Source of the DNA: Leptolyngbya iicbica LK
Lineage (GTDB): Bacteria > Cyanobacteriota > Cyanobacteriia > Phormidesmidales > Phormidesmidaceae
DNA: 64,000 bases
Direction: 5' to 3'
Assembly (NCBI RefSeq): GCF_004212215.1
Contig: NZ_QVFV01000002.1
Coordinates: 929,528-993,527 of the forward strand
Part shown: positions 1-64,000 of the stretch, piece by piece
How positions within the stretch are numbered: position 1 is the first letter of the stretch
How the letters are laid out: each line of letters opens with the position of its first letter
Program-made: the position numbers and the translations under genes
Notes under the pieces: generated by a model
The model's database searches: none
What the model saw: only the letters and a program-made list of their open reading frames with translations
Told to the model about the DNA's origin: nothing

Positions 1-59
1 CCAGTGAGGCATTCATCTACCTCGCTATGATTCGGATTATGGTGCGACGCTTAGCCTAA
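1..59 (+). mobile_element. 3' end of an IS5-type transposase gene (partial)
   Basis: The frame starting at base 3 is open from the window edge and ends at TAA 57-59, giving a tail that reads SEAFIYLAMIRIMVRRLA. A basic tail with an AMIRIMVRRLA-like end is typical of IS5-family transposases. Only 18 codons are visible, so whether the element is intact upstream cannot be judged. It sits next to an AT-rich glycosyltransferase, consistent with a mobile boundary. Confidence 0.55.
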
Positions 60-221
60 TTTGATACCTCGGATGAATTCTCAAACATCCTCTTACTGGT
101 TGGCTGACAAAAGATCAGTCAGGAGCATACTTGTCGGTTTGAACTATGAATTCCAGGCGACAGGGCCGTCGCTGATGTTGGGGATACTGCTGGTCAGGGC
201 TGGCCCACGTCTGCAGCTTGA

Positions 222-419
222 CGGGCAGGTCAGCGAGGCTTGAGTTGGTTGCAGTTGGGCCTCCGAGAAATTGCCCAACGCGCTTATCGGCAACTGCCGT
301 TGCCCCCGCTCACGCCCCTCCCCCAACGTAGCCCACCCAAAGCCTATGCTTCACACTGGCAACGATTCGAGCAATTGTGCCGCATTGAGTTCTCGAAAGT
401 GACGACTTTCTCACGATGA
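222..419 (+). pseudogene. Possible decayed transposase fragment
   Basis: One frame stays open from 222 to TGA 417-419 without a plausible start. It encodes a segment beginning RAGQRGLSWLQLGLREIAQR and ending IEFSKVTTFSR. The composition and the short basic end look like the C-terminus of another cyanobacterial transposase, probably IS4-like. The frame is closed upstream (stop at 219-221), so this can only be a remnant. The assignment rests on resemblance alone. The rest of 60-438 shows nothing I recognise. Confidence 0.25.
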
Positions 420-438
420 GACTACCGATACTTTACTC

Positions 439-1701
439 TCAAAACTTTTCTGCACCAGTGAGGTGCAAAACCTGAGCGGAGAGAGAGGTAGCCATAGCAT
501 CAATACTGTAATGCTGAATACATCGCTCTCTGGCCCGATATCCCTTATGTCGGGCAGCTTCTGGATTATTCAAAATCTCAGCGATTTTATGAGCCATTGC
601 TTTACTATCTCCAGGTGGAACAATATAACCAGTGTCACCGAGAATCACTGGAATATCACCTACTGAAGTAGCTAAAATCGGCTTTGCCATCGCCATTCCG
701 TCGGTGAGTTTGAGTGGAAATTGAGCCTGAGCTGCCGCAGTATCCCTCTGAGGCACAACGATAATATCGGCGGCGGAGACAATTCTAGGCATTTCTTCAT
801 AGGACAACTTAGGCAACTGAATGATGTATTGCCCCCAACGCTCATGCAATTGCTGATCATAGTCATCGTAGGGACTACCGCCAACAATAACCAACCGTAG
901 GTTTGGCTGCTTCAAAATTTCCAAGGCAATTAGTAAGTCTTCTAAACCTTTATATGGACGTGGAGCTCCTGGAAACATTAGAACCTTATAATCTTCCAGT
1001 CCAAACTGTTGCCGACTGCTAGCACTGTCATACTTTTCAGGGTTAAACTGATGAATATTCTTACCATTGGGAATACAGATGCCGCCAAATTTATATTGTA
1101 GGAATGAGGTGTGTACTGTGACGGCATCAGCTTGTGAAATCCGCTTCTCCATCTGCTTCAGATAGACAGGATTATCAGGTTGTCGCAATGCCCCATTCGG
1201 CTTTACTAGATCTCGATAACGCTGTCTGAAAGAGGGTTGATAACGCCACTGGTCACCACCATGCCAACTCATTTCCCAATCATCAATATCTAAAATCAGC
1301 GGCTTTTTATACCATTTTTTAGCCAACAGACCGACGCCAAAGCTACTTGCTTTCGTCTTATAGGCATAGATGATATCGCCTTCGATCGCTTGTATTAAGC
1401 ATCGAGCTGAGTTCAAAAAGCGAGGATATTGAGTCTGGGGAAATCTTTTGATCGTTACTTCAGGTGCAATGGACAAAGGAATATTGTCATTAGTAAACCC
1501 TAGTATCTCAACAGCTATCCCCAATTGCCGCAGGGCTGTTGCCAATAGAAATGGTCGAACAGCACCGCCCCAGCGACCTGCACCTTCTGCCGATAAATCA
1601 CCGACAATGATCGAAACTTTACTCGGCCAAATTTTGTTGTGGATAGTTAAGTTATCTTTTTTTATATTCAATTCGCCTTCTCCCTGAACTTTTACAGGCA
1701 T
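439..1701 (-). CDS. Glycosyltransferase family 4 protein
   Basis: A 420-residue GT-B type glycosyltransferase, expected to move a sugar from an activated donor onto a lipid or polysaccharide acceptor at the cytoplasmic membrane. The N-terminal Rossmann half starts near residue 29 with a glycine-rich segment (GDLSAEGAGRWGGAVRP). The donor-binding half has MFPGAPRPYKGLEDLL near residue 240 and PLKLTDGMAMAKPILATSVG near 335, where the EX7E-type acceptor/donor region lies; the first Glu of that motif is not obvious. The ATG at 1701 has GAGG upstream. The gene is AT-richer than its neighbours, has no HIP1 site and lies beside transposase debris, suggesting transfer. Acceptor unknown; capsule or exopolysaccharide work is an inference. 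Confidence 0.85.
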   Translation of the reverse strand: MPVKVQGEGELNIKKDNLTIHNKIWPSKVSIIVGDLSAEGAGRWGGAVRPFLLATALRQLGIAVEILGFTNDNIPLSIAPEVTIKRFPQTQYPRFLNSARCLIQAIEGDIIYAYKTKASSFGVGLLAKKWYKKPLILDIDDWEMSWHGGDQWRYQPSFRQRYRDLVKPNGALRQPDNPVYLKQMEKRISQADAVTVHTSFLQYKFGGICIPNGKNIHQFNPEKYDSASSRQQFGLEDYKVLMFPGAPRPYKGLEDLLIALEILKQPNLRLVIVGGSPYDDYDQQLHERWGQYIIQLPKLSYEEMPRIVSAADIIVVPQRDTAAAQAQFPLKLTDGMAMAKPILATSVGDIPVILGDTGYIVPPGDSKAMAHKIAEILNNPEAARHKGYRARERCIQHYSIDAMATSLSAQVLHLTGAEKF

Positions 1702-2005
1702 AGAACCTCAAAGGGACAAGTAAACTGGAACATTACAGTTACGCCATTCTGAACTCGGAAAGCATTTAAATTAACAGGCTGTCCAACCTAATTGGCAAGA
1801 TGAACAATGTTTGTCTTTTAAGTATGAAAGCACTGAAGGTCAGCAAGCAGTGAATTTCAATCACTTGAAGCAGCTCAGCCACAATCCTCTCTGTCAGAAC
1901 GACCGCACTTGAAAGTCTTGCTAGTCAGTGATTCCGCTTAGATGAGAATACCCAGTCTTTTAGGGAGAAGCGATGTTTGTAGATGAACTTTTTCATCACT
2001 TTTCT
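1702..2005. other. Intergenic region, nothing recognised
   Basis: This AT-rich gap lies between two leftward genes. I see no open frame of note, no strong hairpin followed by a T-run and no HIP1 site. It must hold the glycosyltransferase promoter, but no clear -35/-10 pair can be defended. Confidence 0.5.
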
Positions 2006-2863
2006 TTAGTCAGGCCATTCCAGCGGTAGCTGCCCCAAGTAACCGACTCGATAATCGCGGAGTAAAGTGCGGGCAGCGCGTTCACGATCGCCCTGATATC
2101 GCAAGTTGGCAAGCTGTTGCAAATAGGTTTCTCCTGTCATGTCAAAAGCTGCAAGGTCATAGCGTTGGTCTAACGCAGCCAAGTAAGTAGCTTCTTCAGT
2201 TTGCCCATCTAACGTCTTGAATAACTCCACCAAGCTGCTGGCAATGCGTTGGTTGTCATAAGCAGCCTGACCAATGTCGTCACAGATGGCGAGCTTCAGG
2301 GCCGCCTCCTGATCCTTTAAAAGTGCAGGTAAAATTCCAGGGGCATCTAACAATTCGAGATCATCAGTGATGCGGATCCAGCGGAGTTGGCGGGTAACGC
2401 CTGGCTTGCGGGCGCTTTCAACCACTTTTTTCTTCACCAGGCGATTGATGAGGGCTGACTTGCCGACATTGGGGAAGCCGATGACTACAGCCCGCACTGC
2501 GCGGGGACGCATGCCGCGATCGCGGCGGCGCTGATTCATCTGTTGTCCAGCCACTTGAGCCGCTTTCGCAATGCCCGCAACCCCTTTGCCTTCTTGCGCA
2601 TTGGTGAAGTATGGAATTTGTCCCTGGTCTCTCAGCCAAGTCTCCCATTGGGTGCGAGCCGTTTTCGAGACCATGTCTACGCGATTAATCACCAAGATAT
2701 GCTCTTTGCCAGCAATCCACTGCGAAATCTGGGGATGTTGGGTAGCGAGAGGCACTCGGGCATCCCGGACTTCTAGCACCACATCAACACGCTTCAGTTG
2801 CTCTTGAAGCGCTTTTTCGGCCTTGGCGATGTGACCGGGATACCACTGAATTGCAGGTGTCAT
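2006..2863 (-). CDS. ylqF: Ribosome biogenesis GTPase YlqF/RbgA
   Basis: A 285-residue circularly permuted GTPase that helps a late step of 50S subunit assembly in the cytoplasm. The family's N-terminal signature is present (IQWYPGHIAKA, residues 5-15). The GTPase motifs appear in permuted order: G4 as N60-R-V-D63 (Arg in place of the usual Lys), then the P-loop GFPNVGKSALINRL near residue 130, then G3 DAPG near 173. Length and order fit the family well. The ATG at 2863 opens the conserved N-terminus directly. It stands alone between a glycosyltransferase and the divergently transcribed chlD. Confidence 0.93.
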   Translation of the reverse strand: MTPAIQWYPGHIAKAEKALQEQLKRVDVVLEVRDARVPLATQHPQISQWIAGKEHILVINRVDMVSKTARTQWETWLRDQGQIPYFTNAQEGKGVAGIAKAAQVAGQQMNQRRRDRGMRPRAVRAVVIGFPNVGKSALINRLVKKKVVESARKPGVTRQLRWIRITDDLELLDAPGILPALLKDQEAALKLAICDDIGQAAYDNQRIASSLVELFKTLDGQTEEATYLAALDQRYDLAAFDMTGETYLQQLANLRYQGDRERAARTLLRDYRVGYLGQLPLEWPD

Positions 2864-3297
2864 AGCAGGCTGACCGAAGACATTGGGGCTGTGAGTACAG
2901 GTATAGCAGTCAGCGGTTGAGCGCCGACTGTCTACAGTAAGAATCTTTGTGATTCCGCCGCCTTGCTTCAGATATGAGCAACTGACTCTCAGCCAAGATA
3001 GTCGAGGATGAGAATATAAACCATCTCGTTATCTCCTGATCTCCTGTCTTTAGAGCTTGGGGGCAAGCTCATGAAACGAAGGGTAAGCAGGGTTTTCTAT
3101 AAAGATTCCTGATACTCTGAAAATCTGAGGATATTAGCCTCGCTGTTTGTAGGATCGTTGGGCTTATGCGTGGTTTTTACAGACCCACAGACTAAGCCTT
3201 GGTCAAGTGCTGCGGTTGCGGACACCGAGTGTGCTGGTTTGGCAAGCGCGACGGTCCTGACTGACATTGATTGTTCGTTTTATCGAAGGAAGTTTGA
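2864..3297. other. Divergent intergenic region between ylqF and chlD
   Basis: This 434-base gap separates two divergent genes and must carry both promoters. A Shine-Dalgarno-like GAAGGAAG lies about 5 bases before the chlD ATG. No small gene, strong hairpin or repeat was seen. Confidence 0.5.
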
Positions 3298-5349
3298 ATG
3301 CTAACGGCGGAACGTCCTGAAATGCCCACTGTGTTCCCCTTGACGGCGGTGGTTGATCAAGCAGCCATTAAGCTGGCGTTGCTGCTAGCAGCAGTTGATC
3401 CCAAGCTAGGCGGGGTGGTCATTGCCGGACGTCGAGGAACGGCGAAATCGGTGATGGCAAGAGCGATTCACCAATTATTGCCGCCGATTGAGGTAATCGA
3501 AGGCTCTTGTTGTAATGCGGATCCCACCGATCCTTTGTTATGGGATGACGAAACCTTGGACCGGCTGGGCTCAGAACCCCGAGAGTTGGATGAACTGCCG
3601 ACGAAAGTGATTCCTGCACCGTTTGTGCAGATTCCGCTGGGGGTGACAGAAGATCGGCTGCTGGGGTCAGTCGATGTGGCCAAATCCATCCAAGCAGGAG
3701 AAACCGTCTTTCAGCCTGGTCTGCTTGCTGATGCTAACCGGGGCGTACTATATATTGACGAAATTAATTTGCTTGATGATCAGGCCAGTAATTTACTGTT
3801 ATCGGCACTGACTGAGCAGCGAAATCAAATTGAGCGGGAAGGGATCAGCTTTCAACACCCCTGTACGCCTCTATTAATTGCAACTTACAACCCGGAAGAA
3901 GGGCCACTGCGAGATCATTTATTGGACCGCATTGCGATCGCCCTCTCTGCCGACCAAACGCTCTCGTTAGAAAACCGCGTGGGTGTGGTCGATCAGTTCA
4001 CCCGCTTCACCAACGATCCCCAAGCCTTTTTGGCGGAATATGCGGAAGAAATTGAAGCGCTGAAAACCCAGATCATTTTGGCGCGGGAATGGCTCAAAGA
4101 CGTCACCATTACCCGTGAGCAAGTGCAGTATTTAGTGACTGAAGCACTGCGCGGCGGCGTGCAGGGACACCGAGCCGAACTCTTTGCCGTGCGCGTAGCC
4201 AAGGCCCATGCAGCGTTGGATGGTCGGGCAACAGTCACCGCCGAAGACCTGCGCGTCGCGGTAGAGCTGGTAATTTTGCCTCGGGCCGTGCAAATGCCAC
4301 CCCCCGAAGACGAACAACAGCCACCACCACCACCGCCGCCGCAGAATCAAAATGAGGACGATCAACCGGAAGACTCTCAAGATGACGACAATGACGACTC
4401 TGAGGATGATCAGGACGAAGATGATGAGCAAACGGAAGAGCCCCCGCCCAGCTTGCCCGAGGAATTTGTGTTTGATCCCGAAGGGGTGATGATCGATCCG
4501 TCATTGCTGATGTTTGCGCAATCACTGACCCAGCAAGGTAAATCGGGCAGCCAAAGCCTCGTGATTTCAGAAGACCGGGGACGCTACATTAAGCCGATGT
4601 TGCCCCAGGGGCCGGTGCGGCGCATCGCCGTGGATGCCACCCTGCGAGCGGCGGCCCCTTACCAAAAATCGCGGCGGGCGCGGGAGCCCCATCGCAAGGT
4701 CATTGTTGAACAAGGGGACATGCGGGCGAAAAAGCTGGCCCGGCGCGCCGGTTCGCTCATTGTGTTTGTGGTGGATGCATCGGGTTCAATGGCGCTGAAT
4801 CGCATGCAGTCGGCCAAGGGCGCAGTGCTGCAGTTGCTCAACGATGCATACCAAAATCGGGATGAGGTGGCGTTGATTCCCTTTCGAGGCGAGCAGGCGG
4901 AGGTATTGCTGCCGCCTACTCGTTCGATCTCCATGGCCCGACGGCGATTGGAACGGATGCCTTGCGGCGGCGGCTCGCCCCTAGCCCATGGCTTGTCACA
5001 AGCGGTGCGCATTGGCACTAATGCCCAGCAGTCGGGCGACATTGGCAATGTGGTGATTGTGGCGATCACCGATGGCCGGGGCAATATTCCGCTAGCGCGA
5101 TCGCTCGGCGAAACCATTGATCCCGAAGAGAAGCCGGACATTAAACAAGAACTGCTGGATATTGCAGGCCGCATTCGCGCCACTGGTTTTCAACTCCTGG
5201 TGATTGATACAGAGCGCAAATTTGTGTCCACAGGTTTTGGCAAGGAACTCGCCAAAACCGCCGGGGGTAAATACTATCAGCTACCGAAAGCGACGGATCA
5301 AGCGATCGCCTCCATGGCCCGCAGCGCGATCGCGGATATCAAGTCCTAG
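3298..5349 (+). CDS. chlD: Magnesium chelatase subunit D
   Basis: A 683-residue ChlD subunit of the ATP-dependent Mg-chelatase (ChlH/ChlI/ChlD), which inserts Mg2+ into protoporphyrin IX at the first committed step of chlorophyll synthesis. The N-terminal half is an AAA+ module related to ChlI with a P-loop-like GRRGTAKS near residue 43 and a DEINLLDD Walker B segment. Residues about 335-405 are a proline run followed by a strongly acidic stretch, the usual ChlD linker. The C-terminal half is a von Willebrand A domain with the MIDAS motif DASGSM near residue 495. A good ribosome site precedes the ATG. ChlI and ChlH genes are not in the window. Confidence 0.96.
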
Positions 5350-5514
5350 CCGGGTGGGTCACAAAAATTGCCACCACCACGATGGCGCGATCGCGGGTGG
5401 CGAGAGCACCAGAGCACAATCCTGCGGTTCAGAAGGTGGCGTGATCAATCTGGCGGCATTTCTGCGCAGACTTGTGAATAAGTTGCTGAATCAGCTTCTG
5501 AACTAGGGAAAGCT

Positions 5515-7314
5515 ATGTTTGGTTGCTATTTCCTGCGAATCGAGCACTTGCCCATCACTATGAAGCCCAGCAGTATCCACCCTCCCGCCGAGAGAGCCCT
5601 AGCCGCCATCGTCTTGACCGATGCCGTGAGTTTTAGTGCTCGCATGTCGGTGGATGAAGAGGGCACCTTGGCCCTGATTCAGCGCGACCTGGACCTGATT
5701 GCTGAGCAATGTGAATGCTTTGGCGGCAATGTGCTGAAATCAACCGGAGACGGCCTGTTGATGTCGTTTTATAGTGCGGTGCAGGCGGTTTTATGCAGTC
5801 AAGAAGTCCAAAAACAGCTGACGAAGCTATCCGAAGGCCTCCCCCCCGAAGAATATTTACAGCACCGCATTGGCATCCATTTAGGCGATGTGTTGTTTAG
5901 TCAGGATGATGTGCTGGGCAATGGGGTGAATATTGCCGCCCGCCTGCAAACGAAATCGGCCCCAGGCGGCATCTGCATTTCGCAGACCGTCTACGATGTG
6001 GTGAAAGCCCGCCTGGATATCAATGCCAGTTTTTTGGGGCCGCTCAAACTCAAAAATATTCAAGAGCCGGTGACGGCATACCAAATTCCGCCTTACGGTC
6101 AATCAGCCACGATGGTGGTTGCTCACCCATCCGCTGCTGCTTCCACTAGCGCAACCTCAACGTTAGAGGCCGCTGTTGCCACGCTACAGCAAGACCCGCA
6201 ATATCGGCGCATCCAAAAACTGGTGTTTGGCACCTATCAAGGAGTCTGGGAAAACGACGCCAAGGTTTTAGCCCAGTTTGATCTCCAGATGATGCTGTCA
6301 CAGCTGCGACAGCGATATCACACGCTGATCGCGTTAGAAAAGGCCCTGCAAACCATGGCGTCGCGGTTGAACCATAAGGACATTTATCTGGCGATCGCGG
6401 ACACGATTTTGACCGTGTTAGAGCCGATGTACGATCAGCCTGACGAACCGTCCGACGGCACGGTCATCGCCACCTCAGGCTCGCTGGCGCACTGTCAGGA
6501 AATGTATCAGCAAGCGGCTCAAAGGCTGATGCAGCATAGCGATCGCCAGCGCATTAAAAAGCTGCTATATGCCATTCTGTACTCCACCTGGGAAAACGAT
6601 CCGGCGGTGCTGGCACTGCATACCCTGGCCGAGTTAGTCGCCGAAGTTCACAACGTGGCCCCCACCGAGAGCGACCTCAGCTACCATCTGGAACGCATTA
6701 TTAAGCGGCTCAATCGCAAAGCCCGTTACACCCAACTTGCCCTAGTCATTTCCGAAGCGATGCATCCCATCTACGCTGCGACAGCGTCTGAGATGGTGTC
6801 TGCAACTGCACTAGCCGATCATCCATCCACGAGTGATGAAGAAGCCACCGTGTTGCGCACTGACACCGCCCTGATCCCCGGCGACGATGGCATCACATCA
6901 TTAACAAACTGGGTCAGTTTAGATGCCTCCGGTGAGCAAACCTGCGCCCAGCGGCATCCAGCAGCGAGTCCGAACTCAGCGATCGCCCCCGAACAGACCG
7001 CGCCCGCCAAATCGCGCGATCGCGCCAACTTTTACAGCCTGCGCCTAGAAATCATGCGATACACCAATCCGCTACGAGCCAAAATCCTGCTGCTCTCGAC
7101 GGTGAGAAGTCCATTTACCGCTAGCCGCCAAGACTGGATTTTGCTGAAATCAAAATCTTTGGATGACCTACTGCATGAAACCTTTGCATACTGTCAAACC
7201 TTCTCCGATCTAGAAAGTAAGCTAACCATCATGTGTCACTGTGTTGAAAATGTCGGCGAAAACATCCAAACGGCGGGGGCAATTTTGCAAGCGATGAAAC
7301 CGTTTTATCCTTAA
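5515..7314 (+). CDS. Class III adenylate/guanylate cyclase with a repeated helical C-terminal region
   Basis: A 599-residue soluble protein. Residues about 25-195 form a class III nucleotide cyclase domain: metal-binding Asp36 (LTDAV) and Asp79 (STGDGLL), Lys75 in the purine-specificity position, and GVNIAARL near 142 with the transition-state Asn and Arg. It is therefore predicted to make cAMP or cGMP. The rest has no named domain that I recognise. It contains helical modules starting near residues 222, 342 and 502; the first two share an IxKLxxxxxxxWENDxxVLA pattern. AGGGAAAG just upstream supports the ATG at 5515; an ATG at 5560 would drop 15 residues not in the catalytic domain. It follows chlD after 165 bases and precedes a pentapeptide protein. 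Confidence 0.85.
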   Translation: MFGCYFLRIEHLPITMKPSSIHPPAERALAAIVLTDAVSFSARMSVDEEGTLALIQRDLDLIAEQCECFGGNVLKSTGDGLLMSFYSAVQAVLCSQEVQKQLTKLSEGLPPEEYLQHRIGIHLGDVLFSQDDVLGNGVNIAARLQTKSAPGGICISQTVYDVVKARLDINASFLGPLKLKNIQEPVTAYQIPPYGQSATMVVAHPSAAASTSATSTLEAAVATLQQDPQYRRIQKLVFGTYQGVWENDAKVLAQFDLQMMLSQLRQRYHTLIALEKALQTMASRLNHKDIYLAIADTILTVLEPMYDQPDEPSDGTVIATSGSLAHCQEMYQQAAQRLMQHSDRQRIKKLLYAILYSTWENDPAVLALHTLAELVAEVHNVAPTESDLSYHLERIIKRLNRKARYTQLALVISEAMHPIYAATASEMVSATALADHPSTSDEEATVLRTDTALIPGDDGITSLTNWVSLDASGEQTCAQRHPAASPNSAIAPEQTAPAKSRDRANFYSLRLEIMRYTNPLRAKILLLSTVRSPFTASRQDWILLKSKSLDDLLHETFAYCQTFSDLESKLTIMCHCVENVGENIQTAGAILQAMKPFYP

Positions 7315-7400
7315 GGTGACTGGGCACCGTCGCTTTTTCCCGAACGGTTTTGCCCCGTGCTTCGGCTCTGCATGATTTGCCGCCATAGTGCCCTTCACTC

Positions 7401-8393
7401 ATGACCCCACAAGAACTCCTCAAACGCTATGCCGCAGGCAAGACCAACTTTAAGGGCTTTTCCCTCAACGGGATTGACCTCACCGCCGCCGATCTCATTG
7501 GCGCCAACTTGCAGCTGGCCGATTTAGAAGGAGCCATTCTCACCTTTGCCTTTCTCACGCGGGCCAATTTGCAACAGGCCAACCTGGCAAAAGCCCAACT
7601 ATCGGGTGCCAATCTCAATCAGGCCAACCTGAGTAAAGCCAACCTGAGCGATGCCAACTTACATGGGGTCAGCTTACAAGGCGCTGACCTGCGGAGTGCC
7701 CAGTTGATGTTGGCTGATCTGATGGATGCCAATCTCATTGAGGCCGACTTGCGCAATGCCGACCTCAGCGGGGCGAACTTAACCGGCGCGTGTCTGCGGG
7801 GGGCAAATCTGCGACAGGAAGATCGCAAATATGTGGCGAATTTGCGGGGGGCAAACCTGCATCAGGCTGATCTCGAAGGGGCGAATTTGCGCGGAGCCGA
7901 CTTGGCCTACGTCGATTTGAGCGGCGCAAATTTAGCCAACGTCACCTTTCAAAATGCGGATTTGCACGGGGCTAACCTGTCTCAGGCCTATCTCAAGGAG
8001 GCCAACCTGAGTGACGCCAAGCTGGCCGGAGCCAACCTGGCCGAAGCCGATTTGACCAATGCCTCGGTCAATCGCGCGGACTTGTCGGAAGCAAACTTGG
8101 CTCAGGCCACCATGTACGATATTCGCCTGACCGATGCGATTTTGCGGCAGGCCAACTTACAAGATGCGGTGCTAACGCGCAGCAATTTGAATTTGGTGGA
8201 CTTGAGTCGGGCTGATTTACGGCGGGCGCAGTTGCAATCGGCGACGTTGATTGAAGCGTACTTAGGGCGGACTGATTTAACCGGGGCAGATTTGACCGAG
8301 GCCATTCTCACCCGGGCTGAAATCAGCAGTGCCATTCTCATGGACGCGATTTTGACGGGCACCACCATGCCAGATGATAGTATTCACGCTTAA
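7401..8393 (+). CDS. Pentapeptide-repeat protein
   Basis: A 330-residue protein made almost wholly of A(D/N)LXX repeats from about residue 20 to the end, predicted to fold as a right-handed quadrilateral beta-helix. A short non-repeat segment (near residue 140, LRQEDRKYVA) interrupts the register. There is no signal peptide or membrane segment. Such proteins are very numerous in cyanobacteria and mostly without known function. It lies 86 bases after the cyclase gene and 27 before a methyltransferase, all rightward, so co-transcription is possible. Confidence 0.92.
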   Translation: MTPQELLKRYAAGKTNFKGFSLNGIDLTAADLIGANLQLADLEGAILTFAFLTRANLQQANLAKAQLSGANLNQANLSKANLSDANLHGVSLQGADLRSAQLMLADLMDANLIEADLRNADLSGANLTGACLRGANLRQEDRKYVANLRGANLHQADLEGANLRGADLAYVDLSGANLANVTFQNADLHGANLSQAYLKEANLSDAKLAGANLAEADLTNASVNRADLSEANLAQATMYDIRLTDAILRQANLQDAVLTRSNLNLVDLSRADLRRAQLQSATLIEAYLGRTDLTGADLTEAILTRAEISSAILMDAILTGTTMPDDSIHA

Positions 8394-8420
8394 TGCTCAC
8401 CTTGACGACGGCGAGACACG

Positions 8421-9026
8421 ATGGATAAACGGACGTTTTTTGACCGTTGGGCACCGATATATGACGGGTTGCTGCCGTCGGTGTTTTATCAGGCGGTGCA
8501 TGTGCGCCTGTTGGAGTATGTGGATCTGCCGGAAGCTGCCTACGTGCTGGATGTGGGCTGCGGAACGGGCAAACTGCTGCATCGCTTAGCCCAGCGATCG
8601 CCCACGCTATCTGGCGTCGGGTTGGATTTGTCACCGGGGATGTTGGCTCAAGCCCGTAAACAAACCCAAGAGGGCGATCGCCTGCAATTTATCGAGGGTA
8701 ATGTGACCGAGGCGGCGTTTGCAGCCCAGTCGTTTGACGCGGTGTTTTGCTGTATTAGTTTTTTGCACTACCCCGATCCACTCGCGGCGCTACGGGCGAT
8801 CGCCCCCCTGCTGAAACCGACGGGACACTTTTATCTCGCCGACTTTACGCCGCCCGCCTGGATGGGACAAGACATCACCCATCGCGGCATCACCCCCGCA
8901 GGAGTCACCTTTTACACTGCCGCCGCACGAGCGACCTTGGGAGAACAGGCCGGCTTGCAGTGCGATCGCCATGAGTACCTGTTAGGCCCGGTGATGATGA
9001 CGCAGTTTTCTCCTCAACTGACATAA
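8421..9026 (+). CDS. Class I SAM-dependent methyltransferase
   Basis: A 201-residue cytosolic methyltransferase with the Rossmann motif I VLDVGCGTGKLLHRL near residue 43, an acidic motif II region (GVGLDLSPGML) and a motif III/IV region FDAVFCCISFLHYPDPLAAL. This pattern fits the UbiE/Methyltransf_11 group. The substrate cannot be read from sequence. It begins 27 bases after the pentapeptide gene, suggesting a shared transcript. Confidence 0.85.
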   Translation: MDKRTFFDRWAPIYDGLLPSVFYQAVHVRLLEYVDLPEAAYVLDVGCGTGKLLHRLAQRSPTLSGVGLDLSPGMLAQARKQTQEGDRLQFIEGNVTEAAFAAQSFDAVFCCISFLHYPDPLAALRAIAPLLKPTGHFYLADFTPPAWMGQDITHRGITPAGVTFYTAAARATLGEQAGLQCDRHEYLLGPVMMTQFSPQLT

Positions 9027-9094
9027 CCCATCATCCCTAGCGAGGACGGCAATCATGCACAACGTCGCCTCTGCTGATCCCCCCCAGGTTTTCT

Positions 9095-10528
9095 ATGATG
9101 GTGAGGACGCGATCGGTAAGCCCTATGACGGCCCTCTCTACCCCTGAACAGTCAGTTGAGTCTCAAGCAGCAGCGCTGCTCCAGGCGCAGCGGGCCTATT
9201 TCGCGACGGGGGCAACCGTCTCTGTCGAGTTTCGGGTGGCCCAGCTCAAGCGATTGCAGGCCGCCATCATCGAGCGGCAAGACGCGATTGTCGAGGCGGT
9301 CAAGGCCGACTTGGGCCGCCCTGAGTTTGAAAGCTATTTTGAAATTGGCGTGCTCGACGAGCTGAAATATGTGCTCAAGCACCTGAAGCAATGGGCCAAA
9401 CCCCGCCGGGTGAGCTTGCCGCTGACGCAACTGCCAGGATCGGCCTGGGTGCAGCCTGATCCCTTGGGGGTGGTGCTGATTATTGGCCCGTGGAATTATC
9501 CGTTTCAACTGGTGATTTCGCCATTGATCGGGGCGATCGCGGCGGGCAACTGTGCGTTGATCAAACCCTCCGAACTGGCCCCGGCGATGTCCAAGGTGGT
9601 GGCCGACCTCGTGCGCGACACCTTTCCGCCCGAATACATTGCCGCCATGGAAGGGGGCGTGGCCACGGCGCAAGCACTGCTGGCCCAAAAGTTTGACCAC
9701 ATCTTCTTCACCGGGGGCACCCGCATTGGTCAAATCGTCATGGCAGCAGCGGCCCAGCAACTGACCCCAGTGACGCTGGAACTGGGGGGCAAAAGTCCGT
9801 GTATTGTCGATCAAGACATCAATATTGCAGTCGCGGCCCAGCGCATCGTATGGGGCAAGTTTGTGAATGCCGGACAAACCTGTATCGCGCCCGATTATTT
9901 ACTGCTCCAGGAGTCGATCAAATCGGAGTTTTTGGCTGCGCTGAAAGAGACGATACAGGCTTATTTTGGCGATGATCCGGCCCAGAGTCCCGACTTAGCC
10001 AGAATCATTAACGATCGCCAGTTTGACCGACTGACCGGGCTCATGGCGAACGCATCGGTCTACATCGGTGGCGAAACTAACCGGGATGACCGCTACATCG
10101 CCCCCACCATCCTGACTGACGTGACGTGGGACAGTCCCATCATGCAGGAGGAAATTTTTGGCCCGATTTTGCCAGTGCTGACTTATCAAAAGATCGAGGA
10201 CGCGATCGCTCAAATCAACGCTCGTCCCAAACCGTTAGCCCTCTATCTGTTCACCAAAAATGCCGCGCTACAGCAGCAGGTGCTCAGAACGACCTCATCG
10301 GGGGGCGTTTGTCTCAATGACGTCTTTTTGCAGGCCGCTATTTGGGGACTGCCCTTCGGCGGCGTGGGGGATAGCGGCATCGGCGCTTACCACGGCAAAA
10401 CCAGCTTCGAGACCTTTTCACATATGAAAAGTGTGCTCAAAAAGCCATTTTGGTTTGATCTGGACTGGCGCTACGCCCCGTATGCTGGCAAGCTCGACTT
10501 TTTCAAAAAGGTGATCGGCTCCCCCTAG
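9095..10528 (+). CDS. NAD(P)-dependent aldehyde dehydrogenase
   Basis: A 477-residue aldehyde dehydrogenase of the class 3-like type that oxidises aldehydes, often fatty or lipid-peroxide derived, to acids. Visible motifs are GPWNYPFQL for cofactor binding, FFTGGTRIGQ, the catalytic Glu in LELGGKSP and the catalytic Cys in GQTCIAPDY. Cyanobacterial homologues act on the fatty aldehydes left by acyl-ACP reductase, which is one candidate role; no alkane genes are present here. The start is uncertain: ATG 9095, 9098 or 9125 all have weak ribosome sites. The C-terminus may carry a weak hydrophobic segment. Confidence 0.92.
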   Translation: MMVRTRSVSPMTALSTPEQSVESQAAALLQAQRAYFATGATVSVEFRVAQLKRLQAAIIERQDAIVEAVKADLGRPEFESYFEIGVLDELKYVLKHLKQWAKPRRVSLPLTQLPGSAWVQPDPLGVVLIIGPWNYPFQLVISPLIGAIAAGNCALIKPSELAPAMSKVVADLVRDTFPPEYIAAMEGGVATAQALLAQKFDHIFFTGGTRIGQIVMAAAAQQLTPVTLELGGKSPCIVDQDINIAVAAQRIVWGKFVNAGQTCIAPDYLLLQESIKSEFLAALKETIQAYFGDDPAQSPDLARIINDRQFDRLTGLMANASVYIGGETNRDDRYIAPTILTDVTWDSPIMQEEIFGPILPVLTYQKIEDAIAQINARPKPLALYLFTKNAALQQQVLRTTSSGGVCLNDVFLQAAIWGLPFGGVGDSGIGAYHGKTSFETFSHMKSVLKKPFWFDLDWRYAPYAGKLDFFKKVIGSP

Positions 10529-10591
10529 GGCTCGGTCAACTGACAGATTGGGGTATCTCGTCGCGTGGGTCAACTCTGGGACGACCCACAA

Positions 10592-10734
10592 CAGGGCAAA
10601 CGCATACTTCGACATTTTCGCAATAAGGATAGGTTCTGGCCGCCTTATTGCGAAAAATAGAGGCTTTTTGAACGTTGCTGAGCGCTGAAATGCCCATTCC
10701 CTCGTCAGACTCAAATTAGTATGCGTTTGCCCTG
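10592..10734. mobile_element. 143-bp MITE with 16-bp inverted ends and target-site duplication
   Basis: The two ends are perfect 16-bp inverted repeats: CAGGGCAAACGCATAC at 10592-10607 and its complement at 10719-10734. They are directly flanked by an exact 10-bp duplication CGACCCACAA (10582-10591 and 10735-10744). Inside lies a second perfect stem, TTTTCGCAATAAGG at 10615-10628 against 10643-10656 with a 14-base loop. There is no coding capacity. This is a non-autonomous transposable element. The long target duplication fits IS4-type transposases, but that parentage is an inference. Confidence 0.88.
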
Positions 10735-10875
10735 CGACCCACAACACTTCCAACTTTGGTGCTCGCCGCCTTAGCCCCCGCTACTAGCCCAACATTTAGT
10801 ATTGACGTGTCCCTGGCCCATGACCGAGCAGGGACATAACAATCCGCAGTCAGGTACCGAGAGCCCAAAAGGTTA

Positions 10876-10981
10876 AAGAATAGAAATTTAATCTAAGTGT
10901 GGACAGCCGTCTCGGCTGTCCCGGAGCAGACAAGAAGCCTACCCGATAAAACTTGGATTTTATAAAATCCTGCTTTCTAAG
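10876..10981 (+). repeat. Dispersed ~106-bp hairpin repeat, copy 1
   Basis: It contains a hairpin with arms GGACAGCCG and CGGCTGTCC around TCT (10901-10921) and a perfect palindrome GGATTTTATAAAATCC (10955-10970). The same arrangement occurs inverted at 25664-25770, where the hairpin arm carries a paired A/T change. No open frame is seen. It lies upstream of the DUF2079 gene. Confidence 0.8.
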
Positions 10982-11095
10982 CTCCTCGTTTTTCTGCTCA
11001 AGAGATCAACGGAGCTAGCTGCGCAACGCTATATTTTTGATTTTCAGCGCCAGCGCCAGTGAGAATAGGGAAGCCCTTTTACGTGCTGGAACCGT

Positions 11096-12721
11096 ATGCG
11101 TGCTTTGGACTGGATGGCGAATCATCGACGGGTGCTGTGGGCCGCAGGAATTTTTTGGGTGCTAATGACGCTCAGCGTTCTCAATCGGCACTGGGCCATG
11201 TACCCGAGTTTTTCCACCCATGACCAGGGCATTTTTAATCAGATTTTTTGGAATGGTATCCACGGCCAATTTTTTCAAGGCACGCTTTCGTCGGGGGAGT
11301 CGGCCGCCGTACTCTTTGGCGATCAAGTCCCGGATGTGACGTATCAACGGCTCGGCCAGCATTTCACCCCAATTCATTTGCTGTGGCTACCGCTGTATTA
11401 CCTGTTGCCCCATTCCGCAACGTTGCTGGTGCTGCAGGTGACGCTGGTGACCGCCGGGGGAATCGCACTCTATTTTCTGGCACGGCAACAATTGTCTGAA
11501 CAAGTAGCGCTGTGGATTACGCTGGGTTATTTTTGCGCCCAAGCGGTCATTGCGCCGCATTTGGCCAATTTCCATGACTTTGCTCAGATTCCGCTATGGA
11601 TTTTTTTGCTGCTGCTCGCGGTAGAGCGGCAGCGGTGGGGCTGGGCGATCGCGGCGACCATCCTCGTCTTTCTCTGCCGCGAAGATGTCGGCATCATTTT
11701 GTTTGGCTTTGGGCTCTACTTTTTACTCAGTCGGCGGCATCCCTGGTTTGGGGCAGGACTCTGTGTGGCCAGTGTGGCCCATTTGGTGATCACCACCACG
11801 CTGCTGATGCCCCTATTTTCTGAAGAAGTGGGGACGAACTTTTTAGCCTTTTCTTACGCCGATTACGTGACGGGGGATGCCTCGACGGTGGATCTACTGG
11901 TGGCATTTCTAAAGCGTCCCGATCGCGTCCTCGTTGATCTGTTCATGCCGCTGGGCAACACCGTGCGGTTCATGCTGGGGCACTGGTTGCCGCTGCTGTT
12001 TGTGCCCGCGATTTCGCCCGCCGCTTGGCTTTGCACCGCGCCGCCCTTGGCGACCTTACTGCTGCGGTCAGACACAGAAATTGCCCTGTCAATGCAACTC
12101 CGTTACACCGTGATGGTGGTGCCAGGCATGTTTTATGGCGCGGTGGTGTGGTGGAGCCATCGGGGACCAAAGCTGTCTCGCCGCACGCGTAGCCTGTGGG
12201 CGGCCTGCCTGTGCCTCAGCTTGCTGTTTACGTTTACGCTCAATCCGTCGCGCACCTGGTCGTTTATCATCCCCGACTCGGTGGATCCGTGGGTGCATCT
12301 GACATTGACGAAACAGTGGGGCCACGCGAACGAGGTGCGATCGCTGCTCACCCCAATTCCCCCCGAGGCTAGCGTCACCGCTACCGACAACCTCTTGCCC
12401 CACGTATCCGGACGGCGGGCGGTGTTGCGCTTTCCGGCCCTCCAGTTTCGCGATGATACGGGCAAAACGGCGGACGTCGATTATGTGCTGGTGGATTTTT
12501 GGCAATTGCAGCAGTATGCCGGGGCTTTTTCAGGGTCCCGCGATCGCCTGCGGGAGTGGCTGCCCGTCGTGCAAGGACTGGTGGAGAGCGGCGACTACGG
12601 CGTCGTTGCGGCGACCTCTGGCGTCTTTTTGCTCCAGCGCAACACCCCTGATGATCCGACCGCACTGCAAGAGTGGCAAGCGTTTCAAACTAGCACTTAC
12701 GACACCTTAGAAGGTGAATAA
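11096..12721 (+). CDS. DUF2079 family integral membrane protein
   Basis: A 541-residue polytopic membrane protein with about ten hydrophobic segments between residues 10 and 385 and a soluble C-terminal part. The pattern HDQGIFNQIFWNGIHGQFF near residue 42 and FTPIHLLWLPLYYLLP near 90 are typical of the DUF2079 family, which resembles GT-C membrane glycosyltransferases. A role in transferring a sugar from a polyprenyl carrier is an inference from that fold. It is transcribed alone. Confidence 0.87.
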   Translation: MRALDWMANHRRVLWAAGIFWVLMTLSVLNRHWAMYPSFSTHDQGIFNQIFWNGIHGQFFQGTLSSGESAAVLFGDQVPDVTYQRLGQHFTPIHLLWLPLYYLLPHSATLLVLQVTLVTAGGIALYFLARQQLSEQVALWITLGYFCAQAVIAPHLANFHDFAQIPLWIFLLLLAVERQRWGWAIAATILVFLCREDVGIILFGFGLYFLLSRRHPWFGAGLCVASVAHLVITTTLLMPLFSEEVGTNFLAFSYADYVTGDASTVDLLVAFLKRPDRVLVDLFMPLGNTVRFMLGHWLPLLFVPAISPAAWLCTAPPLATLLLRSDTEIALSMQLRYTVMVVPGMFYGAVVWWSHRGPKLSRRTRSLWAACLCLSLLFTFTLNPSRTWSFIIPDSVDPWVHLTLTKQWGHANEVRSLLTPIPPEASVTATDNLLPHVSGRRAVLRFPALQFRDDTGKTADVDYVLVDFWQLQQYAGAFSGSRDRLREWLPVVQGLVESGDYGVVAATSGVFLLQRNTPDDPTALQEWQAFQTSTYDTLEGE

Positions 12722-13454
12722 AAAGCAACTTATTAGGGAATGTAAACCAAAAAGAACAACAATCTAAAATTAGTGATTAACGATCCAGAAAAGGCCAGCA
12801 AATCTGAACATCAAATTAAGATTTATTCTCCGTGAGAATGCGGAATTAGAACTTGCCATCGCTTGATGAGCGGCCTGAGATTAACTGATTTTGTATTCTG
12901 TACTGCTGTGGCGCGAAAGCATCCAAATTTCCAATCCTCAAAATTATAGATTTCTCCATCACTTTCCTAAAGTAAAAAGTTAGACCGCAGTAGTCACTAC
13001 AGCCATATCAAAACAAAGGTCAAGCTTTTATACAGAAGATTTCAATCTCTTAATCCTTTCCGAGCGAGGCTTTCGAGTCTAGGCCTTGGCGAACTACAGA
13101 TTCCACTGAGGATGAGTTGTGAGGTGTTATCGCAGCCTGACACAGGGGATAAAGTTTAGCTAAAAAGTCGGTCTCGGTTTAATTTTTGGTGGCAACATAT
13201 GAGGCATATGAGACTTCAAAGCGTTCTTTGGATTGTGTCTTTAACAGTTAGTAAGTAAAAGCAATCTTTTGGAAATCAAGGTCTTGTATCTGGTCTCAAT
13301 AAATCAGTTGTTTTTCCGTTTGAGCTGAAAATTCTGTTCTCAAATTCTCCAACGACACTGGGGGCTGCACTGGCCTCATGTTGCTTGCCAATTCAGGACA
13401 GCCCTGGCGGAAAACTCAGTTATTTCGTTGCCCAGCACACCTAGAGGGCCCATC
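12722..13454. other. Long AT-rich region upstream of nifJ
   Basis: This 733-base gap is markedly AT-rich compared with the flanking genes and has no convincing gene on either strand. It contains a short palindromic CATATGAGGCATATG at 13196-13210. It must hold the nifJ promoter and its length suggests a long leader or several control sites. I could not identify a defined NtcA or other regulator box. Confidence 0.5.
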
Positions 13455-16400
13455 ATGACAGAACAACTCTTTGCCACCTTGGACGGAAATGAAGCCGTGG
13501 CTCGCGTGGCGTATCGCCTCAGCGAAGTCGTTGCTATCTATCCCATCACGCCGTCGTCGCCCATGGGGGAATGGTCGGACGCCTGGGCCGCTTCCGGAAA
13601 TCCCAATATTTGGGGCACCGTGCCCTCCGTCGTGGAAATGCAGAGCGAAGGCGGCGCGGCGGGGGCAGTGCATGGCTCGCTCCAAGCCGGTTCCGTCACC
13701 ACAACCTTTACTGCCTCCCAGGGGCTGATGCTGATGCTCCCCAACCTTTACAAAATTGCGGGAGAGCTGTCACCAGCGGTGATTCACGTGGCGGCGCGAT
13801 CGCTGGCCGCCCAGGCTCTATCCATTTTTGGGGATCACAGTGATGTGATGGCGGCGCGGGCGACGGGCTGCGCCATGCTCTGTTCGGCCTCGGTGCAAGA
13901 AGCGCAGGATTTAGCCGCGATCGCCACCAAGGCCACCCTGCAATCGCGCATTCCCTTCCTCCACTTCTTCGACGGCTTCCGCACCTCCCACGAAGTGCAG
14001 AAAGTGAAGCTGATCCCTGATGAAGTGTTGGAACAGTTTGTGCCGCTGGATCTGGTGCTGGAACATCGAGCGCGATCGCTCACCCCCGATCGCCCCGTCA
14101 TTCGCGGCACCGCCCAAAACCCCGACGTGTACTTCCAGGGGCGGGAAACAGTGAACCGCTATTACTACGACTGTGCGGACGCGGTGCAGCAGGCGATGGA
14201 CGAGTTCGCCGCCCTCACCGGACGCCAGTACAAGGTGTACGAGTACCACGGCGCGCCGGATGCCGAAAAAGTGATCGTGCTGATGGGCTCTGGCTGCGAA
14301 ACCGCCCACGAAACCGTGGACTACCTGACCGCTCAAGGGGAAAAGGTCGGCGTGCTGAAAGTGCGGATGTATCGCCCCTTTGACTCCATCGAGTTCATGA
14401 AGTCCCTGCCCAAGACGGTGAAGGCGATCGCCGTTCTCGATCGCACCAAAGAACCCGGTGCTCCAGGCGAACCGCTTTATCTGGACGTGGTTCACGCCGT
14501 CCATGAACTGCCGAAACAAGAGGGCACCGTGCATCTGGAGGGGGACGAGGACAATCCCCACTTTGTCTATCCCCGCGAGTCGTATCCCAAGGTGGTGGGC
14601 GGTCGCTACGGCCTGTCGTCGAAGGAATTCACCCCGGCGATGATCAAAGGCATCTTCGCCAACTTAGATCAAGACAATCCGCAAAACCATTTCACCGTGG
14701 GCATTCACGACGATGTCACCCGGACCTCCCTAGACTGGGATCCTAGCTTCACCATTGAGCCGGATACCGTGGTGCGCGGCATTTTCTACGGACTGGGCTC
14801 AGACGGCACCGTCGGCGCGAACAAGAACTCCATCAAAATCATCGGCGGCGATACCGACAACTACGCCCAGGGCTACTTTGTCTACGACTCGAAGAAATCC
14901 GGTTCGGTGACGGTCTCGCACCTGCGCTTTGGCCCCGATCCCATCCGCTCTACCTACTTGATCGACAGCGCGAATTTTGTGGCCTGCCACCAATGGGAAT
15001 TCCTGCAGCAGTTGGAAATTCTCAACGAGGCGAAAGTGGGTGGCACGTTCCTGATCAACTCGCCCTTTGATGGCGGTGAAGAAACCTGGGCGCGACTGCC
15101 CCAAGCCATTCAGCAAGCCATCATCGACAAAAACCTGAAAGTTTACGCCATCAACGCCTTCAAAGTAGCGAATGAAGCGGGGATGCGGGGGCGCATCAAT
15201 ACGGTGATGCAAACCTGTTTCTTTGCGCTGTCGGGGGTGCTGCCGAGGGAAGAGGCGATCGCGGCCATCAAACAGGCCATTCGCAAGACCTACGGCAAAA
15301 AGGGCGAAGAAATCGTCGCCATGAACATCACGGCGGTGGATAACACCCTCAGCTACCTGTACGAAGTGCCCGTTGGCAGCGTCTCATCCGAGAGCGCAAC
15401 CCACCAATGGGTACCCGATACTGCCCCTAACTTTGTGAAAGACGTGCTGGGGCAGATTATGGCCCGCCACGGCGATGACCTGCCCGTCAGCGCTCTGCCC
15501 TCAGACGGCACCTATCCGACGGGCACCACCCAGTACGAAAAGCGCAACGTCGGCCAAGAAATTCCCACCTGGGATCCGGATGTGTGTGTGCAGTGCGGCA
15601 AGTGCGTCATGGTGTGCCCCCACGCGGTGATTCGCTCGAAGGTGTATGAACCGGGGCAATTAGAAAACGCACCGGATACCTTCAAACACACGGGCGCGAA
15701 GGACAAAGCCTGGTCAGATCTGCAATTCACCATTCAAGTGGCGGCGGAAGACTGTACCGGCTGTGCCCTCTGCGTAGAAGTGTGTCCCGCCAAGAACAAG
15801 GCCGAACCCAGCAAGAAAGCCATCAACATGGAGGCCCAACTGCCCCTGCGGGAGCAAGAGCGAGCCAATTGGGACTTCTTCCTTGACTTGCCGAACCCCG
15901 AGCGTAATGACCTGAATCTGAACAAAATCTCCCACCAGCAAATGCAGCAGCCGCTGTTCGAGTTCTCGGGTGCCTGTGCGGGCTGTGGCGAGACGCCGTA
16001 CATCAAGCTGGCGACGCAACTGTTTGGCGATCGCATGTTGATTGCCAACGCCACCGGCTGTTCCTCCATCTATGGCGGCAACTTGCCCACCACCCCTTAC
16101 ACCAAAAACACCGAAGGGCGTGGCCCCGCCTGGTCCAACTCCCTGTTTGAAGACAACGCCGAGTTTGGCCTGGGCTTCCGCTTATCTGTCGACAAGCAAA
16201 GCGAGCAGGCCGTCGAACTGCTGCAATACCTGGCCTTTGAGCTGAATGGCTCCTCCCGCCTGCCCCGCGACCTGGCGACAAATTTGCTGAACAATGAGCA
16301 GAAGGACGAGGCCGACATCGTCGAACAGCGGGAATGGGTCGAGGCGTTGCAAGGCCATCTGGACAACTGGTTGGCGGGACTCGACACCGACACCGAGAGC

Positions 16401-17264
16401 CGCGCCCCCGGATTGCGCAACCGTATCCTCAATTTGAAATCTCTCGCCAATTACCTGGTGCGCAAGAGCGTGTGGATTGTCGGCGGTGACGGCTGGGCCT
16501 ACGACATCGGCTACGGCGGTCTCGACCATGTGCTCGCCAGTGGCCGCAATGTGAACGTGCTGGTGATGGATACCGAGGTGTATTCCAACACGGGCGGGCA
16601 GATGTCGAAGGCCACCCCACGGGGAGCCGTCGCGAAGTTCGCAGCAGGCGGCAAACCCGCGCCCAAGAAGGATCTGGGGCTAATGGCAATGACCTACGGC
16701 AACGTCTACGTCGCCAGTGTCGCCATGGGTGCCCGCAACGAGCACACCCTGAAGGCGTTTTTGGAAGCGGAATCCTACGAAGGGCCGTCGCTGATCATGG
16801 CCTATTCCCACTGCATTGCCCACGGCATCAACATGGCGAAGGGCATGGATCAGCAGCAACTCGCAGTGGAGTCGGGCCGCTGGCTGCTGTATCGCTACGA
16901 CCCCCGCAAGGCCGAGCAGGGCGAGAATCCGCTGATGCTGGATAGCCGAACGCCGAAGAAGTCACTGGAAGAGGCGATGTACAGCGAAAACCGCTTCAAG
17001 ATGCTCCTTCGCAGCAACCCCGAAGCGGCGAAAACCTTGTTGAAGCAGGCCCGTGAGGATGTCTCAACCCGTTGGCATATGTACCAATATCTGGCGGCTC
17101 GCAACCCCGCTGAGGAACCCGAGATGCCGGTTCGGAAGGCTTATCAGCCGCGTAAGGAGGCGACCCCCGGCAACTTTAAACCGGTGAAATCACCGGAAGG
17201 TCAGCCGACAGATACCCAGGATTCGCAAGAGTCCGGGTCTGGCTCACAGACAACCTCAGCGTAG
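13455..17264 (+). CDS. nifJ: Pyruvate:ferredoxin (flavodoxin) oxidoreductase
   Basis: A single-chain enzyme of about 1269 residues that converts pyruvate and CoA to acetyl-CoA and CO2 while reducing ferredoxin or flavodoxin. The N-terminal domain has YPITPSSPMGEWSD; the middle carries two 4Fe-4S motifs (CVQCGKCVMVCP and CTGCALCVEVCP) at about residues 710-790; the C-terminal thiamine-diphosphate domain has ACAGCGETPY and GGDGWAYDIGYGGLDH. The ATG at 13455 (GAGGG upstream) gives the conserved MTEQLFATLDGNEA start; an upstream in-frame ATG at 13428 is less likely. The last ~50 residues are a disordered extension. In cyanobacteria NifJ serves dark or fermentative metabolism. A dihydroorotate-dehydrogenase-like gene follows. 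Confidence 0.96.
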   Translation: MTEQLFATLDGNEAVARVAYRLSEVVAIYPITPSSPMGEWSDAWAASGNPNIWGTVPSVVEMQSEGGAAGAVHGSLQAGSVTTTFTASQGLMLMLPNLYKIAGELSPAVIHVAARSLAAQALSIFGDHSDVMAARATGCAMLCSASVQEAQDLAAIATKATLQSRIPFLHFFDGFRTSHEVQKVKLIPDEVLEQFVPLDLVLEHRARSLTPDRPVIRGTAQNPDVYFQGRETVNRYYYDCADAVQQAMDEFAALTGRQYKVYEYHGAPDAEKVIVLMGSGCETAHETVDYLTAQGEKVGVLKVRMYRPFDSIEFMKSLPKTVKAIAVLDRTKEPGAPGEPLYLDVVHAVHELPKQEGTVHLEGDEDNPHFVYPRESYPKVVGGRYGLSSKEFTPAMIKGIFANLDQDNPQNHFTVGIHDDVTRTSLDWDPSFTIEPDTVVRGIFYGLGSDGTVGANKNSIKIIGGDTDNYAQGYFVYDSKKSGSVTVSHLRFGPDPIRSTYLIDSANFVACHQWEFLQQLEILNEAKVGGTFLINSPFDGGEETWARLPQAIQQAIIDKNLKVYAINAFKVANEAGMRGRINTVMQTCFFALSGVLPREEAIAAIKQAIRKTYGKKGEEIVAMNITAVDNTLSYLYEVPVGSVSSESATHQWVPDTAPNFVKDVLGQIMARHGDDLPVSALPSDGTYPTGTTQYEKRNVGQEIPTWDPDVCVQCGKCVMVCPHAVIRSKVYEPGQLENAPDTFKHTGAKDKAWSDLQFTIQVAAEDCTGCALCVEVCPAKNKAEPSKKAINMEAQLPLREQERANWDFFLDLPNPERNDLNLNKISHQQMQQPLFEFSGACAGCGETPYIKLATQLFGDRMLIANATGCSSIYGGNLPTTPYTKNTEGRGPAWSNSLFEDNAEFGLGFRLSVDKQSEQAVELLQYLAFELNGSSRLPRDLATNLLNNEQKDEADIVEQREWVEALQGHLDNWLAGLDTDTESRAPGLRNRILNLKSLANYLVRKSVWIVGGDGWAYDIGYGGLDHVLASGRNVNVLVMDTEVYSNTGGQMSKATPRGAVAKFAAGGKPAPKKDLGLMAMTYGNVYVASVAMGARNEHTLKAFLEAESYEGPSLIMAYSHCIAHGINMAKGMDQQQLAVESGRWLLYRYDPRKAEQGENPLMLDSRTPKKSLEEAMYSENRFKMLLRSNPEAAKTLLKQAREDVSTRWHMYQYLAARNPAEEPEMPVRKAYQPRKEATPGNFKPVKSPEGQPTDTQDSQESGSGSQTTSA

Positions 17265-17351
17265 GTGGGCACCGCTCACCGCCTCACAATCACAAGGTGG
17301 GCGGTGCTCGTTCCAAACCTCATTTTCTCAAGGTGGGCAATGCCCACCCTA
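17262..17351. repeat. Palindromic GGTGGGC intergenic repeat cluster
   Basis: The nifJ stop codon TAG (17262-17264) is the first part of TAGGTGGGC. The cluster holds three GGTGGGC units, including a perfect palindrome of GGTGGGCA and TGCCCACC around one A at 17332-17348, and an imperfect inverted pair at about 17264-17280 and 17295-17309. This is a REP-like intergenic sequence of the type common in cyanobacteria. It could fold in the nifJ transcript and protect or attenuate it. Confidence 0.65.
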
Positions 17352-17421
17352 CGGCGGGTTCATGAGGAATCCATCTACAGATCCCTGATCCGCCACCCAA
17401 ATTCCCTGACGGAGAACAACG

Positions 17422-18444
17422 ATGGACTTAACCACAACCTATCTGGGCCTGACGCTGAAATCCCCTCTGGTGGTCGGGGCGGCTGGCCCCTTGACTGAAG
17501 AGCTGAGCAACATTCGCTGGCTCGAAGATTCTGGGGCGGCCGCGATCGTGCTCCACTCCTTGTTTGAAGAGCAAATTCGACGCGAGCGGCTGGAACTGCA
17601 TCACCACTTAGAGCATGGCACCGAGAGCTTTGCCGAAGCCTTGACCTACTTTCCGGAGCCGGAAGTGTTTCATGTGGGGACAGAAGCGTACCTCGACCAT
17701 ATTCGGATGGCGAAAGCCATGGTCGATGTGCCGATTATCGGTAGCCTCAACGGCTTTACCCTCGGTGGCTGGACGGATTATGCCCAGCAGATGGAGGAAG
17801 CAGGGGCGGATGCGATCGAGCTCAATATTTACTGGATTCCCACCGATCTGGAGATGTCCGGCGCGGATGTGGAGCAGCATTATCTGGACGTTGTTCATGC
17901 CGTCAAAGCGGTGGTCAATATTCCCCTCGCAGTGAAGCTCAGCCCCTATTTCAGCAATACAGCGAATATAGCGAAGCGCCTGTGCGAAGCCGGAGCCGAC
18001 GGTCTAGTGCTGTTCAACCGCTTTTATGAGCCGGATATTGATATCGAAAATCTGGAAGTGCAGCCCAGCCTGATTCTCAGCCATCATTCCGACATGCTGC
18101 TGCCGCTGAATTGGATTGCCCTGCTGCACGATCGCATTCCGGCCAGCCTTGCCGCCACCACCGGCATCAACAAAGCGGAAGACGTGATCAAAATGCTGAT
18201 GGCCGGGGCCGACGTGACCATGTTGGTCGCCACGTTGCTGCGTCACGGCATCGGCCACCTCAAAACGATTGAGGAAGAACTCATTACCTGGCTGCAAGAG
18301 CATGAGTACGAATCTCTCGACATTTTGCGGGGCAGCATGAGCCAGCGCAACAGTCCCAACCCCAGCGAGTTTGAGCGGGTGCAGTACATGCGGGCAGTGC
18401 AGTCTTACCACCCCATCTGGGAAGCGAACGTGCCATCGGCGTAA
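17422..18444 (+). CDS. Dihydroorotate dehydrogenase-like FMN protein
   Basis: A 340-residue TIM-barrel protein of the dihydroorotate dehydrogenase/PreA group. The N-terminus (LTTTYLGLTLKSPLVVGAAG), the phosphate-binding TTGINKAEDVIKMLMAGAD and the core AIELNIYW fit the FMN barrel. The loop that in class 1 enzymes carries the catalytic Cys (NxxCP) reads NIYWIP, with no Cys, so orotate formation is doubtful. GGAG lies before the ATG. It follows nifJ by 157 bases, and I recall this pairing from other cyanobacteria, so a redox role linked to ferredoxin is a reasonable guess. Confidence 0.88.
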   Translation: MDLTTTYLGLTLKSPLVVGAAGPLTEELSNIRWLEDSGAAAIVLHSLFEEQIRRERLELHHHLEHGTESFAEALTYFPEPEVFHVGTEAYLDHIRMAKAMVDVPIIGSLNGFTLGGWTDYAQQMEEAGADAIELNIYWIPTDLEMSGADVEQHYLDVVHAVKAVVNIPLAVKLSPYFSNTANIAKRLCEAGADGLVLFNRFYEPDIDIENLEVQPSLILSHHSDMLLPLNWIALLHDRIPASLAATTGINKAEDVIKMLMAGADVTMLVATLLRHGIGHLKTIEEELITWLQEHEYESLDILRGSMSQRNSPNPSEFERVQYMRAVQSYHPIWEANVPSA

Positions 18445-18665
18445 TGCCTCGCTTCAAACGGATGGATTTTGCAGAACGCTGTTGCCGATATGGAGACAGC
18501 GTTTTTGTGTGCCGGGCGGGAAGCGCGATCGCATTGCATTTTCTGACAGGATTGCTCTCGACTTCACTCTGCCCTTTATCCTCAGCACATAGCCTTGCCA
18601 TTCTTTCCTGTCCCTGGAATGGTGAGTGCTGTTGCGATCGCTCACATAGATTTTTCTGATCCCCC

Positions 18666-19214
18666 ATGCACCCGATTTCATTGATTTTTCTGGGACTCTG
18701 TGCTTTTCTCGTCGGCTTTTGGCTGGTGCGCCAATTAGAGCGGCGCAAAGTGAAATCCTCGGGGCCACAGGCCATGATGCCCCCGACGCCTGCGGTCACT
18801 GACAGTGCCGCCCAGGCTGCCGAGGCGCAGCGAGCCATAGGTTCTAGCGATCCTGCCGCCGTTGACAACGACAGCAGGTCAGTCCCACCAATCGCTGATG
18901 CTGACCCGGTTGACACGCCCCCAAAATCCGCTCCAGCCTCAAATTACGATATTCGCGATCTGATTTTGGCCGACCGATCAGAGGAAGCCGTTAAGCTCCT
19001 CCAAAAGCGAAAGGGCTGGAACTTAGCGACTGCCCAAAAAATCGTTGCCCAACAGGCACAGCGGCAATCTCCCAAAGACCTCGATCCCGCATTGATTGCT
19101 GAAGCCCGACAGTTGCTGGCCGAAAACCGGAAAGTGTCAGCGGTCAAGCTGATCTATGACCGCACGGGTTGGAGCTTAAGAGCCGCCAAAGATTACGTCG
19201 AAAATTCCTTGTAG
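18666..19214 (+). CDS. Membrane-anchored protein with two L7/L12-type C-terminal motifs
   Basis: A 182-residue protein. Residues 3-21 form one membrane helix followed by basic RQLERRK, so the bulk is probably cytoplasmic. Residues 30-95 are proline- and alanine-rich linker. Two similar units follow: RSEEAVKLLQKRKGWNLATAQKIV near 103 and NRKVSAVKLIYDRTGWSLRAAKDYV near 152. Both resemble the helix-loop-helix of ribosomal protein L7/L12 C-terminal domain. It is not the ribosomal stalk protein itself. Function unknown; binding a GTPase or other partner is only a guess. Its stop codon lies in the first bases of an inverted repeat. Confidence 0.75.
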   Translation: MHPISLIFLGLCAFLVGFWLVRQLERRKVKSSGPQAMMPPTPAVTDSAAQAAEAQRAIGSSDPAAVDNDSRSVPPIADADPVDTPPKSAPASNYDIRDLILADRSEEAVKLLQKRKGWNLATAQKIVAQQAQRQSPKDLDPALIAEARQLLAENRKVSAVKLIYDRTGWSLRAAKDYVENSL

Positions 19215-19285
19215 GGGCGAGGCATTCTCGCTGTGATGACTCTGGACCAAGTCAACACGTTGTTCCGAGAATGCCTCGCCCCTAC
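19211..19285. repeat. 75-bp inverted-repeat element at two stop codons, copy 1
   Basis: The ends are perfect 20-bp inverted repeats, GTAGGGGCGAGGCATTCTCG at 19211-19230 and its complement at 19266-19285. The left TAG (19212-19214) is the stop of the L7/L12-like gene; the right end supplies TAG on the minus strand (19282-19284), the stop of the acetyltransferase gene. A related copy in opposite orientation lies at 20020-20091. It may also act as a bidirectional terminator of these convergent genes. Confidence 0.85.
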
Positions 19286-19746
19286 GGTAAGGGTTTGGTC
19301 AGCCAAAGCGACTGGGTTTGGAACCCTAACTGGCGATATAGCGCGATCGCGCCCTCATTATCGGCAAACACCTGCAAGCCAATTTGGCGATCGCCGCGCG
19401 CCTGTGCCCAGGCTTGCGCGTGGTTTAACAACGCGGTGGCAATACCTTGGCGGCGATGCTCCGGCGCGACGTACACCGCCAACACATAGCTGTGGCGATC
19501 TCCCTGCTGCTGATCAACCGCATTGCCCAACCACAAAAATCCCACGGTTTGGCTGGGCGATGCGACAGTTTCCACCCACCACACCGGCGTTTCTGGCGAA
19601 AAATGCCGCTCCACCGTTGCCGCCAAATGCTGAAAGGTATTCGTGCCAACGGCTTCCTGATAGGTTTTGCCGAGAAACTTCACCAACAGGGCGCGATCGG
19701 TGCCCGTGCCGCGTCGGAGTTGGTAGCCTGCGATCGCAAAGGCCAT
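19282..19746 (-). CDS. GNAT family N-acetyltransferase
   Basis: A 154-residue acetyltransferase that uses acetyl-CoA. The CoA-binding motif A is clear: YVLAVYVAPEHRRQGIATALL near residue 80, containing the Q/RxxGxG/A pattern (RRQGIA), followed by GLQVFADNEGAIALYRQLGF near 122. Substrate is unknown. It starts 14 bases after the stop of the small membrane protein gene on the same strand, so the two are probably one transcript. Confidence 0.9.
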   Translation of the reverse strand: MAFAIAGYQLRRGTGTDRALLVKFLGKTYQEAVGTNTFQHLAATVERHFSPETPVWWVETVASPSQTVGFLWLGNAVDQQQGDRHSYVLAVYVAPEHRRQGIATALLNHAQAWAQARGDRQIGLQVFADNEGAIALYRQLGFQTQSLWLTKPLP

Positions 19747-19760
19747 CGATGCCAGCCTCG

Positions 19761-19973
19761 TTAGCTCAGGTCGTCGGGCTGCCCGGTCAACAACCAGGAC
19801 ACTGCGGGCAGCTCAGCATTGCGAGCGTCATCTACCTGCCCCACAGGTTCCTCAATGGGAGCCGGAGCCAGCATGTCACCCGGCAAAAAGATCCGCGCAC
19901 TCACCGCCAGCATGGCAATCAAAAACGTGAGCACAATCAACAATGGCGCAATGTAAGCACGAAAAAAAGACAT
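19761..19973 (-). CDS. Small single-pass membrane protein
   Basis: A 70-residue protein of unknown function. Residues 7-29 are one strong membrane helix (YIAPLLIVLTFLIAMLAV), preceded by a single Arg, and the rest is an acidic, proline-containing tail. No family is recognised. Support comes from its position: it runs directly into the acetyltransferase gene with a 14-base gap, and its hydrophobic pattern is unlikely to arise in a shadow frame. Confidence 0.6.
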   Translation of the reverse strand: MSFFRAYIAPLLIVLTFLIAMLAVSARIFLPGDMLAPAPIEEPVGQVDDARNAELPAVSWLLTGQPDDLS

Positions 19974-20019
19974 GGCGTTTCAAATAGAAGAACAATTGCA
20001 ACCAAACAGGTATCACACC

Positions 20020-20091
20020 GTAGGGGCGAGGCATGCTCGGAAAAACGTTGTGATTAACCAGAGCGTTCCATCGAGCATGCCTCGCCCCCAC
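20020..20091. repeat. 72-bp inverted-repeat element, copy 2 (inverted)
   Basis: The ends are GTAGGGGCGAGGCATGCTCG at 20020-20039 and CGAGCATGCCTCGCCCCCAC at 20072-20091, complementary except at one position. Its interior, read on the minus strand, resembles the interior of the copy at 19211-19285 (ACTCTGG/CTCTGG and CAACACGTTGTTC/CACAACGTTTTTC). Both arms carry a matched T-to-G / A-to-C difference from copy 1, which keeps pairing. Confidence 0.82.
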
Positions 20092-20121
20092 CGGATCGCC
20101 CAATTCCCATCCTACCTGCTA

Positions 20122-22050
20122 TCACAAACCATCCCCCACATCCTCTAAACCGGGGCGTGGCATCGGGGCAATGCGGGCGCGCTGCAAGCGTCGTAGCCAC
20201 ACCCCACCGAGCACCGCAATGATCAGGCCCAACCAACCCACCAGCGGTTGCAGCAACAAAAAGCCACCGATCGCAAACATGGTGCCAAACAGCAGCCCAA
20301 TGGCCGCAATCACCTGCTGCCCCTGCAAGAGCAAATCCTGTTCTGGGGAAATGCCCGGTTGGTCGAAGCCCAGTTGCGGCCAGCCTCCGGCAAAGGTAAT
20401 GAGGCGAATCGGCTGTTCGCCCACGGCAATGCGCTGGCGATTCCAGCCCGGGCCACCGGGATGCACTTTTTGATAGAACCGGGCCAGCGTCTCAGGACTC
20501 TCTGGCGAGGTGAGATACATCGCCGCCACCCAAATCACCGTCGTGATACTCGCAATGACCAGCAGCCGTTGGCCAAAATCGGTGGTTTGCAAAATCGTCA
20601 CTCGCGATTGCAGAGCCGCCAGTCCGATAACTAGAGGGTTTTGCGCCGTTGCCGGATCCGCGATCGGCATCGTCAATAAGCCAATGATGAATCCCGCCAC
20701 CATCGAGGCTAGTTCCGCAGCGGCATTGATGCGCCACCAAAACCAGCGCAAAATCAGCACCAAACCTGGCCCCGTACCGATCGCAATCACCAAGCGAAAA
20801 ATCGTCGTCACATCTTGAGCAAAAAAGGCCGCCGTCGCGCCCAAGACGGTCACCAAAACAGACGCCGACCGCCCTGCCAGCACCAACTCCGCGTCAGCCG
20901 CATCACGATTGATAAAGCGAGCATACAAATCGTTCGTCAGATACGACGCGCCCCAGTTAATCAGCGTCGAAACCGTGCTCATAAACGCCGCAATCAACGA
21001 CGCGACCACCAACCCCAGCAACACTGGGGGCAAGAAGTCGCTCATGAGCATGGGATATCCCAACTCCCGGTCTTCCAAATTGGGATAGACCACTAGCGCC
21101 ACTAGCGCCACTACCACCCAGGGCCAGGTGCGCACGACGTAATGCAGAATGTTGAAAAACCAGGCGGCTTTCTCCGCTTCAGCTTCATCTTTAGAAGCGG
21201 CCAACCGCTGAATAAATTCCCCGCCGCCGTCACTGCGGCGAAAGGCCCACCATTGCAGGCCAATGTACGCCAAAAAGGTATTCACCGAAATCCCGGCAGT
21301 CTCGCTCCACCGGATGCCGCCATCGCCCCATTGCAGCGGCACCAGCGCCAACGTGTCTGGCCCAAACTGTGTATTGATCTGCTCAACCAGGGAGCCCATG
21401 CCGCCAATTTTGATCAGGGCCGCCCCGGCGACGACGATCGCCCCAAACAGCGCCAAAAAGAACTGAAAAAAGTCCGTCGCCACGACGCCCCACAACCCCG
21501 AAAATCCGGCATACACCAGCACAAAGATGCTGACCCCGATGACGCTCCACAGCTTGGCATCATCCCCCGGCTCAAAGCCCAGACTTTCCCACAGTTGCAA
21601 AGCTGTGATCACCTTGACCATGGCCAGCATGGCGTAGCCAATGCCAATGCAGTTAATCGGCACCGCAAATAGGAATGCCTTGATGCCCCGCAACCACGCG
21701 CCCATACTGCCGCCATAGCGAAGCTCCGTCAGCTCCGCATCGGTGACAATTTCTGATCGCCGCCACAGTCGAGAAAAGACGTAAATCATCACCACATGGG
21801 CAATGCCAAAGCTCCACCATTCCCAGTTGCCCGCGATGCCACGGGTGCCCACCACCCCAGCAATGTAGAGCGGGGTGTCGATAGAGAACGTCGTCGCGGC
21901 CATGCTGGTACCCGCCAGCCACCAGGGCAGCGATCGCCCCGACACAAAAAAGTCCACTAGCGACCCCGACGCCCGGCGCGATAAGTACAGCCCCAACCAC
22001 AAGGTCAGCAGCAAATACGCCAGGACAATTAACCAGTCAATCCAGATCAT
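20122..22050 (-). CDS. Sodium:solute symporter family protein
   Basis: A 642-residue polytopic membrane protein of the SSS family, which uses the sodium gradient to import solutes such as sugars, proline, pantothenate or acetate. About 13 hydrophobic segments are visible. The N-terminus DFFVSGRSLPWWLAGTSMAA and TTFSIDTPLY is the characteristic SSS sequence, and SLIAAFMSTVSTLINWGASY near residue 355 is the conserved helix 8 Na+-site region. The first possible codon (TTG, 22059) is less likely than ATG 22050. Substrate is not predictable from sequence. It stands alone. Confidence 0.9.
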   Translation of the reverse strand: MIWIDWLIVLAYLLLTLWLGLYLSRRASGSLVDFFVSGRSLPWWLAGTSMAATTFSIDTPLYIAGVVGTRGIAGNWEWWSFGIAHVVMIYVFSRLWRRSEIVTDAELTELRYGGSMGAWLRGIKAFLFAVPINCIGIGYAMLAMVKVITALQLWESLGFEPGDDAKLWSVIGVSIFVLVYAGFSGLWGVVATDFFQFFLALFGAIVVAGAALIKIGGMGSLVEQINTQFGPDTLALVPLQWGDGGIRWSETAGISVNTFLAYIGLQWWAFRRSDGGGEFIQRLAASKDEAEAEKAAWFFNILHYVVRTWPWVVVALVALVVYPNLEDRELGYPMLMSDFLPPVLLGLVVASLIAAFMSTVSTLINWGASYLTNDLYARFINRDAADAELVLAGRSASVLVTVLGATAAFFAQDVTTIFRLVIAIGTGPGLVLILRWFWWRINAAAELASMVAGFIIGLLTMPIADPATAQNPLVIGLAALQSRVTILQTTDFGQRLLVIASITTVIWVAAMYLTSPESPETLARFYQKVHPGGPGWNRQRIAVGEQPIRLITFAGGWPQLGFDQPGISPEQDLLLQGQQVIAAIGLLFGTMFAIGGFLLLQPLVGWLGLIIAVLGGVWLRRLQRARIAPMPRPGLEDVGDGL

Positions 22051-22180
22051 GGGCAGCAACGCTTGAGAAACTCCTGGCTATCTTCTCACAAGCCCTGTCG
22101 GAGATTGGCGTGAAAATGGCGTCAGGCGATCGCGGTGCCTTTGCCGTTCACTTGGCTGATGCACAAGCCAATCACGTTCT

Positions 22181-22819
22181 CTAAAGCGGCTTTCCTAGTT
22201 GCTGCTTTAAATGACGAATGGCGGCGCTGGTGTTGCGTTGATAGGCAATGTCTAAACATTGGGCGGTGACATCCGTCAGATTCACCGTTGGAAAATACTG
22301 GCTCTGGGCAGCAACTTCATAGTCATCGCCTTGCAGTTGATAAATCGAGAGTTGTTGGTTCCGCAGTAACCAGACTTCCGGCACTCGATAGGGCAAATAA
22401 TCTCGCACGTCGGAATAACTGGTGATGTCAATTTCCAGCACTAAATCGGGGGGCGGGTCATTGCGCCAGTCAATGCGTTCCTTCCCTGAAATGGCTGGCC
22501 AATGGTCAATGTAAAAACAATAGTCCGGCTCAATGCCACTTTCCTGCGGCAGTTGCATCGTGACGGGAGTAAAGGCATCGTACTCACGCCCCGTCTCATC
22601 CAGCAGTGCTGTGATGATGGCAGCAACTAAATGGGCATCCCGACCATGTCTGGGTAATGGTGACATGAGCAACACTTCTCCAGAACGATATTTGATGCGA
22701 GGAATGGCACTATCGCCCCGCTGCTCACATAAAGTTTGATACTCGTGCCAGGTGGCCGGCGATCGCATCACCGTGCCAGTCGATAAATAAAGCTGTTCGG
22801 GCGAAACGATCGTCAACAT
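22181..22819 (-). CDS. Uma2 family PD-(D/E)XK nuclease-fold protein
   Basis: A 212-residue protein of the Uma2/DUF820 family, very abundant in cyanobacteria. Visible landmarks are GIEPDYCFYIDHW, PPPDLVLEIDITS and VPEVWLLRNQQLSIYQL, which carry the acidic residues of the restriction-endonuclease-like fold; the usual Lys after the second acidic motif is not clear. ATG 22819 has GGAGCGGGGAT just upstream and is preferred over a start 27 codons earlier. Function of the family is unproven. Confidence 0.88.
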   Translation of the reverse strand: MLTIVSPEQLYLSTGTVMRSPATWHEYQTLCEQRGDSAIPRIKYRSGEVLLMSPLPRHGRDAHLVAAIITALLDETGREYDAFTPVTMQLPQESGIEPDYCFYIDHWPAISGKERIDWRNDPPPDLVLEIDITSYSDVRDYLPYRVPEVWLLRNQQLSIYQLQGDDYEVAAQSQYFPTVNLTDVTAQCLDIAYQRNTSAAIRHLKQQLGKPL

Positions 22820-23078
22820 ATCCCCGCTCCTAGCTCCTGAGCCTGCCTCAATAATCGAATTTTTCCAGTTGCCCTGCACCAACCAGAACTGTGACTTCAC
22901 TATAGGCGACAGTGTTTGTTCTCATCGCGCCGTTCTCAGGCACTCAAACCGATTTCAGCAAGCGATATCGGTCCAAATGCAATCGATGAGACTTTGCAAT
23001 CAGTGCGCGATCGCTACCGAAATTTTGAAAAACCCGACTAAACTCTTATAGACCTGAATGAGATGCACTCGTTATCCT

Positions 23079-23936
23079 ATGGCCTACCAGCGTGATTTCG
23101 CCTCAGCCCCCGTCAGCACTGCCCCCATTGGCATTTTTGATAGCGGTGTCGGTGGGCTGACCGTGCTGCGAGAGATTAATCGTCAACTGCCCTACGAATC
23201 CATTCTGTATGTGGGCGATACGGCCCGGCTGCCCTATGGCGATCGCACCCCTGACGAGATTCTGCAATTCGTTCGCGAAATCATGACCTGGATGATGGCC
23301 CAGGGCACCAAGATGGTGATGATGGCCTGCAACACCAGTTCTGCCTTGGTGTTAGAGCAGGTACAAGCAGAGTTTCCGGTCCCGATTCTCGGGTTGATTC
23401 ATCCGGGGGCACGGGCCGCTGCCAAAGCCGGAGACCGGATCGGCGTCATCGCCACCGCGGCAACTGTGGCCAGCAATGCCTACCGCAACGCCATTCTAGA
23501 AGTAGATTCAGCCAAACAGGTCTGGCAAATGGGTTGCCCAAAATTTGTGCCCCTCATCGAACAAGACCGGCTGCAAGATCCAGCCACGATTGAAGTCGCC
23601 AAAGCGTATTTACAGCCCTTGCTGGCGGCCAATATTGACACCCTGATCTACGGCTGCACCCATTACCCCCATCTCGCGCCCGTTTTCAAAGCGTTCTTGC
23701 CGGAGACGATTCAGCGCATTGACCCCGCCCAGTCCATGGTCAAAGCCGCGGCCAAAGAGCTCGAACTCTTGGATCTCAAAAGCACAGTGCCGGGGCGTCC
23801 CACTCAGTTTTTTGTCAGCGGTTGCCCTGACCAGTTTGCCCATTTGGCGGCTCGCTTGATCGGCCAATCCCCCCGCGTCGAACAGGTCAATTTTGAATTG
23901 ACGGTGCAGTCAGCTCATCAACGATGGTTCGTATAA
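23079..23936 (+). CDS. murI: Glutamate racemase
   Basis: A 285-residue cytosolic enzyme converting L- to D-glutamate for peptidoglycan. It shows the N-terminal IGIFDSGVGGLTVLREI, the LYVGDTARLPYGDR loop, the first catalytic Cys in MMACNTSSA and the second in YGCTHYP. Length fits the family. ATG 23079 gives MAYQRDF; an in-frame ATG at 23058 would add 7 residues and neither has a strong ribosome site. The gene stands alone before the parA-like pair. Confidence 0.95.
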   Translation: MAYQRDFASAPVSTAPIGIFDSGVGGLTVLREINRQLPYESILYVGDTARLPYGDRTPDEILQFVREIMTWMMAQGTKMVMMACNTSSALVLEQVQAEFPVPILGLIHPGARAAAKAGDRIGVIATAATVASNAYRNAILEVDSAKQVWQMGCPKFVPLIEQDRLQDPATIEVAKAYLQPLLAANIDTLIYGCTHYPHLAPVFKAFLPETIQRIDPAQSMVKAAAKELELLDLKSTVPGRPTQFFVSGCPDQFAHLAARLIGQSPRVEQVNFELTVQSAHQRWFV

Positions 23937-24174
23937 AGGAACTGCTGGCAAATAGCATCCCCAATGGTTGGGGTTGGGCAATGCCCAGCACTTACCGAGC
24001 CTTGGCTGGTCTGGGGAAATGATTTCAGCGCACCGCCCGAAGCGGCACGAGCTTGCTGATTTTTTGAGATTGAGGCTTGGGGCGATCGCATCTGCGATAT
24101 AGTCATGCTGTCATGAGTCCGGCACTGCGCTCTTCAGGTCAGGGCTCCTACCCAGCAGAACAAGGAGTCTGGCC

Positions 24175-24834
24175 TTGGCTCGTAAGCGCAAGGAATCCTC
24201 TCCCCGTATTTTGGCCGTGCTCAACGGCAAAGGCGGCGTTGGCAAAACGACCACCGCTGTCAACATGGCGGCGATTTTATCTGAGGTCCAACCCGTGCTC
24301 TTGGTGGATGCCGATCCCCAAGGGTCGGCCAGTTGGTGGGTGTCACGAAATCCTCAGCCCGTGACGTTTGATATCACAACCGAGACAGACGCGACCCTTC
24401 TAGGCAAACTAAAGAAGGTGAGCGACTATGCGTTGATTGTGGTGGATACCCCTCCGGCCTTAAACTCAAGTGCCCTGGCGGCAGTAGTCCCCGTGGCAGA
24501 TTACATTTTGCTGCCGACCCCGCCAGCCCCGATGGATTTAGCGGCGTTGGTGAATACGATTAAAACGGCGATCGCGCCCTCGGGGGTGGCCCATCGAGTC
24601 TTACTCACCAAGGTCGACTCGCGCAGTTTGGCCGAGGCCGTTGACGCCCAAAAAACCTTGAATAGCCTCAACATTCCCGCTTGTGAAACGGTCATTCGCA
24701 CTTATAAAGCCCACGAGCGAGCCGCCCTAGAAGGGGTACCCATTACCCAATGGCGAGGCGCTAATGTGAAAGAGGCCCGCGCCGACTATTACCGAGTTGC
24801 CGAAGAACTACAGCAAGACTGGAGCCCATCATGA
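24175..24834 (+). CDS. ParA-family ATPase
   Basis: A 219-residue ParA/MinD-type ATPase expected to bind DNA as an ATP dimer and to position a cargo over the nucleoid. It has the deviant Walker [15 protein letters not shown] with the signature Lys, [12 protein letters not shown] and the Walker B VVDTPP. It starts at TTG 24175, with AAGGAG about 9 bases before; no ATG is in frame near the N-terminal strand. Its stop overlaps the next gene's ATG (ATGA, 24831-24834). There is no ParB gene or obvious parS array here. The partner downstream makes a cargo-positioning pair such as McdAB likely; chromosome partition is the alternative. Confidence 0.9.
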
Positions 24835-25628
24835 CCAAGAAAAACTTATCTGACTTGCTGAAAGAAGAGGCTAACGGCCCCGAGGCCACGACTGACGCCT
24901 CAGCCCCCAAAGAGGCGGCCCCCAAAACACCTCCAGCCAAACCGGCTCCAGCCAAAAAGACCACCACTCGCCGCAGCCCATCGCGGTCAAAATCAACTGC
25001 GGCCCAGCGGAAATCGACGCCGACTAGCAGCACCAAATCCGCTAGCACGACGACCCCAGCGACCAGCTCTAGCAGTAGCCGCACAGTCACCAAAGCCGAT
25101 CTCGAAAAACAAGTCACTCAGCTTACGGCTGACCTCGCTGCTGCCCAAAAGAAAGAAGCGGCTTTAGACAAGCAGGTGCGAGGACTGCAAGAAGATTTAA
25201 CCAAGCAACAAGAGCGTCTGTTTGAACTGAAAGACACGCTGGAAAAAGCCCAAACAGCCGCCAAAGCCGATGCCGACAAACTGCAGCAGGTCACCAAAGA
25301 GCTGGAAGAGGCAAAATCCGTCATTCTCAAAATGACTGAGGCGGCTGAAGCAGCACCAACCGCTCAGCCAGCCCCGCCAGCTCCGGCTCCAGCACCAACC
25401 GCAGCCTCACCCGAACTGGAAAGTAAACCAACCCTGGCAGTCAAGCTGCCTCCCGGTGGGGGCGATATTTATCGCGGGGCACGGCTCCCGGCTTATAAGT
25501 CAGATGGCGGCGATATTGCTCGTAATCGACGGTTCCCCCCCCAAAAGCCATTGCCTGACTATGCGATCGATCACGGTCAGCAACAGAACAAAATGCTCTC
25601 CGACGAAGAAATTGGCTGGGTCGATTAG
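24831..25628 (+). CDS. Disordered/coiled-coil partner of the ParA ATPase
   Basis: A 265-residue protein with no enzyme motif. Residues 1-20 are charged; about 30-90 are a low-complexity Ala/Pro/Lys/Ser/Thr stretch with basic RRSPSRSKS; about 92-170 form a coiled coil with heptads; about 175-205 are Ala/Pro-rich; the end is [31 protein letters not shown] and EEIGWVD. It has no HTH motif, so it is not ParB. Translational coupling to the ATPase (4-base overlap) and a Trp three residues from the end agree with what is reported for cyanobacterial McdB proteins. I infer an adaptor between ATPase and cargo. Confidence 0.75.
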
Positions 25629-25663
25629 GGCTGGCTGGCTAGCGTTTAAGTTCGCAATAGTTC

Positions 25664-25770
25664 CTAAAGAATTAGGATTTTATAAAATTCAAGTTTTGTG
25701 GGGCTAGGCATCTTGCCTGCACTTGAACAGCCGAGACGGCTGTTCACACTTAATCAAATTCCCATTCCTA
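25664..25770 (-). repeat. Dispersed ~106-bp hairpin repeat, copy 2 (inverted)
   Basis: Read on the minus strand it parallels 10876-10981: hairpin arms GAACAGCCG and CGGCTGTTC around TCT (25725-25745 in the window), a GGCAAGATGCCT block, and GAATTTTATAAAATCC. It lies just after the stop of the coiled-coil gene. Confidence 0.8.
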
Positions 25771-25999
25771 AGTGGTTTGAGTGCTTTATAGTGGCGCGGC
25801 CTAAAGTAGGCTACCTGCAAGAAAATCTCATAATTATTGAGGGTAAGCAACGTTACCGCCACTAAAGGCAATGATTGAATCAACTATCTTTATGAAGCCG
25901 TGGCGACAATCAGGCCCTGAATTTAAAGATTTTTGAAACGACCGTTCAAGTTTGAGCGGCGGCTCCATCCAAAGAACATTATTTTTCGTCAAAATGGCA

Positions 26000-26030
26000 A
26001 TCTGATACTCACGACTTTGAGGTATCAGAT
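26000..26030. promoter_or_regulatory. Inverted repeat upstream of the diguanylate cyclase gene
   Basis: ATCTGATAC (26000-26008) and GTATCAGAT (26022-26030) form 9-bp arms with a 13-base spacer, 133 bases before the start codon. The spacing of arm centres (about 22 bases, two helical turns) would suit a dimeric regulator. The remaining parts of 25629-26162 show no gene. Confidence 0.4.
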
Positions 26031-26162
26031 GTTTGTAAAGCCTCGGTGTCCAACAAAAAACTTTAGATTCCAGAGTCTACATCTGGGATAGCTTGGCACA
26101 CAATATAAAGAGCATCGACTCAGTGTTTTCACTGTAGAGAGGTAGCTGAGATTCATTCCAAG

Positions 26163-29100
26163 ATGCTCTTTTCCGTCTTATCGCCCACCCCTGATCAGGT
26201 AGAGTCAGCCTTTGCCTGCCTGACTGAGGCGGCTTGGCAACTGCGCAGTTGCCGTAAGGTGGAAACGCTTTTAAGAACTGGCGTACAGCTTACTCAGTCG
26301 CTGTTTAAGGGCGATCGCGTCTTGATTTGCCAGGCCACTGACTACGGCAATGTCACGGTAGTCGCTGAAATAGTAGGGGAAGAGTGGCGATCGCTGCTCG
26401 GTCAGAAGATAGCGGCGGCTCAGCTGGCTCTGTCTCCCACGGCCATCGCTCCGCCAGAGGCTGGGGTGGCGATTGATCAGGTAGACGCTAGCCATCTCGA
26501 TGCCACTGCGATCGCCGCTTTAACGGCATACCAAGTCAAAGCTTGCCTAGCCCGGGGCATTTGGATCGATGCGCCACCGACCGCAGCAGAGACGACGCAA
26601 CTTTGGGGTTGGGTGGTCATTCAGCAGTGCCAGTCAAGCTATCACTGGCAACCCTTGCAAGGTGAGGCACTGCAACACCTGGCAATGCAAATCGGGGCGA
26701 CCTTAGAAAGATTGCAATGGCAAGCCCACTTAGAGACGGTGGAAAGTCAAACGGCAGCCCTGATCGCACAAACAGAAGCGAAATATCAGCAGGCGACTCG
26801 GGCTTGCTCAATCGGCGTGTGGGATTGGGATTTAGACACCAACGAGATTTATCTCGATCCCCTGTTGAAGGAAATGCTGGGCTATCGGGATGAGGAGATT
26901 CGCAACCACATTGATGATTGGGTGCAGTACGTCTACGAAGCTGACCTGCCAGCGGTGATGGCAGCGGCAACCGACCATTTAGAGGGGCGCACGCCAGAAT
27001 ACCGGGTGGAGCATCGCATGGTGCACCGCGATGGGCATTTAGTGTGGGTGTTGGCCCAGGGGGCAGCGCAGCGATCACCCGACGGTACCCCCTACCGCCT
27101 GGTTGGCACCGACATCGACATCACCGAACGCAAAATTGCTGAACTCGCCTTAGCCAAACAAACTCAGCAGGAGCGGGCCTTTAATGAAGTCGCGCAAGCG
27201 GTGCGCAGTTCCCTAGAGTTAGACACAATCTTTGTAGAAGCAGCAGCGGCGATTTCTGACTTTCTTACCGGGGAAGTGGCGATTGTTCAATACCTGCCAG
27301 CCGAAGGCTGCTGGCGGCATCAAGTGGTGTATAGCCAGGGCAATCGTCAGGTAACCAAACAGTATGTAGATGTGCCCGATGCCGATAATCCGTTTGCTCA
27401 ACAGCTCAAACGCCTGGAAGTCGTGCAAGTGGACAATACAGGAACGATTGACGACCCTATTAATCGTCACTTGGCGGCAGACTCTCGCTATCGGGCTTGG
27501 CTGATGGTGCCCATCGGCGTTGAAGGGGTTATCTGGGGCTCGCTTACCCTCGCACGTTCAACCCACCCGCTGCCATGGTTGACTGACGAGGTGCAGTTAG
27601 CCCAGCGGGTGGCCGAGCAATTAGCGATCGCGATCCATCAGGCCAACCTTTACCAACAACTTCAATCGGCCCACGAGCGTGATGCCCTGGTCTTGCAAAG
27701 TATTGGCGAAGGCGTGTGGGATTGGGATCCCAACGAAGATGTCATTCTGGATTCCGATCGCTATTGGGAAATTCTCGGCTATGACCCGCAAAGGCAGGGC
27801 CTTAGTAGCTTCGTGCGCGAGCTAGAACGCATTCATCCTGATGATCGCGCCGTCGTGCAAGACACGGCCTATCGGCATCTTGAGCAGCAAGAGCCGTTTG
27901 TGATGGAATTTCGGATGCAACATCGCCAGGGCCACTATCTCTGGATTCGCGCCCGTGGTCAGGCAGTTTGGAATGAACACGGGCATCCCATCCGGATGCT
28001 AGGCACGATTGAAGATATTAGCGATCGCAAGCAGGCCGAACTCGATCTGCAAGCCAGCGAAACGTTCCGCCGCCAGGTGATGGAGCTGGCCCCCGTGCCG
28101 CTCTATATCTACGACCTTGAATTAGGCCAGCTGACTTACTGTAACCCAGCCTATGAAGCCAGTTTGGGCTACTCCCAGGCAGAAATTAAAGCGCTGGGCA
28201 AAGCCTTCCTGCCCGCGATTTTTCCGACCGAAGATCACGAGCTGATCACAACCTATGACCAGCAACTTCTCGCTGATCGCACGGGTGAGATTTTCGAGTG
28301 GGAGCATACCTGTCTGCGCAAAGATGGCAGCCTCCGATTGCTACAAAATCGAGAGGTGATCTTGACCCGGCGAGCAGACGGCACGCCTAAGGAAATTCTC
28401 GGCTTTGATATTGATCTGACGGAGCTAAAGCAGGCCGAGGCATCCCTCATCAAGAGCAATGCCCTCTATGAATCACTCACCGATGCCATGCCGCAATATC
28501 TCTACCGTAAAGATCGAGAAGGGCGTGTGACCTATGTGAATTCGGCTTATTTGCGTTGGCTGAATATCACGGCAGCTGACGTCATCGGCAAAACCGTCTA
28601 CGATTTTTATCCGCCAGATTTAGCAGCCAACTATGACGCGGCCGATCGCCAAGTGATCGCCACTGGGGAAATTCTTGACCTTGTGGAAGAACACCAACCC
28701 CCCAGCCAAAACGAACGCATCTATGTCCAGGTCGTGAAATCGCCCGTACGCGATGGTGAGGGCAACATTGTCGGGACCCAGGGCATCTTTTGGGATGTGA
28801 CGGCACGTCGCCAACTTGAGCAAGCGTTGCAAGTATCGCGTGATGAATTAGCGATGATTTTGAACAGTTTGCACGCTGCCGTTGCTAGATTTCGCTTAAC
28901 GGGCGACGTTTACGACACCATTACTTACGACTACTACTCGCCAGGCACGGAAACGGTCTTTGGGTATCCTCCAGCGATGTTGCAACATCAGCCTCAACTC
29001 TGGCGATCGCGGGTCATCCCCGAAGATTTAGTCAACATCATTGTCCCGGCGGTACAAGAATTGCGCTCAGGCAAACCCTACACAACGATCGAGTACCGCT

Positions 29101-31088
29101 TCCGCCATCCGGATGAGTCGATCCACTGGATTCAAGAGACGATCTCAGCCACTCAAGCCACTGATCAAGATGACTGGACGTTTACCATCATCGCGACAGA
29201 CATCAGCGATCGCCAACAGGCCGAAGTCGACCTCCAACAGACCCGGACCTTACTCCAACAAGTGCTCGACCATCTGCCCGTCGGCGTCTTTGCCAAAACC
29301 GCCGACACCCGACAATACACCCTCTGGAACCCCGCCTGCACCCAGCTAACCGGCATTAACCGCGACGACGCCATCGGCCGCACTGACCATGATCTGTTGC
29401 TCCCAGAGCAAGCCAATCAATGTATTGCCGACGATCAGGCAGCCATTGCCAGCCATCAGCTTTGGGAACGCCCGCAGGAGAGGGTTGAATTGGGCGACGG
29501 GCGATCGCACATCATTCACAATCGCAAAGTCGTCGTTTACGATGCCACCGACACTCCCCAGCTCATCATCGGCATCGTTGAAGATATTACCGCCCGCGTT
29601 ACCGCCGAAGCCAGCCTGCGCCAACGAGAAGCCGAATTTCGCACCCTGGCCGAAAACTCCCCCGATGGCATCCTCCGCGTGGATGCTGCGTTCTGCCTTC
29701 AATACGTGAATCCCACTATCGAACGACGCTTGGCCTTGCCCCAGGCCGCCTTACTCGGTAGACCGGTGACCGCCTTTGATCTGCCCTCTGCCTCCCAATG
29801 GCAAGCTGCGATCGCCCAAGCATTTGCCACCGGCCAAGAGCAACAACTAGAAACGCAAGAATCGCTCCCGGCTGGAGACCACTTCTTTCAGTCGCGCATT
29901 GTCCCTGAGCACAACAATCAGGGAGACATCACCTCGGTGTTGATTGTGTCGCGTGACATCACCTCACTCAAGCAAGCTCAGACGGCGCTGTTGCATCGCG
30001 CCAATCAAGAACATGCCCTCCGCATGATTACGCAGCATATTCGCGAATCACTAGACCTGGCCCCGATTCTTGCGGCAGTGGTGGAAGAGGTCCAGCAACT
30101 GCTGCAGGCTGATCGCACCTTAATTTTTCAACTCACATCAGCGCATTCTGGCATTGTCGTTCAAGAACAGAGCCGAACTGAATTTCCGACCATTCTGGCC
30201 ATGCAGTGGGAAGATGAACACTTTTCGCCCAATTGCTATGCGTTTTACCAGCAGGCGCAGGGCCGCATCGTGCAAGACATCACCCAGGATGACTGGGGCG
30301 ACTGCTTAATCGAGTTTATGCAGTCGATCGGCGTCCAGTCCAAAATGGTGGCCCCCATCACTCAGACTCAGACCGATGGCACCACTAGCGTCTGGGGATT
30401 ACTCATTACCCACGCCTGCGCCACTCGCCGCCATTGGCAAAAGGATGAATTGACCCTTTTGCAGCAGGTGGCCCAACAACTCGCGATCGCCCTCCAACAG
30501 TCCCAATTACATCAGCAACTCTTAGCCGCCAATCACGAGTTAGAACATCTTTCCACCACCGACGGCTTGACCCGCATTGCCAACCGCCGGCAGTTTGACA
30601 ACACGCTAACTGTTGAGTGGCAGCGAGCCCAACGAGAACATCGAGAACTCACGCTCGTTTTGTGTGATATTGACTATTTCAAGCAATACAACGATACCTA
30701 TGGGCACCCCGCTGGGGATGACTGTTTGATCGCTGTGGCCCAAGCTCTCAAAAACTGTGTCAATCGCTCGACCGATTGCGTCGCGCGTTATGGCGGTGAA
30801 GAATTTGCCATTATTTTGCCCAACACAAATTTAACGGGGGCAATCGTTGTACTAAAGCAGATGCAAGCCGCGATCGCTGAGCTCAACCTCGCCCACGATA
30901 CTCACCCCACCGCCTCGCGAGTCACCCTCAGTTATGGCGTTACGGTGGCAAAGCCTGGCCACTTCCCCACCGTTGGCGATTTGCTCGGACGCGCCGATCT
31001 CGCCCTCTATCAAGCCAAACAAGCGGGGCGCGATCGCTACGCGGTAGCGCCGCCAATCCCGCTGTCATCCCCAACTGTCATGCCCTAA
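26163..31088 (+). CDS. Multi-sensor diguanylate cyclase (3 GAF, 7 PAS, GGDEF)
   Basis: A 1641-residue cytosolic signalling protein with no membrane segment. Order: GAF (about 15-190), PAS (210-330), GAF (340-500), PAS domains at about 510-630, 640-760, 765-885, 895-1020, 1030-1150 and 1155-1275, GAF (1285-1455), GGDEF (1470-1630). The GGDEF domain has an intact GGEEF site and an RSTD inhibition site five residues before it, so it should make c-di-GMP with product feedback. No EAL domain is present. The third GAF resembles bilin-binding GAFs: Cys1381 in DCLIEFMQSIGV lines up with the bilin Cys of phytochromes, followed by Leu instead of His. It is transcribed alone. Confidence 0.93.
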   Translation: MLFSVLSPTPDQVESAFACLTEAAWQLRSCRKVETLLRTGVQLTQSLFKGDRVLICQATDYGNVTVVAEIVGEEWRSLLGQKIAAAQLALSPTAIAPPEAGVAIDQVDASHLDATAIAALTAYQVKACLARGIWIDAPPTAAETTQLWGWVVIQQCQSSYHWQPLQGEALQHLAMQIGATLERLQWQAHLETVESQTAALIAQTEAKYQQATRACSIGVWDWDLDTNEIYLDPLLKEMLGYRDEEIRNHIDDWVQYVYEADLPAVMAAATDHLEGRTPEYRVEHRMVHRDGHLVWVLAQGAAQRSPDGTPYRLVGTDIDITERKIAELALAKQTQQERAFNEVAQAVRSSLELDTIFVEAAAAISDFLTGEVAIVQYLPAEGCWRHQVVYSQGNRQVTKQYVDVPDADNPFAQQLKRLEVVQVDNTGTIDDPINRHLAADSRYRAWLMVPIGVEGVIWGSLTLARSTHPLPWLTDEVQLAQRVAEQLAIAIHQANLYQQLQSAHERDALVLQSIGEGVWDWDPNEDVILDSDRYWEILGYDPQRQGLSSFVRELERIHPDDRAVVQDTAYRHLEQQEPFVMEFRMQHRQGHYLWIRARGQAVWNEHGHPIRMLGTIEDISDRKQAELDLQASETFRRQVMELAPVPLYIYDLELGQLTYCNPAYEASLGYSQAEIKALGKAFLPAIFPTEDHELITTYDQQLLADRTGEIFEWEHTCLRKDGSLRLLQNREVILTRRADGTPKEILGFDIDLTELKQAEASLIKSNALYESLTDAMPQYLYRKDREGRVTYVNSAYLRWLNITAADVIGKTVYDFYPPDLAANYDAADRQVIATGEILDLVEEHQPPSQNERIYVQVVKSPVRDGEGNIVGTQGIFWDVTARRQLEQALQVSRDELAMILNSLHAAVARFRLTGDVYDTITYDYYSPGTETVFGYPPAMLQHQPQLWRSRVIPEDLVNIIVPAVQELRSGKPYTTIEYRFRHPDESIHWIQETISATQATDQDDWTFTIIATDISDRQQAEVDLQQTRTLLQQVLDHLPVGVFAKTADTRQYTLWNPACTQLTGINRDDAIGRTDHDLLLPEQANQCIADDQAAIASHQLWERPQERVELGDGRSHIIHNRKVVVYDATDTPQLIIGIVEDITARVTAEASLRQREAEFRTLAENSPDGILRVDAAFCLQYVNPTIERRLALPQAALLGRPVTAFDLPSASQWQAAIAQAFATGQEQQLETQESLPAGDHFFQSRIVPEHNNQGDITSVLIVSRDITSLKQAQTALLHRANQEHALRMITQHIRESLDLAPILAAVVEEVQQLLQADRTLIFQLTSAHSGIVVQEQSRTEFPTILAMQWEDEHFSPNCYAFYQQAQGRIVQDITQDDWGDCLIEFMQSIGVQSKMVAPITQTQTDGTTSVWGLLITHACATRRHWQKDELTLLQQVAQQLAIALQQSQLHQQLLAANHELEHLSTTDGLTRIANRRQFDNTLTVEWQRAQREHRELTLVLCDIDYFKQYNDTYGHPAGDDCLIAVAQALKNCVNRSTDCVARYGGEEFAIILPNTNLTGAIVVLKQMQAAIAELNLAHDTHPTASRVTLSYGVTVAKPGHFPTVGDLLGRADLALYQAKQAGRDRYAVAPPIPLSSPTVMP

Positions 31089-31233
31089 CGTACCGCTGTT
31101 GACTCTCTCGATCGCTTCAAGCCCAAAAAAGTCAGCAGGTTGCTCCAACAATATTTGGGCTTTGAGATTTTGAATTTTGAATGCTGCACTTGGCGATCGC
31201 CAGCAGCACGCCCCCGACCACCCTGCAGCCATC

Positions 31234-31265
31234 AAAAAAAGCCTTGCTATGAATAACAAGGCTTT
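31234..31265 (-). terminator. Intrinsic terminator of the linker gene
   Basis: AAAGCCTTG (31238-31246) pairs with CAAGGCTTT (31257-31265). On the minus strand the stem is followed by a T-run (31234-31240), 32 bases beyond the stop of the phycobilisome-linker gene. Confidence 0.8.
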
Positions 31266-31296
31266 CACACACAAATTTTTGCCCCAGAGGCCACAG

Positions 31297-32022
31297 CTAT
31301 CGTTTGAGATGCAGCAAAGCTCGACTCAACGTCTCCCGTTGTTGCGGTGGCAGGGCAGCAGCAACTTCTTCCAAATCTTCGGGATGAATGCGCCGCAACA
31401 CTTGCAATAGCTCGACCCGGTCATGATCTTCGTGGTCGCCAAAGGTCAAGCTCTCAGATTGGGCCGCGCAGGTGCCGCCATCGCACTGCAATCCTAATTC
31501 ATGCCACAGCATCGTTGGCATGACAGTGCCGCGACGACCATGTAATTCGTTGATCAACAAATCATTTTCGAGATAGGCTTTGGGCGATTCGTACACTTTT
31601 TCCGGATAGGGATGAGGCACCGTAAAGCAACCAAAATGCTTGCGATATTCTTCGGAGTCAATCATTTTGGTGATCAACTCTTTGACCCCCTCCCGCATCA
31701 AAATGTCGCTGTATTCACTCATTTCGGCATGGCTTTTCGGCGCCCGCCCCATGAAATGTTTGAAGCACAGTTCTAAAAACTTGAGATTTGAACTGCTGTA
31801 GTAAAACTCGTTGAGGTAAACCTCAGACGTGCCCAAGGCTTTGAGAAACCGCTTGACGCCAATCTTATCTTTGAGAAAGTCTTTTTCCGGTTTGGCTAAC
31901 TGGCGATGTTCTGAGGCATAGGGCTGGCGCTCTAGCACTTGGGTATAAATTTGGTAGAGCGCCGCTTGCCGCTCCTCTAGTGAAGAACGACGGCTGACAA
32001 TTGTTTCTTGAATAGCTTCCAT
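31297..32022 (-). CDS. Phycobilisome rod-core linker-domain protein
   Basis: A 241-residue protein. Residues about 20-175 are a phycobilisome linker domain of the pfam00427 type: LYQIYTQVLERQPYAS, IGVKRFLKALGTSEVY, LELCFKHFMGRAPKS and IDSEEYRKHFGCFTVP. Such domains bind inside phycobiliprotein hexamers. There is no second linker repeat, no CpcD domain and no hydrophobic tail as in CpcL. The C-terminal ~60 residues are unusual, with Cys in LQCDGGTCAA and an acidic/His segment, ending in a helical LLQVLRRIHPEDLEEVAAAL unit. AGAGGA precedes the ATG. It follows the phycobiliprotein-like gene by 74 bases and ends at a terminator, so the two form an operon. Confidence 0.85.
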   Translation of the reverse strand: MEAIQETIVSRRSSLEERQAALYQIYTQVLERQPYASEHRQLAKPEKDFLKDKIGVKRFLKALGTSEVYLNEFYYSSSNLKFLELCFKHFMGRAPKSHAEMSEYSDILMREGVKELITKMIDSEEYRKHFGCFTVPHPYPEKVYESPKAYLENDLLINELHGRRGTVMPTMLWHELGLQCDGGTCAAQSESLTFGDHEDHDRVELLQVLRRIHPEDLEEVAAALPPQQRETLSRALLHLKR

Positions 32023-32096
32023 TGCAATATCCTCTGGGGTAGGTCGAATTCAGGTAGGGGGGACGCTACGATGAGGGGCTTAATGCGATCGCCACT

Positions 32097-32570
32097 TTAG
32101 GTATAGGGCTGCATCGATTCAAAAATAATGTTGATGAATGGGGTCACCTGTTCGCTGACCTGAGCGGGTAATTTTTCATTCACCACTTCTTTCAAATGCT
32201 GGTAAGCCTTACAGCAGGCCTCTTGTTTCTGATGGGCTCTGAGCATGGTGTCAAGCCAGAACATCATTTTCTCGCGGAACATAAATTCATCGTCCAGCAA
32301 GATACACAGCGAGATGTAGCGCAACACTTGCGCCATGTCGTATTGGCAGCGCTTGCCGCTCCGCTTAATGATTTCAGGATGAACTCTGGCAAATTTTTTC
32401 AGCGCTTCTAGCACGAGCTCATTGCTATGCTGACTGAGGGTTTGATAAGCCATCAGACGTTTTTGATAGGTCTCAACATACGTCTCCAGGGGGCGGAGTT
32501 CATCACTGGTTAAATAGCGACCATCGGCATCAATAAGAGCCTGGTTAAGCTGGTGATTTAAAGCTGGCAT
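32097..32570 (-). CDS. Divergent phycobilisome (allophycocyanin-like) protein
   Basis: A 157-residue globin-fold protein of the phycobilisome family. RCQYDMAQVLRYI at 74-86 aligns with the chromophore site of allophycocyanin subunits: Cys75 for the bilin thioether, Asp78 for the pyrrole nitrogens and Arg84. Elsewhere it departs from ApcA/B/D/F and phycocyanin; helices after the site (FMFREKMMFWLDTMLRAHQ) are very unlike theirs. GGAGG sits 4 bases before the ATG. It is followed on the same strand by a linker gene. It is not a structural rod or core subunit I can name; a low-abundance terminal emitter or a phycobilisome maintenance factor are options. Confidence 0.82.
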   Translation of the reverse strand: MPALNHQLNQALIDADGRYLTSDELRPLETYVETYQKRLMAYQTLSQHSNELVLEALKKFARVHPEIIKRSGKRCQYDMAQVLRYISLCILLDDEFMFREKMMFWLDTMLRAHQKQEACCKAYQHLKEVVNEKLPAQVSEQVTPFINIIFESMQPYT

Positions 32571-32802
32571 ATTCCCTCCAAAAGTCCCCGTTGTCTCAGG
32601 GCGTCATGATTTCAAACAGGGTTGTTTGGTTCAGTGATTGCAGGGGGGCTTCATGGAGCCAAAAGCAGATAATCGAAGGGGCTAGATCGACTTCGGCGGC
32701 CACATCAAAACAGCGCCTGCAATACGTTTCTGTCTGATATCGATAGATTGCCCAAGGGGCGGAAAGAGGGCGATCGCGAGATGCAATTCTTAATCAAGCC
32801 AC

Positions 32803-32841
32803 CAAAAAAAATTGCCGCATGCGTTATGAGCAAACGGCAAT
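32803..32841 (-). terminator. Intrinsic terminator downstream of scpA
   Basis: ATTGCCG (32811-32817) pairs with CGGCAAT (32835-32841); on the minus strand the stem is followed by an eight-T run. It lies about 155 bases past the scpA stop and separates scpA from the phycobiliprotein gene. The rest of 32571-32995 holds no gene I can support. Confidence 0.65.
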
Positions 32842-32995
32842 CAATGAGGATAAATGGGGTGAAATGATTGGCTTGAAGGGCTTTGAACGCAATTTATCGA
32901 GGCTCAGAAAATATGTCTAAATATTGCAGAGAGCGCCAAAAATGTTACGACCCACGAGCACTATCAGCCATCAGCCGCGATCACCGCACACTGTC

Positions 32996-33859
32996 TCAAT
33001 CGGGCAGCACATAGGGAGGCACCTCAGGGGCGGCGGCGTCCGGTTGATGTTGTAAGTTGCGCACCCACAGGTCGCCATACAGCTCGGCCTGCGAGAGCTC
33101 CACTTTCGACTGAGCCGAGAGGTAGAGCAGCCCCCAAAACACACCAACTTTTTCGTGAATCTCTGCCGCCTCGGGCGACTCAGCAATATGATTGTCCGGC
33201 ACCGGATTATGCTTGGGCCACTCGGCTAGCAGTTCTTCGAAATTCAGCCAGCTCAGTTGCTCTTCCAGGGTTTCCCAATATTGGTCGAGAAAGGTCGCTA
33301 GGGCATCGGCGATTTCGGTCAAATTTTCTTGGTGGGCCAGCTGAGTAATCGCCCGCACGGCGTGACGTTTTGACACGGGAGCCGCCCGCCGCGATCGCGC
33401 CCGCACGGGCTGGTCAGCAATCACCGCCGCGATGGTTTCCAACTGCTCGATCAGTTCGTTTAGCGTGACTTGGCGACGCTCGGGGGGTGGCGCGATCGCC
33501 CGCCGATGCAAGTGCTGCTCCAGGTTACGCGGCAGCGGCACAGGCACCAACTCGTCCGCATCGTCAAAAAAGCCTTCGGCCTCGAGTTCGGCCTGCGCGG
33601 CTTCCATTTCGGCACGCACCAGGGTGTCGGCCTTGAGCAGCACCAACATCGAGGCATACAAAAAGGCCTTGCCCGACTCCGACAAGCTGGTTTCATAGGG
33701 CGATCGCCCCGCCTCTGGCAGGGCGGTGGGAGTCGTATCTAGCGTTTTTAAGAAGCGATCGATCACATCAATCACTTGCACATCCCAGGGATCAATCTCG
33801 CCCTGTTCCGCTAAGTCGATCAAAAACGCGATCGCGCTCTGGGCTAGCGACACTGCCAT
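32996..33859 (-). CDS. scpA: Segregation and condensation protein A
   Basis: A 287-residue kleisin that bridges SMC heads, with ScpB, to condense and segregate the chromosome. The N-terminal block AIAFLIDLAEQGEIDPWDVQVIDVIDRFL is the clear family mark, followed by a helical middle with KAFLYASMLVLLKADTL and a C-terminal winged-helix region (VGVFWGLLYLSAQSKVELSQ). The ATG at 33859 is 9 bases after the LapA-like gene, so they are co-transcribed. SMC and ScpB genes are not in the window. Confidence 0.92.
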   Translation of the reverse strand: MAVSLAQSAIAFLIDLAEQGEIDPWDVQVIDVIDRFLKTLDTTPTALPEAGRSPYETSLSESGKAFLYASMLVLLKADTLVRAEMEAAQAELEAEGFFDDADELVPVPLPRNLEQHLHRRAIAPPPERRQVTLNELIEQLETIAAVIADQPVRARSRRAAPVSKRHAVRAITQLAHQENLTEIADALATFLDQYWETLEEQLSWLNFEELLAEWPKHNPVPDNHIAESPEAAEIHEKVGVFWGLLYLSAQSKVELSQAELYGDLWVRNLQHQPDAAAPEVPPYVLPD

Positions 33860-33868
33860 ATCACTTTT

Positions 33869-34231
33869 CTAGCTGGCAAACGCCTCGCTAGACTCCGAAT
33901 CGTTGTCACCATTCTTCGATGCGGGCAGCATGGGCTGCTGCTCGAGTTCGACTCGATAACGCTCCACATCTTGCTCTAACTCTTGAATGCGCAGTTCCCG
34001 CTGTTCGATTTGTTTGCCCGAGCCCAAGTAACCTTGCACCTGCACCCAAACGCTAAAGACCCAAGCTAAAACCGCACCGACGCCCATGGCCACGATCAGC
34101 TCCACGCAGAGCGGCGCTTCGAGATCGACGCCTTGCACGACGTGAATGACGACTGGGTCGGTGTTTTCAATGCCAAATAAAACGAGAGCGAGGGAAATAA
34201 CGAAAATCACGACAAAGTTGATCTGCCGCAT
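33869..34231 (-). CDS. LapA-like (DUF1049) membrane protein
   Basis: A 120-residue inner-membrane protein with two hydrophobic segments (about 5-22 and 42-65) separated by NTDPVVIHVVQGVDLEAPL, the typical DUF1049/LapA layout. The C-terminal 45 residues are a charged coiled coil. In E. coli LapA works with LapB in lipopolysaccharide assembly; whether this applies here is unknown. It is directly followed by scpA. Confidence 0.85.
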   Translation of the reverse strand: MRQINFVVIFVISLALVLFGIENTDPVVIHVVQGVDLEAPLCVELIVAMGVGAVLAWVFSVWVQVQGYLGSGKQIEQRELRIQELEQDVERYRVELEQQPMLPASKNGDNDSESSEAFAS

Positions 34232-34385
34232 AGTTGCTGACTCCTAACGTCGTCGAAAAGGTTTGCTATTGAACCTCTGCGGCCCAGCCGAGTCTGAAGT
34301 CTAACCCCGACCGCAAATGATTCCCCCCTACTATAGACCGCGAGTGCGATCGCAACTCAAATCCCATAGAAGAATGAAGCAGACG

Positions 34386-35249
34386 TTATTTGCTCGCTTT
34401 AGTCGGCGGCGAGGGCGGCGACTGATAGGGCAGGGGAATGTATTGCACCGACGGACGCCCCGTCATCGGCTGAGGATACAGCTCCATCAGGCTGTAAATT
34501 TCTCGCGGCAAACCGACGGTGATGGGCAAACCCAGGCTTTGGGCTTCTTCCACCGTGATGGGATAGTCGTGGGTCACTTGCCCCGTGGTGAGGCGCTCAA
34601 TGATGGCATCCACTCTCTCGGGATCAACCTTTTGCTGAGGAATGCTGTCTTCTAACAACGCCCGCACAAATGCTTGGACCTGGGCGATCGCTTTCCGCGC
34701 CACATCCGCGGTCACGATCGTTTGGTCGTCAATTTTATCGATGGGCTTTTCTTCCAAGACTTTCAGCACGCTAGCCGCCGCCACATTGCCCAATTGCGGA
34801 TCGACCGGCCCCAGCACCGCATTTTCATCCATCACAATTTCGTCAGCCGCCATGGCCAGCATCGTGCCACCACTCATGGCATAGTGCGGCACAAAGACCG
34901 TCACCTTCGAGGGATGGCGAATCAACGCCCGCGCAATTTGTTCCGTCGCGAGCACCAACCCGCCCGGCGTATGCAAAATCAAGTCAATGGGAGCCTCAGG
35001 CGGCGTTAGCCGAATCGCCCGCAAAATTTGTTCCGAGTCTTCAATATTGATGAATTTAGACAGGGGAATGCCCAGCAGGCTAATCGATTCCTGTCGGTGA
35101 ATCATCAAGATGGCCCGACTGCCCCGCTTTTGCTCAAACGCTTGAATTGCCCCCAACCGCTTACTCACCAGCAACCGCTTTTGAATGAGCGGCTGAATGG
35201 ACGACACGATCAAAAAGATAAAAAACAAGTTAAGAAACAGCACAAACAC
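34386..35249 (-). CDS. Membrane-anchored Clp-fold serine protease (SDH/SppA-like)
   Basis: A 287-residue protein with an N-terminal membrane helix (residues 2-20) and a Clp/crotonase-fold protease domain. LHTPGGLVLATEQIARAL forms the oxyanion loop, and the nucleophile is the Ser of YAMSGGTMLAMAADEI near residue 127; NAVLGPVDPQLG follows. This is the SDH-family serine proteinase often annotated as a Clp protease-like or SppA-like peptidase. It begins at GTG 35249. Substrates are unknown; cleavage of membrane or signal peptides is an inference from SppA. Confidence 0.88.
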   Translation of the reverse strand: MFVLFLNLFFIFLIVSSIQPLIQKRLLVSKRLGAIQAFEQKRGSRAILMIHRQESISLLGIPLSKFINIEDSEQILRAIRLTPPEAPIDLILHTPGGLVLATEQIARALIRHPSKVTVFVPHYAMSGGTMLAMAADEIVMDENAVLGPVDPQLGNVAAASVLKVLEEKPIDKIDDQTIVTADVARKAIAQVQAFVRALLEDSIPQQKVDPERVDAIIERLTTGQVTHDYPITVEEAQSLGLPITVGLPREIYSLMELYPQPMTGRPSVQYIPLPYQSPPSPPTKASK

Positions 35250-35337
35250 CCCACCGACAATGTTTCAGCATCAGTCTTCGCATCTACGGTCACATTATCG
35301 TGAAAGTGGAGTATCCACTGCTGTGCGGGGCCTGCGA

Positions 35338-36363
35338 TCAAAAGAACCAGCCGTAGCTGTGCAAGCCTTTGCCAAGAATATTGACGCCGAGATAACAGAC
35401 CCAGACGACGAGAAACCCAGACGCGGCCAAAATTGCCGGACGCCGTCCTTGCCAGCCCTTTGTGATGCGAGCGTGTAAGTAAGCCGCAAACACCAGCCAG
35501 GTAATCAGCGCCCAGGTTTCTTTGGGATCCCAGCTCCAGTAAGAGCCCCAGGCTTCGTTGGCCCACACCGCTCCCGAAATGATGCCGATCGTCAGCAACG
35601 GAAAGCCGATACCAATAATGCGATAGCTAATGTTGTCTAACGTGTCGGCCAACGTTAAGCGTTGGGGAGTCAGCTTGTGAGGAACTGCGGTTGACGCCGT
35701 GGCGACCTTTTCTAACACGGCGGTGCCGCCATCGCGGGAGATCGACTCAGCACTCATCGCCAAGCTAGGAGCCCCAACTGTCTCTAAGCTGTCGGTATTC
35801 CGGCGCAGCTTGGTTTCTCGAAAGGCTCCCGTACCGACGGAACTGCCCCGGAGCTCGACGGCTTGCCCCCGAGTCACAATCAGAAACGCGATCGCCATCA
35901 GTGCGCCCACCATCAACGCGGCATAGCTCAGCAGCATCACGCTGACATGCATCATCAACCAGTTCGATTTCAGCGCGGGTACCAGCGGCTCTGAAACTTG
36001 CATGTTGTCGGGTAACGTCAGGGTGCCGAAAGCTGTCATGCCCATGGCGATGGGGGCCGTAATCGCCCCCACCAATTGACTCTGACTCATGCGCTCAGCC
36101 ACGAGGTGAACCGCAGTAATGCCCCAAATCACAAAAAACAGGGACTCGTAGAGATTGCTCAGCGGAAAATAGCCGCCTTCAATCCACCGGGCCGTCAGTA
36201 AGGCCGCGATCGCCATATTGGCTAGCGCCATGCCCATCGTGCCCAGGCTGCCTAAGAGGCGCACCTGTGGGAAGGCAAGACTGCTCCAGTAGGCCAACAT
36301 AGTGCAAAACAGAATGGCAAAGGCTGTGTTATCTAGCCATCCTTGCAGCGTTACAAGATCCAT
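35338..36363 (-). CDS. ccsA: System II cytochrome c biogenesis protein CcsA (CcsB/ResC)
   Basis: A 341-residue thylakoid or plasma membrane protein that, with Ccs1, delivers haem to apocytochromes c such as cytochrome f and c6. About eight membrane helices are visible. The haem-handling WWD motif is [19 protein letters not shown] near residue 272, with conserved His residues in flanking helices ([18 protein letters not shown]). ATG 36363 gives [12 protein letters not shown], the usual start; the open frame reaches 36423. A hydrophilic loop of about 80 residues in the middle is variable in this family. Naming differs: CcsA in plastids, CcsB in some bacteria. Confidence 0.93.
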
Positions 36364-36631
36364 TGCGCAGGTGCTCAAACTCTCCGTACATCCTTCATCG
36401 TACCGAGATTTTGAGCGACTCACCCACGAGAATTCTTAAAGCTTGTTGAGCGTTAACAAGGGGCACACCAGGACAGGCGATCGCATCCTCTCTCTTAGCG
36501 GTTGCCCTACTCATCAGTAGCCCCAATCAAAAGCAGCCCAAATCGAAAGCGCCCACCCAAACCGGGTAAGCGCTTCATCTCTCAATCAGGCCAGTAGCTA
36601 GCAATCACCGCCGACCAGTCAGCAGCATCAC

Positions 36632-37057
36632 TTACTTGCTTTCAGAACGAGAATAATCATCCTGGAAGCGCACGATATCGTCTTCGCCTAGATATTCACC
36701 GTTTTGCACTTCAATCAAAATCAAGGGAATCACGCCAGAATTTTCTAAGCGGTGAGACGTGCAAGGGGGGACGTAAGTCGATTGATTGGTGCTGAGCAAT
36801 GTCTCTTTCTCGCCGCAAGTCACCTTGGCCGTACCAGAAACCACGATCCAGTGTTCACTGCGGTGGTGGTGCATTTGCAAGCTCAGACGATGGCCAGGCT
36901 TCACCTCAATCCGCTTAATTTTGTAACCTCGGCCCTCTTCTAAAACCGTAAAGGAACCCCATGGCCGCAGTTCAGTGGCCGCAACCCCATCCGGGACGGC
37001 CAAAGCCTGCATCGACATACCATTCTTAGACTCAGCTAACTCTTGCGTTTTGGGCAC
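36632..37057 (-). CDS. Mannose-6-phosphate isomerase-type cupin protein
   Basis: A 141-residue cupin that matches the C-terminal isomerase domain of type II mannose-6-phosphate isomerase/GDP-mannose pyrophosphorylase. RPWGSFTVLEEGRGYKIKRI and the metal-binding HHHRSEHWIVVSGTAKV are clear, followed by YVPPCTSHRLEN. It should interconvert mannose-6-P and fructose-6-P for GDP-sugar supply. The likely start is GTG 37057, with GGAGGG about 9 bases upstream; an internal ATG is less conserved. No pyrophosphorylase gene adjoins it. Confidence 0.88.
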   Translation of the reverse strand: MPKTQELAESKNGMSMQALAVPDGVAATELRPWGSFTVLEEGRGYKIKRIEVKPGHRLSLQMHHHRSEHWIVVSGTAKVTCGEKETLLSTNQSTYVPPCTSHRLENSGVIPLILIEVQNGEYLGEDDIVRFQDDYSRSESK

Positions 37058-37834
37058 GATAACAAACCCTCCAATTCCACATGTAAGATTTTGACGACGG
37101 CTTTCGAAATACTGATCCCCAGCTGTAGTTGCAGAGTTCCCAACTAGTTTGGTGAGTCACCATAGCTGAACTTCCGCTCAAATACTCAAATTAAACATAA
37201 AGACTGTGCGGGGACACTGGCAACAGCTTAGCCCCGGCCTTTGAAAAGCGGGTTAGCAAATACCCAACTATACAAAAACTTTAAGCTGAAGCTGCCAAAA
37301 ATAAGCTCGCTTCAAACAAGACCCACCAGGCTGAGCGACCGGCGCAACCTCATTCAAGTTGCACGGATTGACCTTCGTCAACTGTCGCCCCTGTGTGCCT
37401 TTGACAGTCGAGGAGGCTGGAGCAGTTGATGCCAAGGCATGGGAATTGCATCAAGTTGGCACAGCGATCGCGTTTGTCCCGAGTATGGCGTTGTCTCTAC
37501 ATCATCATCATCGCCAGAATTTGGCTTCTATATGAATCCCGACCCCCAAGCGTTATTCGCGTTACCGACGGGGCTCGAAGTATCGGCAAAAGTGTAATTG
37601 TGAACGCATAGTGTGAAAAATTACTGCAAATTGCTTGGCAATGGGTGTTAAACCGTTAGCTTTCAAGCTGAAGACACACTGCTGACGGCCTGAGCGATCG
37701 CGACTTGCCTCGGTGCAATCTGCGGCTTTACGGTTTTCATCTCACCGGACTAGTGGGTCTGTGTCGTACCTTAGATGAGGAATGCTCAAACGCATTCACA
37801 TATATACCTCTTTGAGCCTTTATGGCTTGTCATC
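37058..37834. other. Long intergenic region, two divergent promoters expected
   Basis: A 777-base gap between a leftward cupin gene and the rightward PIN-TRAM gene. The open frames inside (60-62 codons) have no family character and no good ribosome sites. No tRNA, hairpin with T-run, or repeat was recognised. A non-coding RNA would fit the size but nothing shows it. Confidence 0.45.
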
Positions 37835-38917
37835 ATGCTAGATGCTCTCATCGTCCTTTCATTTATCATTGCTGGCGCTGGAATCGGCTTCTACGCTCCG
37901 GAGCTATTGCCCGCAGGCGCGCTGAGTGAAGTCAGTAGCCTGGAAGGGCTGAGTTCTGTAACTGCGGGGTTTGGCGCGTTATTTGGCACCGGCTTGGGCT
38001 TGGTTATGCAAACCAGCTATCGCCGACTTGAAACGCAAGTGCGGGAACTACCACCAGAACGGTTGCTCAGCCGCGCTGTGGGCTTAGTCATTGGCCTGCT
38101 CATTGCCAACTTGATGCTGGCGCCGCTGTTTTTGCTGCCGATTCCTGGTGAATTTGGCTTCATCAAGCCGTTGCTAGCGGTCATGGGCAGCGTCATCTTT
38201 GCCGTTTCGGGCATGAATCTGGCCGATACCCATGGGCGATCGCTGCTCCGCCTGATCAGTCCAGGCTCCATGGAATCTACTCTGGTGGCAGAAGGCACCC
38301 TAAAACCCTCCAAAACCAAGCTATTAGATACCAGCTGCATCATCGACGGACGGATCGAAGGATTATTGGAAACCAGTTTTCTGGAGGGGCAAATCCTCGT
38401 CCCTCAGTTTGTGTTGCAGGAATTGCAGCAAGTTGCCGACGCCTCGAATGACCAAAAACGAGTACGGGGACGACGCGGCCTGGATGTGCTGAATCGCATT
38501 CGTGAAACTTACGCCAGCCGCGTGGTGATTTCGAGCATTGATTATGAGGAGATCCCGACCGTCGATGCCAAGTTAGTGCGACTGGCCCAAGAACTTAACG
38601 CCATGCTGCTGACGAATGACTTTAACCTCAACAAAGTCGCCAGCTTTCAAGAAGTGGAAGTGCTGAATATCAACGATTTGGCCCAAGCGATTCGGCCCAA
38701 CTATTTGCCGGGAGATGACATGGGCCTCCGGATTTTGAAGGAAGGCAAGGAACCCCAGCAAGGAGTTGGATATTTGAATGACGGCACCATGGTGGTGGTG
38801 GAAGAGGGCCGCGACTATATTGGCGATGAAATTGACGTCGTGGTCACCGGTGCCCTGCAAACTTCTGCCGGACGTATGATTTTTGCCCGCCCAAAGGACT
38901 CAGTGCTGGCTTCCTGA
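37835..38917 (+). CDS. PIN/TRAM domain membrane protein (YacL-like)
   Basis: A 360-residue protein with four N-terminal membrane helices (about residues 2-125), then a PIN nuclease domain starting KLLDTSCIIDGRIEGLLET near 170, with further acidic residues in NAMLLTNDFNLNKVA, and a C-terminal TRAM domain (QQGVGYLNDGTMVVVEEGRDYIG). It is expected to be a membrane-tethered Mg-dependent RNase. The ATG at 37835 begins directly at the first helix; an upstream ATG (37775) adds 20 residues without support. The gene stands alone. Confidence 0.92.
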   Translation: MLDALIVLSFIIAGAGIGFYAPELLPAGALSEVSSLEGLSSVTAGFGALFGTGLGLVMQTSYRRLETQVRELPPERLLSRAVGLVIGLLIANLMLAPLFLLPIPGEFGFIKPLLAVMGSVIFAVSGMNLADTHGRSLLRLISPGSMESTLVAEGTLKPSKTKLLDTSCIIDGRIEGLLETSFLEGQILVPQFVLQELQQVADASNDQKRVRGRRGLDVLNRIRETYASRVVISSIDYEEIPTVDAKLVRLAQELNAMLLTNDFNLNKVASFQEVEVLNINDLAQAIRPNYLPGDDMGLRILKEGKEPQQGVGYLNDGTMVVVEEGRDYIGDEIDVVVTGALQTSAGRMIFARPKDSVLAS

Positions 38918-39259
38918 GAATCAACATCCGGGTGAGTCAAACCTTTGAGGGCTAACCCTAACGCACCTGGTTTTATCCGATCGCTTGGAGCAGGCATGTC
39001 GTTGCTCAGGCTGCCCCCAAATAACTGGCGCAGTTAGCAAGATGAGTCAGATGTTACGGATGATTGGCCGTGCAGTCAGGGTAGTTGCTTGTCCGCAATG
39101 CTCAGTATCAGCTCTTTTAGGTTTACGACAAGCGTTTTCAGCCAGCAAAAATTGTTTGCGATAAATTGAACTAAAGCAAATCAAGTCGGGCGATCGCCCT
39201 TACATAGTGCTGACGATAAGAGTCCAGCCAGCGAGGGTGACCCGCTTGAAAGAACAGAA
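38918..39259. other. Region upstream of the ABC importer operon
   Basis: A 342-base gap that must hold the promoter of the importer/amidohydrolase operon. I looked for the conserved blocks of a thiamine-pyrophosphate riboswitch and did not find them. No strong hairpin or small gene was seen. Confidence 0.45.
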
Positions 39260-40387
39260 ATGGCAGTCGAGGTATCGGTCTTGAATCAGCGTTGGATCTT
39301 GCAATCTCAGGCCATTGGCCGCAGACGGTTTGTAAAGTACGGTTCGCTTTTGGTCGGTGCGGGGGTGGTCGCTGCCTGTGGTGGTGGCACGAGTCCTGAT
39401 GCGACGTCTTCGACTGACGCGGACGAGTCGTCAGCAACAGCTGAGGGATCGTCTAGCGGCGACCTGCAAACTGTGACTTTTGGCACCAATTGGTACGCTC
39501 AGGCCGAGCATGGGGGCTTTTATCAGGCGATCGCCACGGGCATCTATGCCGACCATGGTCTCGACGTGACCATCCAGATGGGGGGGCCACAAGTTAACGG
39601 CACCCAATTACTCATGGGCGGCAGCGTTGACTTCTTTATGGGCTACGGCTCAGATGCGCTACAAGCGGTGCAAGAAGGGATTCCTAAAGTTACCGTCGCG
39701 TCCATTTTTCAGAAAGACCCGCAGATCTTGATTGCCCATCCCGACCAAGGCGTCGCCTCGCTGGAAGATTTGCAGGGTAAACCCATCTATATCTCTTCAG
39801 CAGCCAACGTTACTTATTGGCCCTTTTTGGCGGCGAAATATGGCTTTACGGAAGACATGAAGCGGCCCTACAACTTCAATCCGGGGCCGTTCTTAGCCGA
39901 TAAAACCTCAGCGCAGCAGGGATATTTGAGTTCTGAGCCGCTGGCGATCCGAAACGAGGGGGGCTTTGAGCCGGTCGTGCTGCTGCTGGCCGACTACGGT
40001 TACGATCCCTATTCCACCACGATTGAAACCCGGCAAGAGATTGTCGATAGCGACCCCGATCTGGTGCAGCGGTTTGTCGATGCGTCGATCAAGGGCTGGT
40101 ACAGCTATCTCAACGACGACCCGACGCCGGGAAATGAGTTAATCAAACAAGACAATCCCGAGATGTCGGACGAGCAGATTGCCTATGGCATCGCCAAGAT
40201 GAAGGAATACGGCATTGTGGTGTCGGGCGATGCGGAGTCGATGGGCATTGGCGCGATGACGGACGAACGCTGGAAGTCTTTCTATGACAAGCTGGTCGAG
40301 GCTGAAGTTCTGAGTTCTGAGGTCGATTACACCCGAGCGTTTACGTTAGAGTTCGTCAACCAAGGGGCAGAGTATTACCAGTCTTGA
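39260..40387 (+). CDS. NMT1/THI5-type ABC transporter substrate-binding lipoprotein
   Basis: A 375-residue periplasmic solute-binding protein. It has a twin-arginine-type signal (RRRFVKYG, 21-28), a hydrophobic core and a lipobox ending at Cys40 (VVAAC), then a Ser/Thr/Asp linker. The mature domain fits the NMT1/THI5-like family: WYAQAEHGGFYQAIATGIYADHGLDVTIQMGG, QLLMGGSVDFFMGYGSDALQAVQEGIP and LEDLQGKPIYIS. This family binds nitrate/sulfonate-like ligands or thiamine pyrimidine precursors. The cytosine-deaminase-like gene three genes downstream favours a pyrimidine ligand. The ATPase and permease genes follow in the same operon. Confidence 0.9.
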   Translation: MAVEVSVLNQRWILQSQAIGRRRFVKYGSLLVGAGVVAACGGGTSPDATSSTDADESSATAEGSSSGDLQTVTFGTNWYAQAEHGGFYQAIATGIYADHGLDVTIQMGGPQVNGTQLLMGGSVDFFMGYGSDALQAVQEGIPKVTVASIFQKDPQILIAHPDQGVASLEDLQGKPIYISSAANVTYWPFLAAKYGFTEDMKRPYNFNPGPFLADKTSAQQGYLSSEPLAIRNEGGFEPVVLLLADYGYDPYSTTIETRQEIVDSDPDLVQRFVDASIKGWYSYLNDDPTPGNELIKQDNPEMSDEQIAYGIAKMKEYGIVVSGDAESMGIGAMTDERWKSFYDKLVEAEVLSSEVDYTRAFTLEFVNQGAEYYQS

Positions 40388-40437
40388 AGCTAACTCGCCG
40401 GGATGACAGGGCTGCTTCGTTTGCTGAGATAAGGGTT

Positions 40438-41235
40438 ATGACACCGACTGCGATCGCGCTGCATCAGGTCAACAAAATCTATGCCAATGGGACGGTAGCC
40501 TTGCAGGGTGTCGATCTGGCCGTGCGCCAGGGAGAGTTTGTCAGTCTGGTGGGGCCGTCGGGCTGTGGCAAAAGCACCGTGCTCAAGCTCATGGCGGGGC
40601 TCGCGGCCCCGAGCAACGGGTATCTAGAAACCCCTGGAATTGCGGGCGATCGCGATCTGGCCTACGTCTTTCAAGATGCGGCGCTGATGCCCTGGGCCAC
40701 GGTGCTGGACAATGTTCATCTACCGTTGAAGCTCAAGGGCCAATCGTTGCGGGGCAGTCGCAGCCACATTCAGGCCGCGTTGAACTTGGTGGCCCTGCAA
40801 GGCTTTGAGCACAGCTATCCTCGCGAACTGTCGGGGGGGATGAAAATGCGGGTTTCCATTGCTCGCGCTCTGGTGACCAACCCCCATGTCTTACTGATGG
40901 ATGAACCCTTTGGCGCATTAGACGAAATGAGCCGCAGTCGCTTGAATAGTGACCTCCTCCAGCTGTGGGAGGAATATCACTGGACGGTCGTGTTTGTGAC
41001 CCACAATATTTACGAAGCGGTTTATCTATCGCATCGCGTTGTGGTGATGGGGTCGCAACCGGGACGCATCTTGGCGGAAGTGCCCATTGATGTGCCCTAC
41101 CCCCGAGACGAAGACTTTCGCACGTCGCCCCAGTTCAACCAGTATTGTCGCGACATTGCCCAGCTGCTGGCCAGTGGCGCGTCATCCGCACCAGTCACCC
41201 CGCCAACGTCTGCCCCAGTGTTGCCATCATGTTGA
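40438..41235 (+). CDS. ABC transporter ATP-binding protein
   Basis: A 265-residue ATPase of the nitrate/sulfonate/taurine/pyrimidine importer group. Walker A GPSGCGKSTVLKLM, Q-loop FQDAALMPWATV, signature ELSGGMKMRVSIARAL, Walker B LLMDEPFGALDE and the switch His in VFVTHNIYEAVY are all intact. ATG 40438 is preceded by an AAGGG-like site; a TTG at 40384 in frame is unlikely. It follows the binding-protein gene by 50 bases and overlaps the permease gene by 7 bases. Confidence 0.93.
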   Translation: MTPTAIALHQVNKIYANGTVALQGVDLAVRQGEFVSLVGPSGCGKSTVLKLMAGLAAPSNGYLETPGIAGDRDLAYVFQDAALMPWATVLDNVHLPLKLKGQSLRGSRSHIQAALNLVALQGFEHSYPRELSGGMKMRVSIARALVTNPHVLLMDEPFGALDEMSRSRLNSDLLQLWEEYHWTVVFVTHNIYEAVYLSHRVVVMGSQPGRILAEVPIDVPYPRDEDFRTSPQFNQYCRDIAQLLASGASSAPVTPPTSAPVLPSC

Positions 41236-42104
41236 GAAAATCACCCTCTCCGCCGGCGGCCTCGCTGGGTTCACCGATTGTCCCCCGGTCCTCGTCAGGG
41301 CCGACTCGACTATGGACTGCGATCGCTCGTCCTGAAGTGATTGCGCCATTGCTGGTGGGCTTGTTGGCGCTGCTGCTGTGGGAAGGCGCGGTCCGGCTAT
41401 TCGCCATTCCCCCTTACCTGCTGCCAGGGCCGTGGCTCGTCGGGCAAACCCTGATTGCCGAGTGGTCAGAGCTGTTTCCCTCCCTGCTGATTACGCTGCA
41501 AATTACCGTGCTGGCCTTTATCGCCGCGACGGTTTCGGGGCTACTCTTAGCGGTGTTATTTGCCCAACGCAAATGGATTGAGCGCAGTCTGTTTCCCTAT
41601 GCGGTGATGCTGCAAACCACGCCCATTGTGGCGATCGCCCCCCTGATCATCATCTGGTTTAAGAACAGCACCTTTGCCGCTTTAGTGGTGTGCGCGTGGA
41701 TTGTGGCACTGTTTCCCATCGTCTCCAACACCACCTTGGGGCTGAATAGCGCTGACCGCAATCTGCAAAATCTGTTTCAGCTCTACGGGGCCTCTCGCTG
41801 GCAAACCCTGTGGCATCTGCGGTTGCCCAGCGCCATGCCCTACTTTTTAGGCGGCTTGCGCATTAGCGGCGGCCTCGCTCTGATTGGCGCGGTGGTAGCG
41901 GAGTTTGTCGCGGGAACCGGGGGCGCGCGATCGGGCATTGCTTATCAAATTTTGATGTCGAGTTATAAGCTCCAGATTCCCCGTATGTTTGCGGCCTTGG
42001 TGATGACTACCGTGTTGGGGGTGCTGATTTTTGTGAGTTTGACCTGGCTGAGCGATCGCCTGCTCCGCCACTGGCACGAAAGCGCCCTCCAGCGGGGAAA
42101 TTAA
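41229..42104 (+). CDS. ABC transporter permease
   Basis: A 291-residue inner-membrane permease of the BPD_transp_1 type with about six helices. The EAA loop that docks the ATPase is present as LFQLYGASRWQTLWHLRLPSAMPY (near residue 178). The ATG at 41229 overlaps the last codons of the ATPase gene, implying translational coupling; the open frame reaches further upstream but that part has no family character. It completes the three-part importer. Confidence 0.92.
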   Translation: MLRKSPSPPAASLGSPIVPRSSSGPTRLWTAIARPEVIAPLLVGLLALLLWEGAVRLFAIPPYLLPGPWLVGQTLIAEWSELFPSLLITLQITVLAFIAATVSGLLLAVLFAQRKWIERSLFPYAVMLQTTPIVAIAPLIIIWFKNSTFAALVVCAWIVALFPIVSNTTLGLNSADRNLQNLFQLYGASRWQTLWHLRLPSAMPYFLGGLRISGGLALIGAVVAEFVAGTGGARSGIAYQILMSSYKLQIPRMFAALVMTTVLGVLIFVSLTWLSDRLLRHWHESALQRGN

Positions 42105-42186
42105 TTTCCCATCAGAACGGACTGGTAAGTTATCGATACCCCTGTTAGCGAGCCTGATTTCGGGCTTAAGTTGTGTGTTGCCTGTT

Positions 42187-43533
42187 ATGCCGATAACTCC
42201 TTTTGCTATGCTCCCGTCTGCCCATGATTTCTGGTTGCGGAATGTCCGGATCCCTCACTGCTTTTTAGATGAAACCGTTAACCATCGCTCCGTCATTGAG
42301 TCGTTAGCGGCAGCTCCCTTTTTAGAAGATTTGGTGGCGGCAGATCTGCAGATCCAATCGGGACAAATTGCGGCGATCTCACCCGTCGGCACGGCTTCCC
42401 CTGAGAGTCCATCGGTGGACTTGGCACGGAGCCTCGTTTTGCCCTGCTTTGTCGATCTGCATACCCATCTGGATAAAGGGCACATTTGGCCCCGCCAGAG
42501 TAATCCAGACGGCACCTTTGATGAGGCACTGGCGGCGGTGATGGAGGATGCCTCGCACTGGGATCGCGACGACCTGTACCAGCGAATGGAATTTAGCCTG
42601 CGGTGTGCCTATGCCCATGGCACCCAAGCCCTGCGGACCCATTTCGACGCTTTTGGGGCCATGGCAGAGACAGCGCTGGAAGTCCTGGCCGTGTTGCAAT
42701 CCGCGTGGCGCGATCGCCTCATCATTCAAGCCGTGAGCCTGGTCTCGCTGGACTATTACCTCACCGACCAGGGTGAACAGCTGGCTCAACTCGTGGCCGA
42801 GCATGGGGGCATTCTCGGTGGGGTCGCTTATCCGAACCCCGATCTCACCCAACAGCTAGATCGACTGTTTGACTTCGCTGCAGAATACGACCTCGCCCTC
42901 GATTTGCACGTGGATGAAAGTCTTGATCCGGCCTCGCAGGTGCTCCGTGCCGTGGCAGAAACCAAGCTGCGTCATAGCTTTGAAAATTCAGTCGTTTGCG
43001 GTCACTGCTGCTCGCTGTCAGTGCAATCCACAGCGGACGTTGCTGCCACATTAGAACGGGTCAAAGCGGCGGATATTGGCATTGTCAGCCTGCCCATGTG
43101 CAATCTCTATCTGCAAGATCGCCAACCGGGACTCACGCCACGTTATCGCGGCGTCACCATTTTGCACGAACTCAAAGCAGCGGGGATTCCCGTGGCGATC
43201 GCTAGCGACAACACTCGGGATCCCTTCTATGCCTATGGTGACCTGGATGGTCTTGAAGTGCTGACCCACAGTACTCGCATCGCCCACCTTGATCGCCCCA
43301 TCGCCGACTGGCCCCTCGCCATCACCCGCACCCCCGCCGACCTGATGGGCTTGCCCACGGTGGGACGCATCGGCATCGGCCAATCCGCTGATCTGATTTT
43401 GTTCAAAGCGCGATCGTTCAGCGAGTTATTTGCGCGACCTCAGAGCGATCGCGTGGTGCTGCGACAGGGGCAAGCGATCGACACCACCCTGCCCGACTAC
43501 GCCGAGCTCGATGCGCTATTGGGAGCGGATTAA
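42187..43533 (+). CDS. Cytosine deaminase-like amidohydrolase
   Basis: A protein of about 448 residues in the metal-dependent amidohydrolase superfamily, closest to cytosine deaminase (CodA). Metal and substrate motifs are DLHTHLDKGHIWPR, RTHFDAFG, LDLHVDES, VVCGHCCSLS and the Asp in ASDNTRDPFYAYGDLDGLEV, all typical of CodA. It should deaminate cytosine or a related pyrimidine. Possible starts are GTG 42175, ATG 42187 and ATG 42208. It follows the importer permease by 82 bases. Together they suggest uptake and deamination of a pyrimidine; the exact substrate is open. Confidence 0.88.
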   Translation: MPITPFAMLPSAHDFWLRNVRIPHCFLDETVNHRSVIESLAAAPFLEDLVAADLQIQSGQIAAISPVGTASPESPSVDLARSLVLPCFVDLHTHLDKGHIWPRQSNPDGTFDEALAAVMEDASHWDRDDLYQRMEFSLRCAYAHGTQALRTHFDAFGAMAETALEVLAVLQSAWRDRLIIQAVSLVSLDYYLTDQGEQLAQLVAEHGGILGGVAYPNPDLTQQLDRLFDFAAEYDLALDLHVDESLDPASQVLRAVAETKLRHSFENSVVCGHCCSLSVQSTADVAATLERVKAADIGIVSLPMCNLYLQDRQPGLTPRYRGVTILHELKAAGIPVAIASDNTRDPFYAYGDLDGLEVLTHSTRIAHLDRPIADWPLAITRTPADLMGLPTVGRIGIGQSADLILFKARSFSELFARPQSDRVVLRQGQAIDTTLPDYAELDALLGAD

Positions 43534-43679
43534 CCCTGGTTACTCGGTGGCAACATGGCTGTCAGCGATCGCTCTAGTACGGCTCGGTGGAAGTTTGCAT
43601 ACTATTTGTGACGAACAGAGGGGCCGGGGGGCAAGGGAGCAAGGCACTGGAAGGGTGTCTTTATTTCGGCCCTACAGTT

Positions 43680-44870
43680 CTAAAATCCATAGGCCCAACG
43701 AGCGCGATACCCCCGAGCATCGATGTGGGTAAATTTGGCGGCGCTGGCGAGCCCTCCGCGGGCGCCCCACCAGGGATCAAGCTGGGCATAAACCTGCTGT
43801 GGGCTCAGGCCATGCACGATGAAGTTTACGCCGTCCCCCGTCAGGTGGCGGGAGTTTTTGGTGCCGCCCACTTGCAAATTGGTGGCCGGATCGCGATACC
43901 AAGAGACAATTTCGATGGGTTTGTTGCCAAACAGCACGCGGATTTCTTCCAGCGCTTCGGCAATGCGAATCATGCCGTAGACCACCTCGGCACTGGCGGG
44001 AATGCGGGTGCCGCCGTGGGTCGCCTGCGCCCAAGTAAAGTAACCCCCGGCAATAATTGAGGTGTTGCTGTAGTAAGCCCCCTGAAAGCCCGGTAAGTTT
44101 ATCGGTTTGCCGCGATCGCGGGTCTGCACCCGCCCAGCCGGATTCCGGTCTTGGGGATGATTGTTGGGCTCTGTTCCCTCTAACTCCACATCGGGGGCAA
44201 AGGCGTACCAAATGAAGCGATCGTCTTCCCCCAGCTGGGTATCAGCGACGGCCACCTTCAGATAACGGCCTTCCACCTCGCTGTAAGATTGCAGCGCCAA
44301 TGTCGTTTGCTTGGGTATCAAGACTTTTTCGGCGCGATCGAGCTGACTGGCCAGGACGGGTCTGGCCTTAAACACCGTGTCGCTAATGACGTGTAGCATC
44401 AGCCGCTGTCCGGTCAGCTTCAGCGCCTTGGTGTCGGCAAACCAGATATCGGCATCGCCGTCTTCCCCGGCGATCCCAGCTAGCGTCAACTTGGTCGATT
44501 GGTTAACCGCTGGCGCATAGGACTGCAGTTGGAGCTCCGTCCCAGCGGCCACAAAACGCTTTTCGTCATCGCTTAAGTCACTCGCCAAAACAGGCCGTCG
44601 CTTCAAGACGGTATCTTGCAAGACGGTCGCCGTGACGCTGTCGCCCTCTAAGTCAATATCCGACTGCGCGACATACCAGGTCATATCGTTGGGATGACTC
44701 GGTTCCGGCTGAGCCAGCTCTAGTCTCAGGTGATGGCCAGCCGCCTCAGCAAAGAACTTGAGATCATATTCGCTGCCGCTGGGCACAAAGACCTTATCGG
44801 TATCGTTGAGCTCGCTCGATAAGACCGGTTGCAGCTTAAACAACGTATCGTTCTTAACTTTGGCCTTCAT
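43680..44870 (-). CDS. M15-like D-Ala-D-Ala peptidase-fold protein with three N-terminal repeats
   Basis: A 396-residue protein. Residues 1-232 hold three repeats of about 75 residues, each opening with a DT(V/L)(F/L)KxxPVLxSxL pattern and ending with a (D/A)IWxA-like strand; they look like SH3-type beta domains. Residues about 270-396 match the Peptidase_M15_3/DUF882 fold: WYRDPATNLQVGGTKNSRHL and HIDARGY. The expected Zn ligands His342 and His382 are present, but the Asp of SxHxxGxxxD is Asn349. No signal peptide is visible. Peptidoglycan binding or cleavage is inferred; activity is doubtful because of Asn349. Confidence 0.82.
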   Translation of the reverse strand: MKAKVKNDTLFKLQPVLSSELNDTDKVFVPSGSEYDLKFFAEAAGHHLRLELAQPEPSHPNDMTWYVAQSDIDLEGDSVTATVLQDTVLKRRPVLASDLSDDEKRFVAAGTELQLQSYAPAVNQSTKLTLAGIAGEDGDADIWFADTKALKLTGQRLMLHVISDTVFKARPVLASQLDRAEKVLIPKQTTLALQSYSEVEGRYLKVAVADTQLGEDDRFIWYAFAPDVELEGTEPNNHPQDRNPAGRVQTRDRGKPINLPGFQGAYYSNTSIIAGGYFTWAQATHGGTRIPASAEVVYGMIRIAEALEEIRVLFGNKPIEIVSWYRDPATNLQVGGTKNSRHLTGDGVNFIVHGLSPQQVYAQLDPWWGARGGLASAAKFTHIDARGYRARWAYGF

Positions 44871-45209
44871 AATTCACACATCTCATCACGGTTAACGGAG
44901 GCAGCCGCAGCAGTGAGCGGGCAAGCATCAAGCGGCATCGGTAAGGGCGATCGCCTCTGGCAGGCACACAACCTTGATCACGGCACCTGCTTGTTTCCAG
45001 AGTTCCCAAAAAGTGGGTGGCTCAAATCATCGGGATTATGCCGCAACATCCCCAGGACGGCAGAACCCGCTTTGCAATAAAGACGAATTTGGGCCGCTTT
45101 TTAACATTCTGTGATGATCGTTTACGGCCTGGGGGCGATCGCGTTGCCCGATTTCGAGCCGCCCTACTCGGAATATGACGAGGCCCTCCTCCGACCCGTT
45201 CATCCTGGC
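44871..45209. other. Intergenic region, nothing recognised
   Basis: A 339-base gap between two leftward genes. It holds the promoter of the M15-like gene. One HIP1 site and several GATCGC motifs are present; no gene, hairpin terminator or repeat can be supported. Confidence 0.5.
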
Positions 45210-48200
45210 TTAGAGCGATCGCCAATCGCCGGCCAAAATGAATGCCGCCCAATAGTAGGGATGTTGATACTCGCCGTCGGACGCCAGCATTTCTAACTGC
45301 ACCGCCCGCAACGCGGCGCTACGCCCCAGGCCAGCGGCCAGTTTTTCGTAATAACGCGCCATCAGGCTCTGAGTGCCAAAATCGCTCACCTGCCACAGGC
45401 TCATCAGTTGAGATTCGGCCCCCGCGATGGCAAACGCTCGTCTCAATCCATACACCCCTTCACCATTGGCGATATCGCCCAGACCAGTGTCACAAGCAGA
45501 CAGCACGACGAGTTGAGTGCCCAAGAGGTTGAGGCTAGAGGCTTCTAAAGCCGTAAATACGCCGTCTTCACTGCCGCTACGGCGACGGTTGAAACCCGCT
45601 AATGCCAGACCAGAGCGCAGTAGGGGATTTTCGACATCAACACTGGCGCGGGGCAGCGGACTCGGCAAGGTGCCATCGCTAGCGACCACACCAATGCCTC
45701 GACCTTCTACGGCTGGCGGCTCCACATCCGTCAAAAAGAAGCCGTGGGTAGCGATATGGAGGATGCGCGGAGCCTGGACTTGCTTTACCGCATTTTCTGT
45801 CGCCTGGTCGGTCGTCAAGACCCTGGCGTTGGGCAAGAACGGGCGAATCGCTTCGGCCTCGGCGGCCGTCCCCGGTAGTCGCGTAAATTGCAGCTGTCTG
45901 AAATCAGCCGCCCGACTGTCGGCTCTTGTCCCTGACCCGGCGGCCACATCTGAGCGAGGGAAGTTGGCGGCAGTCTCGTAGTCCGGATCCGCCAGGATCA
46001 GCGCCGGATTTTGACTCGGCTCCACCGCATCCAATTTGAGCAGGTCGCGCCCGGAGTTGAGATAGCTGATCTGGTATTGCTGCACCAGATAATCACCCCC
46101 CGGTTCGGTTTGCAGCGCTTCAAACGGGAGTAAGTTGAGTTGTCCATCGGGGGAAATCAGCAGATGCTCAACTCCTGCCAAGTCGGGCGAGATCGCCCCC
46201 AACACCAAATCTGAAATGTTTTGCGTAATCTCGGCAACCGCATCACTGCCCGCCGTTGCCGAAAAGTCAGTAGCCGGATTTTGCAAGATCCCGACAAAGT
46301 CTTGCACCGCCGCCTCAATTGTCGCGGCATCCCCTAGATCTCGGGCCACGATCCGCCCGTCGGGGAACAACAGGTAGGCCGCATAGCGGGGGGCCGCAAA
46401 ATTATTGGACCCAGCCGCCGTAAAGTTAGCCTCATTGAAGCGATCGCCCAGCGGTTGCGTCGGATCAAAGGGCCGGTAGCGAATGAACTCAATCAGGACG
46501 CCATTGTCAGGAATGCGTTGCTGAATCGCTGGGAGTTCCACGGGTTGGCCTGCCAGAGAGAGGTCGGCACTCTGACGGGCGATCGCCGCTTCCAACTGAT
46601 TTACCTCACTCCGCAGCCGCGTGAGTCGCGTCTGATATTCTCGGTCAGACAGGTTGGCCGGTCGCTGGGTGGTGAGATTCGCCAGTTCTTGCTGCCCCCT
46701 GATCAACTGAGCAAGCAAATAGAGATCTTCAGGCGTGCCCCGCTGCCGCAAAATTTCTTGGGCTCTGACCCCCGCTTCTAAAACGCGCCCTTTGCGGCGC
46801 AGCAAATTGGTCAAGGCAAACTGGGCGGCTGGGGTGGAATGGGGGGCCGTGTCGAGGTGTAGAGAAACCACGTAATTGAGGGTATTCGCCAGCTTGGCAA
46901 CATAGGCAATGCGATCGCTGTTGCCCAGATTGGCCAGGCTAATGTCTAAACTGACTTCTTCGATCGCAATGCCTTTGCGCAGGGTAGCGATCGCTTGCGG
47001 CACGTCACCTTGAGCCCGATATAGCCCCGCCAGGTTATAAAACATCGGCACCATGTAGATGCGATGACTCGCCGCTAAGGCTTGGATTTGCGGCGTCGTG
47101 TAGCCGTTGTCGCCAATGCTAGAAATCGAAGTAATGTAGCGGTCGTAATTGTTTAACGCCTGGGTGTAAAGGGCTTCGGCTTCGGGATAGCGGCCCTGGG
47201 TTTGATAAATCAACGCAAGGTTGTTGAGGCTCGTGGAGACTTGCGGCGACTCAACTTCCGCCTCAGGATATTGTGCTTGATAAATCGTCAGGGCTTCTCG
47301 ATACAGCGTTTCAGCCGCGTCATAGCGCTGCTGCGTGACGTAATAACTGGCTAAAGTCTCGATTTTGACCGCGAGATCAAAGGGATCATCGCCTTCCCGA
47401 GCCCGAGCGACAGTTTGGGCCAGCAACGCTTCGGTCTCACTAGTGGGATCGTTATTAGCAGTAGGCAAGTTAGGCTCTGCGCCTTCGCGACCTTGAGCTT
47501 GCCGGACAAAGGCCAGGTTCGTTTCCATTAGCGCCACCAGGTCAGCGCGATCGCCCGGATCAGCCTGCAACATCGCTAATGCCGCCTCATAGAATTCGGC
47601 AGCCTGATCTAACTGCTCGCGCTGCACCGCGATCGCCCCCAAACTATCCAAAACCATCGCCTGCTGCGCTGCATAGCCTGTGGGCTGGGCTTGATAGATA
47701 TCGAGCGCCTCCAGCAACAGCGGTTCGGCATCGGCGTAGCGATTTTGCATCAAGTACAAAGTCGCCAAGCCATACAAACTCTCGGCAACATCAGGATGAC
47801 GGTCGCCCAAGCGTAAGCGTGCTGTGATGAGATCTTCTTCCATCAGCGGAATGGCCGCGCTAAATGAATTCTGAAAGAAAGCTTCTGAAGCTTGCTCACT
47901 AGGCAAAAATCCCGTCAGGTTTCGTTGACCTTGGGCATAGGCATCTGCTGGAATGTCTGATGACAGCTGAATCTGCTGGAGCTCGTTGGCCTCCGGCGTA
48001 CGCCACGATAAGCGGTATTGCCCCGTTTGCCTGGGCTGACGAGACTGGGCGAGAATCAGATAAGTGCCACTGGTCGGGAGGACTACCAGCATTTCAGCGT
48101 TATCCTCACGACTGCGATCGCGATCGGCAGCCATGCTCTCCCCGGCGGGATTGATGAGCACTAGGGCCGGCTGGAAGTCAGTGCTTTCCATCTCAATCAA

Positions 48201-48809
48201 CAGCGCTTCTCGTTCGACGCCTTCAAAGGTATGAATCTCGAAATAACTGCCATCGTCTAACGTGCGGCTAGTTGGGCTCAGGCTGCCGTTAATCGATTCC
48301 GGTGGCACATTCCCCTCGCTTTGCACGATCGCAAAGTCATGGATGATGGCCCAACTCAGCCCATAGGTACCAGCCGCAGACGGTTCCACTGTGCTCACGA
48401 CCACCCGGTATTGCCCGTACGACGGCAAATCAGCCCGCAGGGTCGCAAAGGGCATCCGGGTTTCTTGGGTCGAGGCTTGCGCTACGGTCTCGCCATTGGG
48501 GCCAACCAACCGCATTTGGACATCAAAGCCGCTGGTGTTGATTTCAAGAAAGACCCGTTCACCCGCTGCGCCCGCAAACTCATGATCGACGCTCTCGTAG
48601 CGCTCACCGCCGCTCACTTGCTGGCTGACCGAACCGCGCGTCATGTCTGAGGTCGACTGGCTGCGGGACGCCAATTGCTGCGAGGCGTCTGGCCCCTGGG
48701 TGGCAGACGAGAGGGGTGAGAGGGACTGGATCTGAGCCTGACTCGGCAAGGCCATGCCCAGCAATAGCCCGGTGATGGCACCGCCCATCAGCCAATCATG
48801 CTTACTCAT
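45210..48809 (-). CDS. Exported PPC-TPR-CHAT protease-like protein
   Basis: A 1199-residue protein. Residues 1-26 are a signal peptide (LMGGAITGLLLGMALPSQAQ). Two beta-rich PPC-type domains follow (about 65-150 and 185-275), then tetratricopeptide repeats (about 300-690, including YPEAEALYTQALNNY), then a C-terminal CHAT caspase-like domain (about 860-1199). The catalytic dyad is present: His1022 in HIATHGFF and Cys1106 in VLSACDTGLG. TPR-CHAT proteins are common in filamentous cyanobacteria; cytosolic relatives cleave gasdermins or effectors in defence, but this one is predicted to be exported. It stands alone; substrate unknown. Confidence 0.9.
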   Translation of the reverse strand: MSKHDWLMGGAITGLLLGMALPSQAQIQSLSPLSSATQGPDASQQLASRSQSTSDMTRGSVSQQVSGGERYESVDHEFAGAAGERVFLEINTSGFDVQMRLVGPNGETVAQASTQETRMPFATLRADLPSYGQYRVVVSTVEPSAAGTYGLSWAIIHDFAIVQSEGNVPPESINGSLSPTSRTLDDGSYFEIHTFEGVEREALLIEMESTDFQPALVLINPAGESMAADRDRSREDNAEMLVVLPTSGTYLILAQSRQPRQTGQYRLSWRTPEANELQQIQLSSDIPADAYAQGQRNLTGFLPSEQASEAFFQNSFSAAIPLMEEDLITARLRLGDRHPDVAESLYGLATLYLMQNRYADAEPLLLEALDIYQAQPTGYAAQQAMVLDSLGAIAVQREQLDQAAEFYEAALAMLQADPGDRADLVALMETNLAFVRQAQGREGAEPNLPTANNDPTSETEALLAQTVARAREGDDPFDLAVKIETLASYYVTQQRYDAAETLYREALTIYQAQYPEAEVESPQVSTSLNNLALIYQTQGRYPEAEALYTQALNNYDRYITSISSIGDNGYTTPQIQALAASHRIYMVPMFYNLAGLYRAQGDVPQAIATLRKGIAIEEVSLDISLANLGNSDRIAYVAKLANTLNYVVSLHLDTAPHSTPAAQFALTNLLRRKGRVLEAGVRAQEILRQRGTPEDLYLLAQLIRGQQELANLTTQRPANLSDREYQTRLTRLRSEVNQLEAAIARQSADLSLAGQPVELPAIQQRIPDNGVLIEFIRYRPFDPTQPLGDRFNEANFTAAGSNNFAAPRYAAYLLFPDGRIVARDLGDAATIEAAVQDFVGILQNPATDFSATAGSDAVAEITQNISDLVLGAISPDLAGVEHLLISPDGQLNLLPFEALQTEPGGDYLVQQYQISYLNSGRDLLKLDAVEPSQNPALILADPDYETAANFPRSDVAAGSGTRADSRAADFRQLQFTRLPGTAAEAEAIRPFLPNARVLTTDQATENAVKQVQAPRILHIATHGFFLTDVEPPAVEGRGIGVVASDGTLPSPLPRASVDVENPLLRSGLALAGFNRRRSGSEDGVFTALEASSLNLLGTQLVVLSACDTGLGDIANGEGVYGLRRAFAIAGAESQLMSLWQVSDFGTQSLMARYYEKLAAGLGRSAALRAVQLEMLASDGEYQHPYYWAAFILAGDWRSL

Positions 48810-48854
48810 TCGGTTGGGATTCCTTATTCGCTAATGGTTGGTCTGCTGGCAACG

Positions 48855-49733
48855 TTAATCATCGAGGCCAGATTGCTCGCGGATGCTGCGGGCGATCGCC
48901 GACACATCTTCGTCGCCAAAACCGCGCCCGATCAGCCCCGTCTCGATTTGCTCCACATAAGCGGCCATGGGCAGTGTGACCCCCAACTCCCGAGCCGCTT
49001 CGAGGGCAATGTTGAGGTCTTTGCGGTGCAGCCGCACGCGAAACCCAAGAGGATAGTCATTTTTGATCATGTTGCCAGAGCGATTATCCAGTCCCCAAGA
49101 CCCGGCGGCTCCGCCACTGACAGCCTGCACGACGCGCTCCATATCGAGGTCAGCTTTCATGCCGAGGGCCAGTCCTTCGGCGATCGCCCAGTAAGTCCCC
49201 GCCACAATAATTTGGTTAATGGCTTTGGTGGTTTGTCCCGCCCCAATCGGCCCCACGTGGGTGATCGTTTTGCCCATGGCGGCAAGGACAGGCCGCACTT
49301 TTTCCACCACAGCGGCATCGCCCCCAGCCATGATCGACAGCGTCCCCTTCTGTGCCCCCTCGGAACCGCCGGACACCGGGGCATCCACCATATCAATCTG
49401 CCGCTCGGCCAACGCGGCCGCGATCGCGTGTGTCACCGTGGGGCTAATCGTGGACATATCAACGACGACTGTGCCTGGTTGCGCCCCGTGAATGATACCG
49501 TTGTCCCCCAAAATCACCGCTTCCACATCAGGGGTGTCACTGACACAGGTGATCACGACTTCAGCTGCTTGCGCGGCAGCTTGAGGTGAGTCAGCCCGTT
49601 TTGCCCCAGCTTCCATCAGAGGCAGTTCGCGATCGCGGGTGCGATTGTGCACCGTCACCTCGTGGCCCGCCCGGAGCAAATTCAAAGCCATGGGGCCACC
49701 CATCGTGCCCAATCCCACAAATGCCACTTTCAC
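48855..49733 (-). CDS. NAD(P)-dependent beta-hydroxyacid dehydrogenase
   Basis: A 292-residue enzyme of the 3-hydroxyisobutyrate dehydrogenase family, reducing or oxidising small beta-hydroxyacids or semialdehydes. Visible are the Rossmann VAFVGLGTMGGPMALNLLRAG, the substrate loop DAPVSGGSEGAQKGTL and the catalytic Lys in TKAINQIIV. Glyoxylate/succinic semialdehyde reductase is the most frequent annotation for such proteins; tartronate semialdehyde is another option. GTG 49733 gives the usual short N-terminus; a TTG at 49748 is possible. It lies 45 bases downstream of the divergent start region of the CHAT gene's own upstream side, same strand. Confidence 0.9.
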   Translation of the reverse strand: MKVAFVGLGTMGGPMALNLLRAGHEVTVHNRTRDRELPLMEAGAKRADSPQAAAQAAEVVITCVSDTPDVEAVILGDNGIIHGAQPGTVVVDMSTISPTVTHAIAAALAERQIDMVDAPVSGGSEGAQKGTLSIMAGGDAAVVEKVRPVLAAMGKTITHVGPIGAGQTTKAINQIIVAGTYWAIAEGLALGMKADLDMERVVQAVSGGAAGSWGLDNRSGNMIKNDYPLGFRVRLHRKDLNIALEAARELGVTLPMAAYVEQIETGLIGRGFGDEDVSAIARSIREQSGLDD

Positions 49734-49993
49734 GATCGCCGTCCTCAAGCATTAATTCTTATCTTCAGGCTACCCCCCTGACTCCCTGGGGCAAACCCTC
49801 ACCGCCCGGTCAGCCCGTTTACAAACCGCAGTAATCAGGATAAATACTGAAGGAGTGTTCTACTTTGGAAAGTGATCGATATACTATCGCCAGCGTTGTA
49901 CCCACGCTCTGACAGCCAGATATAGAGTGCAGAGCGCCCCAACCCGACCCGTTACGCTAGAGATGTATCGCCCCCGCCATTGTCGTAGACCCT

Positions 49994-52021
49994 ATGAGCA
50001 GTTCCCAGCACTCCAATTCCCAGTGGTCTCAGGGCAGTTCGGCCCAGCCTTCTCGATTGCGGGCCGGTGCCCCACCCCCACCCAAACGCGACCAGCGACC
50101 GCGACCTGCGTCCCGACCCGCGACAGCCGCGTCACGGTCAGGGAGACCCCCAACCCCGCCCCAGGCGCGAGCTACTCAGTCCCCCGTGGTGGACTCTGAG
50201 ACCCTTCAGTTTGACGAACCGCCCACGAATCGTCGATTTAACCGCTGGCTCATCGGTGCGTTTCTCATGGTGGTAGCGTTAGGGGGCGTGGCGGGCGCTT
50301 CGGCGGTGAGTCTGATGAGCATTCCCAATTTGCCCAACTGTCGGGCGGTGTCATGGCGGTTTGCGTCGGCTGCAACCCGATTGCAATGTGCCGAAGCCTA
50401 TGCCGATCAGGGCACGGTGGAAAGTTTGCTAGCGGCGATCGCCCTGGTGGAAGCCCTGCCCGACGATCACCCGATGCGGGGCGAAATTAATGATCGGGTG
50501 GAACTTTGGGCCGACGAAATTTTGCACATTGCCGATCAGACCTTTAATCAGGGCGAGCTCGAAACCGCCATCGACATGGCGCAACAGATTCCCGAGAATA
50601 CGGCTGCTGCTGCCCTGGTCAGCGATCGCATTGAGCGGTGGCAAGCCATTTGGGAACAGGCCGAATCCATCTTTCGCAAAGCTGAAAATCATTTGCGGGC
50701 CTCGCAGTTTCGCGAAGCCTTTTCAGCAGCGATTCAGCTCCGCACCGTTGATAACGAATACTGGGCCAACACTCGTTACGACGAACTGACCAGTCTGATC
50801 AGTCGCACCCGCGAAGAAGTCAATATTTTGGCAAATGCCGAACGCACCGCCAGTAGCGGCACTTTAGAAGGCATTGTGACGGCATTAGAACAAGTCGCGG
50901 CCATTTCTTCGGAAAGCTACGTGTACGGCGACGCCCAGACAATTTTGAAGTCCCTCAGCCGGGATCTATTGGCTCTGGCAGAAGCCGCCCTGGAAGACCG
51001 CAACAGTGCCGAGGCGTTGCGCATCTTAGCGGAAATTCCGAAATCGGTGGACTTAGGCCAAGAAGTGGCGGACTTTCGGACGCTGGCCGATGCCTATGAA
51101 CTGACCTGGTCGCGCACAACGACGGGCTACGAAGCGGCGATCGTGCGCCTGCAAAGCATCACCCGCGATCGCCCTCTGTATGAAAAAGCGCGGACCCTGC
51201 GCCGCCAATGGCAGGCCGAATTAGAGGCTGTGGCTCAACTCAACTGGGCGCAGCAAATCGCTCGTCCCGGCACGGTGGACAGTCTGCGGGCGGCGATCGC
51301 CGAAGCCGAGGAAATCAGCACCAGCAATCCCTTTTGGGATGATACCCAAGACCAGATTGATACCTGGCGACGCAGCATCGCCCTGATCGAAGACCAGCCC
51401 TACATCGATCAGGCCAAACTCATCGCGGTGGCGGGCGATCCGGCCAGTCTGCAAGCCGCCATTAACGAGGTGCAGCAGATTTCCAGCAATAGCTATCTCT
51501 ATGACGAGGCGCAAGATTTAGCCGCCGACTGGCGCTGGCAAATTCAAAGAATTGAAAATCGGCCCATCTTGACTCAGGCCCAACGCCTCGCTGACGCCGG
51601 CAATTTTGGGCAGGCCATCAACGTGGCCTCACAGATTCCTGCTAGCGAGGCCGTGTACGACGAAGCCCAAGCAGCGATCTCCGACTGGCAAACCGAAGAA
51701 GCCAGTCTCTACGCCTATCAACAAGCCCTATTAGTCGCTGAGACAGGGACCGTCAGCGCCCTCGCACGCGCCATAAATTTGGCGCAACAGGTGCCCACCA
51801 GCAGCCCCGACTGGAGCCTAGCCCAGCAGGCCGCCAACCAGTGGAGTTGGGATATTATGGGCATTGCGGAATCTACGGCCTTTAGCAATCCCACCGAAGC
51901 GATCAGCATTGTGCAGCAGATTCCCTCTGGCACGGCAGCCTATCCCGCCGCCCAACAGCGCTTACAAGCCTGGCGACAGCCGCTGACTAATCCCGCTGGG
52001 GTGGAAGCCGTAAATCAATAG
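49994..52021 (+). CDS. Single-pass membrane protein with tandem helical repeats
   Basis: A 675-residue protein with no family I can name. Residues 1-80 are disordered, rich in Pro, Arg and Ser. One membrane helix lies at about 88-110 (LIGAFLMVVALGGVAGASAV). The rest is about eight helical repeats of 60-75 residues with the theme GTxxSLxxAIxxAxxIxxxSxxYxxAxxxIxxWxxxI, each unit ending in Trp or near it. The layout suggests a scaffold with its repeat part outside the cytoplasm if positive-inside holds (basic side is N-terminal). It is transcribed alone. Confidence 0.8.
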   Translation: MSSSQHSNSQWSQGSSAQPSRLRAGAPPPPKRDQRPRPASRPATAASRSGRPPTPPQARATQSPVVDSETLQFDEPPTNRRFNRWLIGAFLMVVALGGVAGASAVSLMSIPNLPNCRAVSWRFASAATRLQCAEAYADQGTVESLLAAIALVEALPDDHPMRGEINDRVELWADEILHIADQTFNQGELETAIDMAQQIPENTAAAALVSDRIERWQAIWEQAESIFRKAENHLRASQFREAFSAAIQLRTVDNEYWANTRYDELTSLISRTREEVNILANAERTASSGTLEGIVTALEQVAAISSESYVYGDAQTILKSLSRDLLALAEAALEDRNSAEALRILAEIPKSVDLGQEVADFRTLADAYELTWSRTTTGYEAAIVRLQSITRDRPLYEKARTLRRQWQAELEAVAQLNWAQQIARPGTVDSLRAAIAEAEEISTSNPFWDDTQDQIDTWRRSIALIEDQPYIDQAKLIAVAGDPASLQAAINEVQQISSNSYLYDEAQDLAADWRWQIQRIENRPILTQAQRLADAGNFGQAINVASQIPASEAVYDEAQAAISDWQTEEASLYAYQQALLVAETGTVSALARAINLAQQVPTSSPDWSLAQQAANQWSWDIMGIAESTAFSNPTEAISIVQQIPSGTAAYPAAQQRLQAWRQPLTNPAGVEAVNQ

Positions 52022-52078
52022 AATCCCCACGCAGCCGTTGGGACATGCCGGGATCATGCTCTCTGAGCGCACGGAGGA

Positions 52079-52138
52079 GACGGTTCCCTTTCGCTGCTTC
52101 AGGTAAGCCTAGGCTGGTTGCTTGAGCAGGGAACCGTC
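52079..52138. repeat. Inverted repeat in the gap before metG
   Basis: GACGGTTCCCT (52079-52089) and AGGGAACCGTC (52128-52138) are perfect 11-bp arms 38 bases apart. The sequence GGAGACGGTTCCC recurs at 56040-56052. It lies 58 bases after the end of the helical-repeat gene and may act as a transcript end. The remainder of 52022-52451 shows no gene I can support. Confidence 0.55.
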
Positions 52139-52451
52139 CCAGCGATCCCACAGGGGACGAGCTCAAGGGAGTCGGTTTGAGCGTAACTGTGAACCGGGGT
52201 TTGGCGACGGTATTGATGTCTCTGCGGGGATTTTTTGGCGGCAGTGAGAAAAGCCGTCATCACCTGCTCTTGAGCGAATTTTGCCCTAGTAAAACCCTGA
52301 TTCCTCAGAGGCATTTTTGATTGCCAACTCACCCATTTTGGCCCTCATCGCAGTCAGATAGCGGGCCTTTATATTGCTTTTTTCCCTTTCAGAGCTCTGC
52401 TGTATCATAAGAAAGTTAACGGCTTCCAGCTTCTAGAGTCTTGATAATTTT

Positions 52452-54044
52452 ATGGGTTCTGTCGGGCATCAATCCAGCACTTTTGCGGTCACAACACCGC
52501 TGTATTACGTGAATGCATTGCCGCATATTGGCAGTGCTTACACCACGATCGCGGCGGATGCGATCGCCCGTTTTCAGCGCCTGCTAGGTCACCCGGTACT
52601 GATGATCACAGGCACCGATGAACACGGCCAAAAAATTCAGCGCACCGCCGAAGAGCGTGGCGTTGCCCCCCAAGACCACTGCGATGAAATTGTCAGCGGC
52701 TTTCAGGATCTGTGGCAGCGATTAAACATCAACTACGATCGCTTTAGCCGCACCACTGCCGAGCGCCACGAAGCGATCGTCAAAGAGTTTTATCAGCGCG
52801 TGTGGGAAAGCGGCGACATTTACGCTGGTCGTCAACAAGGTTGGTACTGCGTCTCTTGCGAAGAATTCAAAGAAGAACGCGATCTTCTGGAAGGAAATTT
52901 GTGCCCGATTCACACCAACAAGGCAGTGGAATGGCGGGACGAAAACAATTACTTTTTCAAGCTGTCAAATTATCAGGCCAAACTAGAGCAGCTTTATGCC
53001 GAGCAGCCGGACTTTATTCAGCCCGCCAGTCGCCGCAATGAAGTTCTGAATTTTGTCCAGCAGGGCCTCCAAGACTTCTCCATTTCGCGGGTCAATTTAG
53101 ATTGGGGCTTCCCCGTTCCCAGCGACCCTGAGCATACGCTGTATGTCTGGTTTGACGCGCTGTTGGGCTACGTTACAGCCCTGCTTGATCCAGAAGATGA
53201 GCCCACGTTAGATAACGCGCTAAAACAGTGGTGGCCGATCAATATTCACCTGATTGGCAAAGATATTCTGCGGTTTCATGCTGTGTATTGGCCTGCCATG
53301 CTGATGTCAGCGGGCTTGCCCTTACCGGGCCGAGTCTTTGGCCACGGTTTCCTCACCAAAGATGGCCAAAAAATGGGCAAGAGCTTAGGCAATACCCTTG
53401 ACCCGTTTGCCCTGGTCGATCAGTACGGAGCCGATGCCGTACGATTTTATTTCTTAAAAGAAATTGAATTTGGGCGAGACGGTGATTTTAACGAGACGCG
53501 GTTTATCAACGTCCTCAATGCCGACCTGGCCAACGATTTGGGCAATCTCTTAAATCGCACCCTCAAGATGGCAGGCCGTTATTGCGACGGTAAGATTCCT
53601 ACTGTCACCCCTGACGCTTTAGGCGATGAAAATCCTCTAAAGGATAAGGGCAGTGGTTTGGCCGCACAGGTACAAGCCGCATTTGATCAACTGGCGTTTA
53701 GTGAAGCCTGTGAAGCGGCCTTAGGGTTAGTCCGGGCCAGCAATAAATATCTGGATGACACGGCCCCTTGGACTTTATATAAACAAGGCCAGCAGGCTGA
53801 GACGGAAGCTGTACTGTATACCGTTTTAGAGTCGGTGAGATTGGCCGGATATTTACTGTCGCCGATTGTGCCCGGTTTAGCGACCGCCATCTACAATCAA
53901 TTGGGCTTTGAAGGCAATTTTGATGAGTTAGAAATCGGCCAACGATTTCCTTACAAAACCCACAGTGTTTGGGGCCTGCTGCCTGGTGAACAACCTCTCG
54001 GTAAAGCAAAACCCATTTTTCAACGGATTGAGGTAGAAGCTTAA
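52452..54044 (+). CDS. metG: Methionyl-tRNA synthetase
   Basis: A 530-residue class I synthetase charging tRNA-Met in the cytoplasm. It starts at the conserved TTPLYYVNALPHIGSAYTT, containing the HIGH-equivalent HIGS. The zinc knuckle region reads WYCVSCEEF and LCPIH. The KMSKS-equivalent is KMGKSLGN near residue 308. The tRNA-binding helical domain follows. It is the short form that lacks a C-terminal dimerisation (EMAP-like) domain. The LabA-like gene follows by 79 bases. Confidence 0.96.
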   Translation: MGSVGHQSSTFAVTTPLYYVNALPHIGSAYTTIAADAIARFQRLLGHPVLMITGTDEHGQKIQRTAEERGVAPQDHCDEIVSGFQDLWQRLNINYDRFSRTTAERHEAIVKEFYQRVWESGDIYAGRQQGWYCVSCEEFKEERDLLEGNLCPIHTNKAVEWRDENNYFFKLSNYQAKLEQLYAEQPDFIQPASRRNEVLNFVQQGLQDFSISRVNLDWGFPVPSDPEHTLYVWFDALLGYVTALLDPEDEPTLDNALKQWWPINIHLIGKDILRFHAVYWPAMLMSAGLPLPGRVFGHGFLTKDGQKMGKSLGNTLDPFALVDQYGADAVRFYFLKEIEFGRDGDFNETRFINVLNADLANDLGNLLNRTLKMAGRYCDGKIPTVTPDALGDENPLKDKGSGLAAQVQAAFDQLAFSEACEAALGLVRASNKYLDDTAPWTLYKQGQQAETEAVLYTVLESVRLAGYLLSPIVPGLATAIYNQLGFEGNFDELEIGQRFPYKTHSVWGLLPGEQPLGKAKPIFQRIEVEA

Positions 54045-54123
54045 GAGAGGTAGGCCAAAATCGCAACTTCGTCATTTCAGCGACTACACTCAAGATCTTT
54101 AAGAAGCCAGACATAAAAAAGCG

Positions 54124-54735
54124 ATGTTAAACAACCACGACCTGCTGAGCGAAGACCCGATTTTTACGCCAGAACAAGTGTTAGAAAATCGCGGACGAGT
54201 CGCAATTTTTATTGACGGTTCTAACCTGTTTTATGCGGCGTTGCAGCTTGGCATTGAGATTGACTACACCAAACTGCTGTGTCGATTGACGGGAGGCTCG
54301 CGGCTCTTTCGCGCCTTCTTCTATACTGGCGTCGATCGCACCAATGAAAAGCAACAGGGCTTTTTGCTCTGGATGCGGCGCAACGGCTACCGCGTCATTG
54401 CCAAAGACCTGGTGCAGTTGCCGGATGGGTCTAAAAAAGCCAACCTGGATGTCGAAATTGCGGTTGATATGATGGCGCTGGTCGACTTTTACGACACGGC
54501 GATTTTAGTCAGTGGCGATGGCGACCTAGCCTATGCGGTGGATGCCGCCAGCTATCGCGGCGCGCGCATTGAGGTGGTGAGTCTGCGATCGATGACTAGC
54601 GATAGCCTGATTAATGTGTCCGATCGCTACATTGACCTCGAGCAAATTAAGGGCGAAGTGAAGAAACTGCCCCGCCAGGGTGGCTACACCTATCGCCCGC
54701 TGTCAGTGCCTGAAGAAGAAGAAATCAACACCTAA
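54124..54735 (+). CDS. NYN domain protein (LabA/DUF88 family)
   Basis: A 203-residue PIN-like NYN nuclease-fold protein. Conserved acidic residues are in VAIFIDGSNLFYA (near 30), KKANLDVEIAVDMMAL (near 102) and AILVSGDGDLAYAVDAA (near 128), which form the metal site expected in this fold. LabA in Synechococcus takes part in circadian output feedback; relatives may be RNases. Which role applies here is unknown. It lies between metG and lptC, all rightward. Confidence 0.9.
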   Translation: MLNNHDLLSEDPIFTPEQVLENRGRVAIFIDGSNLFYAALQLGIEIDYTKLLCRLTGGSRLFRAFFYTGVDRTNEKQQGFLLWMRRNGYRVIAKDLVQLPDGSKKANLDVEIAVDMMALVDFYDTAILVSGDGDLAYAVDAASYRGARIEVVSLRSMTSDSLINVSDRYIDLEQIKGEVKKLPRQGGYTYRPLSVPEEEEINT

Positions 54736-54847
54736 CGGTCTGGAGCCAACGTTCCTCTTGGCCCAGTCAGCGATTACCGCGCTCGGAAGCGGATGAGACT
54801 GCTAAGCTGACGAAGGCTATGGCGTTTATTGTTGCCGTCACTTGCGT

Positions 54848-56002
54848 ATGAAACGTTCCGTTTGGTGGCTATTGGCTGGGGTTGCTGGGTTTATTGCGAT
54901 CTCGGTGGGGGTACGAACCTGTAGTCCCACTGGTTCTTGGTGGGAAAATACGGCCGAGGATAGCGAGCAAGTTGACCCGCGATTGACCCTACGCAACGTC
55001 ACCCTAGAGCAGCGCGATGAATCGGGCAATCTGCTGTGGAAGGTCGACGCCGATGAAGTCACCTACAGCGCCAACCAAGAAGTCGCGAACTTAGTCAATC
55101 CCGAAGGGGAGCTGTACCAAGATGGCGAACTGCTCTATCGCGTCAGAGGCGATCAAGGCATCATCCGGGAGAATGGCAAACTCCTCTTCCTCGAAGACAA
55201 TATTGTGGCGACGGGCATTCAGAACGAAATGGTGATTAATGCCCAGAGCCTGGAATGGCAGCCTGACAACAAGCTAATGATTATTCGCAACGGGCTGACC
55301 GGCAGCCATCCCCAAGTGCGGGCACAAGCCGATGAAGCCTATATCTACGATGGCGAAAAGCGCATGGAGTTTTTGGGCAATGTCATTGCCACGACCGTGA
55401 CCGAAAATCCTGATACTGAACCCTGGGTCAAATTGCAGAGCGACATGTTGCAATGGCGCTGGCTTGAGGAAACGTTGGAGACCGAACGTCCCATTAAGGT
55501 GGAACGTTTGGCAAACGGGAAAGTGACCCAGGTGCTGACCGGACAGCGCAGTCTGGTGGAACTGGATGAAGAACGCGCCACCATCGAGGGCGACGTCCAG
55601 GGGCAGTTGCTGGATGTTCCCCTGAACCTAACCGCTGACAAAGCGATGTGGGAAGTCGGAGAGGAAATCATTCGAGCGGAAGATTCGGTGCGCGTCGTGA
55701 ATCCGGAGGAACAAATCACCGTAACGGCCCAACGTGGACAGTTTGTGTTGGCCGAAGAAGTGGCCGTATTCAATCAAGATGTGGTGGCGATCGCGGCCCG
55801 CAACAACGGACGTTTGGCAACTGATCGTCTGCGCTGGAATCTTGCCGACCAAACGGTCTTGGCGGAAGGCAACGTCGCCTACCAGCAGAGCAATCCCCAA
55901 CTCACGATTCGCGGGGCAAGAGCGCAGGGCCGCATCGAAGAGCAAACCGTCGTGGTGGATGGGGGCGATCGCGTCGTCACCGAAATCGTCCCCAATTTTT
56001 AG
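54848..56002 (+). CDS. lptC: LPS export periplasmic protein LptC
   Basis: A 384-residue protein with an N-terminal membrane anchor (MKRSVWWLLAGVAGFIAISV) and a periplasmic beta-jellyroll made of OstA-type strands repeated to the end (for example LRNVTLEQRDESGNLLWKV and LEDNIVATGIQNEMVINAQ). It bridges the LptBFG extractor and the LptA/D bridge for lipopolysaccharide. It is about twice the length of E. coli LptC, as is usual in cyanobacteria, suggesting that it also covers an LptA-like part. ATG 54848 is preferred over TTG 54842. Confidence 0.88.
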   Translation: MKRSVWWLLAGVAGFIAISVGVRTCSPTGSWWENTAEDSEQVDPRLTLRNVTLEQRDESGNLLWKVDADEVTYSANQEVANLVNPEGELYQDGELLYRVRGDQGIIRENGKLLFLEDNIVATGIQNEMVINAQSLEWQPDNKLMIIRNGLTGSHPQVRAQADEAYIYDGEKRMEFLGNVIATTVTENPDTEPWVKLQSDMLQWRWLEETLETERPIKVERLANGKVTQVLTGQRSLVELDEERATIEGDVQGQLLDVPLNLTADKAMWEVGEEIIRAEDSVRVVNPEEQITVTAQRGQFVLAEEVAVFNQDVVAIAARNNGRLATDRLRWNLADQTVLAEGNVAYQQSNPQLTIRGARAQGRIEEQTVVVDGGDRVVTEIVPNF

Positions 56003-56196
56003 CGGACTGTGCCAGCCCACTGGTGAACATGAATTTGTCGGGAGACGGTTCCCATTAGCTGACAACCCGATCACCCCAGGTAAGCTGACCAGCAGCTGAG
56101 CTTAAGCAACTCACTAATCGCCCCTGTTGCAGGGTTGAGAGTGGCACGATCGCTGCACGGATCATGGACCGGAAAACAACCCCAACTGATCACTCC

Positions 56197-56259
56197 AGGC
56201 ACCCGGTCCCTGCTGGAAGACCCGAAACCCTGAAGTCATAACGAAGGGACCGGGTGCCT
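56197..56259. repeat. Inverted repeat between lptC and the TPR gene
   Basis: AGGCACCCGGTCCCT (56197-56211) and AGGGACCGGGTGCCT (56245-56259) are perfect 15-bp arms 33 bases apart, between convergent genes. No T-run follows. It may serve as a bidirectional transcript end. The rest of 56003-56376 has no gene. Confidence 0.7.
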
Positions 56260-56376
56260 CAGCATTGGGATGATCGGGATTTTCATCGTTAGGTAATGCC
56301 GTGTCAGCCATGACTCTTGTCCTGAAATTGTGCACATGCCAAATCCCATGCTCCTCAGCCCTGATTGCCCGACCGC

Positions 56377-58239
56377 TTAGCCCAACGACTCGCGGTATTC
56401 GGCGAGTAGCTTCGGCAGGTAATCGTAGCCGTCAACGCCAATTTGTTTGAGGAAAGCGGGACGATAGGCTTCTAGTGCCGCTTGAAATGCCTCCTGGCCG
56501 AGTTGACCATAGAGGATGCTCAGGGTGCCTGCGGGCTGGTGCCATTGTTCTGAGTTGATTTGCCAGAGCAGATACATGCTCAGCGCCGCGCAGAACACCG
56601 ACATTTGAGTATTTTCAAGATTTTGGTAGGCGATCGCCAGATAGCTATAATTCACCCCCTGCAAAAAGACATCGCCGATCGCCTGCGCGATATGCAGCCC
56701 CTTTTCCAGTGCTCCCACCGCCTGGTCGTAGTGTCGCAGCATCACTTGGGCCACGCCGAGACTATTGGCACAGAGCGCTTCACTGGGGCGATCTTGCACT
56801 TGTTCGCTAAGCTGCAGCCCCTGCTCCAAATACGTCAGCACCGACTCGATTTGCTCCGGCTCGACGGCTTGTTCTTGAGCGCGAGAAATTTCGCTGTAAC
56901 CAAAATTCGCCAGGGCATTGGCTTCGCCGCCGCGATCGCCCGCCTGCCGCGCCAGGATCAACGCTCGCTGACTGTGGGCGATCGCTTCAGCAAAATTCTG
57001 CTGCATCACGCAGGTGCGGCTGAGGTGGTTAAGATTCGCAATTTCGCAGCGCTGATCGCTGACTTCCCGCGCACTCTCTAGCGCCCGGTCGTGAAACTGT
57101 TGCGCCAGGTCATAGCGACCCAAGGCCCGTTGCGAATAGCCCAACAGCGTCAAAATGCGAGCTTTGGTGTCGGTATTGGGCACTTCCCGCAGGGGTTGGT
57201 CCAGATAGTCCAGCAGGGTGCGCAGCGGTTCCCCTGAGAGCGCGGTGAAGAGACCACCATAGAGGGGAAAGTAGTCTTGCTGAGCGAACTGTCGCAGCAC
57301 TTGCAGCGCCATCTGAAAGCAGCCCTCGGCCAACAGCGGCTGTCGTAACTCGCTGAGTCGCCGCGAGAGCTGGCTCCACACCACAGCAAAGGTGAGGAAC
57401 GTGGCAATGGACAAGCGCTTGCCTGCCTTGGGGTCGTAGGGTTGCTGGTCAAACCAGGTGACGAGGGAGAGTTGCAGCCGTTGAAGCGCGATCGCCATTT
57501 CCACCCAGGTTCGGACCTCGAGGGGAATGGGCAGCCCCTGATCCGTCACCGCCTGATTTTCTGCCAGGTCAGTCAAAATGCGCTGAATGCTGGTGGTTTC
57601 GACTTGCTTTGCCCAGTATGGCCAGGGACCTTGAGGGGTGTCGCTGCCGAAACCGATCGCCCGCTGACTCTGGTCATAAATCCAGCTAATGGTGTGCCCT
57701 TCGAGCTGTTGCCAGGTGTTGAGTCCCTGCAAGAGTCCGGTGGAGAGTTCTTGCAGCGTCGGTTCGGCAGTGGCTTCCGTCTCTAGCTGACGCAGCTGTT
57801 GGGCCAGGGTTTTGATTTCGTCGCGGGTGAGGTGATGGGGCTGATTGGGATCGATCGCTTGCAGTAGCGCATTGAGTCGGTCTTGGTCAGTGGTGCGGAT
57901 TAAGGTGGCGATCGCCCCCGACAACACCGCTGTACTTTGATTTTCTTTTTGCCAGTGTGCAAACTCACTTTGCAAAGTCGTGAGGGCGCGCTGGCGGCGG
58001 GTGGCTTTTGCCTGCTTCATTTCGTCGGTTTCGCGCTCTAAAACCGCTTGCACAGCAGTTACTTCCGCCGTCAAGACTTGCTCAAAGACCTCACCCTCCC
58101 CCGGCTCAATGTCCGCTTGCAGCAGTTTTAAGACCTGCGCCTTAGAGCGAATCTGCCCTTTCATCGTCATCTTGACAATGCGTTCCAGCAATTCCCGAGC
58201 ACGTGACTCTGGACTGGGGGAGGAATTGGAATCAGCCAT
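56377..58239 (-). CDS. Tetratricopeptide-repeat protein
   Basis: A 620-residue soluble helical protein. The C-terminal half (about 330-590) carries TPR units such as GRYDLAQQFHDRALESAREV, NFAEAIAHSQRALILARQAG and HYDQAVGALEKGLHIAQAIG. The N-terminal 320 residues are helical and charged with no domain I recognise. No signal peptide, membrane helix or enzyme motif is seen. It is probably a scaffold; partners are unknown. Confidence 0.85.
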   Translation of the reverse strand: MADSNSSPSPESRARELLERIVKMTMKGQIRSKAQVLKLLQADIEPGEGEVFEQVLTAEVTAVQAVLERETDEMKQAKATRRQRALTTLQSEFAHWQKENQSTAVLSGAIATLIRTTDQDRLNALLQAIDPNQPHHLTRDEIKTLAQQLRQLETEATAEPTLQELSTGLLQGLNTWQQLEGHTISWIYDQSQRAIGFGSDTPQGPWPYWAKQVETTSIQRILTDLAENQAVTDQGLPIPLEVRTWVEMAIALQRLQLSLVTWFDQQPYDPKAGKRLSIATFLTFAVVWSQLSRRLSELRQPLLAEGCFQMALQVLRQFAQQDYFPLYGGLFTALSGEPLRTLLDYLDQPLREVPNTDTKARILTLLGYSQRALGRYDLAQQFHDRALESAREVSDQRCEIANLNHLSRTCVMQQNFAEAIAHSQRALILARQAGDRGGEANALANFGYSEISRAQEQAVEPEQIESVLTYLEQGLQLSEQVQDRPSEALCANSLGVAQVMLRHYDQAVGALEKGLHIAQAIGDVFLQGVNYSYLAIAYQNLENTQMSVFCAALSMYLLWQINSEQWHQPAGTLSILYGQLGQEAFQAALEAYRPAFLKQIGVDGYDYLPKLLAEYRESLG

Positions 58240-58426
58240 TACGAAGCCTCACAGAAGAGCAGCAATCAAGTGCCAAATCACCAGCAGCGGCACCTGCCAA
58301 TCATGTTCTGACAATTATCGGTATGGGGTTATTGTAATGACCTCTCCCGTCTGAGCACCGGTTACTCGGGAGGCGTTGGTTTAATTCATCCCCACAGAGG
58401 AGCAACCTCGCCGGGTTTAACATTCT

Positions 58427-59656
58427 CTAGGCGGCTTCAGAGCCCAGAACCGTTGGGTCAAGCTTGGGCATCGGAGTGGGAAACGCCTCCCAATAGCGCA
58501 CGATCGCATACGCCAGGGTGGTGACGCCGATCGCGATCGCCGTCTCGTTAGCCTCAAATTTGGGGTGATGCAGGGGATGGTTGGGCGTGTTGGGGGTGCC
58601 AATGCCCAGGCGGAACATCGTGCCTGGCGCATGTTCTAGATAGACCGAAAAGTCTTCGGCCCCAAGGGAAGGTTCACTAATGATCTGCACATGGTCGTCA
58701 CCACAGACGCCCCGAGCACACTGCTCCACCAGTTGCGTCAACGCCGGATCATTCATCACCGAGGGCACGCCAGGACGATAGCTGACTTCGTATTTGGCCC
58801 GAAAGGGCTGACACACGCCCGCGACGATATCGTCAATCCAGCCGGGCAACTCGCGGCGAGTATCAGGATGCAGCGATCGCACCGTGCCCGTGAGTCGCAC
58901 ATGATCGGCAATCACATTGGGCGCGCGTCCCCCTTGAATTTGACCAATGGTCAACACCACTGGCCGCAGGGGATTGTGGGTGCGGCTGATGGCCTGTTGC
59001 AGCGTCGTGATTACTTGAGCAGCAATCCAAATGGCGTCGATCGCTTCGTGGGGGCGGGCCCCATGCCCTGACTCGCCCACAATGTTGATTTCCAAGTCAT
59101 CGGCTGCTGCCGTCAGGGCCCCGTAGCGAATGCCGATGTCGCCCCCCATCACTGAGGGATAGACGTGCACGCCAAAAATTGCCGACACCCCCGCCATGAC
59201 GTCATCCCCTACCATCCACCGTGCCCCTTGGGCCGTTTCTTCTGCTGGTTGAAAGATGAAGCGCAGCGGCCCTGGCAGCGACACGCCCAGTTCCGTGAGC
59301 ACCATCGCCACCCCTAGCCCGACCGTGGTGTGAATGTCGTGGCCGCAAGCGTGCATGACCCCCGGTTTTTGGGAGGCAAAGTCCACGGGGGTCTTTTCTA
59401 AAATGGGCAGGGCATCCATGTCGGTGCGCAGGGCTAAAAAATCGGCCCGTTCTCCAGTACCGGGCAGCTCGGCCATGACGCCGGTTTTGCCGATCAATTC
59501 TTGCGCTTTCAACCCGCAGGAAGACAACACCCCAGCCACATAAGCGGCCGTTTGATATTCTTGACCGCTCAGTTCAGGATGGCTGTGGAGGTGACGGCGG
59601 ATTTCAATCAAACGGGGGGAAAGACGGTCGGCGATCGCGCGAATTCGGTCCAGCAT
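58427..59656 (-). CDS. M20 family metallopeptidase/amidohydrolase
   Basis: A 409-residue two-zinc hydrolase of the M20D group (hippurate hydrolase, IAA-amino acid hydrolase and N-acyl-amino acid hydrolase relatives). Metal-site motifs are GVMHACGHDIHTTVGLG near residue 100, FIFQPAEETAQGARWM near 137 and the SEPSLGAEDFSVYLEHAPGTMF region near 347. The dimerisation domain lies between. It would cleave an N-acyl amino acid or dipeptide in the cytoplasm; substrate not predictable. It stands alone. Confidence 0.92.
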   Translation of the reverse strand: MLDRIRAIADRLSPRLIEIRRHLHSHPELSGQEYQTAAYVAGVLSSCGLKAQELIGKTGVMAELPGTGERADFLALRTDMDALPILEKTPVDFASQKPGVMHACGHDIHTTVGLGVAMVLTELGVSLPGPLRFIFQPAEETAQGARWMVGDDVMAGVSAIFGVHVYPSVMGGDIGIRYGALTAAADDLEINIVGESGHGARPHEAIDAIWIAAQVITTLQQAISRTHNPLRPVVLTIGQIQGGRAPNVIADHVRLTGTVRSLHPDTRRELPGWIDDIVAGVCQPFRAKYEVSYRPGVPSVMNDPALTQLVEQCARGVCGDDHVQIISEPSLGAEDFSVYLEHAPGTMFRLGIGTPNTPNHPLHHPKFEANETAIAIGVTTLAYAIVRYWEAFPTPMPKLDPTVLGSEAA

Positions 59657-59780
59657 GAAAAGCTCACAGTAGCGTACTCACATCTTAAAGTGACTAGCCG
59701 TGGTCAAGGCATTGGGGGCACAAATCCCAGCGATGCCAAGACGCCACGTAACTAAGGAGCAGGCGGGAAATGTCACAATA

Positions 59781-59815
59781 AAAACGTGACCGCGCCTAGA
59801 GGGACGATCACGTTT
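59781..59815 (-). terminator. Probable intrinsic terminator of psb30
   Basis: AACGTGA (59784-59790) pairs with TCACGTT (59809-59815), with an imperfect G/C-rich extension inside. On the minus strand the stem runs into TTTTTATT. It lies about 80 bases past the psb30 stop. Confidence 0.6.
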
Positions 59816-59895
59816 CCAGTGCTTGTGCAGCCAGGCGAACCTCGAAGCGACCAAAGGAGTTCTACTGACCAATTGTCACAACAGCGTTGCGCCGC

Positions 59896-60027
59896 TTACA
59901 GGTCGCCGCCCCGTGCTGCTAGCAGGAAGACAATTACCGGCCCAGCAATCACAATCATGGCTAGCATGGTGAGCTGTGCAATCAGCTCAAAGTTAATGCC
60001 ACCGAACAAATTTGTAATGAACTCCAT
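59896..60027 (-). CDS. psb30: Photosystem II protein Psb30 (Ycf12)
   Basis: A 43-residue single-helix thylakoid protein that sits at the edge of the photosystem II core near cytochrome b559 and PsbJ/PsbK. The translation runs MEFITNLFGG, then INFELIAQLTMLAMIVIAGP, then VIVFLLAARGGDL. The block INFE(L/V)IAQLTM.AMI.IAGP..IFLLA.R is the family signature. GGGAGGA lies 4 bases before the ATG. It is divergent from the cysteine-cluster gene. Confidence 0.93.
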   Translation of the reverse strand: MEFITNLFGGINFELIAQLTMLAMIVIAGPVIVFLLAARGGDL

Positions 60028-60146
60028 GGATCCTCCCAGACAACAAATTGGCCCTTGCATTGGCCTGACTGCGCTATTTTATCCGTTGTTGGGAACAGAC
60101 ATTTAACTAACTTTACAAAATTCTAAGGGAAGGAACCTTTGCACCG

Positions 60147-60509
60147 ATGGCACATTGGCAATGCATTCAAGGCTGTGGCGCTTGTTGTCAGTTGAACCCC
60201 AGCGATCGCCCCGACCTCGCCGACTATCTCACGCCGGATGAACTGGCCCATTACCTCAGTCTCGTGGGGGAAGACGGCTGGTGCATCAATTACGACCACG
60301 AGCAGCGGCGCTGCAAGATTTATGAGACGCGCCCCGACTTTTGTCGCGTGCAGCCCGACACCTTTAGCCGCATGTTTGGCATCGACCCCGCCGAGCTGGA
60401 TGAGTTTGCTATCGACTGCTGTGAGCAACAAATTGCCGGCGTCTACGGCAACCAAAGTGCCGAACTGGATCGCTTTATCGCCACCGTAGACCCCGACCCT
60501 GAGACGTGA
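60147..60509 (+). CDS. YkgJ family cysteine-cluster protein
   Basis: A 120-residue protein with the metal-binding cysteine pattern of the YkgJ/CxxCxxCC family: CIQGCGACCQL (7-17), WCINYDHEQRRCKIYETRPDFCRV (about 47-70) and a later Cys pair in DCCEQQ. These ligands probably hold Zn or an Fe-S cluster. AAGGGAAGGAACC precedes the ATG. Function of the family is unknown. Confidence 0.88.
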   Translation: MAHWQCIQGCGACCQLNPSDRPDLADYLTPDELAHYLSLVGEDGWCINYDHEQRRCKIYETRPDFCRVQPDTFSRMFGIDPAELDEFAIDCCEQQIAGVYGNQSAELDRFIATVDPDPET

Positions 60510-60671
60510 ATCACGGCCTCGAAGTGAAGAATACTGAGCAAATTCGTTCACGCGGCAAAAAAATTGCTCTAATACGAGTAGTTCTAGTTCACGACTTTTA
60601 AATAGTCGTTATTACAGTTTGAAATAGCGACCGTTACCTGGCCCACCACTATTATTTCTTCTCCATTTTCA

Positions 60672-61448
60672 ATGACTTATTGCTTAGGCATTCACGTTCG
60701 GCGAGGGGTATTGCTCGCTGCCGATTCACGGACCAATGCCGGTGTCGATTACATTTCTTCCTATCGCAAACTGTTTGACTTTTCAGTGCCGGGCGATCGC
60801 GCTCTCATGCTTTGCACCTCGGGCAATCTGTCCATCACGCAGGCAGTCATGCACACGCTCGATCGCGACCTGATCACCAATTCTGAGGTGAATCTGCACG
60901 CCCTGCCGACGATGTATGACATTGCCCGCTACATCGGCACCTGCATCCGCAACCTGCAAGAAATCGATCGCCCCTGGTTGCAAAAAGACAAAATCGACTT
61001 TCAATGCAGCTTCCTCCTGGGGGGACAAATCAAAGGCGAAGCCCCCCAGCTTTACCTGATTTACAGCCAGGGCAACTGCATTCGCAGCACCCCGGAAACC
61101 CCGTTTCTGCAAATTGGCGAGACCAAATACGGCAAGCCGATTCTCGATCGCACCCTCACCTACGAGTCGAGCATCGAAGATGTCGCTAAATACGCCCTGC
61201 TCTCCATCGACTCTACGATGCGGTCAAATCTGTCCGTGGGGCCACCGATCAACATGATCATGTACCACACCGATAGCTTCCAGATTGGGCACAAGGCGCG
61301 CTTTTTTGCGGGCGATCCCTACCTGCTAAAGATGCGCAAACATTGGGAGGTCGCCCTGCGCGAGGCCGCCGCCAGTATGCCCGAGATTGAATGGAACTCC
61401 CCCGTGGTGCCGACGGGTCCCGAGCTGGGCGATATTTCTGAGCAGTAA
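60672..61448 (+). CDS. Anbu proteasome-type peptidase
   Basis: A 258-residue Ntn-hydrolase related to proteasome beta subunits, of the Anbu (BPH) family. After Met removal Thr2 would be the nucleophile (MTYCLGI). LLAADSRTNAGVDYISSYRKLF contains the conserved Asp and Lys equivalents of the proteasome active site, and LCTSGNLSITQAVMHTL follows. Known Anbu proteins form helical or ring oligomers. In many bacteria the gene is linked with an ATP-grasp, an alpha-E protein and a transglutaminase; here the first two follow. A hairpin after the stop may separate the transcripts. Confidence 0.92.
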   Translation: MTYCLGIHVRRGVLLAADSRTNAGVDYISSYRKLFDFSVPGDRALMLCTSGNLSITQAVMHTLDRDLITNSEVNLHALPTMYDIARYIGTCIRNLQEIDRPWLQKDKIDFQCSFLLGGQIKGEAPQLYLIYSQGNCIRSTPETPFLQIGETKYGKPILDRTLTYESSIEDVAKYALLSIDSTMRSNLSVGPPINMIMYHTDSFQIGHKARFFAGDPYLLKMRKHWEVALREAAASMPEIEWNSPVVPTGPELGDISEQ

Positions 61449-61466
61449 ATGCGATCGCGCTGGTTT

Positions 61467-61503
61467 AAGGGGCCGGGTCTCTCCTCAGAGACCCGGCCCC
61501 TTT
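61467..61503 (+). terminator. Strong hairpin after the Anbu gene
   Basis: AAGGGGCCGGGTCTCT (61467-61482) pairs perfectly with AGAGACCCGGCCCCTT (61487-61502) around a CCTC loop. Only three T follow, so termination may be partial, allowing read-through into the ATP-grasp gene. Confidence 0.75.
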
Positions 61504-61634
61504 GAGCATCTGCTGTTGCAAAGTGTGTCAAACATGCTTGTGTTGGCATTAAGCTTTGCTCGTCCGTATCTACTGTTACGGTACATAGATCAGGTAACCC
61601 AGTATGAGTGTTTCGACTGCCTTGGAGGGAATGC

Positions 61635-63080
61635 ATGACCAGCTTGGAGACTTATGATCCTGGCGACTTTTACGATGAGCTGTTTGCGTCACCCGGTACG
61701 CCTCGTCCGGCTGCCGCCGAACTGGTCAGGCGCATCCAGTCGTTGCCGTTCGCCGAGTTGCAGCGGCGGCAAGAGGCTGCCCAAAAGATGCTCTTCAAGC
61801 TCGGCGTCACCTTCAACGTTTACAGCGACAACCAAGGCACCGAGCGCATTTTCCCCTTCGATGTAATTCCCCGGTTCGTGCCTTACAGCGAGTGGGAATG
61901 GCTGGAAAAAGGGCTCAAACAGCGGATTCACGCGCTGAATTGCTTTATCCACGACATCTATAACGATCAAAAGATCATCAACGATGGCGTGATCGCGCGA
62001 GAAGCGATCGAAACCGCGCCGGGCTTTCTGAAAGCGTGTATGGGATTGCAGCCCCCCGAGGGCATCTGGTGTCACATCACGGGCACCGACTTGGTGAAAG
62101 ATCGCGATGGCAGTTGGTACGTCCTAGAAGACAATCTGCGCTGCCCGTCCGGCGTTTCCTACGTGTTGGAAAATCGCCGCATCATGAAAAGCTCGTTTCC
62201 CACCTTTTTTGATGCCCTCGATATTCAACCCGTGGATGATTACGCCAGTCAATTGCTGGAAGCCTTGCTCAACCTCGCGCCGTCAAATGTCTCCGATCCC
62301 TGTGTGGTGTTGCTGACCCCCGGCATCTACAACTCCGCCTATTTTGAGCATTCCTTTCTCGCCCAGCAAATGGGCATCGAGCTGGTGGAAGGTCGCGATT
62401 TAGTCGTGGCCGATGGCTATTTGCAAATGCGCACCACTAAAGGACTCCGCCGGGTGGATGTGATTTATCGACGCATTGACGACGATTTTCTTGATCCGCA
62501 AGCGTTTCGCCCCGATTCGATGTTGGGGGTGTCGGGCTTGATGGAGGTCTATCGGCAAGGGCGGGTGGCGATCGCCAACGCCCCCGGCACCGGCGTGGCG
62601 GACGACAAGATGATTTACGCCTACGTGCCGCAAATGATTCGCTATTACCTGGATGAAGACCAAATTTTGCACAACGTGCCGACCTACCTGTGCGAAGACC
62701 CCAAACAGCGCGAACATGTGCTCACCCATTTAGATGAACTGGTGGTGAAGGCGACGAATGCGTCCGGCGGCTACGGCATGTTGATGGGGCCTCACGCTAC
62801 GGATGAAGAACGGGCCGCGTTTGCTGAAAAAATCAAAGCCGATCCCCGCAATTACATCGCTCAGCCGACTCTGAGCCTGTCTCGCGTGCCGACGCTGATT
62901 GATGGTCAGTTTGAGGGCTGCCACGTCGATCTACGACCGTTCATTTTGTATGGCAAAGATATCTATGTGAATCCGGGCGGGCTGACGCGGGTGGCCTTGC
63001 GGCGGGGCTCGCTGGTGGTGAATTCGTCCCAAGGGGGCGGCAGCAAAGATACCTGGGTGGTCAAGGAGGGCACATGCTAA
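61635..63080 (+). CDS. Circularly permuted type 2 ATP-grasp protein
   Basis: A 481-residue member of the DUF404/DUF407 circularly permuted ATP-grasp family. Marks are [20 protein letters not shown] near residue 75, [25 protein letters not shown] near 155, and [20 protein letters not shown] near 370, the ATP-binding segment. It probably ligates an amine to a carboxylate (peptide-like bond); no product is known. GGAGGGAATGC precedes ATG 61635, and an upstream ATG (61608) is less likely. It ends by overlapping the alpha-E gene by 7 bases. Confidence 0.92.
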
Positions 63081-64000
63081 GCCGAGTTGCAGATTCTATT
63101 TACTGGCTCAATCGTTATGTCGAGCGGGCGGAAAACGTCGCTCGCTTCGTTGAGGTCAATCTCAACCTGCTGCTGGATACGTCGGTTGCGGGCGTGTCTC
63201 AGCAGTGGCAGCCACTGGTCACGACGACGGGCGATCGCGACCTCTTTGAAGAACGCTATGGCGACGCCAGTGCCGAAAACGTCTTGAAGTTTTTGACCTT
63301 TGACAGCACCTATCCCAACTCGATCTTGTCTTGTGTGCAGTCCGCCCGTGAGAATGCCCGCGCAGTGCGCGAAATCATTTCTTCCGAAATGTGGGAACAG
63401 GTCAACGCTTTCTATTTGTGGATGAAGGAAGCGGCGGAGACCGATTACTCGCTGGAGCAGCTTTACAGCTTTTATCCCGAAGTGAAGATGTCGAGTCATC
63501 TCTTTGCTGGGGTGATGGAGGCGACTATGGCCCATAACGAAGGGTGGAATTTTGGCCGATTGGGACGGCTGCTGGAACGGGCCGACAAGACGGCGCGGAT
63601 TTTGGATGTGAAGTATTACATCCTGCTGCCCTCGGTAAAACATGTGGGCACCCCGCTGGATGAGTTGCAATGGATTGCCCTGCTGAAATCGGCCAGTGCT
63701 TATGAGATGTATCGCAAGCGGCAGCGGCGAGTATCCCCTGAGGGCATTACCAAGTTTTTGACGCTCAATGCGGAGTTTCCTCGCTCGATTCTCTTTTGTC
63801 TGTTGCAGGCGGAGCGATCACTGCACCAAATCACGGGCACAACGATGGGCAGTTGGTGCAACAGCAGCGAGCGCACCCTGGGCCGACTCCGGTCAGAACT
63901 GGAGTACATGACGTTAGAAGAGGTGTTTGACATCGGGCTACACGAGTTTCTTGATAAGCTGCAAACGCGGCTCAATACCGTGGGTGAGCATATCTACGAA
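63074..64000 (+). CDS. Alpha-E domain (DUF403) protein, 3' end beyond the window
   Basis: 309 codons are visible and the frame is still open at the window edge. The start [28 protein letters not shown] is the typical alpha-E opening; [23 protein letters not shown] near residue 177 and the later [21 protein letters not shown] also match. It is an all-helical protein of unknown biochemistry that nearly always accompanies type 2 ATP-grasp proteins. Its ATG lies in the last codons of the ATP-grasp gene (GGAGG upstream), so translation is coupled. A transglutaminase gene might follow outside the window. Confidence 0.92.

Follow-up and report, generated by a model that had tools for sequence, protein, structure and literature searches.

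An operon encoding an orphan phycobiliprotein and a single-domain linker of a separate clade recurs in filamentous cyanobacteria

The window, i.e., the whole stretch of 64,000 nucleotides analysed here (C2:929528-993527), belongs to a cyanobacterial genome of 5.7 Mb in 16 contigs, with Halomicronema sp. CCY15110 as a near relative. Two genes on its minus strand, together referred to as PAIR, encode an orphan phycobiliprotein-like protein of 157 aa (PAIR PBP, operon gene 1, 32097..32570) and a single-domain linker of 241 aa (PAIR linker, operon gene 2, 31297..32022). They are separated by a spacer of 74 bases (32023..32096, minus strand), and folding revealed an intrinsic terminator-like hairpin (13 bp, loop of 4) with a U-run 3' of the linker gene (31232..31266, minus strand), which is kept in the close relative. 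The presumed leader/promoter of approximately 250 bp 5' of the PBP gene (32571..32820, minus strand) has a GGAGG before the start codon, and a promoter scan of this region found no clear sigma-70 site above chance. Both the upstream 250 bp and the spacer are nearly identical between the source genome and CCY15110. An earlier sequence-only reading had proposed a two-gene operon based on the common strand, the spacing and a terminator, all of which were found at the positions given above, and its statement that the operon lies apart from the apc and cpc clusters holds in the source genome. In comparison with CCY15110, dN/dS amounts to 0.017 for the PAIR PBP and 0.039 for the linker, i.e., both genes are under strong purifying selection. 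Since full-length orthologues occur in many genera as well, a chance pair of open reading frames can be excluded. Convergent with PAIR, the plus strand (26163-31088) encodes a 1641-aa protein that, as judged by eye, appears to be of the multi-PAS/GAF type with a GGDEF-like C-terminus, for which no link to PAIR was found.

The PAIR PBP matches PF00502 with 80.5 bits (cut-off 22.2) but reaches none of the named NCBIfam equivalogs (ApcA, ApcB, CpcA, CpcB, CpeA, and CpeB), the best being apcB with 37 bits versus 228; the canonical ApcA, ApcB, CpcA, and CpcB of the source genome pass their own NCBIfam cut-offs. The description of this protein as a divergent phycobiliprotein, unlike rod or core subunits, is borne out. 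Its AlphaFold2 model (pLDDT 89, computed with 38 orthologues as input) is predicted to adopt the allophycocyanin fold, with Foldseek E-values down to 1.6e-6 and Z-scores of 15-19. Like the light-harvesting subunits (ApcA/ApcB/ApcD/ApcF and CpcA/CpcB), the PAIR PBP combines a globin-like fold with a helical N-terminal extension, and it shares with them the bilin Cys and Asp as well as the LRY motif. However, it is only about 20% identical to these subunits, falls outside of their alpha/beta clade, and is encoded by a single gene without an alpha/beta partner. The model also matches the structure of smURFP (Z 17), an artificial protein engineered from ApcA that works as a lone phycobiliprotein subunit without a partner. 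A scan of viral_contigs with the PAIR PBP returned zero relatives.

With respect to the bilin site, codons 75-78 (C-Q-Y-D; 32337..32348, minus strand) keep the bilin-type Cys and Asp, while Tyr replaces the canonical Arg of the CxRD motif. Cys75, Asp78, Arg74, and Tyr85 are invariant in the orthologue alignment; Cys75 and Asp78 occur in 41/41 PAIR PBPs, and position 77 is occupied by Tyr or Phe in all but one of these 41 (40/41). The chromophore loop that precedes the Cys in light-harvesting subunits (GGNxY...RR; at least 8 residues) is missing from PAIR PBPs, so that the combination of CxRD and loop, which we took as the mark of a light-harvesting subunit, is absent. The earlier claim that Cys75, Asp78, and Arg84 represent a preserved bilin site therefore stands for the Cys and the Asp, whereas Arg84 corresponds to the LR common to all phycobiliproteins. 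Given that the site is kept in part, a bilin, if any is bound, is likely to be more open or differently held; the loss of the CxRD Arg and of the loop could also mean weak or no bilin binding. The source genome encodes four CpeS-type lyase relatives.

The PAIR linker contains a single PF00427 domain (residues 15-137; 31612..31980, minus strand) scoring 127.1 bits (cut-off 28.7). As the sequence-only reading had described, neither a CpcD domain (Pfam search at E up to 10) nor a hydrophobic anchor (best 19-residue hydropathy mean 0.29) was detected. Like the PBP, the linker stays far below each named NCBIfam family; against the CpcG models, it scores 50-58 bits with cut-offs of 420-440. In its model (pLDDT 86), residues 1-182 match ApcE repeats, CpcC, and other rod linkers with Z-scores of 22-23; for the C-terminal helices, i.e., the last 60 residues, no convincing structural match was found among the matches listed. 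The PF00427 domain, the N-terminal arm and the extension to approximately residue 182 are thus common to the PAIR linker and to the ApcE repeats, CpcC, and CpcG/CpcL, from which it differs by its own clade and by a tail with a C-x4-C motif (C-D-G-G-T-C, C180-x4-C185; 31468..31485, minus strand). This motif is present in 56/57 orthologues and nearly invariant in the alignment; it is absent from the linkers of Thermostichales and from that of one further locus (L038). The tail had been called Cys/His-rich, a label that is less apt than that of a conserved C-x4-C motif. In a tree of PF00427 domains, PAIR linkers group with a Thermostichales linker (100/99), separately from the ApcE repeats, CpcC, and CpcG; an approximately unbiased (AU) test rejected, though only mildly, a grouping of this Thermostichales linker with the third ApcE repeat (p 0.024). 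An assignment as a CpcC rod linker is contradicted by the lack of a CpcD domain and the position outside the CpcC clade, and one as a CpcG/CpcL rod-core or PSI linker by the position outside the CpcG clade and the lack of a hydrophobic C-terminal anchor. On sequence grounds, the PAIR linker is a phycobilisome linker class of its own. In several Pseudanabaena-type genomes (L037/L089 and others), the linker is duplicated and fused to a single protein of approximately 440 aa, in which both the PF00427 domain and the C-x4-C motif occur twice.

We scanned 388 Cyanobacteriia genomes and identified a linker orthologue (E <= 1e-30) in 107, with 281 genomes lacking one at this threshold. When linker and PBP matches were paired by their coordinates, the PBP was present in 84 of the 107 linker genomes, corresponding to an odds ratio of 70 in Fisher's test on presence, with a p value that is inflated by kinship. 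It lies directly upstream on the same strand in 71 of the 107 (median gap 174 bases) and on a different contig in 8, and 5 Thermostichales-type genomes have a PBP within approximately 3 kb on the opposite strand. The two genes are thus co-inherited, mostly as one operon, and the absence of the pair from related genomes, which the sequence-only reading had named as grounds for its own rejection, is at odds with an adjacent same-strand pair in 71/388 genomes. The remaining 23 linker genomes have no PBP of the PAIR type, and 21 of them fall into one genus matching Nodosilinea, where the linker must therefore function without this PBP. Among 80 named loci, 54 have an adjacent PBP, and Leptolyngbya PCC 6406, Nodosilinea PCC 7104, Oscillatoria PCC 10802, Pseudanabaena PCC 7429, Roseofilum, and Laspinema are included in the named loci. 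PAIR hence recurs in many filamentous cyanobacteria (Leptolyngbya-like, Oscillatoria-like, and Pseudanabaena genomes), while model strains such as Synechocystis, Anabaena, or Synechococcus elongatus were not among the named matches of this pattern-limited scan, which may explain why PAIR has been overlooked so far. At one locus (L271, genome G127), a single linker gene is preceded by a tandem of two PAIR-type PBP genes.

Besides the partner gene, no neighbour is common to most PAIR loci. In three genomes (G041, Scytolyngbya HA4215-MV1, and Stenomitos rutilans HA7619-LM2), the PBP is non-adjacent and the linker gene lies inside cpc/peb phycobilisome clusters, which comprise cpcB/cpcA as well as lyase-like genes of the HEAT type; two of the three clusters additionally contain two ferredoxin-dependent bilin reductases. 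This context speaks for an antenna role of the linker. In six of six Thermostichales-type genomes, the linker is divergently oriented, approximately 0.4-0.6 kb from a cluster with the order Fe-S - V4R - PBP-alpha - PBP-beta - V4R. At these loci (L092, L265-L269), PBP-beta keeps Cys-x-Arg-Asp and PBP-alpha has lost the Cys. Since one of the Thermostichales-type genomes (G039) has X- and Y-type loci (see below) elsewhere, the linker-side cluster represents a second, duplicated one, and since the six genomes constitute one lineage, they count as one event. This context speaks for a tie of the linker to PSII assembly.

Clusters of this type correspond to the slr0144-slr0152 (Pap) cluster, for which a connection with the assembly and repair of PSII has been described (PMC4853703, PMC9145668, PMC13326532). 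The orphan globins associated with it (slr0149-type) were named cyanobacterial BBAGs by Rockwell et al. in 2023; they bind bilin without lyases, fluoresce poorly with quantum yields of 3-7%, and have no known function (PMC10151467). Like the PAIR PBP, they lack the full chromophore loop and are orphan globins resembling phycobiliproteins. The source genome encodes three more orphan PF00502 families, here named W, X, and Y, of which X and Y adjoin V4R proteins, a 2Fe-2S ferredoxin and a Ser/Thr kinase, i.e., the slr0144-slr0152-type layout. The X and Y families (L236, L240, L250, L251, and L242, as well as L237 and L238 of the source genome) have lost the bilin Cys, which is replaced by Trp in X and mostly by Ser in Y. 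In contrast to these types, the PAIR PBP keeps the Cys, forms its own clade and is partnered with a linker; the BBAG of Thermostichales (PBP-beta) keeps Cys-x-Arg-Asp without the full loop. A cluster of Fe-S and two V4R genes around PAIR was found neither in the window nor as a shared feature of the relatives' contexts compared; only in Thermostichales does it adjoin the linker. A BBAG query against plasmids matched only allophycocyanin-annotated genes of Acaryochloris.

The PF00502 tree resolved three clades: the canonical subunits (100/100), X and Y together with the Thermostichales PBP-beta (95/98), and the PAIR PBPs (87/80). The separation of the second clade argues against membership of the PAIR PBP among the cluster-associated BBAGs. 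After addition of a BBAG from outside of the Cyanobacteriia (L316), PAIR, W, and the canonical subunits were split from the BBAGs with 100/99. AU tests rejected grouping the PAIR PBP with ApcD (p 7e-72) or ApcF (p 4e-7), with the alpha side (7e-57) or the beta side (1e-81), and also PAIR and W combined with alpha (2e-5) or beta (5e-6), whereas a single clade of PAIR and W was not rejected (p 0.44). A canonical alpha or beta subunit that subsequently decayed is accordingly dismissed as the origin of the PAIR PBP. The same applies to orthology with the Thermostichales PBP-beta, which the shared Cys and the adjoining linker had suggested earlier (AU p 0.0006), and to an ApcD/ApcF-type terminal emitter, one of the functions offered by the sequence-only reading; its check by a tree with Apc/Cpc subunits placed the PAIR PBP outside the ApcD and ApcF clades. 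With a length of 2.1, the canonical branch is very long, and long-branch attraction may thus affect the tree; furthermore, the side of the root on which PAIR falls is not fixed, because the tree contains no BBAG-2/photoglobin outgroup and the L316 BBAG is itself a long branch. What can safely be stated is that the PAIR PBP is not part of the alpha/beta clade and lies on the path that connects this clade with the BBAGs. That PAIR descends from a branch that predates the alpha/beta duplication and has survived, with a single-subunit bilin protein between BBAGs and light-harvesting phycobiliproteins and an equally old linker class, is an idea that we consider rather unlikely at present.

Judged from its two proteins, PAIR belongs to no standard rod, core or terminal-emitter part. 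We tentatively favor, as the best explanation though short of a probable one, that it is an accessory bilin-bearing antenna unit, which would be docked on the phycobilisome or its interface with PSII by a dedicated linker. The PAIR PBP would carry its bilin covalently attached, in a pocket that is more open, and, being encoded by a single gene without an alpha/beta partner, may form a homodimer or a mixed dimer with a canonical subunit. The PF00427 domain of the linker would dock inside a phycocyanin or allophycocyanin hexamer, in its cavity, where the tail may keep the PBP in place. The presumed role of the unit is that of an accessory acceptor, a quencher or a phycobilisome-PSII contact rather than that of a bulk harvester. 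The co-occurrence of both genes, purifying selection, the fold matches, and the invariant Cys75, Asp78, and Arg74 favor this explanation, as do the linker genes in cpc/peb clusters (three genomes) and beside a PSII-assembly-type cluster (six Thermostichales-type genomes) and the four CpeS-type lyase relatives. The loss of the CxRD Arg and the loop, the weak fluorescence of BBAGs, and the linker without a PBP in the Nodosilinea-like genus argue against it. The alternative antenna piece suggested by the sequence-only reading may hold, with indirect support from the cpc/peb context of the linker in three genomes, whereas the suggested degradation device lacks support: neither PAIR protein matches a HEAT-repeat model, which speaks against an NblB-type degradation factor.

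Other explanations accommodate part of the same evidence. PAIR may instead be a factor in PSII biogenesis or repair, with the PBP acting like the BBAGs of the Pap cluster without light harvesting and the linker tethering the machinery to the phycobilisome or keeping the antenna off immature PSII. The orthologous linker (clade support 100/99) that diverges from the Fe-S/V4R/PBP cluster in the six Thermostichales-type genomes, the assigned role of this cluster type in PSII assembly (PMC4853703, PMC9145668) and the short loop common to the PAIR PBP and BBAGs are in line with such a factor. However, the six genomes amount to one event in one lineage, the remaining genomes examined have PAIR at a distance from the Pap-type cluster, three other genomes have the linker gene within cpc/peb clusters, and a clade of the PAIR PBP with the Thermostichales PBP-beta is rejected (p 0.0006). 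We regard this alternative as unlikely. Quite unlikely, in our assessment, is an assembly chaperone or bilin handler, in which the PBP would bind free bilin or apo-subunits for delivery by the linker during rod and core assembly. While the linker beside lyase-like HEAT genes in three genomes (with bilin reductases in two of these) and the lyase-independent bilin uptake of BBAGs (PMC10151467) would fit, this role is filled elsewhere by lyases and known chaperones, and no bilin-synthesis gene was found near PAIR in most relatives.

A further candidate is a redox- or light-responsive quencher, in which the C-x4-C motif of the linker tail, conserved in 56/57 linkers, would sense redox state and the weakly fluorescent PBP would be moved onto the antenna, dissipating energy; quantum yields of just 3-7% for BBAGs (PMC10151467) agree with this. 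Yet, the motif is missing from the Thermostichales linkers and from L038, and the Cys pair may instead bind metal or be structural; we regard this mechanism as improbable. PAIR could also be what remains, decayed or neutral, of an antenna operon that had been duplicated. This would fit the absence of the linker from most sampled cyanobacteria (281/388 at the threshold used), but it is already contradicted by purifying selection (dN/dS 0.017 and 0.039) and by residues that are invariant across orders, and can hardly be entertained.

Literature searches on the pair, on orphan phycobiliproteins and on 'bleomycin hydrolase' misannotation, which covered mostly non-subscription papers, returned no description of PAIR, although PAIR may sit unnamed in the supplementary trees of PMC10151467. 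PAIR consists of known parts, PF00502 and PF00427, in a combination and in clades for which no description was found in the literature searched. Descriptions of the phycobilisome usually rely on a set inventory of rods, core, terminal emitters, and linker classes; with PAIR, this inventory gains an orphan phycobiliprotein as well as one more clade of linkers. Furthermore, PAIR provides a concrete connection from antenna linkers to the slr0144-slr0152-type PSII-assembly cluster. The origin of light-harvesting phycobiliproteins was termed unclear in 2023 (PMC10151467), and a PAIR lineage between BBAGs and alpha/beta subunits, equipped with its own linker, makes this question testable in culturable strains. 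If PAIR did branch off before the duplication, it would serve as an extant model for phycobilisome units of an early, partner-free kind.

Additional orphan proteins were observed during this analysis. The W family (G000 C8:126003-126419; L008 and L091) comprises orphan phycobiliproteins with CxRD and without the loop; in 5 of 11 loci checked, W adjoins signalling genes of the PAS/response-regulator/GGDEF type, and these neighbours suggest a sensor role. The BBAG cluster at L316 (genome G396, of the same phylum but outside of the Cyanobacteriia), with the order Fe-S, V4R, globin, V4R, encodes a ferredoxin, two V4R proteins, a Cys-less globin, a heme oxygenase-like gene product and kinases, as well as a second phycobiliprotein-like protein of 268 aa. 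At L239:2252-3325 (genome G018), a PF00502-like domain (41.5 bits) forms the C-terminal part of a 358-aa protein, which is encoded next to a PAS-like protein and is possibly a phycobiliprotein-type sensor. Finally, two genomes (L083:10338-10835 and L165:2447-3043) encode, next to pebAB/cpc genes, an ApcA/ApcD-like orphan phycobiliprotein that is highly divergent, with a branch length of 2.5; the two proteins are 75% identical to each other.
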